Shown one piece after another: positions 1 to 64,000 of a DNA stretch of 64,000 bases; position 1 is the first letter of the stretch, and each line of letters opens with the position of its first letter. The notes beneath the pieces are model-generated. The model saw only the letters and a program-made list of their open reading frames with translations, was not told where the DNA came from and did not search any database. Made by a program: the position numbers and the translations under genes. The stretch is from Idiomarina fontislapidosi (GTDB lineage: Bacteria > Pseudomonadota > Gammaproteobacteria > Enterobacterales > Alteromonadaceae), in NCBI RefSeq assembly GCF_003226255.1, contig NZ_QJST01000004.1, positions 124,001 to 188,000 on the forward strand, given 5' to 3'.

Positions 1-1607
<1,607 letters not shown>

Positions 1608-1611
<4 letters not shown>

Positions 1612-2747
1612 AACGTTCTCTCTACTACGGGTTGCGGGTGGGGTTCGCCCGCCAGAATCTGGCGACATAGCTCGACAATATGGTCTGTTGCTTGCAATTC
1701 ACCAACCGAGCGCGAAAAGCTCGCCATTTTCCATAGTTGCGAAGGTGCTTGCAATAAACTTTGCAAGGACTTTGCAAGGTATTCAGCAGTGAATTCGGAT
1801 TGTGCGATCAATAGCGCTCCACCCGCCTCTGCGACGGCTTTCGCATTGGCCGTCTGATGATCATCGACAGCGTGAGGTAAGGGCACAAATAACGTGGCTC
1901 GCCCTATCCCACAAATCTCTGAAACCGACAGCGCACCTGCGCGACTGATAATCAGGTCGGCGTTTGCATAAGCAGTTGCCATGTCGTCGATAAATTCAAC
2001 CACGTCGACATGCTTATCGTTAAGTGTAACTGCTTGATAATGCTGCTCTACGCTTGCCTTATTACCGGCACCCACTTGATGCCGAACGTGAACAGTACCC
2101 TCGACCTGAGCCAATGCCTCAGGTAAGGTTTGGTTAAATATACGTGCGCCCAGGCTCCCTCCTACAACCAATAAGTTGATAGGTTGATCCTGCTGTCGCT
2201 CGGTGCGGCTCTGTGCCGCCTCTATAATGGCCTGCCGCAATGGGTTTCCAACACGGTAGACGTTGGACTGACGCAACAGACGTTGACTCTTGGGCCGTGT
2301 CTTATCTAACGGTAATCCGAGTAGTACCGAGGTTGCCCAGCGCGCTAGTAATAACGTCGTCATACCCGGTACCGAGTTCTGTTCATGGGTGATTAACGGA
2401 ACACCACGGCGGTGCGCTACCCAACCAATCGGAGCACAGACATAGCCACCAAACGTCAGTACCAAATCGGGCTGCAGTTGTTTGAACAGTTGACTCGCCT
2501 GACGCCAAGCTGATAGCAAAGTCTTGGGCATGGTCAACAAACGCTTGATACCATGACCGCGCAGTCCAGTCATCGCGATTTGGTGAAGGGTAAATCCGTG
2601 CTGAGGAACAACTTTAGCTTCAATACGTTGTTCTTCGGTACCCACCCAGTCAACTTGGTGCCCCTCGGCGCGCAGTCGTTCGGCAACCGCTAACGCAGGG
2701 AACACATGTCCCCCTGTTCCGGCAGCAGCGATTAAGATGCGACTCAT
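1608..2747 (-). CDS. murG: UDP-GlcNAc:lipid I N-acetylglucosaminyltransferase
   Basis: A 379-residue GT-B glycosyltransferase that converts lipid I to lipid II on the inner face of the cytoplasmic membrane. The glycine-rich GTGGH motif (residues 10-14) binds the lipid I diphosphate in known MurG structures, and the C-terminal half has the donor-site stretch around [11 protein letters not shown]. It is somewhat longer than E. coli MurG because of a short C-terminal tail. Stop and start codons overlap with murC (ATGA) and with ftsW upstream (ATGA), so it sits in the middle of a coupled operon. Confidence 0.97.
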
Positions 2748-3970
2748 TCTGCACCTCCGCGCGGCGTTACTTTACGCCCGGTCATGCGGCGCTCGTGGTC
2801 AATACGCAGTAGCAACCCAACGGCCATACAAGAAACGAGTAAGCTAGTTCCACCATAACTGATCAGCGGTAAGGTAAGACCTTTCGTCGGTAATGCGCCC
2901 GACGCAACACCAATATTCACAAACGCTTGGATACTGAACCATACACCGATACCATAGGCGAGGTAGCCACCATAGCGTTTCTGCACCATTAGACAACGGC
3001 GGCCAATCACTAATGCGCGTACCACCATCATCAATACCAGTGCAATCACGCCCATCACGCCAAGAAAACCCAGCTCCTCAGCAACCACTGACATAATAAA
3101 GTCAGTATGTGCCTCGGGTAGATACTGCAATTTCTGAATACTATTACCTAAGCCAACCCCCGAGAAATGCCCTTGCCCGAATGCGATGAGCGATTGCATC
3201 AGCTGATAGCCGGCACCGAAGGGATCTTTCTCAGGCTCAAGGAACGTCAGTAGACGCTGCATCCGATAAGGCTCAATGACGATCAGTAAGATCAGCGCCA
3301 GCACACAAGTAATAAATACACTGAAGAACTGCCACAATTTAGCGCCCGCTAAAAAGAGCATGGCGATGGTGGTCGCCGATAGCACGGCTACCGTACCAAA
3401 GTCGGGTTGCATCAATAACAGTACCGCCGCCAAGAACAGCAGCGCCATCGGCTTGATAAACCCTTTAGTCGCCTCACGTAACTCAACTTCACGGCGATCC
3501 AGGTAGCTCGCCATGTAAATATAAAAGAATAACTTCGCGAGCTCCGCTACTTGGATGGTGATAGGACCAATTTTTATCCAGCGTTGCGCACCGTTTACCG
3601 AGTGGCCGACCACCAACACCAATAACAGGAGTGCAAGACCAATGAGTAGTAACTTGCCACTGTGCTTCTGCCATAACTGTGTCGGTACGGCGAGGGTGAC
3701 CAACAACACGAACATGCCTGCGCAGGCATATATCGTATGGCGAATCGCAAAATAAAACGGTTGTCCCGTCAGCTTATCGGCGGTGGGTAACGAAGCCGAA
3801 GTGACCATAATGAACCCAAATACCAACAGGGTGATCGCCAGCGTAAATAAAATTCGGTCGTATAGACATTGTGAGGCATTCGGGCGCAACCACGCCCACA
3901 GCGCGACACCCAAGTGCTTGCCGCGCTCGGTCATATTGAGTTGCAACTGCTGCTCATGCGCTGCGCTCAT
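2744..3970 (-). CDS. ftsW: FtsW, septal SEDS peptidoglycan polymerase
   Basis: A 408-residue polytopic membrane protein of the SEDS family. FtsW polymerises lipid II into glycan strands at the septum together with the transpeptidase FtsI, encoded about 5 kb upstream in the same operon. About ten hydrophobic segments are visible, and the C-terminal region carries the family motif LTLPLISYGG. The start at 3970 overlaps the murD stop by 17 bases; the SD there is weak (GAGG very close to the ATG), and an internal ATG at 3934 is an alternative. The start is therefore less certain than the identity. Confidence 0.95.
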   Translation of the reverse strand: MSAAHEQQLQLNMTERGKHLGVALWAWLRPNASQCLYDRILFTLAITLLVFGFIMVTSASLPTADKLTGQPFYFAIRHTIYACAGMFVLLVTLAVPTQLWQKHSGKLLLIGLALLLLVLVVGHSVNGAQRWIKIGPITIQVAELAKLFFYIYMASYLDRREVELREATKGFIKPMALLFLAAVLLLMQPDFGTVAVLSATTIAMLFLAGAKLWQFFSVFITCVLALILLIVIEPYRMQRLLTFLEPEKDPFGAGYQLMQSLIAFGQGHFSGVGLGNSIQKLQYLPEAHTDFIMSVVAEELGFLGVMGVIALVLMMVVRALVIGRRCLMVQKRYGGYLAYGIGVWFSIQAFVNIGVASGALPTKGLTLPLISYGGTSLLVSCMAVGLLLRIDHERRMTGRKVTPRGGAE

Positions 3971-5321
3971 ATAACCTCGCTATACTTTGTTGAAATACCT
4001 CGCCACGCTCGACGAAATTCTTGAACTGATCGAGACTGGCACAGGCAGGTGACAACACCACCCAATCACCCGGCTCAGCTATTTGCTGAGCTGTCTTAAC
4101 CGCCTCGGATAAATGTTCGCAATAACGCGCACCTTTGCGTAGCTCTGCGATTTTGCGACCATCTCGGCCAATAGTAAGTAACACATCGACGTAAGTCAGT
4201 ACCGGCACTAATTGCGAGAATTGCGCGCCTTTACCGTCGCCTCCGGCAATTAGAATAAGCCGTCCTTCAATAACCGGTCGTAAGCCGTTGATTGCGGCTT
4301 CTGTGGCACCTATATTGGTGGCTTTTGAGTCATCCACCCACCGCACACCGTTCGCTTCATAGACGACTTGGCACCGGTGCGGCAAACCAGTGAACTGTTC
4401 AATGGCTTTAACACCTTGCTCGGCACTCAAGTCCAGCGTCTCTGCCAGTGCGAGCGCCGCTTGGATATTGACGAGGTTGTGGGTGCCTGCAATCGAAAAC
4501 TGGTTGGCCGCTGCCAAAGCGTTGCCATGGCGCGTAATAACCATGCCTTGTTCACTGCTATTCAGCCCGTAGTCACTGTCACTACCATCGGTGCCAACAG
4601 TAACAACTGACTCAGGCACCTGCATGGGCCAATGTTGCTGATCCTGACGATTCAGCACACTTACGGCGGCATGATTAAAAATATTCAATTTAGCTTCAAA
4701 GTACGCCTGCTCAGAGTCGTAACGGTCCAGATGGTCAGCACTTACATTGAGCAACGCCGCGCCTTTTAGCGCCAAACTCTGGGTGGTCTCTAACTGAAAA
4801 CTTGAGAGTTCGAGAACATACGCATCGGCGTCTTGTTGCAGCGCATCCAGTACCGGTACACCGATATTGCCCGCAGCGACCCAACGATGACCATGATACT
4901 GCCCCATCTGAGCAACAAGCGTTGTCACCGTTGATTTACCGTTCGAGCCCGTGATGGCAACAACGGGACGTTGATTCAGCTGGGCAAAAATTTCGACATC
5001 ACCAACGATAGGTACGCCTGCGTCTTTTGCCATTTGGATGTCGGCATCACGAGTATCGATGCCAGGACTGACGACCAACAAGTCGGCGGCGAGTAAGTCT
5101 TCGAGCTGCCAGCCACCGGTTGTCAGTTGCGTGCTATCGATATACTTTGACATCTCGGCTAAGCTCGGCGGCTGCTCACGGCTGTCATAGACACGGATGT
5201 CGCACTCTGCCGGTAATGGACTGTGCTCACTGACAAAAAAGCGCACCACGGACGTACCAGACTGACCTAAGCCTAGCACGACAACGGTTTCTAACTTCTG
5301 CCACTGAATACGTTTATCCAT
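3954..5321 (-). CDS. murD: UDP-N-acetylmuramoyl-L-alanine--D-glutamate ligase
   Basis: A 455-residue Mur ligase that adds D-glutamate to UDP-MurNAc-L-Ala. An N-terminal Rossmann motif (VLGLGQSG, about residues 15-22) binds the UDP end of the substrate, and the ATP P-loop GSNGKST is at 125-131. Size and motifs are standard for MurD. It follows mraY by 10 bases and overlaps ftsW by 17 bases. Confidence 0.97.
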   Translation of the reverse strand: MDKRIQWQKLETVVVLGLGQSGTSVVRFFVSEHSPLPAECDIRVYDSREQPPSLAEMSKYIDSTQLTTGGWQLEDLLAADLLVVSPGIDTRDADIQMAKDAGVPIVGDVEIFAQLNQRPVVAITGSNGKSTVTTLVAQMGQYHGHRWVAAGNIGVPVLDALQQDADAYVLELSSFQLETTQSLALKGAALLNVSADHLDRYDSEQAYFEAKLNIFNHAAVSVLNRQDQQHWPMQVPESVVTVGTDGSDSDYGLNSSEQGMVITRHGNALAAANQFSIAGTHNLVNIQAALALAETLDLSAEQGVKAIEQFTGLPHRCQVVYEANGVRWVDDSKATNIGATEAAINGLRPVIEGRLILIAGGDGKGAQFSQLVPVLTYVDVLLTIGRDGRKIAELRKGARYCEHLSEAVKTAQQIAEPGDWVVLSPACASLDQFKNFVERGEVFQQSIARLYERSA

Positions 5322-5331
5322 AACTCGCTAA

Positions 5332-6414
5332 TTACCTTAACTTCAACGTTGCCAGACCGATGAGTACAAACATCAGTGAAAGGATCCAAAAGCGCACGAT
5401 GACACGTGGCTCTGGCCAGCCTTTGAGTTCATAGTGATGATGAATCGGCGCCATGCGAAATACACGCTTGCCGCGCAGCTTATACGAGCCTACCTGCAGC
5501 ATCACTGATAATGTTTCCATGACAAACACACCGCCCATGATAAACAGCACCAGCTCTTGTCTCACTAAAATTGCGATAACGCCCAAGGTCGCACCCAACG
5601 CGAGCGACCCGACATCTCCCATAAACACCATCGCTGGATATGTGTTAAACCATAAGAAGCCGAGCCCAGCTCCAACAATCGCGGCACAAACAACCAAAAG
5701 TTCACCGGATAATGGCAAGTACGGTATCCGTAAATACTCCGCGAAATTAACGTTCCCTGAAGCGTACGCAAATACACCCAACGCGCCCGCCACCATGACC
5801 GTGGGCATAATTGCCAAGCCATCTAAACCGTCAGTCAAATTAACCGCGTTGCTGGTACCTACGATGACAAAATATCCTAGGAATAAGTAAAGAATACCCA
5901 GCTGCGGCATGACTTCTTTAAAGAACGGCACAAGCAGCGCCGTTTCCGCCGTCAGCTGGCTGGTTGAATAGAGAAAACCAATCGCGCAACTGGCAATCAC
6001 TGATTGCCAAAAGTACTTCCATTTTGCAATCAGACCTTTGGGGTCTTTTCGGATAACTTTCCGATAGTCGTCGACAAAGCCGATTACGCCAAAGCCGACG
6101 ACTACGAATAAAGTGACCAATACATATTTGTTTTCGAGGTTTGCCCACAGCAGCGAGGACACCACTATCGCCGCCAGAATCAGCACACCACCCATGGTCG
6201 GCGTGCCAGACTTACTCAGATGGCTCTGAGGGCCGTCGTCACGCACCGTTTGACCGATTTGTAAGCGTTGTAAACGACGGATCAACCAAGGCCCTAACCA
6301 TACTGAGAGCATGAGTGCGCTTAATACACTGAGTATGGCTCGCAGTGTAAGATAAGAAAAAACATTAAACCCACTTTCAAACTGAGTAAGATACTCAGCC
6401 AACCAAACTAACAT
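5332..6414 (-). CDS. mraY: Phospho-MurNAc-pentapeptide translocase
   Basis: A 360-residue integral membrane enzyme that transfers phospho-MurNAc-pentapeptide from UDP to undecaprenyl phosphate, making lipid I. The family motifs are present: GFVDDYRKV with the aspartate pair, [10 protein letters not shown], and a late MAPIHHHYE histidine cluster. About ten transmembrane segments can be seen. The length equals that of E. coli MraY. It overlaps the end of murF by 7 bases and lies 10 bases ahead of murD. Confidence 0.97.
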
Positions 6415-7820
6415 GCGTGTTGATCTCCCTGTAACTCTGCGTTTTTATAATGTGCTTGTAACGCGTTAACGACACGCTCCATATGTGATGAGCGTGAACC
6501 TTTGACCAACACTGTGACGCGTTCACTGACTGATTGTTGTGTAATGGTTTGTAAAATCTCGTCGACCAGCGCACCAATAGATGAGAAGTGCTTGCCACCG
6601 CGTCCGTTGAACACCTCACTGGCACTTTGACTTAACACACCCAAGGTAAAGAATTGACTGATACCCACATGAATTGCGTGTTCACCGATCTCTTCATGGT
6701 AAGCCCTTGCCTCGGCACCTAATTCAGCCATATCGCCTAACACCATGATGGTGGTCCCTGAATAACTACCGAGCAGATCGAGTGCTGCTTTCGTTGAGGC
6801 GACACTGGCGTTATAGGTATCATCGATAACGGTAAGGTTATCCGCCAACTGCATGGGCGTTAAGCGCCCTTTTACAGGCGATAATGTCTTCAAGCCTGAT
6901 GCAATTTGTTCCGCTGATATACCCATTTCTAACGCGGCTGCGCTTGCCGCGAGAGCGTTTTTGACATTATGTAGTCCACTTAACTGCAGTGAAATGGGCC
7001 AACTCTGATCGCTCACATGAAGCATAAACGTAGGCTGTCCGAGTTCATTCAACTCAACCTGCGTTGCGCGCACATCCGCGCCCTCGCTTAAACCAAACGT
7101 CTGTAGCCGTTTACCAGCACGCACTTTCTGCCAACAGGGCAAGTAATCACTCTCGAAAGGTACTATCGCCAGCCCATCGTCTGGTAACCCCTGAAAGATT
7201 TCAGTTTTTGCTTTTGCCACGCCCTGTACTGAACCAAAACCTTCCACGTGTGCTGCGCTCACGTTGTTCAAAATAGCCACATGAGGGCGTGTTAATCCAG
7301 TTGTGTAAGCAATTTCGCCTGCGTGATTCGCACCGAGTTCAATAACCGCGTATTGATGCTGAGGCTCAAGTCGTAACAGCGTAAGCGGCACGCCAATATC
7401 GTTATTAAAGTTACCCGCTGTCGCAAGTACCTGATGGTGCTGTCCAATAATCGCCGACAACATCTCTTTGACCGTTGTTTTCCCGTTACTACCGGTTATA
7501 GCGATAGTTTTTGGCGCAACCGTTGCTTTCACCGCTGCGCCGAGTTGGCCCAATGCATGCCGTGTATTTTCAACCAAAATATGGGGGACATCATCGCTCA
7601 ACGGGTGTTGGCTCACCACTGCCACCGCCCCTTGTGCAAGCGCTTGTGGAATAAAGTCATGAGCATCAAACTGCTCGCCTTTTAAGGCAATAAACAATGA
7701 TGACTCGAGCGAAACACGGGTATCGGTACTCACCTGATTGATTGTCTGCTGTTTATCCGCGACTCCGCGAAGCTGACCATGTACCGCGTTTGCAACCCAA
7801 TCCAAGGAGACGTTAATCAT
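6408..7820 (-). CDS. murF: UDP-MurNAc-tripeptide--D-Ala-D-Ala ligase
   Basis: A 470-residue Mur ligase that adds the D-Ala-D-Ala dipeptide made by Ddl and completes the soluble pentapeptide precursor. The ATP P-loop GSNGKTT is at residues 110-116, followed by a Mur ligase central domain and a C-terminal domain containing [14 protein letters not shown], typical of MurF. It overlaps murE by 8 bases and mraY by 7 bases. Confidence 0.97.
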
Positions 7821-9270
7821 GGCTCACCTCGTCTATCCAGTCCTGCACAATTTGACGCTCGTTATAATCCACACGCTCGCGACCAATCACTTGATAATCT
7901 TCATGCCCTTTTCCTGCGAGCAATACCACATCATCGGGACCCGCCCGTTCAATGGTATCCAATACCGCTTGACGCCGCCCTTCCATACTGTGGACTTTCT
8001 GTTTATCAGCGATGCCCGCCATAATGTCGGCTATAATTTGTTGCGGTGCCTCCGTACGCGGGTTGTCATCGGTTACCACGACACGGTCAGCATATTCAGC
8101 CGCTACTTGACCCATTTGTGGGCGTTTACCTCGGTCACGATCGCCACCGCAACCAAATACGCACCATAAGTTGCCTTTGCAATGTAAACGCAACGCCTCG
8201 AGCACTTGCTGCAGTGCGTCAGGCGTGTGCGCGTAGTCGACGACTACCAACGGCGAACGCCCCGACTGGAAGGCCTCCATACGCCCTGGCACCGGTTGCA
8301 GTGTTTGGCAGTGCTCAGCAATTGCAGCCAGCGGTTGCTGCTGCGCGAGCATCACTGCCACGGCGCTGACCACGTTATAGACATTAAAGCGACCCAATAG
8401 CGGCGTATTAAACTGCGCGTTACGGCCTTGATAGGTCAGCTTGAATGCGGTGCCATGCTCGGCAAATGCGATATCACTGACTTGAATCTGAGCCCCTGCA
8501 TTACCTTGCAGAGAGATTGATAAAGTGTCCGCTGTACCATCTACCCAATGAGTTAAATAGTCATCATCGATATTAATAACGCGATGGTTGAGTTCAAAAT
8601 CCTCGAATAATCGACGCTTAGCATCAACGTAATGCGTCATGCTGCCGTGATAGTCGAGGTGATCGCGACTGATATTGGTCGCCACGGCGGTATCGAAGTG
8701 CAACGCTTCGACTCGGCGCTGTACCAACGCATGTGATGACACTTCCATGGCAATAAAGTCAGCGCCCTCTGCCACTAGAGTCGAAAGTCGTTGCTGCACC
8801 GTCACTGCGTCGGGTGTGGTGTGCTTCTCAGGCAATAGTTGCCCTATCAAGCCACTGCCTGTCGTGCCGATTACGGCGGCTTTGTAGCCTAACTTCTCTG
8901 CCAGTTGCGCCGCTAGATGCGTAACTGAGGTTTTACCGTTGGTTCCTGTGACACCCACGAGTGCCGCTTTGCGCGAAGGGTGGTGAAAAAACCGACCTGC
9001 AATTTCTGACAATTGCTCTTTAACGCCAGGCATATAAACGCAGACCACACCTTGCTGTGTCTCCGATCGCAAACTTGGCCCTTCAGCCACCACAGCACGA
9101 GCGCCAGCGTTAATCGCCGCTTCAATATAATCACGTCCATCGGTCACATAGCCAGGAACAGCGACAAACAAGTCGCCGTTGGCGACTTGTCGGCTATCCA
9201 ACTTTATCCCACTCACCTCAACATTCGGCACGGGAATCGGTAACGGCGGCAATAAATCACGGAGTTGCAT
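7813..9270 (-). CDS. murE: UDP-MurNAc-L-Ala-D-Glu--meso-DAP ligase
   Basis: A 485-residue Mur ligase. The P-loop GTNGKTS is at residues 109-115, and the DNPR motif (in VVTDDNPRTE) is the signature of enzymes that add meso-diaminopimelate rather than lysine, so the cell wall is the DAP type expected of Gram-negatives. The reading frame can be extended to a GTG at 9276, but that codon abuts the SD; the ATG at 9270 lies 5 bases from a perfect AGGAGG and is chosen here. The gene overlaps the 3' end of ftsI by 14 bases, so its SD lies inside ftsI. Confidence 0.96.
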   Translation of the reverse strand: MQLRDLLPPLPIPVPNVEVSGIKLDSRQVANGDLFVAVPGYVTDGRDYIEAAINAGARAVVAEGPSLRSETQQGVVCVYMPGVKEQLSEIAGRFFHHPSRKAALVGVTGTNGKTSVTHLAAQLAEKLGYKAAVIGTTGSGLIGQLLPEKHTTPDAVTVQQRLSTLVAEGADFIAMEVSSHALVQRRVEALHFDTAVATNISRDHLDYHGSMTHYVDAKRRLFEDFELNHRVINIDDDYLTHWVDGTADTLSISLQGNAGAQIQVSDIAFAEHGTAFKLTYQGRNAQFNTPLLGRFNVYNVVSAVAVMLAQQQPLAAIAEHCQTLQPVPGRMEAFQSGRSPLVVVDYAHTPDALQQVLEALRLHCKGNLWCVFGCGGDRDRGKRPQMGQVAAEYADRVVVTDDNPRTEAPQQIIADIMAGIADKQKVHSMEGRRQAVLDTIERAGPDDVVLLAGKGHEDYQVIGRERVDYNERQIVQDWIDEVSHD

Positions 9271-11023
9271 CCACACCTCCTACAAAACCTGCAGCTTTCA
9301 TCGGTTGGACTGTCATATCATCGGGTGGCACGTTGAGCAGTCGCATGGTTTGCGACACAATACTCGAGAAAACCGGCGCCGCTGCAGTGCCGCCATAGTA
9401 GTCATCAGTACCTGGCTCGTTAATCGTCACAACGACGACAATCTCGGGGTTCGATGCCGGTGCGATGCCCGCAAACAAGGCAACGTATTCATCACCATAG
9501 CCACCGGTCGCGCGTGCTTTGCGACTGGTACCAGTTTTACCCGCGATGCGATAACCGGGCACTTGCGCTGCTGTTGCAGTGCCATCCGATACCACGCGTT
9601 CTAACATGTGCATTACAGCGCGTGTATTGTCTGGGTTAAAGACTTGTTCTGATTCTGGTTTTGACTCGCGACGGAACACCGTTAACGGTATATCCCGCCC
9701 ACCGTTTGCAATCATGGTATAAGCTTTTGCCAGCTGTAGCGTCGTCGCAGACAGCCCGTAACCATAAGATAAAGTAGCTAATTCAAAGTCTGACCAACGC
9801 CGACGCGTGGTCAATAAACCATAACTTTCACCTAATAGTGATACCCCGGTATCCGACCCAAAGCCCGCATCAAAATAGGTCTGCAGTAATTGATCGACAC
9901 CTAATTCAAGCGCCATGGTGGTCACGCCGACGTTAGATGAGTGCTCAAGCACTTCAGTGAGTGACAACTTACCAAAGTTACGGTGGTCACTCACCCGGCG
10001 TCCGCCAATGCGCAGCCAGCCCGGGCTCGTATCGATAATATCGCCTACTTTGTGCGTGCCATGCTCTAATGCACTCAGAACCACGAGCGGTTTGACCGTT
10101 GAGCCAGGTTCATAGGCGTCAGTGATCGTACGATTGCGCATCTTAAAGCTCTGCAAGTCCGCACGATTGTTGGGGTTGTAGGACGGGCTATTGACCATCG
10201 CCAACAGTTCACCTGTTTTGACATTGACGACGACAGCAGAACCCGAGGTTGCCTGATTGTAGCGCACGGCCTTTTTCAGCTCGGTGTAGGCAGTTGCTTG
10301 GATCCGCTGGTCAATGCTGAGTGTTAATTGTTTAGGTGGTTGTGCATTTGTTTGGCTAATTTCCTCAATAACCCGTCCTTGCGCATCCTTGCGATAAACA
10401 CGTTTACCGGGCGTACCGGTTAAGTGATCGTCATACAACAGCTCAAGGCCTTCCTGACCCTGACCATCAATATTGGTAATGCCTACCACATGGGCACTGA
10501 TTTCGCCGGTTGGGTAGTAACGACGTGACTCAGTTTTTAAGTACACGCCTGGTATCCCCAACTGCCTTACGTAATCGGCTTCACTCGGTGATATTTTGCG
10601 CTGCAAGTAAACAAAGCGACGCTCTGGGTCATCCACTTTGGCAAGCAATTCGTCTCGGTTCATACGGAAGGTTTCTGCCAGTGCCTGCCAACGACGTTGA
10701 TCCGCTAGCGCACCACTTTCGGCAATCCGTAGCGGGTCTGCCCAAACAGTCTCAACAGGGACACTCACCGCCAGCTCGCGCCCATTGCGATCCACGATCA
10801 TGCCGCGCTGAACGCCCAAACTGTCTGAACGAAGACTACGAAGGTCACCTTGTAGTGAATACTGCTCAGGATTAATCACCTGAATATAAGCGGCGCGAGC
10901 CACCAACATACTAAACACAAAGAAAAGCACGCCCAACGCGGTTACAAAACGCCAGCGTGTTCCTGCTGGGTTCAGCTTTTTAGCATTACGTTGGTTTTTT
11001 TTAGGCGCGCGCTTTATTGCCAT
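9257..11023 (-). CDS. ftsI: FtsI (PBP3), septal transpeptidase
   Basis: A 588-residue class B penicillin-binding protein that cross-links septal peptidoglycan in the periplasm as FtsW's partner. It has a basic cytosolic N-terminus, one membrane anchor (about residues 27-46), a PBP dimerisation domain, and a transpeptidase domain with all three catalytic motifs: S308-T-V-K311, SSN at 362-364 and KTGT at 496-499. It overlaps ftsL by 10 bases and murE by 14 bases. Confidence 0.97.
   Translation of the reverse strand: MAIKRAPKKNQRNAKKLNPAGTRWRFVTALGVLFFVFSMLVARAAYIQVINPEQYSLQGDLRSLRSDSLGVQRGMIVDRNGRELAVSVPVETVWADPLRIAESGALADQRRWQALAETFRMNRDELLAKVDDPERRFVYLQRKISPSEADYVRQLGIPGVYLKTESRRYYPTGEISAHVVGITNIDGQGQEGLELLYDDHLTGTPGKRVYRKDAQGRVIEEISQTNAQPPKQLTLSIDQRIQATAYTELKKAVRYNQATSGSAVVVNVKTGELLAMVNSPSYNPNNRADLQSFKMRNRTITDAYEPGSTVKPLVVLSALEHGTHKVGDIIDTSPGWLRIGGRRVSDHRNFGKLSLTEVLEHSSNVGVTTMALELGVDQLLQTYFDAGFGSDTGVSLLGESYGLLTTRRRWSDFELATLSYGYGLSATTLQLAKAYTMIANGGRDIPLTVFRRESKPESEQVFNPDNTRAVMHMLERVVSDGTATAAQVPGYRIAGKTGTSRKARATGGYGDEYVALFAGIAPASNPEIVVVVTINEPGTDDYYGGTAAAPVFSSIVSQTMRLLNVPPDDMTVQPMKAAGFVGGVDATP
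9276..9281 (-). promoter_or_regulatory. Strong Shine-Dalgarno deciding the murE start
   Basis: AGGAGG on the minus strand, 5 bases before the ATG at 9270 and directly adjacent to the alternative GTG at 9276. The spacing favours the ATG. It lies within the last codons of ftsI. Confidence 0.8.
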
Positions 11024-11331
11024 GGCACTAGCACCTCGTGCTTGGCATCAACGTCAATCATACCCAGTTGCTCTTGAGCAATACGCTCGACTCGACTGTG
11101 TTCGGTGAGTGCGGTTTGCTCCAACACCAAGTGACGCCATTCGCGGTCAATTTTGTCCTGCGTCGATAATAACTCATCGCGTTCACTGGTGAGCAAACGA
11201 TTTTGATGAGCGGTGTAGATGACAGTCAACGCTGAACCAATCACCGCAATTGCCAATGCGATAATCCATTTAAAGCGCATCAAGTCTTGCAGTAACATAA
11301 TTGGCAAAGACGGATAGCGTGTTTTAACCAT
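11014..11331 (-). CDS. ftsL: Cell division protein FtsL
   Basis: A 105-residue bitopic protein: a short cytosolic tail, one transmembrane helix (about residues 22-40) and a periplasmic coiled coil ending in a conserved-looking [12 protein letters not shown] segment. FtsL forms the FtsQBL subcomplex that activates FtsWI. Size, topology and position between rsmH and ftsI identify it despite low sequence conservation in the family. The ATG at 11331 overlaps rsmH by 8 bases; an in-frame ATG at residue 12 could also be used. Confidence 0.92.
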
Positions 11332-12271
11332 GCGCTAACCTCCTTGCGACACGTAATACCGAACTCCGCGCTCGTGGATTCACTTCCAGTTCTGCAGCCG
11401 AAGGCTTGATCGCTTTGCTTTCGAGTGCCAAGCGACGATCTTTGTTGAGTTCAGCTTCAGTGATCGGTAATCCAGCGGGCACCTGCTTGGGTTGGCTATG
11501 AGTTCGCATAAAGCGCTTCACAATGCGATCTTCCAAGCTGTGAAAACTGATAACAACCAACCGGCCCTCTTCTTTCAGAGCGGTTAATGATGCTTCTAGT
11601 GCATCTTCAATCTGTTCTAGCTCGCGATTCACGTGAATACGGATCGCTTGGAAGCTCCGTGTTGCCGGATGCTTATGTTTTTCTTTGGATGGCACTAGGC
11701 GACCAATTAACTCAGCCAGTTGACGCGTGCGCGTGAACGGTGTTTGTTGACGATCGTGCACGATGGCTCGCGCAATTTTGCGTGCGAATCGCTCCTCACC
11801 ATAGGTTTTCAACACATAGGTAATGTCGTCTTCTTCGGCATAGCTTAACCAGTCAGCAGCAGTTTCACCGCGGCTGCTATCCATGCGCATATCCAGTGGA
11901 CCGTCACGCATAAAACTAAAACCACGCTCGGCATCATCAAGTTGTGGGGATGAAACGCCGAGGTCGAATAGAATACCTGTGACTTGTTGAGCAAGCTGGT
12001 GTTGCTCAATGATGTCTGCTAAATCGCTAAAAGGCGTGTGGATAATGCTAAAGCGATCATCATCGGCGAGCGACTGGGCTGCCTCAATTGCTTGTGGGTC
12101 TTGGTCAAGGGCAATGACACGCCCTTTGGGGGATAGTTTGTTGAGTAGCGCACGCGTGTGTCCGCCTCGCCCAAAGGTGGCGTCAATATAAATCCCATCG
12201 GGGTCTGTCACGAGAGCGTGAATCGACTCCTCTAGGAGGACTGAAATATGCGGTGCGTTTTGCTCATTCAT
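11324..12271 (-). CDS. rsmH: 16S rRNA (cytosine1402-N4)-methyltransferase RsmH
   Basis: A 315-residue SAM-dependent methyltransferase (formerly MraW) that methylates N4 of C1402 in the 16S rRNA decoding centre. The SAM-binding motif is visible as [10 protein letters not shown] at residues 30-39. RsmI, which modifies the same nucleotide on its ribose, is encoded 1.1 kb away at 13388-14263. The start overlaps the mraZ stop as TAATG, and the stop overlaps ftsL. Confidence 0.97.
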
Positions 12272-12729
12272 TAGAGTGAAAAATCTTCTAGTCGTTCATT
12301 TAGCTCAAAGTCGCCCTCTTGCTCAACCTTGAGATCCTCTGCAATCTGTTGCTGCCAAGCCTCTTCTGACCAAATTTCAAATTTGTTCAGTTGCCCCACA
12401 AGCATCAGCTTTTTCTCTAGTCCGGCGTGCAGGCGCAATGGCGATGAAATCAGTAAACGACCATTCTTATCCATTTCGCAATCATCGGCGTGACCCAGTA
12501 AAAGACGCTGCAGTCGGCGTTCGGTGGGGTTCATGCTAGATAACTGTGTCAGTTTTTTCTCAATGACTTGCCACTCTGGCAATGGGTATAACAACAAACA
12601 TGGTTGCTTGATGTCGATGGTACAAACCATCTTGCCATCACAGTCTATCGACAGCGCATGACGATACTTGGCAGGTATAGCCAAGCGTCCTTTACTGTCT
12701 AAATTTATAGCTGTTGCACCACGAAACAT
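12271..12729 (-). CDS. mraZ: MraZ, transcriptional regulator of the dcw cluster
   Basis: A 152-residue protein with the duplicated AbrB/SpoVT-type swapped-hairpin domain of MraZ; the N-terminus [20 protein letters not shown] is typical. MraZ forms a ring and binds tandem TGGG-type repeats ahead of its own gene, lowering dcw transcription. Three such repeats lie just upstream (12751-12780), so autoregulation is well supported here. It is the first gene of the operon. Confidence 0.96.
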
Positions 12730-12750
12730 GATGTCACCTGATCATTGCGA

Positions 12751-12780
12751 TCCACAATTATCCACAAATCCCCACAATGT
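12751..12780 (-). promoter_or_regulatory. MraZ operator: three 10-bp repeats, with an embedded DnaA box
   Basis: On the minus strand three consecutive 10-base units begin GTGGG, GTGGA and GTGGA, exactly 10 bases apart, between the -10 element and the mraZ start. This period and core match the known MraZ recognition pattern. The middle units also create a perfect 9-base DnaA box, TTATCCACA, on the plus strand at 12758-12766. GATC sites follow at 12740 and 12749. Binding by MraZ and DnaA would be mutually exclusive; that is inference. Confidence 0.8.
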
Positions 12781-12783
12781 TAC

Positions 12784-12813
12784 AGTCTAGGTAGATAAGA
12801 TTCCCACTGTCAA
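12784..12813 (-). promoter_or_regulatory. dcw operon promoter (Pmra)
   Basis: On the minus strand there is a perfect -35 TTGACA (12808-12813), an 18-base spacer and a -10 TAGACT (12784-12789). The MraZ boxes lie immediately downstream, where bound MraZ would block initiation. The remaining 170 bases up to the 3' end of rnpB hold no gene; they contain a second perfect DnaA box. Confidence 0.7.
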
Positions 12814-12949
12814 GTTTTATCATGCGTCTGGACACGCTTTTACACAGGCTTTACGGGAACTGAATAAATGGTTCTGCGCCTCAAGAAATTCGGGCTCTTG
12901 GAGACATAAGACGTGGGACTTTGTAAGTAAGTGATTAATATCAGGTAAT

Positions 12950-12958
12950 TGTGGATAA
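12950..12958 (-). promoter_or_regulatory. Perfect DnaA box between rnpB and mraZ
   Basis: TGTGGATAA on the plus strand, i.e. the consensus TTATCCACA on the minus strand. It is 184 bases from the box inside the MraZ operator and in opposite orientation. Whether DnaA binds here is not shown by sequence alone. Confidence 0.55.
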
Positions 12959-12987
12959 AAGAATTGGGAAACCAGAAAGAGGGGGGT

Positions 12988-13346
<359 letters not shown>

Positions 13347-13353
13347 GGCGGCG

Positions 13354-13382
13354 ATTCTACGCACTTCGTAGGCGCTATACAA
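13354..13382 (-). promoter_or_regulatory. rnpB promoter
   Basis: Minus strand: -35 TTGTAT (13377-13382), a 17-base spacer and -10 TAGAAT (13354-13359), about 8 bases ahead of the RNase P RNA 5' end. The discriminator is very GC-rich (CGCCGCC), a feature of stringently controlled stable-RNA promoters. It starts 6 bases after the rsmI stop. Confidence 0.7.
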
Positions 13383-13387
13383 ATGTT

Positions 13388-14263
13388 TTAGTCGTCTGCC
13401 TGAGCAATCGCCCACTGATATAACGCATTCTTTCGACCACCATATAATTCGGCTGTCACCGCGGCGGCCTTCTTAAGAGGCAAGTGTTGCATCAACAGCA
13501 TGACAGCCCGTTGTTGTTCGGCACTCGGTTGATCGTCTTGCAGCGCTTCCTTCTCGGCGCCTCCTATCATCAACACCATTTCGCCACGCTTTTGATTGCT
13601 GTCTTCATGTAAGCATGCCAACAGTTCCGCGGCCGTGCCATGCAAATAGGTCTCATACTGCTTGGAAAGCTCACGCGCTAACACCACATCACGCTGCGGT
13701 AATGTCTCGGCGAGATCCTCTAAACAGGCTTCGATACGATGGGGACTTTCATAATAAACGACGGTACGAGTTTGATCGGAGAGATTGGCAAACGCCTTTT
13801 TACGCGCAGCTGACTTGGCGGGCAAAAAACCCTCAAACATGAATTTATCGGTCGCTAACCCAGAGCCTGCCAATGCAGTGACGAAAGCACAAGCCCCCGG
13901 CAATGCCACAACGGGAATGTGTTCGACGCGACACTCACGAACAATGATATAACCTGGATCGCTGATAAGCGGCGTGCCCGCATCACTGATCAAAGCAATA
14001 TTTAACCCTTGTTTAAGTTTCTCAATGAGTTGTGTCGCACGACTGCTCTCATTGTGTTCATGCACTGACAAAACCTGCGTGCTGACATTATATTGCTGTA
14101 GTAAGGGTCGACTATGACGTGTATCTTCAGCCGCAATCAGGTCAACCTGCTGTAAAGTGTTTACCGCGCGCTCAGTCATATCGGCGAGATTACCTATCGG
14201 AGTGGGCACAATATAGAGCGTTCCGAAACTTTGCGATGACTTTTCACTTTGTAGCTGTGACAT
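13388..14263 (-). CDS. rsmI: 16S rRNA (cytidine1402-2'-O)-methyltransferase RsmI
   Basis: A 291-residue tetrapyrrole-methylase-fold enzyme that methylates the ribose of C1402, complementing RsmH. The N-terminal motif LYIVPTPIGNLADMTERA and the internal ISDAGTPLISDPG are diagnostic. It is divergent from lpoA across 79 bases, as in many gammaproteobacteria (yraL/yraM). rnpB follows it directly. Confidence 0.96.
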   Translation of the reverse strand: MSQLQSEKSSQSFGTLYIVPTPIGNLADMTERAVNTLQQVDLIAAEDTRHSRPLLQQYNVSTQVLSVHEHNESSRATQLIEKLKQGLNIALISDAGTPLISDPGYIIVRECRVEHIPVVALPGACAFVTALAGSGLATDKFMFEGFLPAKSAARKKAFANLSDQTRTVVYYESPHRIEACLEDLAETLPQRDVVLARELSKQYETYLHGTAAELLACLHEDSNQKRGEMVLMIGGAEKEALQDDQPSAEQQRAVMLLMQHLPLKKAAAVTAELYGGRKNALYQWAIAQADD

Positions 14264-14342
14264 GGTGATTCCGTTGTGTTGTAATTCGAATAGCGACTTA
14301 TAGTATCATTTAACTTTAAACACGTGATAATTTTGCTGGGCG

Positions 14343-16196
14343 GTGAGTGTGAACGTATTGAGTCAAGATAAAGCTGTATCATTAGCAACCTACGCCAAAC
14401 AGGGCTTCATCATTTTCGCCATCGGTTTGCTAGCAAGCTGCGCGCAATCCCCTGACCGCAACAACGAGCCATCCACTTCGCCAGTCGACCAAGCAATTGT
14501 AACTCCCGCCAACCAAGGCGAAACGCTATCGGCTCAACAATGGATTGAGCGAGCTCGCAATGAAGGCAACGAGGCGAGCCAGCAGATGGCGCTGGTCGAA
14601 GCATCATTTGCGTACCAAAACCAAGGCGATTATCAGCGCAGTGCCGCCGTGTTATCACAGCTTGATGTTGGCGCGATGCGAGCAGCCGACCAGCGCCTTT
14701 ATGCGCTGGCTTTGGCACGTTGGTACTACCACAGTGGCGAATGGCAACGGGTGATCGACAAGCTCGAGCCTGTGGTTAATCAATTGACTGATAGAGATTT
14801 AAAGCATACCGCCTTGCTTTTGATTGCTAACGCACACCAGCAACAACGACAGTTTTGGTTAGCACTTAGTTATTTAGATGAGGCTTACCAAACTGATAGC
14901 GATACCCAATTAGAGTCAATTTGGTTGGTCGCTAGGCAGGTGCCTCGCAATCAGTTACCGGAGCGTCGACCTGACCGTATTAGCCTAGCAGGCTGGTGGC
15001 GGTTAATTGAGTCAACCCACCGCTCACAGTCAGCCGGACAGTTGCAACAGTCACTTGATCGCTGGCTTACCTCCTACAATCAACATTATGCTCGCAGTAT
15101 TGTGGAGCGTTTTTTAAGCGACAACGAGTTTAAAGCCATCAACGAAGTAGCCGTGTTATTGCCGTTATCAGGCAGCTATCGACTGCAAGGTGAAGCAGTG
15201 CGTGATGGCATCATCGCTTCAGCCGCCCAACTCGACAATGTTCACGTGCGGTTCTATGACACCGAGGCCGAAGACTTAACGTCACTGCAGAGCCAACTGT
15301 TAGAACAGCAACAACACTTTGTTATCGGACCCTTGTTGAAAAAGCACGTAAACGCTTGGATGCAACAGCCTATGTTGGGTGTTACGCAAGTTTATCTTAA
15401 CCAGCCCGATTCAGCTGACGATATTATCGTCCCTAGCGGACACGTCACTTTTGCGTTAGATAGTGAAACCGAAGCGGCACAAGCTGCCAACTACATTGGT
15501 GAAACCGCGAAGCTGGGTAGCATCATATTTGCAGCAAAAAGTAGTGCAGGCACCAAAATGGTCAATGCTTTTAAAAGCAGCTGGTCAACAGAGAATGACC
15601 GCGAAGTCGAGAGTAGCTGGTACAGTAGCACTGAAGAGATGCAGGCGGCTGTCGAGCATGCATTGGGCGTCGCAGCCAGCGCTGAACGAATTAGAAATGT
15701 CAAAATTGCAGCAGGAAAAATTATTGTAGATGCACAAGAGCGCAGCCGAAGTGATGTCGACGCACTTTACATCGCTGGCAACTTAGAGCAAGCACGACTG
15801 TTAAAGCCGTTTATCGATGTTAATTTATCGCCTTTTGCACCACCCGCTGATGTTTATGCCAGTTCCGCGATCCATCGCGTAACTAATCAAAATGGAGATA
15901 ACGATTTACGCGGTATCGTATTTACCGAGGCCCCTATTTTATTGGCTAGCCAGCGTTCCTTTGCTATTGGTACGTGGCTCAAACAACATAATAACGCCGA
16001 TCTTAATGACGCGCGTCTGGTCGCCATGGGTCATGATAGTCTCACTGTCTTGGAGCAAATTGATTCGTTACGCTGGATGCGAGGGAAGTCGATCGACGGG
16101 ATGACGGGTAGCCTTTCCATACATCTAAATAATATCCACCGTGAAATGAGTTGGGCTAAATTAACACCTTCCGAGGTCAAAATTGTTAAGCCCTAA
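14343..16196 (+). CDS. lpoA: LpoA, outer-membrane lipoprotein activator of PBP1a
   Basis: A 617-residue lipoprotein that reaches from the outer membrane through the peptidoglycan to stimulate PBP1a. The lipobox LASC ends at Cys33; a helical TPR-like N-terminal half (about 50-260) is followed by a two-lobed periplasmic-binding-protein fold beginning near VAVLLPLSGSYRLQG. The start is a GTG without a clear SD; another GTG at 14349 would shorten the leader by two residues. It overlaps yraN as TAATG, giving the operon lpoA-yraN-diaA-dolP. Confidence 0.93.
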   Translation: MSVNVLSQDKAVSLATYAKQGFIIFAIGLLASCAQSPDRNNEPSTSPVDQAIVTPANQGETLSAQQWIERARNEGNEASQQMALVEASFAYQNQGDYQRSAAVLSQLDVGAMRAADQRLYALALARWYYHSGEWQRVIDKLEPVVNQLTDRDLKHTALLLIANAHQQQRQFWLALSYLDEAYQTDSDTQLESIWLVARQVPRNQLPERRPDRISLAGWWRLIESTHRSQSAGQLQQSLDRWLTSYNQHYARSIVERFLSDNEFKAINEVAVLLPLSGSYRLQGEAVRDGIIASAAQLDNVHVRFYDTEAEDLTSLQSQLLEQQQHFVIGPLLKKHVNAWMQQPMLGVTQVYLNQPDSADDIIVPSGHVTFALDSETEAAQAANYIGETAKLGSIIFAAKSSAGTKMVNAFKSSWSTENDREVESSWYSSTEEMQAAVEHALGVAASAERIRNVKIAAGKIIVDAQERSRSDVDALYIAGNLEQARLLKPFIDVNLSPFAPPADVYASSAIHRVTNQNGDNDLRGIVFTEAPILLASQRSFAIGTWLKQHNNADLNDARLVAMGHDSLTVLEQIDSLRWMRGKSIDGMTGSLSIHLNNIHREMSWAKLTPSEVKIVKP

Positions 16197-16546
16197 TGTC
16201 GACAAAAAAACGTGGTGCTGAAGGCGAGTCTCTCGCAAGCGAATATTTACGAAAGCGCGGACTTAACGTCATTCAGCATAATTACCGAGTACCCTGCGGC
16301 GAAATCGATATTATTTGTCGTGAACAAGATTGCTGGGTCTTTGTTGAGGTCAAGCGACGCCAAAGTAGCGAGTTTGCTTCAATTTTGGAACAAATTACTA
16401 CACGTCAGTGTCAACGTATTCGGCGTGCCGCCCAGTACTTTTTAGTTGAACAACAAGTAAATGAGTACCTCGCGAAGATACGCTTTGATATCATAACGAT
16501 AAATGATAGCCAGGTTTCTATCGAGTGGTACAAGGACGCTTTCTAA
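16196..16546 (+). CDS. yraN: YraN family endonuclease-fold protein (UPF0102)
   Basis: A 116-residue member of the UPF0102 family, predicted to have a Holliday-junction-resolvase-like restriction-endonuclease fold. The family core GEIDIICREQDCWVFVEVK, with acidic residues and the VEVK lysine, is intact at about residues 38-58. Function is not well established in any organism. Its start overlaps the lpoA stop, and diaA follows after 1 base. Confidence 0.9.
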   Translation: MSTKKRGAEGESLASEYLRKRGLNVIQHNYRVPCGEIDIICREQDCWVFVEVKRRQSSEFASILEQITTRQCQRIRRAAQYFLVEQQVNEYLAKIRFDIITINDSQVSIEWYKDAF

Positions 16547-16547
16547 A

Positions 16548-17096
16548 ATGAATGAAGAACGTATTAAGGCGCTGTTTACCGAAAGTATTCAAACTCAGAT
16601 TTCTGCTATAGAAAGCCTTTCTGAACATATTGAAGACTGCGTAGACCTTTTGGTGAATAGCTTATTGGCAGGGCAACGGTTGTTCGTGTGTGGCAGCGGT
16701 GCCAGCCACATGCTTGCCGAACACTTTGCGCGTGTCATGAACATTGGTTACAAAATAGAGCGCCCCGCTTTTCCAGTCATCGCACTTAACCAATACGCTC
16801 AGGCGCAGGTTGCATCGCTGGCACAAGCAGGCGATTTGCTGCTGGTGTTCGCCACTCGTGAAAGTGATGATTCTGCACTTATTGAGACCATGGAAACAGC
16901 CTTGAGTCGCAATATGATTATGATAGCCATTACGGGTCAACAGAACGATATGGTATCAGGGCTTCTCGGCGCAAATGATTTAGAGTTACAAATCCCCTCG
17001 TTGAACGAGTCACGAGTACTCGAGCAGCAATTACTGATCAGTCAGTGTATCAGTGAATTGGTTGAGAATACTATTTTCCCTCAGGAGCACGATTAA
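16548..17096 (+). CDS. diaA: DiaA-type SIS-domain protein, DnaA initiator-associating factor
   Basis: A 182-residue SIS-domain protein with FVCGSGASHMLAEHFA, the phosphosugar-fold loop. In E. coli the equivalent locus encodes DiaA, a tetramer that binds DnaA and promotes timely initiation. The related GmhA (heptose isomerase) is an alternative, but the genomic context yraN-diaA-dolP strongly favours DiaA. The start is set at the ATG at 16548, one base after the yraN stop. Confidence 0.88.
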   Translation: MNEERIKALFTESIQTQISAIESLSEHIEDCVDLLVNSLLAGQRLFVCGSGASHMLAEHFARVMNIGYKIERPAFPVIALNQYAQAQVASLAQAGDLLLVFATRESDDSALIETMETALSRNMIMIAITGQQNDMVSGLLGANDLELQIPSLNESRVLEQQLLISQCISELVENTIFPQEHD

Positions 17097-17097
17097 T

Positions 17098-17682
17098 ATG
17101 ATGCGTCAGAACTATGCTATTCGTTGGGTATTACTCGCAGGACTCTCTGTTCCTTTACTTCAAGGATGTGCCGCGGTTGCCGTGGGGGCTGCTGCGGTGG
17201 GCGTATCGTCGGCAACCGATCCACGCACTTTGGGTACTCAATTAGATGACCAAGCCATCGAAATGAAGGCCAATGCTAAGGTGGGTAACGACAACCAACT
17301 CAAGGACTATCGTATCCGCGTTGTAAGTTACGGAAAACAAGTACTCTTGGTTGGACAAGTGGATTCTGAGGCACAGCGAGCACGCGCAGAAGACGTTATC
17401 TCGGATACTAACGGTATCGAGCGTGTGTTTAATCAAATTCGTTTAGCCAGCAAGGCAGGCATCGCCACACAAGCCAGTGATACCTGGATATCGAGCCGAG
17501 TACGCATGAAGCTCATCGCTGACGATCAGGTAGACGCGACCGATGTGAAAGTCGTTACAGAAAATGGCGAGGTCTTTTTACTAGGTATCGTCGATGATGC
17601 AGAGGCTGAGAGAGCTGTTGATATCGCACGTAATATCGATGGCGTGCAAAAGGTCGTAAAAGTATTTAGTAGAGCGCGCTAA
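17098..17682 (+). CDS. dolP: DolP, dual-BON-domain outer-membrane lipoprotein
   Basis: A 194-residue lipoprotein (formerly YraP). The signal peptide ends in the lipobox LQGC with Cys24, followed by a hydrophobic stretch and two BON domains (about 48-115 and 125-192), the second ending GIVDDAEAERAVDIARNIDG. DolP maintains outer-membrane integrity and is found at the division site in E. coli. The SD is an AGGAG 10 bases upstream of the first of two adjacent ATG codons. A strong hairpin overlaps the stop codon. Confidence 0.92.
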   Translation: MMRQNYAIRWVLLAGLSVPLLQGCAAVAVGAAAVGVSSATDPRTLGTQLDDQAIEMKANAKVGNDNQLKDYRIRVVSYGKQVLLVGQVDSEAQRARAEDVISDTNGIERVFNQIRLASKAGIATQASDTWISSRVRMKLIADDQVDATDVKVVTENGEVFLLGIVDDAEAERAVDIARNIDGVQKVVKVFSRAR

Positions 17683-17692
17683 GCGCTCTACT
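17668..17692. terminator. Hairpin between convergent dolP and sspB
   Basis: A perfect 10-bp stem AGTAGAGCGC / GCGCTCTACT with a 5-base loop overlapping the dolP stop. A T-rich stretch follows on the plus strand and a short one on the minus strand, so it can serve both genes. Confidence 0.7.
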
Positions 17693-17696
17693 TGAT

Positions 17697-18161
17697 TTAC
17701 TTAATTACTTTTAAGTTTGGTTTTTTCTTGCTAGAGGCGCTGCTCGGCGTTTTATCCGACTTATTACCCTCAACCGTGTCCAGAGACACCGAAGGTGTGT
17801 CGTCGCTTACTTCTGGCTCTGGCATTTTGTCCAGTTGAGGCTCTGCTTCAAACATCGCGCCGGCACCATTCTCACGCGCATAGATTGCTAAAGCTGCTGT
17901 CATCGGAACGATGACTTCCATCGGCTGGCCGCCAAAACGTGCATTAAAACGCACTTCAGTGTCCATCAGTTGTAAACCCACAACTGCAGTGGGAGAGATG
18001 TTCAAAACGATTTGACCGTCTTGTACAAACTGCTGAGGCACTTGCGTACCTACAATAGTGGCATCAACCACGAGATGGGGTGTTAACTGATTATCAACGA
18101 TCCAATCGTAAAGCGCCCGCATTAAATAAGGGCGCTTGGGTGTCATATCACTTAATTCCAT
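17697..18161 (-). CDS. sspB: SspB, ClpXP specificity-enhancing adaptor
   Basis: A 154-residue adaptor that binds ssrA-tagged proteins and delivers them to ClpXP. The N-terminal substrate-binding domain begins TPKRPYLMRALYDW and includes VRFNARFGG; a variable acidic linker follows, and the C-terminal tail KPNLKVIK matches the ClpX-binding XB motif. It follows sspA by 27 bases, the normal pairing. Confidence 0.95.
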   Translation of the reverse strand: MELSDMTPKRPYLMRALYDWIVDNQLTPHLVVDATIVGTQVPQQFVQDGQIVLNISPTAVVGLQLMDTEVRFNARFGGQPMEVIVPMTAALAIYARENGAGAMFEAEPQLDKMPEPEVSDDTPSVSLDTVEGNKSDKTPSSASSKKKPNLKVIK

Positions 18162-18188
18162 AACCGCTCCAATTGATGGTTAAGAGAA

Positions 18189-18812
18189 TTACAGACGCGC
18201 GATTTCTCGTTCAACATCGGTCAATGACTCTTGAAACGTTTTACGTTCAAAAATACGACCCATGTATGCTCTTACATCTTTTGCGCCCTGACCCGTTAGC
18301 TCAATACCGTAGCTCGGTAGGCGCCATAAAAGAGGTGCTAAATAGCAGTCAACCAAGCTGAACTCTTCGCTCATAAAGTAAGGCGTATCCGCGAAAATAG
18401 GCGCTAACGACAAAATGCCTTCACGCAGTTCTTGGCGCGCTTGGTTGTCACCCGCCATAATCTTGTCGGCTAAGGTGTACCAGTCACGCTCGATACGATG
18501 CATCATTAAGCGACTAGTGCCACGCGCTACGGGATAAACAGGCATCAATGGCGGATGCGGAAAACGCTCATCGAGATATTCCATAATGATGTGAGCGTTA
18601 TAAAGCACCAGCTCACGATCCACGAGTGTGGGTGTCGCGTCAGGATAAGGGTTCAACTGCATCAAGTCTTCAGGGCGGTCATCACCACTGACAAAACTGA
18701 TTTCTACGCCGACACCTTTCTCTGCTAACACCAAGCGAACTTGGTGACTTTTTAGATCGTTCTTGCTGGAATATAACGTCATCACTGAACGTTTATTTGC
18801 TGCAACCGCCAT
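18189..18812 (-). CDS. sspA: SspA, stringent starvation protein A
   Basis: A 207-residue protein with a glutathione-S-transferase fold that binds RNA polymerase and modulates transcription in stationary phase and acid stress. Its N-terminus MAVAANKRSVMTLYSS is almost that of E. coli SspA. The ATG at 18812 follows GGAG with good spacing. It lies 70 bases after petC, just past a terminator hairpin, so either read-through or a promoter inside petC must drive it. Confidence 0.95.
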   Translation of the reverse strand: MAVAANKRSVMTLYSSKNDLKSHQVRLVLAEKGVGVEISFVSGDDRPEDLMQLNPYPDATPTLVDRELVLYNAHIIMEYLDERFPHPPLMPVYPVARGTSRLMMHRIERDWYTLADKIMAGDNQARQELREGILSLAPIFADTPYFMSEEFSLVDCYLAPLLWRLPSYGIELTGQGAKDVRAYMGRIFERKTFQESLTDVEREIARL

Positions 18813-18838
18813 GTATTTCTCCAGATAATTTCAACAGC

Positions 18839-18862
18839 AAAAGGGTGGCAAGCCACCCTTTT
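18839..18862 (-). terminator. petABC terminator
   Basis: An 11-bp stem AAAAGGGTGGC / GCCACCCTTTT, read on the minus strand after petC and ending in TTTT. It is only about 27 bases from the sspA start. Confidence 0.7.
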
Positions 18863-18882
18863 CTACTGAGCTCAACTGCTGC

Positions 18883-19617
18883 TTACTTAAGATCTTTCCA
18901 GAACTCTCGCTTCAGCAACCAAGCTAAAATGGTGAATACCAATAAGAAACCGAATACGAACCAGCCCATACGGCGTTGTTCTAGTTTCATTGGCTCACCC
19001 ATATAGACCAAGAACGAAGTCAAATCGAGCATCGCTTGATCGTATTCGCTTTCGGTTAAACGGCCTTTGCCATCGGTCTTAAGACCAACATAAACCTTTT
19101 GCATTTCGCCATCGATACGGCGCTCTTCATAGGTTTTCTCTGGCAAGCCTTGTAACTCTTGTAGCACGTGTGGCATACCTACATTTGGGAACACCGTGTT
19201 GTTAACACCAAACGGACGGCTATCATCACGATAGAACGCACGTAAATAGGTGTAGATCCAATCAGGACCGCGTACACGCGCTACGTTAGTCAAGTCAGGT
19301 GGAGGGTTACCAAACCATGCACCGGCTTTATCAGGTGACATATTGATGGTAATGAGATCACCTGGCTTCTCACCGGTAAACTGCAGGTTTTTCTGACCCA
19401 CTTCCTCAGGAATACCAAGGTCCTCAAACATACGGTTATAACGCGCATACTCGAGTGAGTGGCAGCCCAAACAGTAGTTCATGAACAACTGTGCACCGCG
19501 TTGCAATGACGCTTTGTCATGCAAATCGACTTCAGCTTCGTCAAGCGGCACAGTCGGTCCCGCCGCGAATACGAGCGACGGGATAAGTGTAGCAAGAGCG
19601 ATTAGTAATTTTTTCAT
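18883..19617 (-). CDS. petC: Cytochrome c1 of the bc1 complex
   Basis: A 244-residue haem subunit of ubiquinol-cytochrome c reductase. It has a Sec signal peptide (about 1-19), the haem-binding CLGCH motif (C49, C52, H53), a region around NMSPDKAGAWFG, and a C-terminal membrane anchor (about 216-238). It takes electrons from the Rieske protein and passes them to soluble cytochrome c. Its start overlaps the petB stop by one base. Confidence 0.96.
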   Translation of the reverse strand: MKKLLIALATLIPSLVFAAGPTVPLDEAEVDLHDKASLQRGAQLFMNYCLGCHSLEYARYNRMFEDLGIPEEVGQKNLQFTGEKPGDLITINMSPDKAGAWFGNPPPDLTNVARVRGPDWIYTYLRAFYRDDSRPFGVNNTVFPNVGMPHVLQELQGLPEKTYEERRIDGEMQKVYVGLKTDGKGRLTESEYDQAMLDLTSFLVYMGEPMKLEQRRMGWFVFGFLLVFTILAWLLKREFWKDLK

Positions 19618-20882
19618 TATGACGTCACCCTTTCTGGTACCGGCTTGGTCTTCTCCCGCTTACTGTAGAAGAACAGCAATACGAAGAAGGCGAAGTATAA
19701 GAAGGTAAAGATCTGTGCAAACAATGTCGCTGTTGGCGTAGCCGGTTGTGTACCTAAGTAGCCAAGTATCAAGAAACTCACCGAGAATACTGCCAAGTTC
19801 AACTTGTGCAACACTGAGCGATAGCGGATTGAACGTACACGACCACGATCCAACCAAGGCAACAATGCGAGTAGCACAATCGATGCGAACATCAAGATTA
19901 CACCGAACAACTTATCAGGAACCGCACGCAAAATAGCGTAGAACGGAGTGAAATACCAAACCGGTGCGATATGCTCTGGTGTCTTCAATGGGTTCGCTGG
20001 CTCAAAGTTTGGTGGCTCTAGGAAGAAGCCGCCCATCTCTGGCATAAAGAAGATCACGTAACAGAACAAGAATAAGAAAATACCGATACCGATCAAATCT
20101 TTTACGATGTAGTAAGGATAGAACGGGATCGCATCCACGATGTCGTATTTCTTAGTAAAACGCTCATGGAATTTAAACTTCGGTTTTTCTTCGTCAGGCA
20201 CTGAGCCTTTCGGCTTTTTGATTGGCACGCCATCAGGGTTGTTAGAACCCACTTCGTGCAATGCAATAATGTGTAAGAACACAAGAATCACAAGCACCAA
20301 CGGCAAAGCAATAACGTGAAGCGCAAAGAAGCGGTTCAGAGTTGCACCCGAGATAACGTAGTCACCACGAATCCACAGGGTTAAATCATCACCAATAACA
20401 GGAATCGCACCAAACAAGGAGATAATGACCTGCGCACCCCAGTAAGACATCTGACCCCATGGTAATAAATAACCCATGAATGCTTCAGCCATCAATACCA
20501 GGAAGATGAACATACCGAATAACCACAGTAGCTCACGTGGCTTTTGGTAGGAACCGTAGAGCATGCCACGGAACATATGCAGGTAAACGACCACGAAGAA
20601 TGCCGAGGCGCCCGTGGAGTGCATGTATCGAAGTAACCAGCCGTATTCGACATCACGCATGATGTACTCGACTGATGCAAACGCACCTTCGGCACTCGGT
20701 ACGTAGTTCATCGTTAACCAGACACCCGTAAGGATTTGGTTAACCAGCACTAACATCGCCAATACGCCGAATAGGTACCAGAAGTTAAAGTTTTTTGGAG
20801 CAGGATACTCTGCAAGGTGAATATTCCAAGTTTTGGTCATTGGAATACGTGCATCGATCCATTCAACGAATTTATTAGCCAT
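19617..20882 (-). CDS. petB: Cytochrome b of the bc1 complex
   Basis: A 421-residue integral membrane subunit carrying the two b haems and the quinone sites. Typical segments include the LRYMHSTGASAFF haem region, GYLLPWGQMSYWGA, and the Qo-site loop seen here as NPLKTPEHIAPVWYF with the PEH/W variant of the PEWY motif. The start overlaps the petA stop by one base. Eight or more hydrophobic helices are visible. Confidence 0.96.
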   Translation of the reverse strand: MANKFVEWIDARIPMTKTWNIHLAEYPAPKNFNFWYLFGVLAMLVLVNQILTGVWLTMNYVPSAEGAFASVEYIMRDVEYGWLLRYMHSTGASAFFVVVYLHMFRGMLYGSYQKPRELLWLFGMFIFLVLMAEAFMGYLLPWGQMSYWGAQVIISLFGAIPVIGDDLTLWIRGDYVISGATLNRFFALHVIALPLVLVILVFLHIIALHEVGSNNPDGVPIKKPKGSVPDEEKPKFKFHERFTKKYDIVDAIPFYPYYIVKDLIGIGIFLFLFCYVIFFMPEMGGFFLEPPNFEPANPLKTPEHIAPVWYFTPFYAILRAVPDKLFGVILMFASIVLLALLPWLDRGRVRSIRYRSVLHKLNLAVFSVSFLILGYLGTQPATPTATLFAQIFTFLYFAFFVLLFFYSKREKTKPVPERVTS

Positions 20883-21472
20883 TATGCTTGCCCCTTATCT
20901 TCGCCGACTAAGATCGTATTGTCGTCAACGTAATAATGCGGCGGTACGACCAAATTCAATGGCGCGGGAACACCTTGGAATACCCGTCCAGCGATATCGT
21001 AGCTCGAACCATGACATGGACAGAAGAATCCTGCCTCAACGCCCTCAACGTGCTCACCCATCTCTTGAGGTAGGTAGCTCGGAGAACAGCCCAAGTGCGT
21101 ACAGATACCCACAGCAACAAAAAATTCCTTTTTGATTGCTCGGTATTCGTTCGACGCGTACGAAGGTTGTTGTGGCTCTTCAGAATTAGGGTCGCGTAGA
21201 CGGTCTTCATGCGATTTAAGACCATCGAGCATTTCTGGTGAACGACGGACGACCCATACGGGCTTGCCTCGCCACTTCACACGAATCATTTGACCCGGTT
21301 CTGCCTTTGCGATGTTAACTTCGACCGGTGCCCCGGCGTTCTTTGCCTTCGCGCTCGGATTCCATGATGCGATAAAAGGAACGGCGACACCCACCGCTCC
21401 GGCACCACCAACGACTCCGGTCGCGACCGTCAAAAAACGACGGCGGCCTTTATCTACAGGCGCATTGCTCAT
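20882..21472 (-). CDS. petA: Rieske iron-sulfur subunit of the bc1 complex
   Basis: A 196-residue protein with a twin-arginine signal/anchor (GRRRFLTV, residues 9-16, then a hydrophobic helix) and a Rieske 2Fe-2S domain with both ligand loops, CTHLGC and CPCHGSSYD. It oxidises ubiquinol in the periplasm. First gene of petABC; a good sigma-70 promoter lies about 100 bases upstream. Confidence 0.96.
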   Translation of the reverse strand: MSNAPVDKGRRRFLTVATGVVGGAGAVGVAVPFIASWNPSAKAKNAGAPVEVNIAKAEPGQMIRVKWRGKPVWVVRRSPEMLDGLKSHEDRLRDPNSEEPQQPSYASNEYRAIKKEFFVAVGICTHLGCSPSYLPQEMGEHVEGVEAGFFCPCHGSSYDIAGRVFQGVPAPLNLVVPPHYYVDDNTILVGEDKGQA

Positions 21473-21572
21473 CCATTTACTCTCCAGTTGGACGCTCCGC
21501 GATCCATGGCCGCGAAGTCGGGAATTAGCTGCTGCGTTATCCGCCTATACGGATTACAAAAAATGCTCAGAA

Positions 21573-21601
21573 ATGATAAAGAAAACCCACATGTTTTACA
21601 A
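21573..21601 (-). promoter_or_regulatory. petABC promoter
   Basis: Minus strand: -35 TTGTAA (21596-21601), a 17-base spacer and -10 TATCAT (21573-21578), leaving a leader of about 95 bases before petA. No other gene is visible in 21473-21725. Confidence 0.6.
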
Positions 21602-21676
21602 GTGATTCGCGGTGTATGGCACGTGTTGCTCTCATAACAGGCGTTTATATTCATGAACAGCGGTTCATTGGTAGGT

Positions 21677-21710
21677 AAAAATAAAAAAGCCCAGCAAATG
21701 CTGGGCTTTT
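21677..21710 (-). terminator. rplM-rpsI terminator
   Basis: A classic rho-independent terminator on the minus strand: stem AAAAGCCCAGC / GCTGGGCTTTT followed by TTTTTTATTTTT, 16 bases after rpsI. Confidence 0.9.
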
Positions 21711-21725
21711 CGTAAAAACGTAAAA

Positions 21726-22118
21726 TTAACGTTTTGAGAACTGTGGACGCTTACGTGCTTTGTGTAAGCCCACTTTCTTACGTTCAACTTGACGAGCGTC
21801 ACGCGTAACGTAGCCTTCTTTACGCAAGGTAGAGCGTAGGCCTTCGTCATATTGCATCAGTGCACGGGTAATACCGTGACGGATTGCGCCCGCTTGACCT
21901 GTTGTACCACCACCGCTTACGGTGATGTAAAGGTCGAATTTCTCAGTCATTTCGACTGCTTCTAGTGGTTGACGAACAACCATTTGTGCAGTTTTACGAC
22001 CAAAGTAATCTTCCAACGCACGTTGGTTGATTTGGATGTTGCCGCTGCCCGGACGCAAGAATACGCGAGCAGTTGAGTTTTTGCGGCGACCTGTACCGTA
22101 GTATTGATTATCTGCCAT
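21726..22118 (-). CDS. rpsI: 30S ribosomal protein S9
   Basis: A 130-residue S9 with the conserved [20 protein letters not shown] start and the basic C-terminal tail ending in SKR, which reaches the P-site tRNA. It follows rplM by 15 bases in the conserved rplM-rpsI operon. Confidence 0.98.
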
Positions 22119-22133
22119 AGTATGCGTGCTCCG

Positions 22134-22562
22134 TTATAGATCCAGTTGTTTAGGTTGTTGAGCAACGTGGTTGTGCTCAGCACCTGCGTACACTTTCAGT
22201 TTACGGAACATGGCACGGCCTAGAGGTCCACGAGGCAACATACCTTTTACCGCTTTCTGAATTACCATTTCAGGTTTCTTAGCAATCAGTTTTTCAAAGC
22301 TGATTGATTTGATACCACCCGGGAATCCAGTGTGCGAGTAGTACATTTTGTCCTGAGCTTTGTTACCAGTTACAGCAACTTTCTCAGCGTTTACGATGAC
22401 GATGTAGTCACCCGTATCAACGTGAGGAGTATACTCAGGCTTATGCTTACCACGCAGGCGGCGTGCTACTTCAGTAGCCAAACGACCTAACGTTTTACCT
22501 TCTGCGTCAATTACGTACCAGTCGCGTTTTACCGTTTCTGGTTTTGCTACAAATGTTTTCAT
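22134..22562 (-). CDS. rplM: 50S ribosomal protein L13
   Basis: A 142-residue L13 of standard length, starting [20 protein letters not shown] and containing the family stretch [20 protein letters not shown]. In E. coli L13 represses its own operon by acting on the mRNA leader; the long structured leader seen here fits such control. Confidence 0.98.
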
Positions 22563-22723
22563 TTTAAAAAAACCTAATTTTAAATGTTCACGGACAGTAA
22601 TTCCGGGCTTCCCCGCGAATCACAACAATAAAAAAATGATAAGAATCATTAGTTTATTTGCTGCAACCATGGGCTAACGCGTGGTTAACACCATGGACTG
22701 TAACGTGGGCTGCGCGGATTATA
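22563..22723 (-). promoter_or_regulatory. rplM-rpsI promoter and structured leader
   Basis: On the minus strand a perfect -10 TATAAT (22718-22723) is followed by a GC-rich discriminator; the -35 is weak. The predicted leader is about 150 nt. It contains an inverted repeat built from CCATGG and TAAC arms (22667-22696), and then an AATGAT-TCTT-ATCATT hairpin (22635-22650) followed directly by a T run, which looks like a weak attenuator. The function of either structure is inference. The remaining 60 bases to zapE hold nothing I recognise. Confidence 0.55.
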
Positions 22724-22782
22724 GGAAAAATGCGCTCAAAGATCACGCATTTTTTAAAATTTCTTGTAGGTTAATGCCCTCA

Positions 22783-23898
22783 TTAGGCACGGTGTGCCAA
22801 TGCGAGGTACTCTTCACTTTGCATTTCCTGCAAGCGACTCACACAACGCCGAAACTCAAAGCTTAATTGGCCCTCGCTATAAAGCGCATCAATCGGTTGT
22901 TGGGCGGATAAGATTAACTTAACCCGTCGCTCATAAAACTCATCAACTAACGCGATAAAACGGCGTGCAACATCATCGTTATGACGCCCCATTTGCTCAA
23001 CATTTGAGATAATAACCGCGTGATAGAGCTGAGCAATTTCCATATAGTCGGTATGACTACGGGCTGTTTTGCAGATATCAGCAAAATCAAAGAATACGAC
23101 GTCATCGCACTCGCCTCGCGCTTGAATCTTCCGACCTTCAATTTCAACCGCATGAGACTCAAACGCGCAGCCCTTTTCGGGCGCTAAGTTATGAAATGAA
23201 TCAATGAGCAACTGATCGGCTTGATCATCATTAGGTACATGGAACAGCTTTGCCTGAGTCAACGTTCGTAATCGATAGTCGATCCCACTGTCTACATTCA
23301 CGACCTCGCAATGCTGATTAATCAACTTAATCGCAGGAATAAAGCGAGCACGCTGGAGTCCATTTTTATACAAATCATCAGGAATAATATTTGAGGTAGC
23401 TACCAGCACCACCTGCCGCTCAAACAAATACTCGAATAACTTTCCTAAAAGCATCGCATCGGTGATGTCTTGCACGAAAAATTCGTCAAAACAAATGACA
23501 TCGGTTTCGGCGGCAATTCGATCGGCAACAATGATCAAGGGATCCGACTTTTGCTGCAGCTGCTTTAGTTCACTATGCACGCGCTGCATAAAGCGATGAA
23601 AATGCAGTCGCCATTTGTTTTTAATCGGCAAGGTCTCATAAAACGTATCAACCAAATAGGTTTTACCACGACCCACACCACCCCAAAAGTACAACCCTTT
23701 AGGTGGGCTAGGTGGCTTAGTAAACAACCGCTTTAATACTGATCGTTGTTTATTTTCCTGCCACTTGAGCAAGTCATCGTAAAGGCGCTGTAACTGCTTG
23801 ACCGCGTGCTCCTGCGCTTCGTCATAGCTGAAATCCTCGCGTTCTAAATCATTTTTGTAACGCTCAATTGGCGTAAAGCACGGGTTCGACACTACCAC
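22783..23898 (-). CDS. zapE: ZapE, divisome-associated AFG1-like ATPase
   Basis: A 371-residue AAA+-type ATPase (YhcM). The Walker A is GGVGRGKT at residues 73-80, followed by a DEFFV Walker B region. In E. coli ZapE binds FtsZ and is needed for division under stress. The start is a GTG; a second GTG two codons later has a better distance from the GAGGTG SD, so the exact start is uncertain. It is divergent from zapG, another envelope/division gene. Confidence 0.93.
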   Translation of the reverse strand: MVVSNPCFTPIERYKNDLEREDFSYDEAQEHAVKQLQRLYDDLLKWQENKQRSVLKRLFTKPPSPPKGLYFWGGVGRGKTYLVDTFYETLPIKNKWRLHFHRFMQRVHSELKQLQQKSDPLIIVADRIAAETDVICFDEFFVQDITDAMLLGKLFEYLFERQVVLVATSNIIPDDLYKNGLQRARFIPAIKLINQHCEVVNVDSGIDYRLRTLTQAKLFHVPNDDQADQLLIDSFHNLAPEKGCAFESHAVEIEGRKIQARGECDDVVFFDFADICKTARSHTDYMEIAQLYHAVIISNVEQMGRHNDDVARRFIALVDEFYERRVKLILSAQQPIDALYSEGQLSFEFRRCVSRLQEMQSEEYLALAHRA

Positions 23899-23923
23899 TT
23901 CACCTCAGTTACGATTATCCTAT

Positions 23924-23950
23924 AGGGCATCTATTTTATCACGATGCCCT
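23924..23950. promoter_or_regulatory. Inverted repeat between zapE and zapG
   Basis: An 8-base inverted repeat AGGGCATC / GATGCCCT separated by 11 bases, in the middle of the 89-base divergent gap. It could be an operator for both genes or a transcript hairpin; nothing identifies a binding protein. Confidence 0.35.
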
Positions 23951-23987
23951 GAATCAGCAATGAGTAGGGTAAGCCTAGGAGTTTGGC

Positions 23988-24428
23988 ATGGATTGGTTAA
24001 TTGGCATTTTATTAGTCGTAGCAGGCGCTGTGATTGGTTTTTTTGTTGCGCGTTACTGGTTTGGTTCACGTAGCGGTAGCGATCTTGAAGAGCAAGTTGA
24101 GAAAAGCCAAAAACAATTGGCAGATTATCAGCGTGAGGTTGCTGAACATTTTGCCACCGCTAACGCACTCGTCGAGCAGCTTGAGGAAACACAAGATAAG
24201 TTGAAAAACTACCTTGCTCACAGTGCTGACTTACTGCAAAAGAATGATGCGCAAAGCGATTTACCGTTCTTTTCTGAAGATACGATGCGTCAACTGCGCG
24301 TTGCAAGCACGATGAAAAAGGATTACCGATCAACTCACGGTACTGAAGAAGCCGAGCAGGTCCCAAAAGACTACACGGATGAACGTAGCGGTTTGTTTAC
24401 TGAAAGCGAACAAGCAAAACGTGACTAA
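23988..24428 (+). CDS. zapG: ZapG (YhcB, DUF1043) envelope biogenesis protein
   Basis: A 146-residue bitopic protein with one N-terminal transmembrane helix (about 4-22) and a cytosolic coiled coil (about 30-80) containing DYQREVAEHFATANALVEQL, the family signature. YhcB in E. coli links cell division, elongation and LPS synthesis. A good SD (TAGGAG) lies 6 bases before the ATG. It is the first gene before degQ but separated by 97 bases. Confidence 0.92.
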   Translation: MDWLIGILLVVAGAVIGFFVARYWFGSRSGSDLEEQVEKSQKQLADYQREVAEHFATANALVEQLEETQDKLKNYLAHSADLLQKNDAQSDLPFFSEDTMRQLRVASTMKKDYRSTHGTEEAEQVPKDYTDERSGLFTESEQAKRD

Positions 24429-24451
24429 ATATCTTGAAACATTTTTGTTTT

Positions 24452-24479
24452 GAACTCATTTATTAACTTAGCGGTCATA
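24452..24479 (+). promoter_or_regulatory. Possible sigma-E-type promoter of degQ
   Basis: GAACTC (24452-24457), a 17-base gap and TCATA (24475-24479) resemble the extracytoplasmic sigma-E pattern. The spacer is about one base longer than usual and the -35 is imperfect, so this is a weak candidate. Confidence 0.25.
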
Positions 24480-24525
24480 ATCGCTGCACACGGTTGTTAA
24501 GTTACTACTAGGAGTTCGTAACACG

Positions 24526-25887
24526 ATGAAGAAACTAATTGTAGGTATTACACTCGCCGCTTTAACCGTTGGCGGCTTTTCTCAGCCTGTACAAGCAGGC
24601 ATTCCCTTTTTTGGTGCAGACGACGAAAAGCCAACACTCGCGCCCATGCTAGAAGAGGTCACGCCAGCGGTTGTTAATATTGCCGTTAAGGGTAAACGAG
24701 AGGTGCGCCAACGTGTTCCTGACGCGCTACGCTTTTTCTTCGGACCTAATGCGCCAAGTGAGCGAGTGCAAGAACGTCCCTTTAGTGGTCTAGGCTCGGG
24801 TGTCATCATTGATGCAGAGAAAGGCTACGTTGTAACCAATAATCACGTTATTGATGATGCCACCGAAATTGTAGTCACGCTCAAAAATGGACGCGAATAC
24901 GACGCTAAATTAGTGGGCCGTGATGAGCAAAGCGATATTGCGTTGCTACAAATCGAGGACGCCGAGAATCTTACCGATATTGAGATTGGTCGATCCTCTG
25001 ACCTACGTGTAGGCGATTTTGTCGTTGCCATCGGTAACCCGTTTGGACTTGGTCAAACTGTGACATCGGGGATAGTCAGTGCGCTCAGCCGTGCCAACCT
25101 TGGTATTGAAGAGCTCGAAAACTTTATCCAAACCGATGCCGCGATCAACAGTGGTAACAGCGGCGGCGCATTAGTGACCTTAGATGGCAAATTAATCGGT
25201 ATTAACACCGCTATACTCGGCCCAAACGGCGGTAATATTGGTATCGGTTTTGCTATCCCTTCCGATATGATGCGTAATCTGGTGCAGCAATTAATTGAGT
25301 TCGGTGAGGTACGCCGTGGCGTTTTGGGTGTACGGGGTAATGATCTCAACTCTGATATTGCTGATGCCCTCGATATTAGTGTTTCTGAAGGCGCTTTTGT
25401 TGCCGAAGTGGTTCCCGATAGTGCTGCCGACAAGGCAGGCATCCAATCGGGTGATGTCATTGTCGCGGTCAATGATGATGAAATTGCCAGTTTCCAAGAA
25501 CTGGGTGCCTTAGTCAGCACTCTAGGCTCGGGTACCGAAGTTGAACTTGAACTCATTCGAGACGGTGAACGCCAAGAAGTTAACGTAATACTTGACTCTA
25601 AGGATACGGAAACGTCTGCACAATCCATACACCCAGCGCTAGAAGGCGCAACGTTAGAAGCTGACGGTTCACAAGCGGGTATTATTATCACCGATGTCGA
25701 ACCGGGCTCACCTGCAGCACGTATCGGGCTTGAGAAAAACGATATCATCAAGGGCGCTAATCGTCAGCCTATCAATACCCTAGGTGATTTGCGAGAAGCT
25801 ATCGACAACGCGGGTGATGTGGTTGCACTGAGCATCCAGCGCGGTAATAGTGTACGTTACTTGATGCTACGCAACCCTGCCTCTTAG
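24526..25887 (+). CDS. degQ: Periplasmic serine protease DegQ/DegP (Do family)
   Basis: A 453-residue HtrA protease/chaperone with a signal peptide ending near QAG (about residue 25), a trypsin-like domain with an intact triad H107, D137 and S212 (in GNSGG), and two PDZ domains (about 255-345 and 365-450). It degrades misfolded envelope proteins. The short loop region and the pairing with degS favour the name DegQ over DegP. A strong terminator follows. Confidence 0.93.
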   Translation: MKKLIVGITLAALTVGGFSQPVQAGIPFFGADDEKPTLAPMLEEVTPAVVNIAVKGKREVRQRVPDALRFFFGPNAPSERVQERPFSGLGSGVIIDAEKGYVVTNNHVIDDATEIVVTLKNGREYDAKLVGRDEQSDIALLQIEDAENLTDIEIGRSSDLRVGDFVVAIGNPFGLGQTVTSGIVSALSRANLGIEELENFIQTDAAINSGNSGGALVTLDGKLIGINTAILGPNGGNIGIGFAIPSDMMRNLVQQLIEFGEVRRGVLGVRGNDLNSDIADALDISVSEGAFVAEVVPDSAADKAGIQSGDVIVAVNDDEIASFQELGALVSTLGSGTEVELELIRDGERQEVNVILDSKDTETSAQSIHPALEGATLEADGSQAGIIITDVEPGSPAARIGLEKNDIIKGANRQPINTLGDLREAIDNAGDVVALSIQRGNSVRYLMLRNPAS

Positions 25888-25918
25888 TCGCGCGTATTCG
25901 TTTCAAAAACTTACATCA

Positions 25919-25957
25919 AAGTGACTTCAGTGATAAGCTGAAGTCACTTTTTAATTA
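25919..25957 (+). terminator. degQ terminator
   Basis: A perfect 12-bp stem AAGTGACTTCAG / CTGAAGTCACTT with a 7-base loop, followed by TTTTAATTATT. It separates degQ from degS, which therefore needs read-through or its own promoter; the gap after the hairpin is only about 20 bases. Confidence 0.9.
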
Positions 25958-25973
25958 TTGGACCGTCACGTTT

Positions 25974-28566
<2,593 letters not shown>

Positions 28567-28603
28567 ATTATATCCACACAACTTAGCTGAAGAATTAAAG
28601 TCG

Positions 28604-28906
28604 TTAGCTTAACGAAAGTAGATGCTCTACGCCACTCACTGTGACGATTTGCCGCAATTGTTCCGAAGCGCCTTCGCATACCAAGGGCACTGAGCCACGG
28701 TTATGTTTGATGACCTCGAGCAAAACTGCAACGCCCGCTGTGTCAATTAACTTAACGTCAGCAACATTCACTTGCTTGACCGCTTTATCCTTCAGCAGTC
28801 GGTTTAACGAATCCCACTGCGCGGGAATAGCGCTACGCGTTAGCGAACCCGCCAATGACAGCGTGCCATCGTCAGCGAGTTGATAGTTCATTTGAGCCTG
28901 ACTCAT
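28604..28906 (-). CDS. mlaB: MlaB, STAS-domain subunit of the Mla phospholipid transporter
   Basis: A 100-residue cytosolic STAS-domain protein that stabilises the MlaFEDB ABC complex in E. coli. The STAS core VNVADVKLIDTAGVAVLLEV is visible at about residues 45-64, including the conserved D-T-A-G turn. It lies between mlaC and ibaG in the usual order. The ATG follows an AAGGA SD. Confidence 0.92.
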   Translation of the reverse strand: MSQAQMNYQLADDGTLSLAGSLTRSAIPAQWDSLNRLLKDKAVKQVNVADVKLIDTAGVAVLLEVIKHNRGSVPLVCEGASEQLRQIVTVSGVEHLLSLS

Positions 28907-28915
28907 GCGGCATCC

Positions 28916-29572
28916 TTAAGACGGAACGTCGACTTTGTCGTCCAACTTAATCGGTTGGTTTGCCTTGTCTTTAAGTAAAGCAATGGTACCTTCGATACCA
29001 CGCGAACGGATGACCGCTGCGATTTCGCTTTGTTTACTGTTCAACAAGCTCACGCCTTCGACAACCAAGTCGTACGCTTTCCATACACTGGCATTACTGT
29101 CATAACGCACTTTAAAGTCTAAACGAATAGGCGGGCGACCCGCTTCTTTCACGCGCGTTTCAACAACAACCACTTTGTCATCCGGACCGACCTTAGGATG
29201 CTGCAAGAATTCTACTTCGTGCTTTGACTCATCATATTGTGTAAAAGCACGGGCATAGGTGGCAACAATATAATCTGTAAATGCTTTGTAAAATGCCTGA
29301 CGTTGCTGTTCATCGGTATCTTTAAAATAGCGACCTAAGACTTTCTTACTCGCGTAGATGTTGTCTACGTAAGGCATTAACTCATCTTTAACGATGGTTT
29401 TAAGATGGTTTGGATCCTCGCTGATTTTACTGCGATCCTCGCCAATACGCTCAAACGTCTGATCCGCTACCTTTTTCAGCAGGGTGTACGGGTTTTCCTC
29501 TTTAATCATTTCTGCCGAGGCGCTGCTTACGGCAAGAAAAGCGCTCATCACCAGCGTCATTAAAACCTTCAT
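28916..29572 (-). CDS. mlaC: MlaC, periplasmic phospholipid carrier
   Basis: A 218-residue protein with a Sec signal peptide (cleavage near SSASA, residue 20) and the MlaC/Ttg2D fold. It shuttles phospholipids between the outer-membrane MlaA complex and the inner-membrane MlaFEDB transporter. The C-terminal segment KAYDLVVEGVSLLNSKQSE is typical. mlaA itself is not in this window. Confidence 0.95.
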   Translation of the reverse strand: MKVLMTLVMSAFLAVSSASAEMIKEENPYTLLKKVADQTFERIGEDRSKISEDPNHLKTIVKDELMPYVDNIYASKKVLGRYFKDTDEQQRQAFYKAFTDYIVATYARAFTQYDESKHEVEFLQHPKVGPDDKVVVVETRVKEAGRPPIRLDFKVRYDSNASVWKAYDLVVEGVSLLNSKQSEIAAVIRSRGIEGTIALLKDKANQPIKLDDKVDVPS

Positions 29573-29590
29573 AATACGTCTCCCACTCCG

Positions 29591-30058
29591 TTAATTTTCG
29601 CCTTGGCTAAACAAAAACTGTCCGATCAGCTGCTCCAACACGAGTGCTGATTTAGTATCCGAAATCGTGTCGCCGTCTTCTAAGGTGCCCACCGTGTCAT
29701 CAATGAACCCTGGCTGGAGGCCCAGATATTGTTCACCCAACAAGCCAGCCGTCAGCACCGATAAGCTCGTCGTTTCTGAGAACTTGTCGTAATCTTTGCT
29801 AATTTCCATTTCGACCAATGGCTCGTAATATTCGCCTGCTAGCGAAATATTCGTCACACGCCCAACAACGACGCCACCGACTTTGACCGGTGAGCGCACT
29901 TTTAGACTGCCAATATTGTCGAACTTGGCATACAGCGTGTATGTTTCACCTGCGGTTACAGTGCTGCCACTCGCTGCGCGCAGCGCAATAAAGAGCAGTG
30001 CCAAAACCCCTACAACAACAAACAAGCCAACAAAAATATGTGATTTCCGTGATTCCAT
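29591..30058 (-). CDS. mlaD: MlaD, MCE-domain subunit
   Basis: A 155-residue protein with one N-terminal transmembrane helix (about 9-27) and an MCE domain (about 38-118) containing VGGVVVGRVTNISL and LLGEQYLGLQPG. MlaD forms a hexameric ring that binds lipids above MlaE. It precedes mlaC by 18 bases and follows mlaE closely. Confidence 0.95.
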   Translation of the reverse strand: MESRKSHIFVGLFVVVGVLALLFIALRAASGSTVTAGETYTLYAKFDNIGSLKVRSPVKVGGVVVGRVTNISLAGEYYEPLVEMEISKDYDKFSETTSLSVLTAGLLGEQYLGLQPGFIDDTVGTLEDGDTISDTKSALVLEQLIGQFLFSQGEN

Positions 30059-30063
30059 GGTTT

Positions 30064-30840
30064 TTACCCGCCAAACATCAATGCTGTAAGAATAAAATCG
30101 AGTCCTAAGATAGCGAGCGACGCAGTGACCACAGTTGATGTAGTCGCTTTGCTGATACCCGCTGAAGTCGGTTCACACCGATAACCTTTGTAGAGCGCAA
30201 TCCACGTCACCACAAAAGCAAATACGAGTGATTTGATGATCCCGTTCATTAAATCGTCACGCCAGTCTACGGCTGACTGCATCACCGACCAGAATGCGCC
30301 TTCATCAACGCCCAGCCAGCCCGAACCGACAAGATAGCCGCCGTAAATACCAACGGCGGAAAAAATCAATGCCAACAACGGCATACTTACGAAACCGGCC
30401 CAGAAACGCGGTGCAATAACACGACGCAGTGGATCAACCGCCATCATCTCTAGACTCGAAAGTTGCTCAGTCGCCTTCATCAAACCGATCTCTGCTGTCA
30501 ACGCCGATCCAGCGCGACCCGCAAACAACAATGCAGTCACTACCGGGCCTAACTCGCGGAGTAAAGACAGCGCAACCATCGGCCCAAGACTTTGCTCAGC
30601 ACCATAATCCACTAAGATGGTGTAGCCCTGTAAACCGAGCACCATGCCGATAAATAGCCCGCTAACTACGATAATAATCAGCGATAGCACGCCAACAACA
30701 TACATTTGTTGGATAAATAACGGCCAGGATTTACGCGGCGTTGGTTTACCTATAATGGCTCCCAGCAACATGGCGAGCGCACGCCCAATACCTGCGACAG
30801 AGTCGGTGACCGTTGCGCCTAGGCGCGCCAAACTATCCAT
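30064..30840 (-). CDS. mlaE: MlaE, ABC-transporter permease
   Basis: A 258-residue membrane permease of the MlaE family, with about five to six hydrophobic segments and the conserved cytosolic helix region [20 protein letters not shown]. It overlaps mlaF by 8 bases, indicating coupled translation of the two core subunits. Confidence 0.95.
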
Positions 30841-31636
30841 GCGCTTCTCCCATCAAATCCGTAGCGAAGTCATCCTCGGTGTAATGGAACTTAACCGGAC
30901 CATCCGCTTCACCTTGCAAAAACTGCCTGACAATCGCCTTATCATTCTCTTGAAGCTCAGCGGGTGTCCCTTCTGCGACAACCTTTTTATCAGCAATGAT
31001 ATAAGCATAATCAGCAATCGAGAGGACTTCGTCGACATCATGAGATACCACAATGGAGGTGAGTCCGAGTGATTCGTTAAGCGAACGAATCAATTTTACA
31101 ATGACACCCATTGAGATCGGATCCTGTCCAGCAAATGGTTCGTCATACATAATCAAATCAGGATCGAGCGCAATTGCGCGAGCGAGCGCTGCTCGTCTCG
31201 CCATGCCACCCGATAGTTCGGCAGGCATCAAATCCCGAGCACCACGCAAACCGACCGCTTCGAGCTTCATTAGTACAATACTTCGGATAACGTCTTCCGT
31301 CAGATCGGTGTGCTCGCGCAGCGGAAACGCGACGTTGTCAAACACGCTCATATCGGTAAATAGCGCACCGCTTTGAAACAACATGCTCATGCGTTTTCGC
31401 AGCTCATACAGCGCCTTACGCGAAATCGTTGTCACTTCGGCGTCGGCGACCTTAATCGAGCCTGACTCGGGCCTTAGCTGGCCACCAATTAAACGCAATA
31501 ACGTTGTCTTACCGATACCGCTTGGTCCCATGACAGCAACGATTTTACCTTTAGGCACCGTTAACGACAGGCCGTCATAAATGGTGCGTTGGCCATGCGA
31601 AAAATGCACATCTTTTAAAGCAACAAAGTTATCCAC
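30833..31636 (-). CDS. mlaF: MlaF, ABC-transporter ATPase
   Basis: A 267-residue ABC ATPase with Walker [10 protein letters not shown] (residues 37-45), the signature LSGGMARR and Walker B LIMYDEPF. It powers phospholipid transport by MlaFEDB. The start is a GTG at 31636 preceded by AGGGA. A TetR gene lies 90 bases upstream in the same orientation; a possible promoter in that gap has -35 TTGCAA and -10 TTTAGA with a 17-base spacer. Confidence 0.94.
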
Positions 31637-31726
31637 TTATCTGTCCCTAACGCGCTATTTGTTTCAGAATACCCATTCTATGGGGCGTTGGTCTAAAACG
31701 TAACTGTAAAAATGTTGCAAAACATA

Positions 31727-32287
31727 TCAGCTTTGATCATCAATCATCGTTAGCAATTTATCTGCAAACGCTTTCCGGTCACCCTGACAATGCTCGCATA
31801 ATTGCAGTTGCTCAAATAACCGAGCGCCGTGTACAGCAAAAAACAATACTTTGGCTAACATTGGATCTTGGCTGAATTGCTCAAGTGATTGAAACGTTTG
31901 TTGCACGTGCGCTGTCATTGGTGCGAGCAGTTCTGGATTATTCGCCGCCGCAGCCAACAACCCGGAGCTTAATTGAGCGCACTCTGCATCACTGTTGAGC
32001 GATGCCAGCAAAATACTCTTTAGCTCCTGGTTAGGATCACCCTCAAACTGCGCCATAAACGCGTCTTTTAAATCGCTATTACGTGCCACCATGCGCTCAA
32101 GCATGGCTTCGAGCAGTTTATCTTTGCTCGCAAAGTGGTATAAAAGCCCACCTTTACTGATACCAGTTGCTTGACCCAATGCATCGAAAGTAAGACGCGC
32201 AGCCCCTTCCGACGCCACCAATTGCTCAGCCGCATCTAAGATGGCATCTCGGTTACTCGGTCGACCCGCACATTTTTTCGCGCACAT
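31727..32287 (-). CDS. TetR-family transcriptional regulator heading the mla operon
   Basis: A 186-residue TetR regulator: an N-terminal helix-turn-helix domain (about residues 10-58, with GISKGGLLYHFASKDKLLEAM) and a variable ligand-binding domain that gives no hint of its effector. It lies directly upstream of mlaF in the same direction and divergent from kdsD. A near-perfect palindrome sits 35 bases upstream of its start. I infer autoregulation and possibly control of mla. This position differs from E. coli, where mla follows yrbG-kdsD without a regulator. Confidence 0.85.
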   Translation of the reverse strand: MCAKKCAGRPSNRDAILDAAEQLVASEGAARLTFDALGQATGISKGGLLYHFASKDKLLEAMLERMVARNSDLKDAFMAQFEGDPNQELKSILLASLNSDAECAQLSSGLLAAAANNPELLAPMTAHVQQTFQSLEQFSQDPMLAKVLFFAVHGARLFEQLQLCEHCQGDRKAFADKLLTMIDDQS

Positions 32288-32321
32288 AACAACTCACTTA
32301 ACCACTGTTAATGGGTTTAAT

Positions 32322-32336
32322 ACTAAACCGTCTAGT
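32322..32336. promoter_or_regulatory. Probable TetR-type operator
   Basis: ACTAAACCGTCTAGT is a 15-base palindrome with one mismatched pair (third from the centre), of the kind bound by TetR-family dimers. It lies in the 164-base divergent region between the tetR start and kdsD, where it could block either promoter. Confidence 0.5.
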
Positions 32337-32451
32337 TGGTATAGTAATTCAAATTTGTGACATTCGCAATCCTGCAAACATAAATACGGTAGGCAGCCAC
32401 CGTCATATTGACGTATCATTAGGCGCAAGTTTTCAGTTTTTTAGGTGAGTC

Positions 32452-33429
32452 ATGAAGCAAGTCACCCACGACTTTTGTACGCTCGCGCGCAACGTAATTG
32501 ATATCGAGCGCGATGCCATCGAGGGCTTAAAAGCCTTTCTAGACGACAACTTTAACCGTGCTTGTCAGGCAATGTTTGACTGTAAAGGACGCATTATCGT
32601 GACGGGCATGGGAAAATCGGGGCATATTGGTGGCAAGATTGCAGCAACGTTAGCGTCAACTGGCTCACCTGCGTTTTTTGTACATCCTGGCGAAGCGAGT
32701 CATGGCGACCTAGGAATGGTGACCGACAGCGATATTGTCATCGCTATCTCGAACAGCGGCGAAACCGGTGAAATCCTCAATATCGTACCCGTAATGAAGC
32801 GACTCGGCGTGACCATCATCGCGATGACAGGTAATCCCGACTCAACGCTCGCAACACTCGCCGACGTCCATGTCTGTATTCGTGTTGAACAAGAAGCTTG
32901 CCCGCTCGGGTTGGCGCCAACAGCTTCGACCACTGCAAGCTTGGTCATGGGCGATGCCTTAGCTGTTGCGTTATTAAACGCACGCGGCTTTACCGCTGAT
33001 GACTTTGCCTTATCGCACCCCGGCGGCTCGCTAGGTAAAAGGTTGCTGCTCAGACTTAGTGATGTCATGCACACAGGCGACCGAGTACCAAAGGTCGAAC
33101 AACATGCGTTGATTCGTGATGCTTTACTCGAGATTTCGCGCAAAGGTCTAGGCATGACTTCTATCGTCGATGAACAAGGGCGCCTGGCAGGTATTTTTAC
33201 CGACGGTGATTTACGCCGTATTCTTGATAGTCGAGTGGATGTGCATGAGAGTAAAATCTCAGACTTTATGACGCGCACCTGTGTAACCGCTCACGAGGAC
33301 ATGTTGGCAGCTCAGGCACTTAAGCTTATGCAAGATCGTAAAATCAATGGCTTGATTATCGTTGACCATGACGGTAAACCTCATGGTGCGATGAACATGC
33401 ATGACCTGTTACAAGCAGGAGTTGTGTAA
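32452..33429 (+). CDS. kdsD: D-arabinose 5-phosphate isomerase
   Basis: A 325-residue enzyme converting ribulose-5-phosphate to arabinose-5-phosphate for Kdo synthesis. An N-terminal SIS domain (about 40-180, with GMGKSGHIGGKIAATLASTG) is followed by two CBS domains (about 205-325). Position at the head of kdsC-lptCAB supports KdsD rather than the paralogue GutQ. A possible promoter upstream has TTGTGA and CATAAA with an 18-base spacer. It overlaps kdsC as TAATG. Confidence 0.95.
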   Translation: MKQVTHDFCTLARNVIDIERDAIEGLKAFLDDNFNRACQAMFDCKGRIIVTGMGKSGHIGGKIAATLASTGSPAFFVHPGEASHGDLGMVTDSDIVIAISNSGETGEILNIVPVMKRLGVTIIAMTGNPDSTLATLADVHVCIRVEQEACPLGLAPTASTTASLVMGDALAVALLNARGFTADDFALSHPGGSLGKRLLLRLSDVMHTGDRVPKVEQHALIRDALLEISRKGLGMTSIVDEQGRLAGIFTDGDLRRILDSRVDVHESKISDFMTRTCVTAHEDMLAAQALKLMQDRKINGLIIVDHDGKPHGAMNMHDLLQAGVV

Positions 33430-34001
33430 TGATTCACAACCGCACCGCAAAAACCGTAAACACCTGGTATGGCGACATTAGCGAAGATCTGTTCCAGCAG
33501 TTCGCCAAAACGCAGCTGTTAGTTTTAGACGTCGACGGCGTATTCTCGGATGGTCGCATTTACCTCGGCAACCAGGGTGAGGAGCTGAAAGCTTTTCACA
33601 CGCGTGACGGTTTTGGTCTTAAAGCATGGACCGATGCGGGCTATCCCGCAGCCGTTATCACTGGTCGTAAGTCGGCGATAGTTGAACGCCGTATGAAGCA
33701 CTTGGGTGTAAGTCATATTTATCAAGGTGTAACGAATAAAGTTGAGGTTTACGAGCAATTACTCGAAACACTTCAACTTAATGACTCTCAGGTTGCTTAT
33801 GTAGGCGACGATGTACCGGATTTAAACTTGATTAACCGCGTTAATCTCGGTATCGCGGTACACGATGCCCACCCTTCTGTGCAAATTGCAGCACAATACG
33901 TGACGCGCTGCCAAGGTGGTTTTGGTGCGGTCCGTGAAGTTTGTGACTTATTGCTATTAAGCCGTGGCGAACTGGCGAGTGCTGAGGGAGTCAGTCTGTG
34001 A
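33429..34001 (+). CDS. kdsC: Kdo-8-phosphate phosphatase
   Basis: A 190-residue HAD-superfamily phosphatase that removes phosphate from Kdo-8-P. The catalytic aspartates are D34 and D36 in LDVDGVFSDG, with the later metal-binding GDDVPD loop. It lacks a cap domain, as is typical of the tetrameric KdsC subfamily. Its TGA overlaps the GTG start of lptC. Confidence 0.96.
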   Translation: MIHNRTAKTVNTWYGDISEDLFQQFAKTQLLVLDVDGVFSDGRIYLGNQGEELKAFHTRDGFGLKAWTDAGYPAAVITGRKSAIVERRMKHLGVSHIYQGVTNKVEVYEQLLETLQLNDSQVAYVGDDVPDLNLINRVNLGIAVHDAHPSVQIAAQYVTRCQGGFGAVREVCDLLLLSRGELASAEGVSL

Positions 34002-34558
34002 GTCGCCGCGTTGCACTATTGCTTTTGGTCCTATTTAGCGCGGTCATTCTCTTGTTATGGCGCCCCTTTGGAACGCCCGATGAAGGCGATGCGAGTGTCC
34101 AGTCGCGCAAAATGACACCTGATTTTACTGCTTCAGGTTTAAAAACGCGTTTGTACGAATCAGGCGGCCGTCTAGCACATCAAGTCACCGCGGCACACAT
34201 GTCACATTACATTCAAATCGGTCTAACGGAATTAACCAATCCCGTTTATTCAGTTTATACCGATGAGCGAGAAGCAACATGGCAGGTCAGTGCCGAACAA
34301 GGCACACTGTATGACGATCAAACACTAATTTTAGAGCGCAACGTTGAAATATTAGCCCTCCAGCCTGATACTTCAATTAAACGTGTAAACACTGAGTATC
34401 TGGTCATCGATATACCGGCAGAGACGATGAATACTGATTACCCTGTCACCATTTCGGGACCCCAAATTGCCGTACAAGGTCATGGACTGAGCGCCGACCT
34501 ATACGCAGAAACTATGGAGCTAAAACGTCATGTTAAAACGGTTTTTAATCCTCGCTAG
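33998..34558 (+). CDS. lptC: LptC, inner-membrane LPS export protein
   Basis: A 186-residue bitopic protein with an N-terminal transmembrane helix (about 4-20) and a periplasmic beta-jellyroll domain that receives LPS from LptB2FG and hands it to LptA. The start is a GTG overlapping the kdsC stop. It overlaps lptA by 29 bases. Confidence 0.93.
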   Translation: MSRRVALLLLVLFSAVILLLWRPFGTPDEGDASVQSRKMTPDFTASGLKTRLYESGGRLAHQVTAAHMSHYIQIGLTELTNPVYSVYTDEREATWQVSAEQGTLYDDQTLILERNVEILALQPDTSIKRVNTEYLVIDIPAETMNTDYPVTISGPQIAVQGHGLSADLYAETMELKRHVKTVFNPR

Positions 34559-35072
34559 CCTGACAGCTATGAGCCAAGTGGCTATGGCGCAAGGTGAGGC
34601 TGACTTTAAAAAGCCCATCGAAGTTAATGCAGGACATGAACATTTTGATATTAAGAACAACCAGTTATTGCTGACTGATAATGTTATTGTGACGCAAGGT
34701 TCACTGCGTATCGAAGCGGATCGTCTTGAAGCATCTGGCGGCGAAGCTAAAGACCAAGCGGATATCTTTATCGCCCATGGTCGTCCCGCTATCTACACGC
34801 AACTGCTAGATGATGGTTCAGAAATCAGCGCACAAGCCGATCAAATCACCTATTTTCAAAGCCAAGGGCGGATTGAATTAAAGGGCAATGCGCAAATAAC
34901 CCAGGGCAGCAGTCTATCGCGCGGCGATACCATCGTGTATGACTTGGCAAACCAACATGTCTCTGCGCGCGGGTCAGAAGAATCAGGAGAACGGGTTACC
35001 ACTATTTTTAATCCGAATAAGCAGCCTGAACAAGAACAGCCAGAAGACAACCAACAGCAACAAGAGCAATAA
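34530..35072 (+). CDS. lptA: LptA, periplasmic LPS transport bridge
   Basis: A 180-residue periplasmic protein with a signal peptide (cleaved near AMAQ, residue 21), an OstA/LptA beta-jellyroll domain (about 30-145) and a low-complexity Q/E-rich tail. LptA units stack head to tail to form the LPS bridge to LptD. The start lies inside lptC. Confidence 0.94.
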   Translation: MLKRFLILASLTAMSQVAMAQGEADFKKPIEVNAGHEHFDIKNNQLLLTDNVIVTQGSLRIEADRLEASGGEAKDQADIFIAHGRPAIYTQLLDDGSEISAQADQITYFQSQGRIELKGNAQITQGSSLSRGDTIVYDLANQHVSARGSEESGERVTTIFNPNKQPEQEQPEDNQQQQEQ

Positions 35073-35075
35073 TGC

Positions 35076-35801
35076 ATGGCTAAATTATCCGTTCAGCATC
35101 TCGCTAAATCTTATAACCGACGCCAAGTCGTTAAAGATGTGAGCTTAGAGGTAAGCCAAGGACAAATTATTGGTTTGCTCGGACCCAATGGGGCGGGTAA
35201 AACCACCACGTTTTATATGATCGTTGGCTTAGTGAATTCTGATAAAGGCAGTATTAAGCTAGATGATCAGGATTTAACGTTGTTACCGATGCACGAGCGC
35301 GCGCGTCGCGGAATTGGTTATTTGCCGCAGGAGTCATCTATTTTTCGCAAAATGACTGTGCGCGATAACTTGATGGCGATTCTCGAAACGCGCCCTTCGT
35401 TAACCGCTATTGAGCGTGAAGAAAAACTCGATTCGCTGCTTGAAGAATTTAATATCGGGCATATCGTCAACAGTTTAGGTATGAGCCTATCGGGGGGTGA
35501 ACGTCGTCGGGTGGAGATTGCTCGCGCACTCGCCGCCGATCCAACGTTTATCTTGCTCGATGAGCCGTTTGCGGGGGTTGATCCCATTTCGGTACTCGAC
35601 ATCAAAAAAATTATTGAACATCTTAAGCATCGAGGCATCGGTGTGTTGATTACTGACCACAATGTGCGCGAGACATTATCAGTATGCGAACATGCTTATA
35701 TTGTCAGTCACGGTGAGCTGATTGCCAGTGGTGACGCGAATAGCGTATTGTCAAATCAACAAGTTAAAGATGTCTACCTCGGTGAGCAGTTCACCTTGTA
35801 A
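35076..35801 (+). CDS. lptB: LptB, LPS export ABC ATPase
   Basis: A 241-residue ABC ATPase with Walker [10 protein letters not shown] (residues 36-44), signature LSGGERRR and Walker [14 protein letters not shown]. It energises LPS extraction with LptFG, which are not in the window. It starts 3 bases after lptA. Confidence 0.97.
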
Positions 35802-35830
35802 CACAGCACAAGTGAGGCCGGGATAATCAG

Positions 35831-37288
35831 ATGAAACAAAGCTTGCAACTAAAAATGGGTCAGCAATTAACGATGACCCCACAACTACAACAAGCCATTC
35901 GGCTGTTGCAACTCTCATCACTCGATTTACAAGCCGAAATTCAAGAAGCCTTGGACAATAACCCTTTGCTTGAGGTGGAGAGCGACGGAGAGGGAGAATC
36001 AGACTCGGACGCAGAATCTGAGCGGACACAAAAGGATGATAGTCAGAAAGAAACCGTCGATGCGTTAGCGGATCAGTCGTTACCCGATGACTTACCCCTT
36101 GATAGCACCTGGGATGATACATACACCTCTACTACACCCTCTAATTCGGTTAGCAATAGCCAATCCTTTGATGGCGAACTCGACGTCTATCAGGGGGAAA
36201 CCAGCGATTCCCTGCATGACCATTTGTTATGGCAGATGCACATGTCGCACTTCTCGGAAGAAGATGCAGCCATCGCGACCGCAATCATCGAATCGATCGA
36301 CGAACGCGGGTATCTCACCGCCGAACTTGATGAGCTTGTCGAAGCCATTGAGTTACCCGAGGTGGGTGTCGAAGAAGTTGCGATGGTGCTTAAACGGATC
36401 CAGCATTTTGATCCACTTGGCGTTGGCGCACGCTCCATTCAAGAATGTTTGAGCATTCAACTAAAACAATTATGTGAAAAAACCCCATGCAAAAAGCTTG
36501 CATTAACCCTAATAAATGATTACATGGAGTTAATGGGAGCACGTGATTACAAGGGTTTGCAGCGTAAGCTTAAAATCGACGAAGCCGAATTAAAAGATAC
36601 GCTTCGGCTGATTCAAACCTTAAATCCGTACCCGGGTGATGCTATCGACCAAAAACCCGTTGAGTACGTCGTACCGGATATATCCGTAGTGAAAAAAAAC
36701 GGTCGATGGGTGGTCGAATTAAATCCTGATAGCGTACCTAAATTAAGAGTGAACGAACAATATGCGGCCATGAGTCGCGATGCGAAATCGAGCTCCGACT
36801 CGCAGTATATAAAACAACACACGCAAGAAGCGCGTTGGTTTATTAAGAGTTTAGAGAGCAGAAACGAAACGTTACTCAAAGTCGCGCATTGTATTGTTCA
36901 ACGTCAGCAAGGCTTTTTTGAGCATGGTGAGGAGGCGATGAAGCCGATGGTTCTCAATGATGTCGCGGAAGCCGTTGATATGCACGAAAGTACGATTTCT
37001 CGTGTAACAACTCAAAAGTATCTTCATTGCCCGCGCGGCATCTTCGAGCTTAAGTATTTCTTCTCCAGTCATGTCAGTACAGAAACAGGAGGTGAGTGTT
37101 CGAGTACCGCAATTAGAGCCCTAATCAAGAAACTTGTGGCGGCAGAAAACCGCGCTAAGCCATTAAGTGATAACAAAATTGCTGAACTCATCGCAGATCA
37201 GGGAATCCAAGTAGCAAGAAGAACGATTGCGAAATACCGTGAATCGCTCAACATTCCCTCTTCAAGCCAAAGGAAGAGTCTGCTTTAA
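35831..37288 (+). CDS. rpoN: RNA polymerase sigma-54 factor RpoN
   Basis: A 485-residue sigma-54. Region I is glutamine/leucine-rich (residues 1-50, MKQSLQLKMGQQLTMTPQLQ), region II is a strongly acidic linker (about 55-110), and region III carries the core-binding and helix-turn-helix parts and ends with the RpoN box ARRTIAKYRE (462-471), which contacts the -24 element. It follows lptB by 29 bases. Confidence 0.97.
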   Translation: MKQSLQLKMGQQLTMTPQLQQAIRLLQLSSLDLQAEIQEALDNNPLLEVESDGEGESDSDAESERTQKDDSQKETVDALADQSLPDDLPLDSTWDDTYTSTTPSNSVSNSQSFDGELDVYQGETSDSLHDHLLWQMHMSHFSEEDAAIATAIIESIDERGYLTAELDELVEAIELPEVGVEEVAMVLKRIQHFDPLGVGARSIQECLSIQLKQLCEKTPCKKLALTLINDYMELMGARDYKGLQRKLKIDEAELKDTLRLIQTLNPYPGDAIDQKPVEYVVPDISVVKKNGRWVVELNPDSVPKLRVNEQYAAMSRDAKSSSDSQYIKQHTQEARWFIKSLESRNETLLKVAHCIVQRQQGFFEHGEEAMKPMVLNDVAEAVDMHESTISRVTTQKYLHCPRGIFELKYFFSSHVSTETGGECSSTAIRALIKKLVAAENRAKPLSDNKIAELIADQGIQVARRTIAKYRESLNIPSSSQRKSLL

Positions 37289-37316
37289 TATTGTTCAACC
37301 GTAGAAGGAAGACGTT

Positions 37317-37604
37317 ATGCAAATCAACTTAACAGGTCACCACATTGATATTACTGACGCGTTGCGTGATTACGTGGATACAAAATTTGCCAAACTAGAG
37401 CGCCACTTTGACCACATAAACAACGTTCACGTCATCCTAAATGTTGAAAAAACGGTTCAAAAAGCGGAAGCTACGCTTCACGTCAATGGCGGAGAAATTT
37501 TCGCCGATGCGGAACACGACGATATGTACGCGGCGATCGATGGGCTCATTAATAAACTCGACCGCCAAGTGATTAAACACAAAGAAAAGTTGAAAAAACA
37601 CTAA
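37317..37604 (+). CDS. hpf: Ribosome hibernation-promoting factor (short HPF)
   Basis: A 95-residue short-form HPF starting MQINLTGHHIDITDALRDYV. It binds the 30S decoding site and helps form 100S dimers in stationary phase. Its place directly after rpoN is conserved in gammaproteobacteria. Confidence 0.95.
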   Translation: MQINLTGHHIDITDALRDYVDTKFAKLERHFDHINNVHVILNVEKTVQKAEATLHVNGGEIFADAEHDDMYAAIDGLINKLDRQVIKHKEKLKKH

Positions 37605-37607
37605 ATC

Positions 37608-38078
37608 ATGCAATTGTCTGATCTTTTGAGCCCCGACTGCACCAAGTGTGCAGTCGAGGGTGCAAGCAAAAAACGCCTGTTAGAAACTATCAGTGCCATC
37701 GCGGCCCCCAAACTCGTCGGTATCACAAAGCACGACATTTTTGAGAGTTTGATTAATCGCGAGCGCTTAGGTAGTACCGGCATCGGTTTAGGTATTGCTA
37801 TTCCACACGGTCGTTTGGCGAATGCCACACAGCCTGTCGCGGTACTTATGACACTCGAGCAACCCATTGAGTTTGACGCGATAGACAATCAACCCGTGGA
37901 TATCGTATTTGCTTTGCTTGTTCCCGAATCGGAGCATGAAAATCACTTGAACACTCTCGCAACGGTTGCCAAACGCATGAATAATAAAGAATGCACACGT
38001 TCGTTGCGCGATGCTCACAGTGACCAAGAGCTCTATACGATGTTTGTCAGCGAAGATCAGGCACCCGAATGCAACTAA
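37608..38078 (+). CDS. ptsN: Nitrogen-PTS EIIA protein PtsN
   Basis: A 156-residue EIIA-Ntr domain with the phosphorylatable histidine H67 in GIAIPHGR. It receives phosphate from NPr and regulates potassium transport and other targets. It overlaps rapZ by 10 bases. The cognate EI-Ntr (ptsP) is not in the window. Confidence 0.96.
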   Translation: MQLSDLLSPDCTKCAVEGASKKRLLETISAIAAPKLVGITKHDIFESLINRERLGSTGIGLGIAIPHGRLANATQPVAVLMTLEQPIEFDAIDNQPVDIVFALLVPESEHENHLNTLATVAKRMNNKECTRSLRDAHSDQELYTMFVSEDQAPECN

Positions 38079-38914
38079 TTATCGTCAGTGGACGCTCGGG
38101 ATCGGGCAAGACGATTGCCCTTAGAGTACTCGAAGATCTTGGTTTTTACTGTGTCGATAACCTCCCCATCGCATTGCTATCCACGCTGGTGCATTCTGTC
38201 ATAAAACAATACGATCGCGTCGCTATCAGTATTGATGTTCGCAACTTACCGCAAGACCCTCACGAACTAGTGGAGTCAATAGACTTTTTGCCCGAAGAAG
38301 TTGAAATCGAAGTGCTGTTTATCGATGCAGACGACCAAACGCTGTTGCAACGTTTTGGTGAAACCCGTCGTCTACATCCGCTTTCACAAAAGCAACTGCC
38401 GTTGGTAGAAGCATTGCAACTCGAGAACCGACTCCTCGATCCGATCGCTGAACGGGCCACGTGGCGTATTGATAGTAGTAATCTCTCACTGCATCAACTG
38501 AGTGAGGAGGTCAGTGCTCGAGTTTTAGGTAAGGCGTCAAAACACGTAGTGATTGTTTTTCAGTCGTTTGGCTTTAAACATGGGGTACCGAAGGATGCCG
38601 ATTTCGTCTTTGATGCGCGAATTTTACCCAATCCGCACTGGAATCCAGAACTTAAGTTACTGACAGGTCAAGATGAAGACGTTAAGCAGTTTTTCCGTAA
38701 GGAAGGTTTGGTTACCAAATACTTATTGCAGGTCGAGAACTTCCTAGCAACCTGGTTACCCTACTTTCAGCGAAGCAACCGCAGCTATCTGACCATCGCG
38801 GTCGGTTGTACAGGCGGTCAGCACCGTTCAGTATATTTGGCTGAGGCGCTCGCGGATCAGTTCCGAACGGATGAAACCAACGTTCAAGTTCGCCATCGGG
38901 AATTGTCAAAATGA
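38069..38914 (+). CDS. rapZ: RapZ, RNase adapter / nucleotide-binding protein
   Basis: A 281-residue P-loop protein with Walker A GRSGSGKT (residues 8-15) and the C-terminal RNA-binding domain ending VGCTGGQHRSVYLAEAL. In E. coli RapZ directs RNase E to the sRNA GlmZ and thereby controls GlmS and cell-wall amino-sugar supply. It lies between ptsN and ptsO, as usual. Confidence 0.96.
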   Translation: MQLIIVSGRSGSGKTIALRVLEDLGFYCVDNLPIALLSTLVHSVIKQYDRVAISIDVRNLPQDPHELVESIDFLPEEVEIEVLFIDADDQTLLQRFGETRRLHPLSQKQLPLVEALQLENRLLDPIAERATWRIDSSNLSLHQLSEEVSARVLGKASKHVVIVFQSFGFKHGVPKDADFVFDARILPNPHWNPELKLLTGQDEDVKQFFRKEGLVTKYLLQVENFLATWLPYFQRSNRSYLTIAVGCTGGQHRSVYLAEALADQFRTDETNVQVRHRELSK

Positions 38915-39189
38915 CGCAAAAAGTCTGTAAATCTCTGATCATTCGCAATAAACTAGGTCTCCACGCACGCGCAGCAACAAAATTAGCACGACTCACACAA
39001 GAATTCTCGGCTAGAATTACCGTAAGCCAAGATGGTCAAGAAGTCGATGCTGGTAGTGTCATGTGTTTAATGCTGTTAGCAAGTCAACAAGGGCGTGAAG
39101 TCCAGGTCTGTGCCGAAGGTGACGACGCCGAGGCGGCACTCGACGCTATTACGACATTGTTCGAAGATAAATTTGAGGAAGCGGAATAA
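38911..39189 (+). CDS. ptsO: NPr, HPr-like phosphocarrier of the nitrogen PTS
   Basis: A 92-residue HPr-family protein with the active histidine H18 in LGLHARAATKL. It shuttles phosphate from EI-Ntr to PtsN. The start overlaps the rapZ stop as ATGA. Confidence 0.95.
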   Translation: MTQKVCKSLIIRNKLGLHARAATKLARLTQEFSARITVSQDGQEVDAGSVMCLMLLASQQGREVQVCAEGDDAEAALDAITTLFEDKFEEAE

Positions 39190-39191
39190 CT

Positions 39192-40553
39192 ATGATGGCT
39201 GAGCTGTCCGATAAAGAATACGCAATGCAGCGTATTCAAGAGGTTAATACTGCCCTGTCGGACGGTATGTATGTGGCTGCACGACGCATGCTGCATAATA
39301 TGCCCGCCTGTGATATTGCGCTGCTGCTTGAGTCATCACCGCCCAAAAGTCGTGCTATTGTCTGGAAGCTCGTCGATGCCGATGAACACGGTGATATCCT
39401 AGAAGAGCTCTCTGAAGAAGTTCAAAAGTCCATCATTCGTCAAATGGCGCCGGAGAAACTCGCCGCTGCGACTGAAGGTATGGACACGGATGACCTCGCC
39501 TACGTTCTTCGTGGTCTGCCCGATCAGGTTTATCAAGAAGTACTTAAGTCGATGGATGAGCGCGACCGAGAGCGCGCAGAAACAGCTTTGTCTTATGACG
39601 AGGATTCCGCCGGCGGTATCATGAACACGGATACCATCACCGTACGTGCCGATGTGACCGTTGATGTTGTATTGCGCTACCTGCGTTTAAAAGGTGAGCT
39701 GCCAGAGGCAACGGATAAACTGTACGTGGCGGATCGTAACGACAAACTGATTGGCGAAATTGCGTTATCACGTTTAGTCACCGTCGATCCATCCAAAGTT
39801 GTCAGCGACATTATGTCACCGGATATCGTCAGTATTCCAGTCGATATGGACGAAACCGAAGTCGCGAAATTATTTGAGCGCCATGACTGGGTGTCGGCGC
39901 CCGTGGTCGACGCCGATCAACAGTTAGTCGGTCGTATCACCATCGATGATGTGGTCGATATCATCCGTGAAGACGCACAACACTCGATGTTAAGCATGGC
40001 CGGTTTAGAAGATGATGAAGATACCTTCGCACCGGTATTAAAGAGTACACGCCGCCGTACCGTGTGGCTTGCCATTAACCTCGTCACTGCATTGCTCGCG
40101 GCAATGGTCAGCTCGCTGTTCGAAGATGTACTGGCACAAATGGCGGTGCTCGCAATATTGAATACCATCGTACCCAGTATGGGCGGTATCGCCGGTAGCC
40201 AGACGCTTACCTTGGTTATTCGTGGTATGGCACTCGGTCATATCGGTAGCAGTAACTCGCGTTGGCTAATCGGTAAGGAGCTCGCGATTGGTGCGCTCAA
40301 CGGTGTGATTTGGTCAGTATTGATTGCCGCCGTGGTGGCGCTGTGGATGCAAAGCTGGTTAGTCGGCGGAATCATCGCCTTTGCCATGATGATGAACTTA
40401 CTTGCCGCTTCGTTGGCAGGGGTCACCGTACCAATGATACTGAAGCGCTTTGACATTGATCCTGCACTGGCAGGCGGCGTGATTTTGACTACGGTCACCG
40501 ACGTGGTCGGTATTTTCGCATTCTTAGGTACTGCGACATTGCTGCTTTCTTAA
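39192..40553 (+). CDS. mgtE: MgtE-type magnesium channel
   Basis: A 453-residue MgtE: a cytosolic N-domain of helical repeats (about 10-135), two CBS domains (about 140-265), and five membrane helices in the C-terminal third containing the pore stretch NTIVPSMGGIAGSQTLTL. Magnesium binding to the cytosolic part closes the channel. It follows ptsO by 2 bases and is the last gene of the plus-strand cluster; a 14-bp hairpin spans its stop. Confidence 0.95.
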   Translation: MMAELSDKEYAMQRIQEVNTALSDGMYVAARRMLHNMPACDIALLLESSPPKSRAIVWKLVDADEHGDILEELSEEVQKSIIRQMAPEKLAAATEGMDTDDLAYVLRGLPDQVYQEVLKSMDERDRERAETALSYDEDSAGGIMNTDTITVRADVTVDVVLRYLRLKGELPEATDKLYVADRNDKLIGEIALSRLVTVDPSKVVSDIMSPDIVSIPVDMDETEVAKLFERHDWVSAPVVDADQQLVGRITIDDVVDIIREDAQHSMLSMAGLEDDEDTFAPVLKSTRRRTVWLAINLVTALLAAMVSSLFEDVLAQMAVLAILNTIVPSMGGIAGSQTLTLVIRGMALGHIGSSNSRWLIGKELAIGALNGVIWSVLIAAVVALWMQSWLVGGIIAFAMMMNLLAASLAGVTVPMILKRFDIDPALAGGVILTTVTDVVGIFAFLGTATLLLS

Positions 40554-40565
40554 GCAGCAATGTCG
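40534..40565. terminator. Hairpin between convergent mgtE and pmbA
   Basis: A perfect 14-bp stem CGACATTGCTGCTT / AAGCAGCAATGTCG with a TCTT loop overlapping the mgtE stop. Neither strand has a T run after it, so termination by this hairpin alone is uncertain; it may instead protect transcript ends. Confidence 0.5.
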
Positions 40566-40574
40566 TCGATTAGC

Positions 40575-41921
40575 CTACTGCCCTGCAATCCGCATTTCTT
40601 CGAGTAAAACCGAGCCAGTATGTAACGCGTGACGTTGGTCGACATCGTTACCAATAGCGACGATGTTCGCCAGCATATCTTTTAGGTTACCGGCAATGGT
40701 CACCTCCTCAACGGGATACTGAATCTCGCCATGCTCAACCCAGAAGCCGGCGGCACCGCGTGAGTAGTCACCATTGACAAGGTTAACACCCTGCCCCATC
40801 AGCTCAGTAACTAATAACCCTGTGCCCATTTGCTTGCACAAATCCGCTAGGCTCTTATCACCATGGGTAAGACGCCAGTTATGGATTCCTCCAGCATGAC
40901 CGGTTGGCTGCATATCCATTTTACGCGCCGCATAACTGGTCAGCAGATAAGTCTGTAACTCACCCGCTTGTACGATATCGCGATCAACGGTAGCTAACCC
41001 TTCATGGTCAAACGGACTACTCGCCAGGCCACCCACAATATGCGGACATTCCTTAATGTTAAGCCACGAAGGCAATACCTGCTGTCCGAGTGCATCAAGT
41101 AAGAAGCTGGACTTACGATAGAGGTTTCCACCACTGATCGCGCTCACGAAGTGGCCGAATAAACTACCTGCAACGTCGGCGCGAAAAATTACCGGCACTT
41201 TAGCGGTATCGATCTTACGCCCCCCTAAACGGGATAACGTTTCTTGGGCAGCTTCCTCAGCCACTTTTTCTGGCGCGGCTAAGTCTTGTGTGCGGCGTGC
41301 AACCGAATAGCTCATATCACGCTGCATGCGCTCACCCTCTTTAGCAATCAGCACACAACTGAGGTTGTGGCGTGACTGGAGGTAGCCGCCTAAGAAGCCA
41401 TGACTGTTGCCGTATACGCGAAACCCCGTATGTGAGCCGTAATGCGCACCATCCGAGTTGATAATGCGTTTGTCTAAGTCCAAGCCATGGCGTTCACACG
41501 CCAAGGCTTGCTCAATCGCGTACTCCGCGCTTTGGTCGCCCGGGTGGCACAAATCCAGCTCAGGGTAGTCTTTAGTCATGAGCTCTTTGGGCGCTAATCC
41601 GTTAAACGGATCGGCGGATGTATAACGGGCAATTTCAGCTGCTTTTTTAACCGCCGCAGCGATCGCCTCGCGTGAGAGATCCGTCGTCGATGCAGAGCCT
41701 TTTTGATGATCGCGGTATACACTAATACCTAACGCACCATCTTGATTAAACTCAACGGTCTCGACCTCGCCCATACGAGTGCCGACTGAAATACCGGCGC
41801 TTTTGCTTATTGAGCACTCGGCTGCCGAAGTCCCCTCTTTAGCCGCTAACTCCAAAGCATATTGGACCGCTAATTCAACATCATCAAGTTGTTGTTGTAA
41901 CTCGCTAAGTTGAGGTTTCAA
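40575..41921 (-). CDS. pmbA: PmbA (TldE), metalloprotease partner subunit
   Basis: A 448-residue TldE-family protein. TldD and TldE form a heterodimeric zinc protease that degrades unfolded peptides and processes microcin B17 and CcdA in E. coli; the catalytic HExxxH is in TldD. The alignment-like stretches TGHAGGIHNWR and GAAGFWVEHGEIQYPV are typical of PmbA. The start is a TTG at 41921 with a strong GAGGAG SD 6 bases upstream. darP is divergent from it; tldD is 0.6 kb away in the same direction. Confidence 0.94.
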   Translation of the reverse strand: MKPQLSELQQQLDDVELAVQYALELAAKEGTSAAECSISKSAGISVGTRMGEVETVEFNQDGALGISVYRDHQKGSASTTDLSREAIAAAVKKAAEIARYTSADPFNGLAPKELMTKDYPELDLCHPGDQSAEYAIEQALACERHGLDLDKRIINSDGAHYGSHTGFRVYGNSHGFLGGYLQSRHNLSCVLIAKEGERMQRDMSYSVARRTQDLAAPEKVAEEAAQETLSRLGGRKIDTAKVPVIFRADVAGSLFGHFVSAISGGNLYRKSSFLLDALGQQVLPSWLNIKECPHIVGGLASSPFDHEGLATVDRDIVQAGELQTYLLTSYAARKMDMQPTGHAGGIHNWRLTHGDKSLADLCKQMGTGLLVTELMGQGVNLVNGDYSRGAAGFWVEHGEIQYPVEEVTIAGNLKDMLANIVAIGNDVDQRHALHTGSVLLEEMRIAGQ

Positions 41922-41927
41922 TGTACA

Positions 41928-41933
41928 CTCCTC
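41928..41933 (-). promoter_or_regulatory. Shine-Dalgarno supporting a TTG start for pmbA
   Basis: GAGGAG on the minus strand, 6 bases before TTG (41919-41921). No in-frame ATG or GTG gives a better start. Confidence 0.7.
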
Positions 41934-42005
41934 TAAATGATTAACGCGTCTTGCGTAAAACTGGTAAACTGCTCGCTATTATTAGCAAATAAAATTGAAT
42001 GGATT

Positions 42006-42539
42006 ATGGCTCGTAAACCTACCCACTCGACATCTCCCGATGAGATCGAATTTGAAGATGCCCCCAGCAAAAGTGAACGCAAACGCCAAGTTGAAGCCCT
42101 ACAAAAATTGGGCACTGAGCTCGTTGACTTAACAGACACACAACTCAATAGCATTCCAATGGACGATGAGTTGCGTGATGCCGTCTTACTCGCTCGTAAA
42201 ATTAAAAACAAGCATGAAGGCTACCGCCGTCAGCTACAGTTCATTGGTAAATTAATGCGTCAACGCGATGTAGCGCCTATCGAACAGGCCATGGAACGCC
42301 TTAACTCGTTTCATCAACAAACCGTGAATAAATTTCATGCTGTAGAGCAACAACGCGACCTATTGCTCTCGGGTAGCGAAGAGGCTCTAACAGACTTTTT
42401 TAATCGTTACCCTGACGCCGATATTCAACGGGTTCGTCAGTGGCTTAGACAAGCATCCAAGCAAGCGGAAGAAAATAAGCCGCCAACCGCCGCACGTCAG
42501 TTGTTTGTTTATTTACGTGGATTAATGACTGAGGCTTGA
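42006..42539 (+). CDS. darP: DarP (YjgA), 50S subunit assembly factor
   Basis: A 177-residue highly charged helical protein of the DUF615 family; the core SKSERKRQVEALQKLGTELVDL is diagnostic. DarP binds late 50S intermediates and supports peptidyl-transferase centre maturation in E. coli. The ATG at 42006 matches the family start; the frame could be extended 23 codons without support. It sits between pmbA and tldD in opposite orientation to both. Confidence 0.93.
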   Translation: MARKPTHSTSPDEIEFEDAPSKSERKRQVEALQKLGTELVDLTDTQLNSIPMDDELRDAVLLARKIKNKHEGYRRQLQFIGKLMRQRDVAPIEQAMERLNSFHQQTVNKFHAVEQQRDLLLSGSEEALTDFFNRYPDADIQRVRQWLRQASKQAEENKPPTAARQLFVYLRGLMTEA

Positions 42540-42548
42540 GCCTCAGTC
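42527..42548. terminator. Hairpin between convergent darP and tldD
   Basis: A 10-bp inverted repeat GACTGAGGCT / AGCCTCAGTC around the darP stop and reaching into the tldD stop. The loop is very short and there is no T run, so it is a modest terminator candidate for both strands. Confidence 0.45.
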
Positions 42549-43979
42549 TGTCCCACCGACTGTCATCGCATCCAGTTTAAGCGTTGGCTGTCCTACGCCA
42601 ACCGGTACGCTCTGACCATCCTTACCGCACACGCCCACACCCTGATCAAGGGCTAAATCATTACCAACCATTGAGACTTTGCTCATGGCTTCTGGCCCAT
42701 TTCCAATTAAGGTTGCGCCTTTTATTGGTTGCGTGATTTTGCCATCTTCAATGAGATAGGCCTCGGACGCCGAAAATACGAACTGACCTGAGGTAATATC
42801 CACCTGTCCACCGGCAAAGTGCGGCGCATAGATTCCCCGTTTTACCGAGGCGATAATCTCGTCGGGTTGATGTTCACCCGCCAACATGTATGTATTCGTC
42901 ATACGCGGCATCGGCAAATGCGCATAGCTCTCACGGCGCCCATTACCTGTCACCCCATGACCCATCAAGCGCGCATTCATTTTATCTTGCATGTAGCCTT
43001 TAAGAATGCCGTTCTCAATCAATACGTTGCGACCGGCCGGGGTACCCTCGTCATCGATACTCAAAGAGCCACGACGGTCTGCTAACGTTCCGTCATCGAC
43101 GATGGTACAAAGCTCTGACGCAACCTTCTCACCGATTTTGCCCGCATAAGCTGACGAGCCTTTTCGGTTAAAGTCGCCCTCAAGACCATGACCCACGGCT
43201 TCGTGCAACAATACACCCGGCCAACCGGCACCCAACACGACGGGCATAGTGCCTGCCGGTGCGGCGATTGCTTCAAGGTTTACCAAGGCCTGTCGTACCG
43301 CCTCTTCAGCAAAGCCCTGCCAGCGAGGTTTACCCTCTTCATCTTTAAAGAAATACTCATAGCTTACCCGTGCACCACCGCCTGCCGAGCCTCGCTCACG
43401 TCGCCCATCTTGCTCGACGATGACCGAGCAATTCAATCGGACTAGCGGGCGGTGGTCTTCGGCCAATGTGCCATCAGTTGCTGCGACCAGTACATCGTCA
43501 TAGCTTCCAGACAAACTCACGACCACCTGAGATACGCGACTATCTTGTGCACGAGCGTGCGCATCGACCTGCTTTAACAAGGCGATTTTTTCGGCTTCTT
43601 CAAGTGACTGCAATGGGTTTTTTGCTGCATATTGTGCGGGAACCGATTGCTTACTCCAGGCTTTAACCTGCTTACTCTGACCTTGACGAACGATGCCGCG
43701 TGCTGCATTACAGGTTTGTGTTAGCGCATGTTGGGTAATTTCATCGGCGTAAGCGAAACCTGTTTTTTCACCTTGGATCGCGCGCACGCCCATACCGGTT
43801 TCGTTATGGTACGCACCGTCTTTAATAATGCCGTCTTCGAGAACCCACGACTCGTTGACACTGCCTTGAAAATAAATATCAGCAAAATCGATATCGCCGT
43901 TGTACAGCGTGCCGAGTGCACGTGCAAGATCCGACTCAGTTACAGGTAGTTCATTAATCCAACTCAATTTATCGCTCAT
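42543..43979 (-). CDS. tldD: TldD, zinc metalloprotease catalytic subunit
   Basis: A 478-residue protein with the zinc-binding HEAVGH motif in [18 protein letters not shown], the catalytic site of the TldD/TldE protease. Its partner pmbA is encoded nearby. It overlaps the nitrilase stop as ATGA, so it belongs to the rng-yhdP-nitrilase-tldD operon, an order conserved in gammaproteobacteria. Confidence 0.96.
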
Positions 43980-44815
43980 ACATCCTCATTTACATTAGCA
44001 CTCACCGTCAGGCGAGTTTGCTCCGCGACGGGCATTTGTGCGCGAATATGCGCTAATTTTTCTTTATCAAAATAAGCACTGACAATGCCTTCGCCATCGG
44101 CTTGTTCGGCTACCACTTCACCCCACGGGTCAACGATCATTGAATGACCATAGGTTCGACGTCCGTTAGCAGCTTCACCATACTGGTTCGGTGCAAGCAT
44201 ATACACTTGCTGCTCGATCGCACGCGCGCGTACCAGGGGATGCCAGTGAGCAGCGCCGGTTACCTCGGTAAATGCCGAGGGCAACAAAATAATGTCCGCT
44301 CCCTTAGCGCGTAGCGCCTTAAATAACTCCGGGAAGCGTAAATCATAACACACCGCCATGCCGACCACAGCGAAGCCCAGATCGATAGTAACAATCGAGC
44401 CCCCCGGACGTGTCCACTTCGACTCTCGGTATTGGCGCGTGTTGTCGGGAACATCGACATCAAATAAGTGTATTTTATCGTAGCGTGCTAGACATTGACC
44501 ATCAGGCCCATAGCACAAGCTCGCCGCTGCAAAACGCTCACCCGCCTGCAGTGGAATCGTGCCACCTACGAGATATACTTGGTGTTGTTTAGCGAGCTCT
44601 GATAAACGCTGTTGTACAGGCCCTTCGCCCATTGGCTCAGCCATTTCGAGTTGCGCTTTATCGCCCGCGCCAAAGCAGCTAAACGCTTCAGGTACAACGA
44701 CCAGTTGCGGACGCTGTTCGGGTAACTGTTTAAGCAAACGCTCGAGTAGTGCTAGGTTTTCAGTGGGCGTTTTAAAACTACTGAGTTGAACTGCGCTGAG
44801 TAGAGGTTGCGTCAC
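43976..44815 (-). CDS. Nitrilase/omega-amidase-family hydrolase
   Basis: A 279-residue carbon-nitrogen hydrolase with the complete Glu-Lys-Cys triad: E43 (VVPEAF), K114 (YDKIHLF) and C156 ([10 protein letters not shown]). Related proteins (Nit1-type) hydrolyse deaminated glutathione; that is the likely but unproven substrate. The start is a GTG at 44815 with AAGGAGG 6 bases upstream; a longer frame to 44887 would lie inside yhdP. The gene overlaps yhdP by 38 bases. Confidence 0.88.
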
Positions 44816-47800
44816 TGTTCGCCTCCTTATCTTTTTCCAGCTCTGGAATATCAACGGGACGGCTGTCGCGCTCGACTTCTTCGACAACAGGATTATCTAT
44901 CGTACCAGTGACACGGTAGCGCAACAATGAAATGACTTTGGCGTCTTGTAATACTTTGTCAATTAGAAGCGCTGCAAGCCCACTAGGCGGGTTAACCATC
45001 CATGCCAATATTACCGGTAGGCTCGAGGTCACTTTCGGTGCGTATGTGAGTTCATAGTCCAACGACTGCGTTTCTAGATCCGTTGTGCCTCGGATTGCCA
45101 TATCGCCCGCCGAACCAAATAGCTGGGTATCGTTTGTCGTCAGCACGCCTTGGGCAATTTGCACACTGCCATTGAGGTCGGTGTAGAACATCCCTTGCGA
45201 AAAGACATCACGAAAGTCTAACGTCAGTTTGCGCAGGATCCCATCTAAACTGAGCAAAGAAAATATACGTGCCCCACCATCACTGACCTCGGCTAAATAA
45301 CCTTGGCCAAAGTCCCACTGCAAGGCGCCTGACAACGTATCAAAATCGACACGGTGGGGATGGTCATTCCAACGCACACCAAAGGCAATCGTGGCCGAAC
45401 TGTCGCGGATCGCTGTTTCCATACCATACTCACGCAGCAGCTCACCAATATCACTGGTGGCGAGTTCGCCACTCAGTTGAGTAAAAGGTTGACCGTCACT
45501 AACCATCCAAAAGCCCGACGCATCGACCTGTTCGGTTTCGTTAGCCACTTTTAACTGATTCACCGCGATACCACCGTCAATTGGCACTAATTTAGCGCTA
45601 ACACGACCCAAATGATGATTATCGAGTCGGCAAACGTTACAGGTAATATCGAGCGGCGGTACACGACTCACCCAGTCGTAATCTGTTTCTTTTATATCGC
45701 TTGTCGTCTCTTGCTGAAGGTTATCGGTATTCAGCTGTGCGAAATCAGCGCTGACTTTTATAGGCTCGGCAAGAAAGTCTTCAGGTAACTCGGCCCGCAC
45801 CGACAGTTGGTCCGCTAACACGCGCGCCTGCCATACTTGCTGCTCTGGAAAAATATCGATATCCGCATTACTGAAACTTTGCTGTCCCCACGACAGTTGA
45901 TCGGTTTTAATACGAATGGAGTCTGGTAAGTACCATGCGCTTAACGATTGGTCGCCTTCACTATCGTCGCGCCCCTCATCAGCAAAGGAGTCACTAATAA
46001 AGTACAACAAATCGTACCATTGCCCGATTGCCAGCTCAGGTAAATAGGCGCGAATATCAAATGTCGCTTGAGTATTCATCTCAGGCAACGCGTCCGGCTC
46101 GCCGATTGCGAGGCTGGCATACTGCCACTGTGGGACGCCCGGTTGCCATGCGCTGCGCCAACGTAAACGTTCACCTGAGCGGACATCCAAGGAAAGATCA
46201 CTGCCGTTCCCTTTTAGGCTGACATCCAATTGCCAGTTTTCGCCGAACTCCTTGTTCAACGGCTGCGGCAAGCGTGATTCCAAACCAGTAAGGTCCAACT
46301 GAGCGTCAGCTGTGACTTTCACTTGCTCAGCAATATTGAGATCGATATCGACGATACCATTCACGGCGCCGTAGAAATAGCGTGACCAGCCTTGCTTCGG
46401 CAAGGCCTTGAACAACGGCTCTAACTGCCAATCTAACTCATTTTCTATGGTGAGCTGATACCCGTCATCTTGAGGTGTACCCACGACTTTGCTGGCGAAC
46501 GGACGACCAAACCAGGCAAGCACTAAATCGTTAGTGGTGACCTGTTGATCATCGATAAGCAACTGGCCTGAGCGGACGTCAAACCATTGGTCAATGGCAT
46601 CAATATATATGCGGTTATTCGATAAGTCCGCCTGTACATCAACGCCAACTTCACGCGAACCATCAAATGGGATATCTAAATTAAATGCACCACTGATGCG
46701 ATTCTCTGGCATGACCTGATTGAACACTTCAGCCACCGACGTCAGCGGTGATTGCTGAAATACCGACCTCACCGACTGTGCCGGCCCCGCCACCTGTGAC
46801 ATCACCTGTAAACCACGCCCGGCGTCGAGTAAATCAGGTATCCGCGCCTCTACTTGCTCAATGGTGACGCCGTTAATCCGACCTTGCGTAGCAAACATCG
46901 ACAGCCCGTGTTGATAAAAGTCTAATGTCAGCGGCAGCTCTTGGATAGCAGGCCAATTCGATTGAAATTTATAGGTCAGCGTGTCGAACTCCACACCCGC
47001 ACTAAATACGCCCTGATCGAATGTACTGGGTAGCGTCAGCTCCTGGCCTCGCCAAGCTAAGGTCAAATGTTTCACTGTCCCGCCACTCAAGGCATTAGAC
47101 AAGTAACGCTTTAAATCTTTACCCATCGCATCAGGTAAAGCGGCTCTCAGAGACTCGACAGCGAAGGGTTGCAGACTGGTCACAGCGAGCTCAAACGTCG
47201 GTTCAGCTGTCGTTTCTGAACGCCACACACCGCGGCCATTCAGTTGAATATCGTTCAACGATACATGGCTGTCGTGCCAACGCACCTGCACGCCGTTCTT
47301 GGCTGTCTTTATCTCGCCTTGTAGCTGAAGGTCCTGCATTTGCCAAGCACGCTGCTCCGACAGACGGTCACTGGTTACGGTCAACTGCGGTGCTTGTATC
47401 GTCCACAGCGCGTGATCGACATTGCCTTCTAGCGAAATAGCAAGTGGTGAAAAGGCGGGTATTTTGTCATCGCCCGAAGCACTGACATTCAATAACTCAG
47501 CCCGCCAATGCCATGGATAGGGTTCGCTGTCTTGCAGATATACATTGGCATCAGCACTGAGCGCGGCCGACTGTAACTGTTGATAGAGCGCTCCCTTGTC
47601 ATTTAACAACTGTAGCACCGGTATCAGCTTGCTAATCGGCACACCTTCTACACTGGCACGCAAGGTATCCGCTACATTTTGCACCCGCATAGCGGGCCAT
47701 TCGAGGGTATTGTTATCCACTTCGACGGTCATCGGCGCGCTATTCACCAACCAGCCTTGCCCTTGTCGCGTCATTTGCACTTCGCCCGATGGAATGTGCA

Positions 47801-48650
47801 GATCGACCACGCGGTTGTCGCGTTGCATGGTGAGACGGTTATCCAAAATGCGCATCAAGGCCTCAGAAATTTGTCCCTGATAGATATCCAACCACGCGGT
47901 AAAGTTCACGTTAGAATCCGTGATATCAACGCCAGGTATCTGCTTTTCAAGCCAAGGGCTGACATCGATACCCCGTGAGTCTAGGTAAAACTGACCGACC
48001 ATGTCGCGCCAGCGTCGTCCCTCGAGCTGCAGAACAAAGTTGAGACGATTGGGAGTAAAGTTCTTCACTCTAAACTGACCCACACCTTGGTGACTTCTGC
48101 CTCGATTACTCCAGGTCAGGCGCTCAATGTCGAAGGTTCGTGCGTTACCTTTTAGACTCGTTACTTGCAACGTACTTTGCTGAAAAGAAAAGCTTTCGAG
48201 TTGGCTCAGAAATAGCTGCTCTACTTGGTCGAATTCGACACTGCGGTTACCGTCTTGCCCCATACGTCGTAAATCGAGCCGAATGTCGGCTTGTTCTAAA
48301 ATAAACTGCTGCAATACCCATTGTCGCTCGGTTATCGATTCCCAAAAATCAATAACCACCCATAAACGATCAACATCAACGCTCAATGCGTCGGTCGCTT
48401 CATCACCGAGTTTAAAGTTTGACAACTCGATCGCGGGACCTTGTTGACGCCAAGACAGTGCCAACTGATTAATGTTCACCTGCTGGCCTAAGCTCGCACT
48501 AACTTGGCGCTCCAGCGGATTGGTGAGATCGGGGAAGTACGGTAGACCATAGCGTAAAAGACTCAACAGTACGGCAGCCATTACCAAAAGGATGGCCGAT
48601 AACCAGATCAGCTTGTGGAAAGTCCAGCTTACCGCACGTTTTAGAGTCAC
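44778..48650 (-). CDS. yhdP: YhdP, AsmA-like phospholipid transport protein
   Basis: A 1290-residue AsmA-family protein with one N-terminal membrane anchor (about 10-34) and a very long periplasmic beta-rich region ending in the AsmA-like C-terminal domain. In E. coli YhdP, TamB and YdbH span the periplasm and carry phospholipids to the outer membrane. Length and neighbours (rng upstream, nitrilase and tldD downstream) fit YhdP. The start is a GTG overlapping the rng stop by one base, without a strong SD. Confidence 0.92.
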   Translation of the reverse strand: MTLKRAVSWTFHKLIWLSAILLVMAAVLLSLLRYGLPYFPDLTNPLERQVSASLGQQVNINQLALSWRQQGPAIELSNFKLGDEATDALSVDVDRLWVVIDFWESITERQWVLQQFILEQADIRLDLRRMGQDGNRSVEFDQVEQLFLSQLESFSFQQSTLQVTSLKGNARTFDIERLTWSNRGRSHQGVGQFRVKNFTPNRLNFVLQLEGRRWRDMVGQFYLDSRGIDVSPWLEKQIPGVDITDSNVNFTAWLDIYQGQISEALMRILDNRLTMQRDNRVVDLHIPSGEVQMTRQGQGWLVNSAPMTVEVDNNTLEWPAMRVQNVADTLRASVEGVPISKLIPVLQLLNDKGALYQQLQSAALSADANVYLQDSEPYPWHWRAELLNVSASGDDKIPAFSPLAISLEGNVDHALWTIQAPQLTVTSDRLSEQRAWQMQDLQLQGEIKTAKNGVQVRWHDSHVSLNDIQLNGRGVWRSETTAEPTFELAVTSLQPFAVESLRAALPDAMGKDLKRYLSNALSGGTVKHLTLAWRGQELTLPSTFDQGVFSAGVEFDTLTYKFQSNWPAIQELPLTLDFYQHGLSMFATQGRINGVTIEQVEARIPDLLDAGRGLQVMSQVAGPAQSVRSVFQQSPLTSVAEVFNQVMPENRISGAFNLDIPFDGSREVGVDVQADLSNNRIYIDAIDQWFDVRSGQLLIDDQQVTTNDLVLAWFGRPFASKVVGTPQDDGYQLTIENELDWQLEPLFKALPKQGWSRYFYGAVNGIVDIDLNIAEQVKVTADAQLDLTGLESRLPQPLNKEFGENWQLDVSLKGNGSDLSLDVRSGERLRWRSAWQPGVPQWQYASLAIGEPDALPEMNTQATFDIRAYLPELAIGQWYDLLYFISDSFADEGRDDSEGDQSLSAWYLPDSIRIKTDQLSWGQQSFSNADIDIFPEQQVWQARVLADQLSVRAELPEDFLAEPIKVSADFAQLNTDNLQQETTSDIKETDYDWVSRVPPLDITCNVCRLDNHHLGRVSAKLVPIDGGIAVNQLKVANETEQVDASGFWMVSDGQPFTQLSGELATSDIGELLREYGMETAIRDSSATIAFGVRWNDHPHRVDFDTLSGALQWDFGQGYLAEVSDGGARIFSLLSLDGILRKLTLDFRDVFSQGMFYTDLNGSVQIAQGVLTTNDTQLFGSAGDMAIRGTTDLETQSLDYELTYAPKVTSSLPVILAWMVNPPSGLAALLIDKVLQDAKVISLLRYRVTGTIDNPVVEEVERDSRPVDIPELEKDKEANSDATSTQRSSTQ
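44822..44828 (-). promoter_or_regulatory. Shine-Dalgarno deciding the nitrilase GTG start
   Basis: AAGGAGG on the minus strand, inside the 3' end of yhdP, 6 bases before the GTG at 44815. Confidence 0.75.
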
Positions 48651-50119
48651 TACATCATCACCACATCAAATTGCTCTTGGTTATAGAGCGGCTCGGTTTG
48701 TATTGTTATTTGACGCGAAACAAACAGCTCAAGTTCAGCCAGAGCATGAGATTCTTCGTTCAGCAGCGCTTCGCTGACAGGCGCCGAGGCATACACGACA
48801 AACTTATCAGCCTCATACGCCTTATGCACCCGCACGATCTCACGCATGATTTCGTAACACACTGTCTCGACAGTCTTCATTGAGCCGCGCCCACGACACA
48901 CTGGGCACTCACCACACAACACATGTTCAAGACTTTCACGCGTGCGTTTACGCGTCATTTCGACTAAACCTAAGGTAGTAAAGCCATTGATCGATGTTTT
49001 TGCCCGATCTTTGTTCAAGGCTTGCTCAAGACTATGTAAAACACGGCGTTTATGCTCTTCATCTTGCATGTCGATAAAATCAATAATGATGATACCGCCC
49101 AAGTTACGCAAGCGCAGCTGTCGGGCGATCGCTTGGGTTGCCTCAATATTAGTATTAAATATTGTCTCTTCGAGGTTACGGTGACCCACAAATGCACCCG
49201 TATTGATATCGATGGTGGTCATTGCTTCGGTTTGGTCAATAATCAACGAGCCACCCGACTTAAGATCGACACGTCGATCGAGCGCCCGCTGTATCTCGTT
49301 CTCGATATCAAATAAATCAAAAATCGGTCGGTCGCCGCGGTAGTACTCTAAAACTTGCGTAAGCTCTGGAATAAAGTCTTTGGTAAACAGCTTAAGCTGA
49401 TCTAGGGTTGTGCGCGAGTCCACACGAATACGTTCGATCGCCTCGCCGACAAAGTCCCGCAATACGCGACAACAGAGGTTCAAATCTTCGTACAAAATAC
49501 CGATTCGACGTTGCGACTTCTTGCGCTTTTTAATTTGTGACCACAGCCGTGTTAAGAACTCCGCGTCACTGGTCAATGCGCTTTCATCAACGCCTTCACC
49601 CGCAGTACGCACAATAAATTTGCCTTCATCATGGCTCAGCGACTCTGCGATGGCACGCAGGCGCTCTCGTTCATTCCCATCATCAATACGTTGCGACACG
49701 CCGACGTGATTACTTTGTGGCATAAACACAAGATAGCGCGAAGGTAAGGTGATATCGGTTGTTAACCGGGCGCCCTTGGTCCCGAGTGGATCTTTAACCA
49801 CCTGCACCATGATAGGCTGCCCTTGATGAACCAACTGCGTGATATTGAGTTGCGATTTCTCCTCGCGCTCGATGGTTTCACCGCCATCGAGGGTCGTCAC
49901 GATATCTGATGCATGCAGAAACGCCGCTTTATCCAAGCCGATATCGACAAAAGCGGCTTGCATACCAGGCAACACACGAGACACTTTACCCATGTAGATA
50001 TTGCCGACGAGACCACGTTTGACCTGCCGTTCAATATGCACTTCTTGTAAAATACCGTTTTCAACCAACACCACACGACTCTCGGTGGGCGTCACGTTCA
50101 TCAATACTTCTACGCTCAT
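48650..50119 (-). CDS. rng: Ribonuclease G
   Basis: A 489-residue RNase E/G-type endoribonuclease: an S1 RNA-binding domain (about 36-118), a catalytic core with the aspartate-rich ITTIDINTGAFVG-like region, and the zinc-link motif CPVCRGRG near residue 405. It processes 16S rRNA 5' ends. The ATG at 50119 has an AGGA SD. It is followed directly by yhdP. Confidence 0.96.
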   Translation of the reverse strand: MSVEVLMNVTPTESRVVLVENGILQEVHIERQVKRGLVGNIYMGKVSRVLPGMQAAFVDIGLDKAAFLHASDIVTTLDGGETIEREEKSQLNITQLVHQGQPIMVQVVKDPLGTKGARLTTDITLPSRYLVFMPQSNHVGVSQRIDDGNERERLRAIAESLSHDEGKFIVRTAGEGVDESALTSDAEFLTRLWSQIKKRKKSQRRIGILYEDLNLCCRVLRDFVGEAIERIRVDSRTTLDQLKLFTKDFIPELTQVLEYYRGDRPIFDLFDIENEIQRALDRRVDLKSGGSLIIDQTEAMTTIDINTGAFVGHRNLEETIFNTNIEATQAIARQLRLRNLGGIIIIDFIDMQDEEHKRRVLHSLEQALNKDRAKTSINGFTTLGLVEMTRKRTRESLEHVLCGECPVCRGRGSMKTVETVCYEIMREIVRVHKAYEADKFVVYASAPVSEALLNEESHALAELELFVSRQITIQTEPLYNQEQFDVVMM

Positions 50120-50123
50120 GGTG

Positions 50124-50708
50124 TTATCCTAGTTTGGCTTCGACGGCTTGTAAAAGCTGGTCAGTTTCGTATAGCGGCAACCCTACTACTGCCGTATAAC
50201 TCCCGCTTATACGTTTCACCCAACGCGCTGCTCCACCTTGTATCGCATAACCTGCGGCTTTATCTTGAGGTTCGCCAGTTTGCCAATAAGCAGACGCTGC
50301 GGTTTCACTGATTTCACCCATTGTGACTTCGGTGACAACTTCCTCAACCGATACGATGTCAGTCGTTACTCCATCATAATACATCACGCAAACCGCCGTG
50401 CGTACCTTGTGTTTACGCTGCGCTAAGGAGCGCAACATGGCAATGCCGTGCGGCTGATTACGTGGCTTTTCCATGACTTCACCATCACGGTCGATTAACG
50501 TATCAGAGCCAATGACAATACACGGCTGATCATGCAACTTAGCCGATGCAAGGGCTTTATCATACGCCAAGCGCTTGACATAATCGGACGCAGTTTCATT
50601 AATCGCCTGTTGCTCGGGAATATCACTGGCGAGACAGATAAACTCTGCGCGAATCTGGCTAAGTAGTTCACGTCGACGTGGTGAGCCCGAGGCAAGTACT
50701 AACTGCAT
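50124..50708 (-). CDS. yhdE: Maf-family nucleotide pyrophosphatase (YhdE)
   Basis: A 194-residue Maf protein with the SGSPRRRELLSQI P-loop-like start and GSDTLIDRDGEVMEKP, typical of the YhdE subgroup that hydrolyses dTTP/UTP and modified pyrimidine nucleotides, preventing their incorporation. Its start overlaps the mreD stop by one base. Confidence 0.93.
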   Translation of the reverse strand: MQLVLASGSPRRRELLSQIRAEFICLASDIPEQQAINETASDYVKRLAYDKALASAKLHDQPCIVIGSDTLIDRDGEVMEKPRNQPHGIAMLRSLAQRKHKVRTAVCVMYYDGVTTDIVSVEEVVTEVTMGEISETAASAYWQTGEPQDKAAGYAIQGGAARWVKRISGSYTAVVGLPLYETDQLLQAVEAKLG

Positions 50709-51187
50709 TAGACGACTCCAAAACGTCTTCGGATTTTACGAAGTAACGGAAACAACCAAAACCAAAACAGCGCGGATGTGAGTGCGGGCCAGAAGTAGGT
50801 CGAGGTAAACTGCGCATCGTGAATAAACACGTTCGCTTGAAACACAATTAACCGTTTAATCAACACTAAAAATGCAATCAAGATGACTTGCTGGGGTAAG
50901 GAAAAGTTACGAATCCGCTGAAAGTGGCGCGCTGCAAAGTAGCTGACCACCACCATACCAAGTGCATGTACACCCAGTACTGAACCCAGCAATATATCGG
51001 TCAAAACCCCAAGCACGAGCGCGGTACCAATACTGACTCGATGTGGTAATGCAATGATCCAGTACAGTAACACCAGCGTTACCCAGTCGGGTCGGTACAC
51101 GTCAATACTGGCGGGCATCGGCATAACCATCAGTACCAAAGCCACCAAGTATGTGAGTATCAATGGGAGTAAGCCGTGCTTAAACAT
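50708..51187 (-). CDS. mreD: Rod-shape-determining membrane protein MreD
   Basis: A 159-residue protein with about five transmembrane helices, as expected for MreD, which links MreC and the elongasome to the membrane. It follows mreC by 2 bases. Confidence 0.93.
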   Translation of the reverse strand: MFKHGLLPLILTYLVALVLMVMPMPASIDVYRPDWVTLVLLYWIIALPHRVSIGTALVLGVLTDILLGSVLGVHALGMVVVSYFAARHFQRIRNFSLPQQVILIAFLVLIKRLIVFQANVFIHDAQFTSTYFWPALTSALFWFWLFPLLRKIRRRFGVV

Positions 51188-51189
51188 GG

Positions 51190-52044
51190 TTACTTCTCGT
51201 CCTCAAAAATAGGCGCTTGCTCAGCGCTTTGCGGCCATAACAGTAATACGGTTCGCACCCTATCAAGGGCACTGATCGAATCGGCCGACACTTCAGCAAA
51301 CGGCAGCGATTCATCACGGTTAATGCGTGTGATGCGTGCAACGGGGTAGCCTTCTGGATACACTCCGCCTAATCCAGAAGTCATCAACAAATCACCCTCG
51401 GCAAGCTCGGAACTGTGAGGGACAAACATCAACTGGAGCTTGCCTATCTCACCCGTACCTTGCGCAAGCACACGGATGTCATTGCGCTCTGCACGAAGGG
51501 CTATGCCGTGGCTTTGATCAGAAATCAGCAACACGCGCGCCGTATTACTGCCCACATCTTGGATTTGGCCCACGACGCCTTTACTGTCTATCACCGGTTG
51601 ACCCTCGTAGACCCCGCTGAGCGTGCCCTTATTAATAACCAGCTGTTGACTGAATGGCTCGGAGGCTACGGCAACGACCTCGGCGACCATGCGGCGACTC
51701 GGTTGTCGCTGCTCTGAGCCTAACAAGGCGCGTAGTCGCTTGTTCTCATTGCTAATAAATTGTAACTGCTGCAGTTGTCCACGCAATTCTAGCATCTGCT
51801 TTTTCAACGCCTTATTTTCATCAGCGAGTTGCTCTTGGCTTTTAACGCTTTCAGAAAAATTACTGAGAATTTGCTCTGGCAGAATAGCGAGGTATTGAAC
51901 AGGGGTTACCAACGAGTTAAGAAACATGCGCACGGGCTGCATGGCTTGTAATCGATGATCAACAAATATCAACAAAAACGAACAGGCTAGTGCGAGCACT
52001 AGCCTGGAAAGTAATGAGGGTCCGCGAGTAAATAAGGTTTTCAT
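51190..52044 (-). CDS. mreC: Rod-shape-determining protein MreC
   Basis: A 284-residue bitopic protein: one N-terminal membrane helix (about 10-30), a periplasmic coiled coil (about 60-110), and the two-barrel MreC domain with VVINKGTLSGVYEGQPVIDS. It activates the RodA-PBP2 elongasome. Confidence 0.95.
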   Translation of the reverse strand: MKTLFTRGPSLLSRLVLALACSFLLIFVDHRLQAMQPVRMFLNSLVTPVQYLAILPEQILSNFSESVKSQEQLADENKALKKQMLELRGQLQQLQFISNENKRLRALLGSEQRQPSRRMVAEVVAVASEPFSQQLVINKGTLSGVYEGQPVIDSKGVVGQIQDVGSNTARVLLISDQSHGIALRAERNDIRVLAQGTGEIGKLQLMFVPHSSELAEGDLLMTSGLGGVYPEGYPVARITRINRDESLPFAEVSADSISALDRVRTVLLLWPQSAEQAPIFEDEK

Positions 52045-52076
52045 CTGTGCGCTAACTACACCTCACTCAATTCGAG

Positions 52077-53159
<1,083 letters not shown>

Positions 53160-53170
53160 TCAAGCGCAAG

Positions 53171-55060
53171 TTACTGCGCTCGTACTACCCGAAACCCAAT
53201 ATAATTAGAGCTAAAATTAGCAGGAAGTTCCATGCGCGTTGAAACGCGCGCCAAACTGGGTGCAAAGTTCCATGCTCCACCACGCACCACTTGACCCTCC
53301 TCGGTACGTGCCCACTCCCAAACATTACCCACAGTATCAAACAAGCCCCATGGGTTCCGCTCGAACTGAGCTACGGGTGCTGAGCGATCGTTTGACCATT
53401 CAGAACCACAGTGGCGACAGTTGGCATTATTAACACCGACATCATTGCCCCACCAAAAATCCGTTTCTGTGCCAGCGCGCGACGCATATTCCCACTGCTG
53501 CTCAGAGGGGATATCGTAATCGAAACCGCTTTTGTCTGACAACCAATCAGTATACGCCTTTACATCTTCATAACTAATACAAACAACAGGTGAGTTTTCA
53601 GTCTGTTGGAAACCTGGATTACGCCAATTTAACGTGCCATCCATTTTTGGCATGCCATTTACCAAATTTGCGCAATTACCATTTTTCTCAGCTTGCGTGA
53701 CATAGGCCGTGTCATTTACGAAGTCACGAAACTTTCCCACGGTCACCTCGGTATCACTGATACCAAACGGGGCTTCAATAGTCACTGTTTGCACAGGGCG
53801 TTCATTTGGCAGCCCGTTACCCGTTAAATCGCCCATTTTATAGTTGCCAGATGGGACAACGACCAACTCAGGGCCGCGCACATCACGGAATAAGATATCT
53901 TGTACCTTTTCGCCGCGCGTAAACGAATAGTCTGACTTTTCGAGCTCTGCACGAATCGATTGCGCATCATTAAGACGAATCACATCGCTGTAAGAACTGT
54001 AACCGTATTTACGCACTTCAACACGGTGGTCGCCACGGGGAAGCATTATCTCGATAGGTGTTGAGCCATAACTTACACCGTCAATTAATACTTCGTCGTC
54101 ATATACGTTTGAACGTAATGTCAACGGGTGCATCACCGCATCGTTACTTGCGCCCACGTTAGCGCTTGTTTGCGTTGCACTGCGTTGGTCAGCATTTTCT
54201 ACGACACAATAACGTGCATCGACTTCAAGGAGCTGACAGGCTTGGCGACGAGGTAACTGACCGCGTAACTCGACGGCAATTTTAACGCCATAGTTACCTT
54301 GGCCGCTGAATCCATTACTGACTGTCTTTGAGCCTAAAATTTGTACATTTGGACTCACTTGCTCTAGATTGCTTCGCGCCTGCTCAGCCTCGCTGAGGTT
54401 ACTTACGATTTGGTCAAGGTATTGCTTTGATGCTTTTTGCTTTGCCAACAACTTGCCGCGCGTTTCACACTGGCTCAGCGTTTCTTCACGGTCACAGACG
54501 ATAGACTGACTTACTTCTAGCTCGCCAGTCTGATTAAATTCACGTTCTAAGCGTTCGACTCGCGCTACTTTGCGCTGATCTTTGAGCGATTCAATCTCGT
54601 TTAACAGCGCATGGCGACTTACGCGTCCCTCTTCAACTTCTTGTTGTTTTTCTTCAACCAGTTGAATCTGTGTACCAATATCTTTTTTGTTTTGCTGATG
54701 CGCCATCACGGCTTCTTTATAAGCTTGCTGCGCCCCCGCGATATCAATCGTCGGATCGTCTACCAGTTGTTGATAGCGGTTGTTCATTTCTTGCAGCGCG
54801 GTCTGACGTTGTTTCTCTAACGTCTGGTTGCGATCTCGCAAAGAAGCTAGCTTTTGCTCCAGTTGTTCAGCTTCGTCTTTTAGACGTTGCACCGTTTGCG
54901 TGTAGTTATCGTACTCATTTTGCAAACTCGTGATCTTGTCGGAGATCTGCTCCACCGTCATTGATTGTTGCTGCTCTTGCAGAGCAGCAACAATCAATGA
55001 CGGTGGAGCGATTGTCAAAGTCGAGGCCATCACTAGGGCCAATTGAGCCAGTCGCATCAT
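53171..55060 (-). CDS. Secreted coiled-coil / PEGA / SUMF1-fold protein
   Basis: A 629-residue exported protein with no known function that I can assign. Domains in order: a signal-peptide-like N-terminus (1-27), a long coiled coil (about 37-235), a short cysteine-containing domain (about 240-290), a PEGA surface domain (322-372, VLIDGVSYGSTPIEI), and a SUMF1/FGE-sulfatase fold (398-628, with WGLFDTVGNVWEW and IGFRVVRAQ). The SUMF1 fold lacks the two C-terminal cysteines that catalyse formylglycine formation: after GGAW (594-597) there is none. Only C463, C494, C548 and C551 are present, so formylglycine synthesis is unlikely and a structural or binding role is favoured. It lies between mshQ and mreB, a place where msh and mre genes are usually neighbours. 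The signal-peptide region contains a 29-bp perfect inverted repeat. Confidence 0.85.
   Translation of the reverse strand: MMRLAQLALVMASTLTIAPPSLIVAALQEQQQSMTVEQISDKITSLQNEYDNYTQTVQRLKDEAEQLEQKLASLRDRNQTLEKQRQTALQEMNNRYQQLVDDPTIDIAGAQQAYKEAVMAHQQNKKDIGTQIQLVEEKQQEVEEGRVSRHALLNEIESLKDQRKVARVERLEREFNQTGELEVSQSIVCDREETLSQCETRGKLLAKQKASKQYLDQIVSNLSEAEQARSNLEQVSPNVQILGSKTVSNGFSGQGNYGVKIAVELRGQLPRRQACQLLEVDARYCVVENADQRSATQTSANVGASNDAVMHPLTLRSNVYDDEVLIDGVSYGSTPIEIMLPRGDHRVEVRKYGYSSYSDVIRLNDAQSIRAELEKSDYSFTRGEKVQDILFRDVRGPELVVVPSGNYKMGDLTGNGLPNERPVQTVTIEAPFGISDTEVTVGKFRDFVNDTAYVTQAEKNGNCANLVNGMPKMDGTLNWRNPGFQQTENSPVVCISYEDVKAYTDWLSDKSGFDYDIPSEQQWEYASRAGTETDFWWGNDVGVNNANCRHCGSEWSNDRSAPVAQFERNPWGLFDTVGNVWEWARTEEGQVVRGGAWNFAPSLARVSTRMELPANFSSNYIGFRVVRAQ
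54949..55009. repeat. Perfect 29-bp inverted repeat inside the SUMF1 gene
   Basis: Arms 54949-54977 and 54981-55009 are exact reverse complements separated by only 3 bases (TGC). In the protein the arms encode residues 18-27 (APPSLIVAAL) and 28-37 (EQQQSMTVEQ), so one of the two peptides is the antisense translation of the other. The reading frame stays open through both arms. The transcript would form a very stable hairpin about 50 bases after the start codon. Confidence 0.95.
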
Positions 55061-55254
55061 GTTCCCATTCCAAGCTTGAAAATAATAAAGCGGTAGAGGC
55101 CTTGCAGCCTTACCAGCGCTCTTTATTTGAATATTTATTGGTAAACGTCGTTAACGTCGCGCATGTATAACAACTCTGCCTTATGCTATTTGCTTGTCAA
55201 CAAAAGCGCAAGGAAGAATCGCGGTAAATTCCGTACAATTGAGTAAGTAGCCAC
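55061..55254 (-). promoter_or_regulatory. Intergenic region with possible promoter of the SUMF1 gene
   Basis: On the minus strand a perfect TTGACA (55195-55200) is present, but the correctly spaced -10 is poor; an extended -10 TGTTATACAT nearby (TATACA at 55164-55169) is an alternative without a good -35. Two direct repeats of AACGTCG 9 bases apart (55144-55150, 55153-55159) also form an imperfect palindrome around GTTAAC. No terminator hairpin is evident after mshQ. Confidence 0.35.
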
Positions 55255-58200
55255 TCACAGCCCCTGCTCTTGCCAATAGATTTGGCGGTCGCTGCCGCGG
55301 TAGATACCAAAAACGCCGAGCGCGGTTGGGTTTTCGTTATATGACCCATCGCCAGTCCAGTCGTACTGTAGGTAGGCGGGAACATCCAAATCAAATTCAA
55401 ACTGTACGGGTTGATTCGATGGTTCCCAGCGCAAGCTTTCCTCATCGCTACGTTCCACCGACTGAATTCGGCCCTGATCCACTATCACTTGGTTGTTACT
55501 ACTGCCTTCGATATCACCACGTTCAAGATCAATAGAGGGCGCCTCTTCGCCTTCCTCGACAACGTAACGTTCATCTGAAACCGCACTGTGAGCGACTGAA
55601 TAGCATGTGTTATTTTCATCCAGTCGATATTCGGTTCCATCCCAAAACTCAACTTGCCCTTGAATGAGGAGTGGGTCACTGACTGCGGCGATGACATTTT
55701 CAAGCACCATCCGTCCGAAGACTAAACGTGCTGAATCAAACAACTTATAATCTACAGCGTAGTCATCACCGGCCGGCGCCGGCAGGGTGGTGTCCTTCAA
55801 TTGACTGTAATATTGATTGTTCTCACCATCGTTGATGCGTATACCCAGTTTGTAATCGTTATACGGTCCTTCCTCAGCGTCGCTACGCAGGTATTTAACC
55901 TCGACATTACTGAGAAACCCATTCCCTGCGTTGGCTGTTGTAGCATCACTCCAGTCGATAGGACTAATAGGAGCGGAACCCCCGCCGTTTGGCGTCACTT
56001 GCAAATTAAACGACTGGCCATTGACGTTAAACGCTGCAAACTCCAGTTCCGCTTTTGCCAAATCACTTGCATAATTGCGAGTGATATCACCGCTCGCGTT
56101 TCGTGCCACGAGTTGGATAGGTAGCAAGTTTTGTGGCTCACCAATGTAATACGAGGGTTGCGCTCCACAGGTATTTGCAAAGCCAGTGCCCGCCTCAAGC
56201 GTAAAGTGGTGCGGAATGAATCGACCGACTTCAAATTGTGTTTCGAGTACGTCGCTAGTATCTTGCCACTGAGATAGATACCCGCCGCCATTCTGTTGGG
56301 CTACTTGTGCTGTAATATTAGCTTTACCGACTTCAGAGTAGGTTACTTGGTTATTGGTAAAGGTGCCGAAGTCCGAGCGAGAAAATTGCAGCGCATTAGC
56401 CAGCACCCCATCATTAACTGCCACAGGCGCAACCGCTTCGGCTGCGGTTTGAAGCACGAGTCGTTCACCTACCTGTTCCAAACCAAAGTTAGGCGTAATG
56501 TCACCTTGCGCATTACGTGCCGTTAGCTCGACCTCAAACGGGTCGCCTGCCTTAGCTAAAATCGCAGTCGAGCTTGATAAGTCGGTATCTAACCGCGTTG
56601 ATTTCATCTCAATATGGTGCGGTTGCCAAACAAAGGTGTTTGAATCGCCCCGCAGCGTCACACCGTTACTCAACGTTGCTTTCGCCGAAAGCTTCACCGC
56701 GCCTACATCATCATAACGCATCGCTAGATTCGCTCTACTGTCATTAAATTCAACCGCTACATTTTGATAGTTTCCCGCAATTAAGTCGGTTGCATTTGCA
56801 GCCGTAAGCTCGGAGCCCACTTGGCCGCTTACCCAAAACTCGCTTTCTGAACGACATTGGTTTGGATCCACGCAGTCCAACTGCATTTCAATTTGCGTTA
56901 AGTTATTTGTCAGCGCTTGACACTGCAGTGTATTGGTGTTCGTTTCTACGGCACGAATTGAAACACCTTCAGATTGTATTCCCGCCGTTTGCCGTGGTAT
57001 TTGCGTGCTCTGTAAACCCGCATCATAAAACACAAACCCAGCATTGCTTATTGCGATTTGGCAATCATCGACCACGCCATCCACTAAGCACACTGTTGGA
57101 TTGGCAGGCTGTGGCGCACTTTGATTAGTTACCGATAGATTCGTAACGCCCGCTTGCGTTGGATTTAACTGACTGAGTAACTGGTTATTGGCAGCCGACC
57201 AATTAAGTGATGATGGTGCAAAACTGCCGTTATCCGAAGCCAGTTGAATAGAAGCTGTGTCACCATATGTTTCTGAGCAATCCGCATTAGCGCACGCTTT
57301 AACCGCTACTTCGGCTCCATTACAAAGCACCGCATTTTGATTAAACGCAAGCTGATAGTGATGCAGACGTTCTTCAGAAGGTTCACCAGGAACCGAACAA
57401 ACCGAGAGATCTTTGATCCAATGGTAATTTGTTTCGCCGCCTGTACTGCCCGTGAAACTTAAATACACTTGTTCAGGCATCTGCGGCTGATTTTGCAGAT
57501 TATCTAATTTTAGGATGCTCTCAAAATTATTATTCGCACCGTTTTCGTCCAACTTACGCAGTACCTCGATACTTGGGTTATCACCTGTTCCATCGATCAA
57601 TACCTTGTATGTATGTCCCGGTTTAGGGTTAAAAACAGAGTTTGGATTTTGGTTTGCTGGCGAATCAATTGCCGGTTCAAGTTCATTTGAGGCGCCTAAG
57701 AACTGGTAATTCGTTGAGTCAGCCCCACGAACGCCAACCCGGTTAGGAACCAGTCGATCAAACCCGCCGGCTCGTCCCTCGCTGTTGCGCGAGAAGTTTC
57801 CGTACTCATCAAAACCGATACCAAGCCAGCCGGCTTCAAAACCACCTGAGTCACCAGTGCGTTGAGCATAGCCTAACGAGCCACCATAACTACCCGCTCG
57901 TGGATTACCGTCACTAATACGGTTGGCGTCAGAGAGTACAAGCGCTATTCCATCAGCACCGGTGTTGCCTCGTCCATTAGAGCCCCACGCGTATAATTTG
58001 AATTCAATTTCTATGCGGTGACCTTTACCTGGGAATGGCCGCTGCAATGTCACCGCTGTAGCACGGTTGTTGGCGTTATCGGTTAGTTCTAGATATTGCT
58101 CGTTACGAGCGGTCAGTAACTGAGGCTGGTAGTTGCTATCTTTTGAATAGGTTTTCCAGTCGTTGCCGAAAACTTGCCCTTCATCATTTATCGCGTAACA

Positions 58201-60585
58201 CTGCTGGCCTTGACCTAAACACTCGTGTCGAAGCGTTTGTAATGACGATGCTTGGCTGTCAGAAAGATAATCGTGATATAGCCTGAATTCATCGACAGCC
58301 CCCTCGAGGTATCGATTTCCGTCATTGCCTTTGTCTGCACCTATTCTTAACGCGTCGTTATTGACCACCAAAGTATCGGTATAACTAAACGATAGCTTTT
58401 GTTCGCCATCGATCCATAACGACTGTCGTCCTAAACTATAACGCGCAACAAAGAAATGCCACTGGCCATCGGCAAAACTCTGCTGAGTAAAGTTAGAGCG
58501 AACCCCTTTATTACCCTGCCACCACCAATTTATTGTACCTTGAGGGGTAACATGAAGTTCAAAATTTTCATCTTTACCCACCAGTGTCGCAAGCCCACTT
58601 CGAGGCGCTCTATCAATACGCGCCCAAAATGCAATGGTATACTCGTTAGCACGGTCGAGCGACGTATCATCCATAATTTCGATATAGTGCTGGCTTGCTG
58701 CTGAGAAGGTAGCGTAGCCACAGGTCCCCATGAATTGTTGATTCGTTGCCAACGCCGGTGAACCATCGGCGGCACCAAACCCAACACCATTACGCGCGGT
58801 GATCGAGAGGCTTTCGGTACCTTTATTGCTGATAGCAAATCCATTGCTTGCATTCCATGGACCATCATCAAAAGGCAAATAGACTTGCGCAGGTGGCAAG
58901 TTGACAGCAGGTGCTGCGCAAAAATTACCGCCTTCTATCGGATTGCTGAACGCCGAGTAGTTAACACGATAGTTAGAGCCCTGGATATCGTCGCCGGCAC
59001 TGATGGCGCCATTAATAACGATGAGTGGACCATTATTTGAAAAATTAATATCGTCTTCGGCATAAATGTAACCGTTAATTGTTACGCCTGCGCTAATCGA
59101 CAAATCACCCGTTACTATCAATATAAAGTCTTCAGGGTTGCCATTGGGGTTTAATGTCACACCCGGTTGTATATTGAGATCACCATCAATGTACACACGC
59201 GAACTGGCACCACTCGTTTGATACTCTTCTCCTACAGCATCAAAATCCCCCACACGCAAATAGTCTTCGTTACTGAGTTCACGAGGTAAGCTTCTGTTGT
59301 AAGCTTGTCCTGGTAAATCATAACGCTCGGGGGTCGTGCTATTCTCATTAACGCCCGACGGCCATATGGCACTGCATTGTTCAAGATCGACCGGCGCCTC
59401 GGAACAGGGACCATAATTGTTATTAATGTCGCATAGTTCGCCCAATACTTTAGGCGGTGATTCATTGACGAAGTCATTAAAATTAGGCGTATTAAGGTAA
59501 CCATTAATTTTACTTCGTTGCTCGAGTTTAACAGAGTCACGTGAATTGACGTTACCTTTGACAAGCGCTTGGTAAGCTAATGAAATTTCATCGTTCGCGT
59601 CTAAGCTACCACCGACTTCGGTTTCCTGACCTAGTTTAATCTTCTTTTCGGCATCAATATTTTTATCAACTTTGGTTCGAAACCCCGTTTTGACCTCACC
59701 ATTTCGCGCGTTCACATCACCGAATATGTGTGATTCTTGTTCTAAGTCGATGTCGCGTCGAGCAAGCAAACTCCCTTTGACTTCTGTTCTGAAGTCAATT
59801 TTTATCTTTCCGTCATCGCTCGTAACGTCGCCCTGTACTTCAGAGTCTTGCCCAACCTCTATATCTTTTTGCGCCCGAATATCGCCACCCAGGGTTACGC
59901 GCTGACCTACCTTAATTTTGTCATCACTGTCTAAGAACTCCGACACCGTAGCTCGGCTACCAATCTCGATATCTTCTGACGATTGGATATAGCCATTAAT
60001 AGTGCTCGAGTCGCCAATTTTTACCTTCTTTGCGCTATCAATGTAGCCAGCGATGGTGACATTATTTTCGGTTTCGACTTTCCCTTGCGACTCGATATAA
60101 CCGCTAACTTGAGCATTTCCACCGATTTTTACCTCATCGCTCGCTTCGACGTAACCATCAATCATGGCCGCATAGCCCACCTGGACTTTTCCAGCGTTTA
60201 CAACGTCACCAGCAATAACTGCTTCATTATTCATTTCGACTGAACCGGCTCCATAAACACTACCACTCAAAGCGGCTTTATAGTCGAGATTTAAATCACC
60301 ACCGTTGGGAAATTCCACACGGAAATTAACGTTGTTATTGTTTAGTAGGCGGCTTTCATTAGCTAAACTTAGATCGCCATACATCACCAGTCTCACATTG
60401 ACATCGGCGGTATAACTATCGCGGTAATTTAAATTGATATCATCGAAACAGGTAACTGTCAGTTCATCATAGCTACCATCGTACGTTTGAGAACACGCAT
60501 CGAACACATTTTGTTGAGCAAAGACGGGTGGTGAGAATAAGCACTGAGTAACCACTAACAGGCCTAGTTTTATTAACCATCTCAT
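55255..60585 (-). CDS. mshQ: MshQ, giant MSHA pilus-associated protein with lectin-like domains
   Basis: A 1776-residue exported protein, last gene of the MSHA pilin operon. Domains in order: signal peptide (about 1-23), a repetitive bactofilin-like beta-solenoid of about 15 units of 18 residues (98-366), a second short stretch of the same kind (about 460-530), a LamG/concanavalin-like domain (about 567-790), an L-type-lectin-like domain (about 790-1066, with GADGIALVL and IGFDEYGNF), and a long MshQ/DUF6701-type C-terminal region (about 1090-1776). It is probably surface-exposed and carried by the pilus; glycan binding is inference. The ATG at 60585 overlaps the mshP stop as ATGA. Confidence 0.88.
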   Translation of the reverse strand: MRWLIKLGLLVVTQCLFSPPVFAQQNVFDACSQTYDGSYDELTVTCFDDINLNYRDSYTADVNVRLVMYGDLSLANESRLLNNNNVNFRVEFPNGGDLNLDYKAALSGSVYGAGSVEMNNEAVIAGDVVNAGKVQVGYAAMIDGYVEASDEVKIGGNAQVSGYIESQGKVETENNVTIAGYIDSAKKVKIGDSSTINGYIQSSEDIEIGSRATVSEFLDSDDKIKVGQRVTLGGDIRAQKDIEVGQDSEVQGDVTSDDGKIKIDFRTEVKGSLLARRDIDLEQESHIFGDVNARNGEVKTGFRTKVDKNIDAEKKIKLGQETEVGGSLDANDEISLAYQALVKGNVNSRDSVKLEQRSKINGYLNTPNFNDFVNESPPKVLGELCDINNNYGPCSEAPVDLEQCSAIWPSGVNENSTTPERYDLPGQAYNRSLPRELSNEDYLRVGDFDAVGEEYQTSGASSRVYIDGDLNIQPGVTLNPNGNPEDFILIVTGDLSISAGVTINGYIYAEDDINFSNNGPLIVINGAISAGDDIQGSNYRVNYSAFSNPIEGGNFCAAPAVNLPPAQVYLPFDDGPWNASNGFAISNKGTESLSITARNGVGFGAADGSPALATNQQFMGTCGYATFSAASQHYIEIMDDTSLDRANEYTIAFWARIDRAPRSGLATLVGKDENFELHVTPQGTINWWWQGNKGVRSNFTQQSFADGQWHFFVARYSLGRQSLWIDGEQKLSFSYTDTLVVNNDALRIGADKGNDGNRYLEGAVDEFRLYHDYLSDSQASSLQTLRHECLGQGQQCYAINDEGQVFGNDWKTYSKDSNYQPQLLTARNEQYLELTDNANNRATAVTLQRPFPGKGHRIEIEFKLYAWGSNGRGNTGADGIALVLSDANRISDGNPRAGSYGGSLGYAQRTGDSGGFEAGWLGIGFDEYGNFSRNSEGRAGGFDRLVPNRVGVRGADSTNYQFLGASNELEPAIDSPANQNPNSVFNPKPGHTYKVLIDGTGDNPSIEVLRKLDENGANNNFESILKLDNLQNQPQMPEQVYLSFTGSTGGETNYHWIKDLSVCSVPGEPSEERLHHYQLAFNQNAVLCNGAEVAVKACANADCSETYGDTASIQLASDNGSFAPSSLNWSAANNQLLSQLNPTQAGVTNLSVTNQSAPQPANPTVCLVDGVVDDCQIAISNAGFVFYDAGLQSTQIPRQTAGIQSEGVSIRAVETNTNTLQCQALTNNLTQIEMQLDCVDPNQCRSESEFWVSGQVGSELTAANATDLIAGNYQNVAVEFNDSRANLAMRYDDVGAVKLSAKATLSNGVTLRGDSNTFVWQPHHIEMKSTRLDTDLSSSTAILAKAGDPFEVELTARNAQGDITPNFGLEQVGERLVLQTAAEAVAPVAVNDGVLANALQFSRSDFGTFTNNQVTYSEVGKANITAQVAQQNGGGYLSQWQDTSDVLETQFEVGRFIPHHFTLEAGTGFANTCGAQPSYYIGEPQNLLPIQLVARNASGDITRNYASDLAKAELEFAAFNVNGQSFNLQVTPNGGGSAPISPIDWSDATTANAGNGFLSNVEVKYLRSDAEEGPYNDYKLGIRINDGENNQYYSQLKDTTLPAPAGDDYAVDYKLFDSARLVFGRMVLENVIAAVSDPLLIQGQVEFWDGTEYRLDENNTCYSVAHSAVSDERYVVEEGEEAPSIDLERGDIEGSSNNQVIVDQGRIQSVERSDEESLRWEPSNQPVQFEFDLDVPAYLQYDWTGDGSYNENPTALGVFGIYRGSDRQIYWQEQGL
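59488..60294 (-). repeat. Eighteen-residue tandem repeats in MshQ (about 15 copies)
   Basis: Degenerate protein repeats of the form V/I-x-V/I-G-x4-V-x-G-x-I-x5, e.g. VKIGGNAQVSGYIESQGK followed by VETENNVTIAGYIDSAKK. Two copies have 19 residues. The hydrophobic and glycine periodicity fits a right-handed beta-solenoid like that of bactofilins. DNA identity between copies is low, so the repeat is old. Confidence 0.75.
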
Positions 60586-60995
60586 TCTATTGTCCTCGCT
60601 TCCATGGCTAGCACGCGCGCAGTTGTTTGCGAGCCTACGGTGCATTGACCCGTGGCTACAAGTCGATAATGTTCATCAGACGCGTAAGTGTCGCTACTAC
60701 ACGCTATATCAACTTTGCAGTTCTGCAGACCTTCGGCATTCGTGAAATCCATACTACTTTGCACGGCAGAACAACTTTGCATCTCACTGTCTAACGGAAA
60801 AAGCTGATTCATCCCCTGCTGCAAACCACTTTGTGCGGCGTTAAATGCGCGCGTGCCATACACTTCCGTGACAACACTATCGCTACTGGTGCGCACAAGG
60901 GTTGCCAGGGTTGCCACTAATAAGCCGGTTACCACTATCACAAAAATAGCAACAACAAGCGCACTGCCGCGTTGTGCATGATAACTATGGCGCAT
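60582..60995 (-). CDS. mshP: MshP, PilX-like minor pilus assembly protein
   Basis: A 137-residue protein with an N-terminal GSALVVAIFVIVVTGLL hydrophobic helix similar to PilX-type minor pilins, preceded by a short basic leader. The start at 60995 overlaps the mshO end by 11 bases; a longer frame to 61034 would lie inside mshO. Its stop overlaps mshQ. Confidence 0.85.
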   Translation of the reverse strand: MRHSYHAQRGSALVVAIFVIVVTGLLVATLATLVRTSSDSVVTEVYGTRAFNAAQSGLQQGMNQLFPLDSEMQSCSAVQSSMDFTNAEGLQNCKVDIACSSDTYASDEHYRLVATGQCTVGSQTTARVLAMEARTIE

Positions 60996-61809
60996 TTGGA
61001 ATATGGACCTCTTGGCTAAAAAACAACTGTTCATTATCTATACTATTAAATTGTAAGAACAGATGTACAATATTATTCTGCATTAACGTTGTTTCATCCA
61101 CCTGAAACGCTGCCGCACCATTGGCAAGGTTCACTAATCCTGAGCCCATTAATGTGCCGCTTGCGCCCCCAAAACGTCCGTTACTGGGGGTGGGTTGCTG
61201 TTGAGACCATCCATAGTTAGCGTATCGATATATCGCCTCGCCCTCAACGCAATAGCTCACGGGTGTGCGTCCGATATAAAGACGTTGACGTGGTGATTGT
61301 TTCCCATATTTTGCATTATTATCGACAAGCGTGATGAGTGTCGCGTTACCTGCTCGACTGGTCGTTTGCTCAACTTGCTCAAAGCGATTCGAGTTATTGC
61401 CGTATATATGGTTACTGCGCGTGGCATAAATAAACAGTCGATCGTCCGTTTCAATCGTCGACCAATTGGCCAATGAAACAAAGGTTAACGTATTCGGTTG
61501 GTTATTACGAAACGGCGCATCGTAGTAGGTGCCAGCTACGCGCGTTGGTACAAACTCCACACACTGGGTCGTAGTGTTGTTATTGATATTGGTGGGCGTC
61601 ACACGGGCGCTACTCGGTACCGCATTACGCAGTTCGCGACTCAGTCGTTCAATGACAAATCGACTTTGGTCAAGCACTCTGACGCGTTCGGCGCTACTGG
61701 CAAACATTTGTGAGCCAAAACCAACAAACTGAAATGAAAAAATAGCAATGATCGACAGTAGCACGATCACTATCACCAGTTCTATCAGCGTGAAGCCTCG
61801 ATTACGCAT
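60985..61809 (-). CDS. mshO: MshO, minor MSHA pilin
   Basis: A 274-residue minor pilin with the type IV prepilin motif MRNRG-FTLIELVIVIV; PilD-type cleavage is expected after the glycine. The large size fits MshO. The start ATG at 61809 overlaps the mshD stop as TGATG. Confidence 0.88.
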   Translation of the reverse strand: MRNRGFTLIELVIVIVLLSIIAIFSFQFVGFGSQMFASSAERVRVLDQSRFVIERLSRELRNAVPSSARVTPTNINNNTTTQCVEFVPTRVAGTYYDAPFRNNQPNTLTFVSLANWSTIETDDRLFIYATRSNHIYGNNSNRFEQVEQTTSRAGNATLITLVDNNAKYGKQSPRQRLYIGRTPVSYCVEGEAIYRYANYGWSQQQPTPSNGRFGGASGTLMGSGLVNLANGAAAFQVDETTLMQNNIVHLFLQFNSIDNEQLFFSQEVHIPNAP

Positions 61810-62339
61810 CACCAATTGCCTCTAAACGCCGAGAAATCGATACGTTGCCCTTGGGGCGTATTGACTGTGACATCAATCCGTTTAAGCGTATTGCTTTGCA
61901 CTTCAACGACTCGCACTCGCAAGCTGAACTGTCGATAATCATCAGTAAGGTTGTTGGCCAGCGTATCTGCTACTTCATCGCCCGCCAGCTCTAAGCAGTG
62001 ATAGTCATCGACATCGTCAAAATCTGTGCGCGAAGGTTCCTCCCGATAACCTGTATTCGAGCAGTCGGCAGGTATAGCAGTACAGCTGGGGCCACCGGTC
62101 TCGCCACACCGCGCTTCGCCCACTGCGCTAGAGCCGTTTTCATCGAATCGGCGCGAGAGAATTTCGTTAATTAAGCTGTGTCCAAGCTCGGCGGCGCGCA
62201 CTTGCTGCCACGGGTCAACACTTTGTTTAAACAGTGGACCCATGCCCCCGGTGACCACCAAGGTGATAATACCGACAACAATAATCCCGGCAATAATTTC
62301 AATCAGCGTGAAACCGCGTTGATACTTGCTAACAGCCAT
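61809..62339 (-). CDS. mshD: MshD, minor MSHA pilin
   Basis: A 176-residue minor pilin with a prepilin site MAVSKYQRG-FTLIEIIAGI. The start at 62339 overlaps the mshC end by 11 bases. The globular part contains several cysteines (GETGGPSCTAIPADC region), probably disulfide-bonded. Confidence 0.87.
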   Translation of the reverse strand: MAVSKYQRGFTLIEIIAGIIVVGIITLVVTGGMGPLFKQSVDPWQQVRAAELGHSLINEILSRRFDENGSSAVGEARCGETGGPSCTAIPADCSNTGYREEPSRTDFDDVDDYHCLELAGDEVADTLANNLTDDYRQFSLRVRVVEVQSNTLKRIDVTVNTPQGQRIDFSAFRGNW

Positions 62340-62832
62340 AAATATAACCTTCGCGGTTGATACAGACTGACTGACTTGCACCACGGGTTTCCGTAAACGT
62401 TAATCGGCATGGTTGCGCGCCGCTGCAAACGAGACCTGAAGCGTCTCGCGGACGTCCCAGTGAATCGAACTCAAGTTCATTTGGCGGACCCGCAGTAACA
62501 CCAGCACTGTTTGTGATGGTTAATGTAATGCCTTGAAAGTCCGTGATTTGGTTAAATGAATCTGCATTCGTCACGAATGAAGAGGCTGAGCTGCCACAAT
62601 GAGTGGTCGTCGCTCGACCCAACGCGTTGGTTTGCAATACCACCGCAGTACACGTCAACGGGGTGTTTTGCATGGCATTGAGTTGTGTATTGCGCAGAAT
62701 AGAGAGCGTGCGCTCGCGTAATACTAAACTTTCGGTACCGCCAGAGCCAATAAATAAAGGCGCCGCGCCAACCGCGAGAATAGCCACCACTACTAAAACA
62801 ATGATCAGTTCTACTAGGGTGAAGCCTTTCAT
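62329..62832 (-). CDS. mshC: MshC, minor MSHA pilin
   Basis: A 167-residue minor pilin with a very short leader, MKG-FTLVELIIVLVVV. The start ATG at 62832 is preceded by a pyrimidine-rich CTCTCCT without a good SD; the frame could extend to 62886, but the prepilin leader fixes the start. A GC-rich hairpin lies between mshA and this gene. Confidence 0.87.
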   Translation of the reverse strand: MKGFTLVELIIVLVVVAILAVGAAPLFIGSGGTESLVLRERTLSILRNTQLNAMQNTPLTCTAVVLQTNALGRATTTHCGSSASSFVTNADSFNQITDFQGITLTITNSAGVTAGPPNELEFDSLGRPRDASGLVCSGAQPCRLTFTETRGASQSVCINREGYIYGC

Positions 62833-62851
62833 AGGAGAGACCTTAGATATT

Positions 62852-62874
62852 CGGCCCGCCGAGACGGCGAGCCG
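62852..62874 (-). terminator. Intercistronic hairpin between mshA and mshC
   Basis: On the minus strand CGGCTCGCCG and CGGCGGGCCG pair over 10 bases (one G-U) around a TCT loop. There is no T run after it. It may act as a partial terminator or as a 3' stabiliser that lets the major pilin mRNA outnumber the minor pilins downstream. Confidence 0.5.
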
Positions 62875-62901
62875 AGATTCGACCATTAAGCAATGGTTGG
62901 A

Positions 62902-63429
62902 TTAGTTGCCGCAGCCCGATGTTTCTGCTGTAACTACTGGGGCGGCATCGGCACTTGAGGTCTCAGAATAGACAGCATAGCAATTGCCGCTTGTATAGTC
63001 ACTTTCTGCAAGCGGATCACCTGATGTTGCAGGCTGGGTATAACCTTCAGGAGAGACATAATATTTGTTTGCTGCACCTGAAGTACCCGAGACCGCTAAA
63101 ATGTCCCAATCCTGTGAGTCAAGATTACTAGCTTTCCCGATACCGTCGTCTGTTGCTGCTGGATAACCATAAACCAACGCAATATCGTCATCTGTTGAAG
63201 TCGTGTCTTCGTTAAGCGTATCTGAGTCGCCCAACTTACCCTCAATCGCTGCTTTCGCGTAAACCGTTTGGTAAGCACCTTGGATATTACCCTTCAAGCC
63301 TTTAACCGCAGACTCACGAGCATCGCCCGAAAAGTTAAAGAACTGAGGGGCTGCTGTCACGGCAAGGATACCGAGTACAACAATAACAATAATAAGCTCG
63401 ATGAGCGTAAAACCTTTTTGATTGCGCAT
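62902..63429 (-). CDS. mshA: MshA, major MSHA pilin
   Basis: A 175-residue type IV pilin beginning MRNQKG-FTLIELIIVIVVLG, with PilD cleavage expected after the glycine. Two cysteines near the C-terminus (SGNCYAVY and SGCGN) probably form the D-region disulfide. A GGAG SD precedes the ATG. It follows mshB by 42 bases; first-rank expression is expected for the major subunit. Confidence 0.9.
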   Translation of the reverse strand: MRNQKGFTLIELIIVIVVLGILAVTAAPQFFNFSGDARESAVKGLKGNIQGAYQTVYAKAAIEGKLGDSDTLNEDTTSTDDDIALVYGYPAATDDGIGKASNLDSQDWDILAVSGTSGAANKYYVSPEGYTQPATSGDPLAESDYTSGNCYAVYSETSSADAAPVVTAETSGCGN

Positions 63430-63471
63430 GATTACATTCTCCGTTGAAATAAAATAGATGTTGGTGCCATG

Positions 63472-64000
63472 TTAGTTATTGTTGCTAAACACGTTTACAC
63501 CGCCATTCCTTGGGTTGTAGACAAACGAGTTACCGACTGTCTGAAAGTCATTACCCGAAGGCAAAGGACTAATTCCTTTAATGGTGTTTACCAAATAATA
63601 AACACACACTTGATTTGTACCCTGACCTTGGGCAGGGGTCGTGCTTGGGTCATCAGTCGCATAAGTATAATAACGATACTCGTCTATCGCGCCGTTATCA
63701 CCTTCTGCCATGACTGTCGGCGACCCTTGCAAAATTGCTGTCATCACCGTGCGACAATCTTGGTTACTGAGAGTCACATCCGTCGCAGTGTCATCATCGC
63801 CACTTACTGGGTAGCCGGTATCGCCATCGACGAACACTGGAACGCCATCCATTTGCAATTCTGCTCCAGCACCATCCGTGCCGCCTTTAGGTCGTCCGCG
63901 TAACTCCCACTCGCCACGCACGATACCCACTGCACTCGCAAAACCACCGGCAACACCTTCAATAGCTGAATCCTCTGCATCGGCAGTCACGTCAGTGAAG
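63472..64000 (-). CDS. mshB: MshB, minor MSHA pilin (5' end outside window)
   Basis: The C-terminal 176 codons of a pilin-like protein; the frame remains open to base 64000, so the prepilin leader is beyond the edge. The visible start, FTDVTADAEDSAIEGVAGGF, is the typical post-helix segment of MshA/MshB pilins. Two cysteines (NQDC and QVCVYY) probably pair. Position upstream of mshA supports MshB. Confidence 0.85.
   Translation of the reverse strand, partial: FTDVTADAEDSAIEGVAGGFASAVGIVRGEWELRGRPKGGTDGAGAELQMDGVPVFVDGDTGYPVSGDDDTATDVTLSNQDCRTVMTAILQGSPTVMAEGDNGAIDEYRYYTYATDDPSTTPAQGQGTNQVCVYYLVNTIKGISPLPSGNDFQTVGNSFVYNPRNGGVNVFSNNN

Follow-up and report, generated by a model that had tools for sequence, protein, structure and literature searches.

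A perfect 29-bp inverted repeat at a signal-peptide junction in Idiomarina fontislapidosi, the probable scar of a replication template switch

The window analysed here, a 64,000-nt stretch of an Idiomarina fontislapidosi contig, contains a gene for an exported protein in which the end of the signal peptide and the start of the mature protein are encoded by exact reverse complements of the same sequence. We interpret this site as having arisen through a single, short switch of template during replication, of the type known as quasipalindrome correction, and assign this interpretation a probability of about 0.88. While the mechanism is well known, the instance is unusually long and clear. In this natural bacterial example the arms measure 29 bp, three relatives still show the precursor, the direction of change is evident and the gene is intact, and one replication slip would have turned five residues into eight at once.

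The inverted repeat and its host gene

The two arms are complementary at 29 of 29 positions and, with the 3-nt spacer, the whole repeat spans 61 bp (Table 1). Counted from the ATG at position 55060, the left arm occupies nucleotides 52-80 and the right arm nucleotides 84-112 of the coding sequence. A preliminary description of this DNA had reported a perfect 29-bp inverted repeat with a 3-base spacer and a frame open across both arms; both observations hold, the 629-aa reading frame (55060-53171) being uninterrupted. The residues it gave for the left arm (18-27) were likewise correct, while those given for the right arm (28-37) fall one codon short.

Table 1. Positions in the window of the host gene and the elements of the inverted repeat.
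Feature	Position	Strand	Description
Host gene	53171..55060	-	629 aa, exported, PEGA + FGE-sulfatase domains
Right arm (gene orientation)	54949..54977	-	29 nt, codons 28-38, start of mature protein
Spacer	54978..54980	-	GCA in gene orientation
Left arm (gene orientation)	54981..55009	-	29 nt, codons 18-27, end of signal peptide
Inner stem GCTCT-GCA-AGAGC	54973..54985	-	Pre-existing quasipalindrome core (alignment of relatives)

The next longest perfect repeat on the 219,579-base contig that contains the window has 16-bp arms (spacer of up to 20), while Markov versions of this contig (first-order, n = 3) yielded perfect arms of 11 bp at most, and the 29-bp repeat is therefore not attributable to chance. 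Over another 400,000 bases of this genome the perfect arms reach 14 bp at most, and scans of 220,000 bases of Idiomarina sp. MD25a and 80,000 bases of the MAG CPC14 (Idiomarinaceae) returned maxima of 15 and 13 bp, respectively. The preliminary description had called such a perfect foldback rare, and the 619,579 bases of the I. fontislapidosi genome that were scanned, corresponding to 22% of the 2,860,583 bases of a 45-contig draft assembly, contain none of comparable size besides this one. Several of the other long perfect repeats resemble terminators (A-run, stem, T-run). A relaxed search (22-nt arms, up to 3 mismatches, spacer of up to 12) added two sites in the 619,579 bases, one of which is terminator-like. 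A near-perfect inverted repeat with 22-nt arms, two mismatches and a 12-nt spacer is located on contig C5 of this genome (48668-48723). Furthermore, a hairpin at 40534-40565 of the window has arms of 14 and a spacer of 4 nt, while its apparent counterparts in MD25a and CPC14 have arms of 12, a spacer of 10 nt and different inner letters; it may reflect a further quasipalindrome change on a smaller scale.

The host protein contains an FGE-sulfatase (SUMF1-like) domain (residues 396-627; Pfam; E: 1.4e-49) and a PEGA domain (residues 313-375; Pfam; E: 1.2e-13), and judged by eye its N-terminus is a signal peptide. An apparent coiled-coil region is suggested by weak SMC/Rad50/PspA-type NCBIfam matches, all nine NCBIfam matches to the protein being below their respective cut-offs. 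Orthologs of the gene are present in all nineteen Idiomarina genomes compared. The protein shares 599 of 624 aligned residues with its MD25a ortholog, whereas the two genes disagree at 126 of 262 comparable four-fold sites, indicating that the protein is constrained. In I. baltica OS145, the ortholog is found in two pieces on opposite strands of contig C4, approximately 29 kb apart (at ~87.0 and 116.5 kb); runs of N adjoin the breaks, and a scaffolding error in the draft is a more probable cause than a real inversion. The neighbouring gene in I. fontislapidosi (55255-60645, minus strand) codes for a 1796-aa protein with bactofilin-like, laminin-G-like and DUF6701 domains, which we take to be MshQ-like.

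The imperfect precursor in related genomes

The start of the gene was aligned across nineteen Idiomarina genomes, including that of I. fontislapidosi and with one genome per species, and two outgroups. The preliminary description had proposed such an ortholog alignment as the way to recognize the ancestral arm, and had noted that both arms in all orthologs would mean an old and conserved repeat. This is not what the alignment revealed: the 29-nt left arm and its extra 9 nt are absent from 18/18 other Idiomarina genomes, the derived long-arm state being restricted to one of the nineteen.

In the three nearest relatives, namely MD25a (G009), CPC14 (G013) and I. baltica OS145 (G018), the site is instead occupied by a quasipalindrome, in which a 5-bp inner stem (GCTCT/AGAGC) and outer 11-nt stretches matching at 8/11 positions are separated by unequal single strands. 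The order in these relatives, in gene orientation, is GCTTCGCCGGC, 4 nt, GCTCT, GCA (ACA in CPC14), AGAGC and the right arm. The inner stem is paired in the predicted folds of all three (90-nt stretch; MD25a and CPC14: -23.7 kcal/mol; OS145: -27.8 kcal/mol), which show the expected imperfect precursor hairpin.

The I. fontislapidosi right arm is identical to those of MD25a, CPC14 and OS145 at 28/29, 28/29 and 26/29 positions, respectively. By comparison, its left arm matches MD25a at 14/29 positions in the best ungapped direct alignment and, where a 9-nt gap is allowed, at 15 of 20 MD25a letters, but is the reverse complement of the MD25a right arm at 28/29 positions, against a maximum of 19/29 reached in 5,000 letter-shuffles of the arm. 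On the basis of these alignments, the arm on the side of the mature protein is ancestral and that in the signal peptide is new. The ancestor is represented here by relatives which show 14-17% nucleotide difference over the gene's initial 765 nt, rather than by a reconstruction, and as such its letters and the switch points are inferred. One right-arm letter that distinguishes I. fontislapidosi from the three close relatives is found in both of its arms, and this change therefore either preceded the copying or was re-copied later. The spacer letters are those of MD25a and OS145, and there is thus no sign of loop inversion.

A 26-nt pattern spanning the middle of the repeat, composed of 8 left-arm nt, the spacer and 15 right-arm nt, occurs, with up to 3 mismatches allowed, in one of 395 family genomes, that of I. 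fontislapidosi, with the MD25a form lying four differences away, so that the pattern barely separates the two forms.

Template switching and the alternative origins

The left side of the hairpin has changed from 20 nt, as in MD25a, into a 29-nt perfect reverse complement of the right side, with a net in-frame gain of 9 nt. Read linearly, the left arms of the two genomes differ by five substitutions and a 9-nt insertion (counted by eye). One switch, atop one earlier right-arm substitution, explains all of the left-arm differences. The marks of quasipalindrome correction are found together at this site: an imperfect ancestor, as represented by the three nearest relatives, precedes a perfect derived repeat; the changes are limited to one arm, where they read as the reverse complement of the other; the derived state is confined to a single lineage; and microhomology is present at both ends, with GCTCT/AGAGC (5 nt) at the inner and AGC, within the 8-of-11 match, at the outer switch point (by eye). 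The inner stem GCTCT/AGAGC is the probable inner switch point. The precursor, the direction of change, the replacement of one arm and the two-end microhomology can be seen in the aligned sequences, and from these we infer the replication switch itself.

In the proposed mechanism, a nascent strand would switch template at the hairpin, copy the opposite arm and return to its own template at the far AGC. Two paths may be envisaged, which leave an identical product. In the intramolecular path, the nascent antisense strand would fold back at GCTCT/AGAGC, copy itself and return at AGC, while in the intermolecular path the nascent sense strand would cross the fork at AGC to the sister template and return at GCTCT. 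The plus strand GC skew over the contig is -0.056, and the gene strand would consequently be the leading strand if the usual skew rule holds. A leading-strand intermolecular switch is reportedly the subject of a 1997 paper by Rosche, going by its title. Several studies report a strand bias for quasipalindrome mutations, according to PMC7202029. The leading-strand placement and this bias fit the intermolecular path without proving it. The gene would have survived the event because the gain of 9 nt keeps the frame and the frame used is free of stops.

The preliminary description suggested that a template switch had recently rewritten the signal peptide at its end, which agrees with the long arm being absent from the 18 congeners and with the precursor in the three nearest. 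A fresh duplication-inversion does not apply, since 20 nt of an imperfect arm that was already present gave way to 29 nt. The identity of the arms is only a rough sign that the switch was recent, the probability of zero differences in 58 arm positions being 0.004 at the age of the split from MD25a, 0.063 at half and 0.33 at a fifth of that age, with a divergence of 0.095 per lineage, arm sites taken as average and later re-homogenisation ignored.

Reverse-complement copying was also searched for between the I. fontislapidosi contig and MD25a (198,254 aligned columns; mean identity: 81%; four settings), in a contig that was picked for holding the site, so that the scan gives no unbiased rate. 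At the three stricter settings nothing but the palindrome site was recovered, while the loosest (20 nt, 2 mismatches) added two hits that overlap each other in one terminator-like hairpin (contig position 79342-79375). Neither the controls (reverse and complement-only) nor copying in the opposite direction yielded an event, whichever of the four settings was used.

A predisposition of this genome through the loss of hairpin nucleases was considered and is unsupported, as family matches to ExoI and SbcD, the two nucleases searched for, are present. ExoI (PF08411) is matched in all nineteen Idiomarina genomes. SbcD (TIGR00619) is matched in seven, namely I. fontislapidosi, its three nearest relatives and genomes G001, G004 and G006, with the other twelve having no match, a distribution which looks like clade-wise loss or divergence. 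With no other repeat of comparable size in the scanned 22% of the genome, nothing marks it as event-prone.

It is improbable that an in-vitro template foldback, arising in assembly, amplification or library preparation, entered the contig. Perfect short-loop foldbacks are a known in-vitro product and the assembly is a draft in 45 contigs, both of which speak for such an artefact. A foldback, however, normally continues into reverse complement, whereas here orthologous sequence resumes on both sides of the repeat. Exactly one side of a pre-existing quasipalindrome has been replaced, with the frame (+9) and a plausible cleavage site kept, and the lack of any repeat of similar size in 619,579 of the 2,860,583 bases argues that foldbacks are no general defect of the scanned part. 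The artefact, which the preliminary description had set beside the template switch as an alternative, is accordingly weighed below it, with a small probability left to it.

The probability that a mobile palindrome, such as an RPE, REP or MITE, was inserted in frame is negligible. In-frame palindromic insertions within genes are known in Rickettsia, but an RPE is by definition a dispersed, multicopy unit inserted in unrelated genes, and a search of the I. fontislapidosi genome with 701 bases around the site recovered this locus only, in both orientations. Furthermore, the right arm was already part of the ancestral gene, the alignment with relatives displays neither a target-site duplication nor sequence beyond the copied arm, and the centre pattern occurs in no other of the 395 family genomes. 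A Rickettsia-type RPE was therefore rejected on the grounds of the single locus and the unique centre pattern.

Quasipalindrome-associated template-switch mutations are detected with the Escherichia coli lacZ QP5/QP6 reporters, which involve an 18-bp quasipalindrome and a 4-bp frameshift (PMC7202029, which cites a 1982 PNAS paper (Ripley) and the 1997 paper by Rosche). As in these reporters, an imperfect repeat would have been perfected in one replication event through the gain or loss of unpaired letters of one arm, while the 29-bp arms and the 9-nt gain are natural rather than laboratory products and affect a gene on the chromosome of a marine bacterium. In coding genes of Saccharomyces cerevisiae, template-switch arms of 7-16 bp are described for 68 genes, of which 30 are significant by simulation, with up to five neighbouring amino-acid replacements (PMC8604942). 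The Idiomarina site shares with these the homogenisation of arms inside a gene, several amino-acid changes at once and polarisation by relatives, but differs in its longer arms and its in-frame length change from five residues to eight.

Numerous coding palindromes of up to 284 bp are found in the mitochondria of Nematomorpha, for which template switching is discussed as a possible cause (PMC6649704). They too are perfect inverted repeats across which the coding frame stays open, but in their number and mitochondrial location they contrast with the single 61-bp repeat in the 619,579 bases scanned here in a bacterium. A single template switch may also create a perfect stem in RNA genes (PMC8794818); there the stem is functional, whereas the Idiomarina host is a protein gene and its stem probably a by-product. 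Perfect inverted repeats with arms of at least 10 bp have been counted across 118,019 genomes (PMC13155455), and long perfect repeats as such are therefore not new. Among the matches listed in a search of open-licence papers, neither this site nor a template-switch case in a bacterial signal peptide is described. A long, polarised and in-frame case at a bacterial signal-peptide junction did not come up in the literature searched. Read as ordinary substitutions, such a site would mimic a burst of positive selection together with an indel.

Consequences for the signal peptide and the mRNA

The change would convert the signal peptide MMRLAQLALVMASTLTIASPAYA|LQEQQQ into MMRLAQLALVMASTLTIAPPSLIVAA|LQEQQQ, where the bars mark putative cleavage sites placed by the (-3,-1) rule. 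At the junction, IASPAYA|LQE becomes IAPPSLIVAA|LQE, with the five residues SPAYA replaced by the eight residues PPSLIVAA. The stretch ahead of the bar remains hydrophobic. Signal peptidase would thus cut after V-A-A in place of A-Y-A, leaving the mature start LQEQQQ unchanged, and it is plausible from the residues present that a cleavage motif was retained after the switch. That a single switch in a natural lineage replaced the end of the signal peptide, with three added residues, a new h/c region and a new -3/-1 motif, while leaving the mature protein unchanged, is a tentative and rather doubtful proposal. If true, quasipalindromes at signal-peptide/mature junctions, where constraint is loose, could recurrently remodel exported proteins by template switching, and the mRNA stem of 29 bp could introduce a pause, or a site for RNase III, as the signal peptide emerges.

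The preliminary description had expected the mRNA hairpin, as lying near the start codon, to affect translation strongly. For initiation this is unsupported, since the stem begins at nucleotide 52 of the coding sequence, past the initiation footprint (which extends to about +15 to +20), and no loss of accessibility is predicted for nucleotides -20 to +15 (I. fontislapidosi: 0.458; MD25a: 0.368; CPC14: 0.368; OS145: 0.403). Control of initiation by the hairpin was rejected on this comparison with the three relatives. An effect on elongation or RNase III cleavage is possible from the modelled stem.

Selection for the hairpin as a functional RNA element, such as an attenuator, an RNase III site or a translational pause, is very improbable. 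The predicted stem is strong (-57.3 kcal/mol; z = -13.6) and a weaker hairpin is also present in the relatives, both of which speak for such an element. The perfect form is, however, found in only one of the nineteen Idiomarina species, no U-run follows 3' of the stem, and recent copying fully explains the identity of the arms. An intrinsic terminator was likewise rejected, the sequence 3' of the stem in gene orientation, AGATCTCCGAC, containing no T-run. The hairpin left by the template switch probably has no regulatory role, being a by-product that is neutral or tolerated.

A 69-aa reading frame on the plus strand (54961-55170) has a start that resembles the N-terminus of the host protein itself (MIVAALAEQQQSMTVE), and is probably a by-product of the palindrome rather than a gene.
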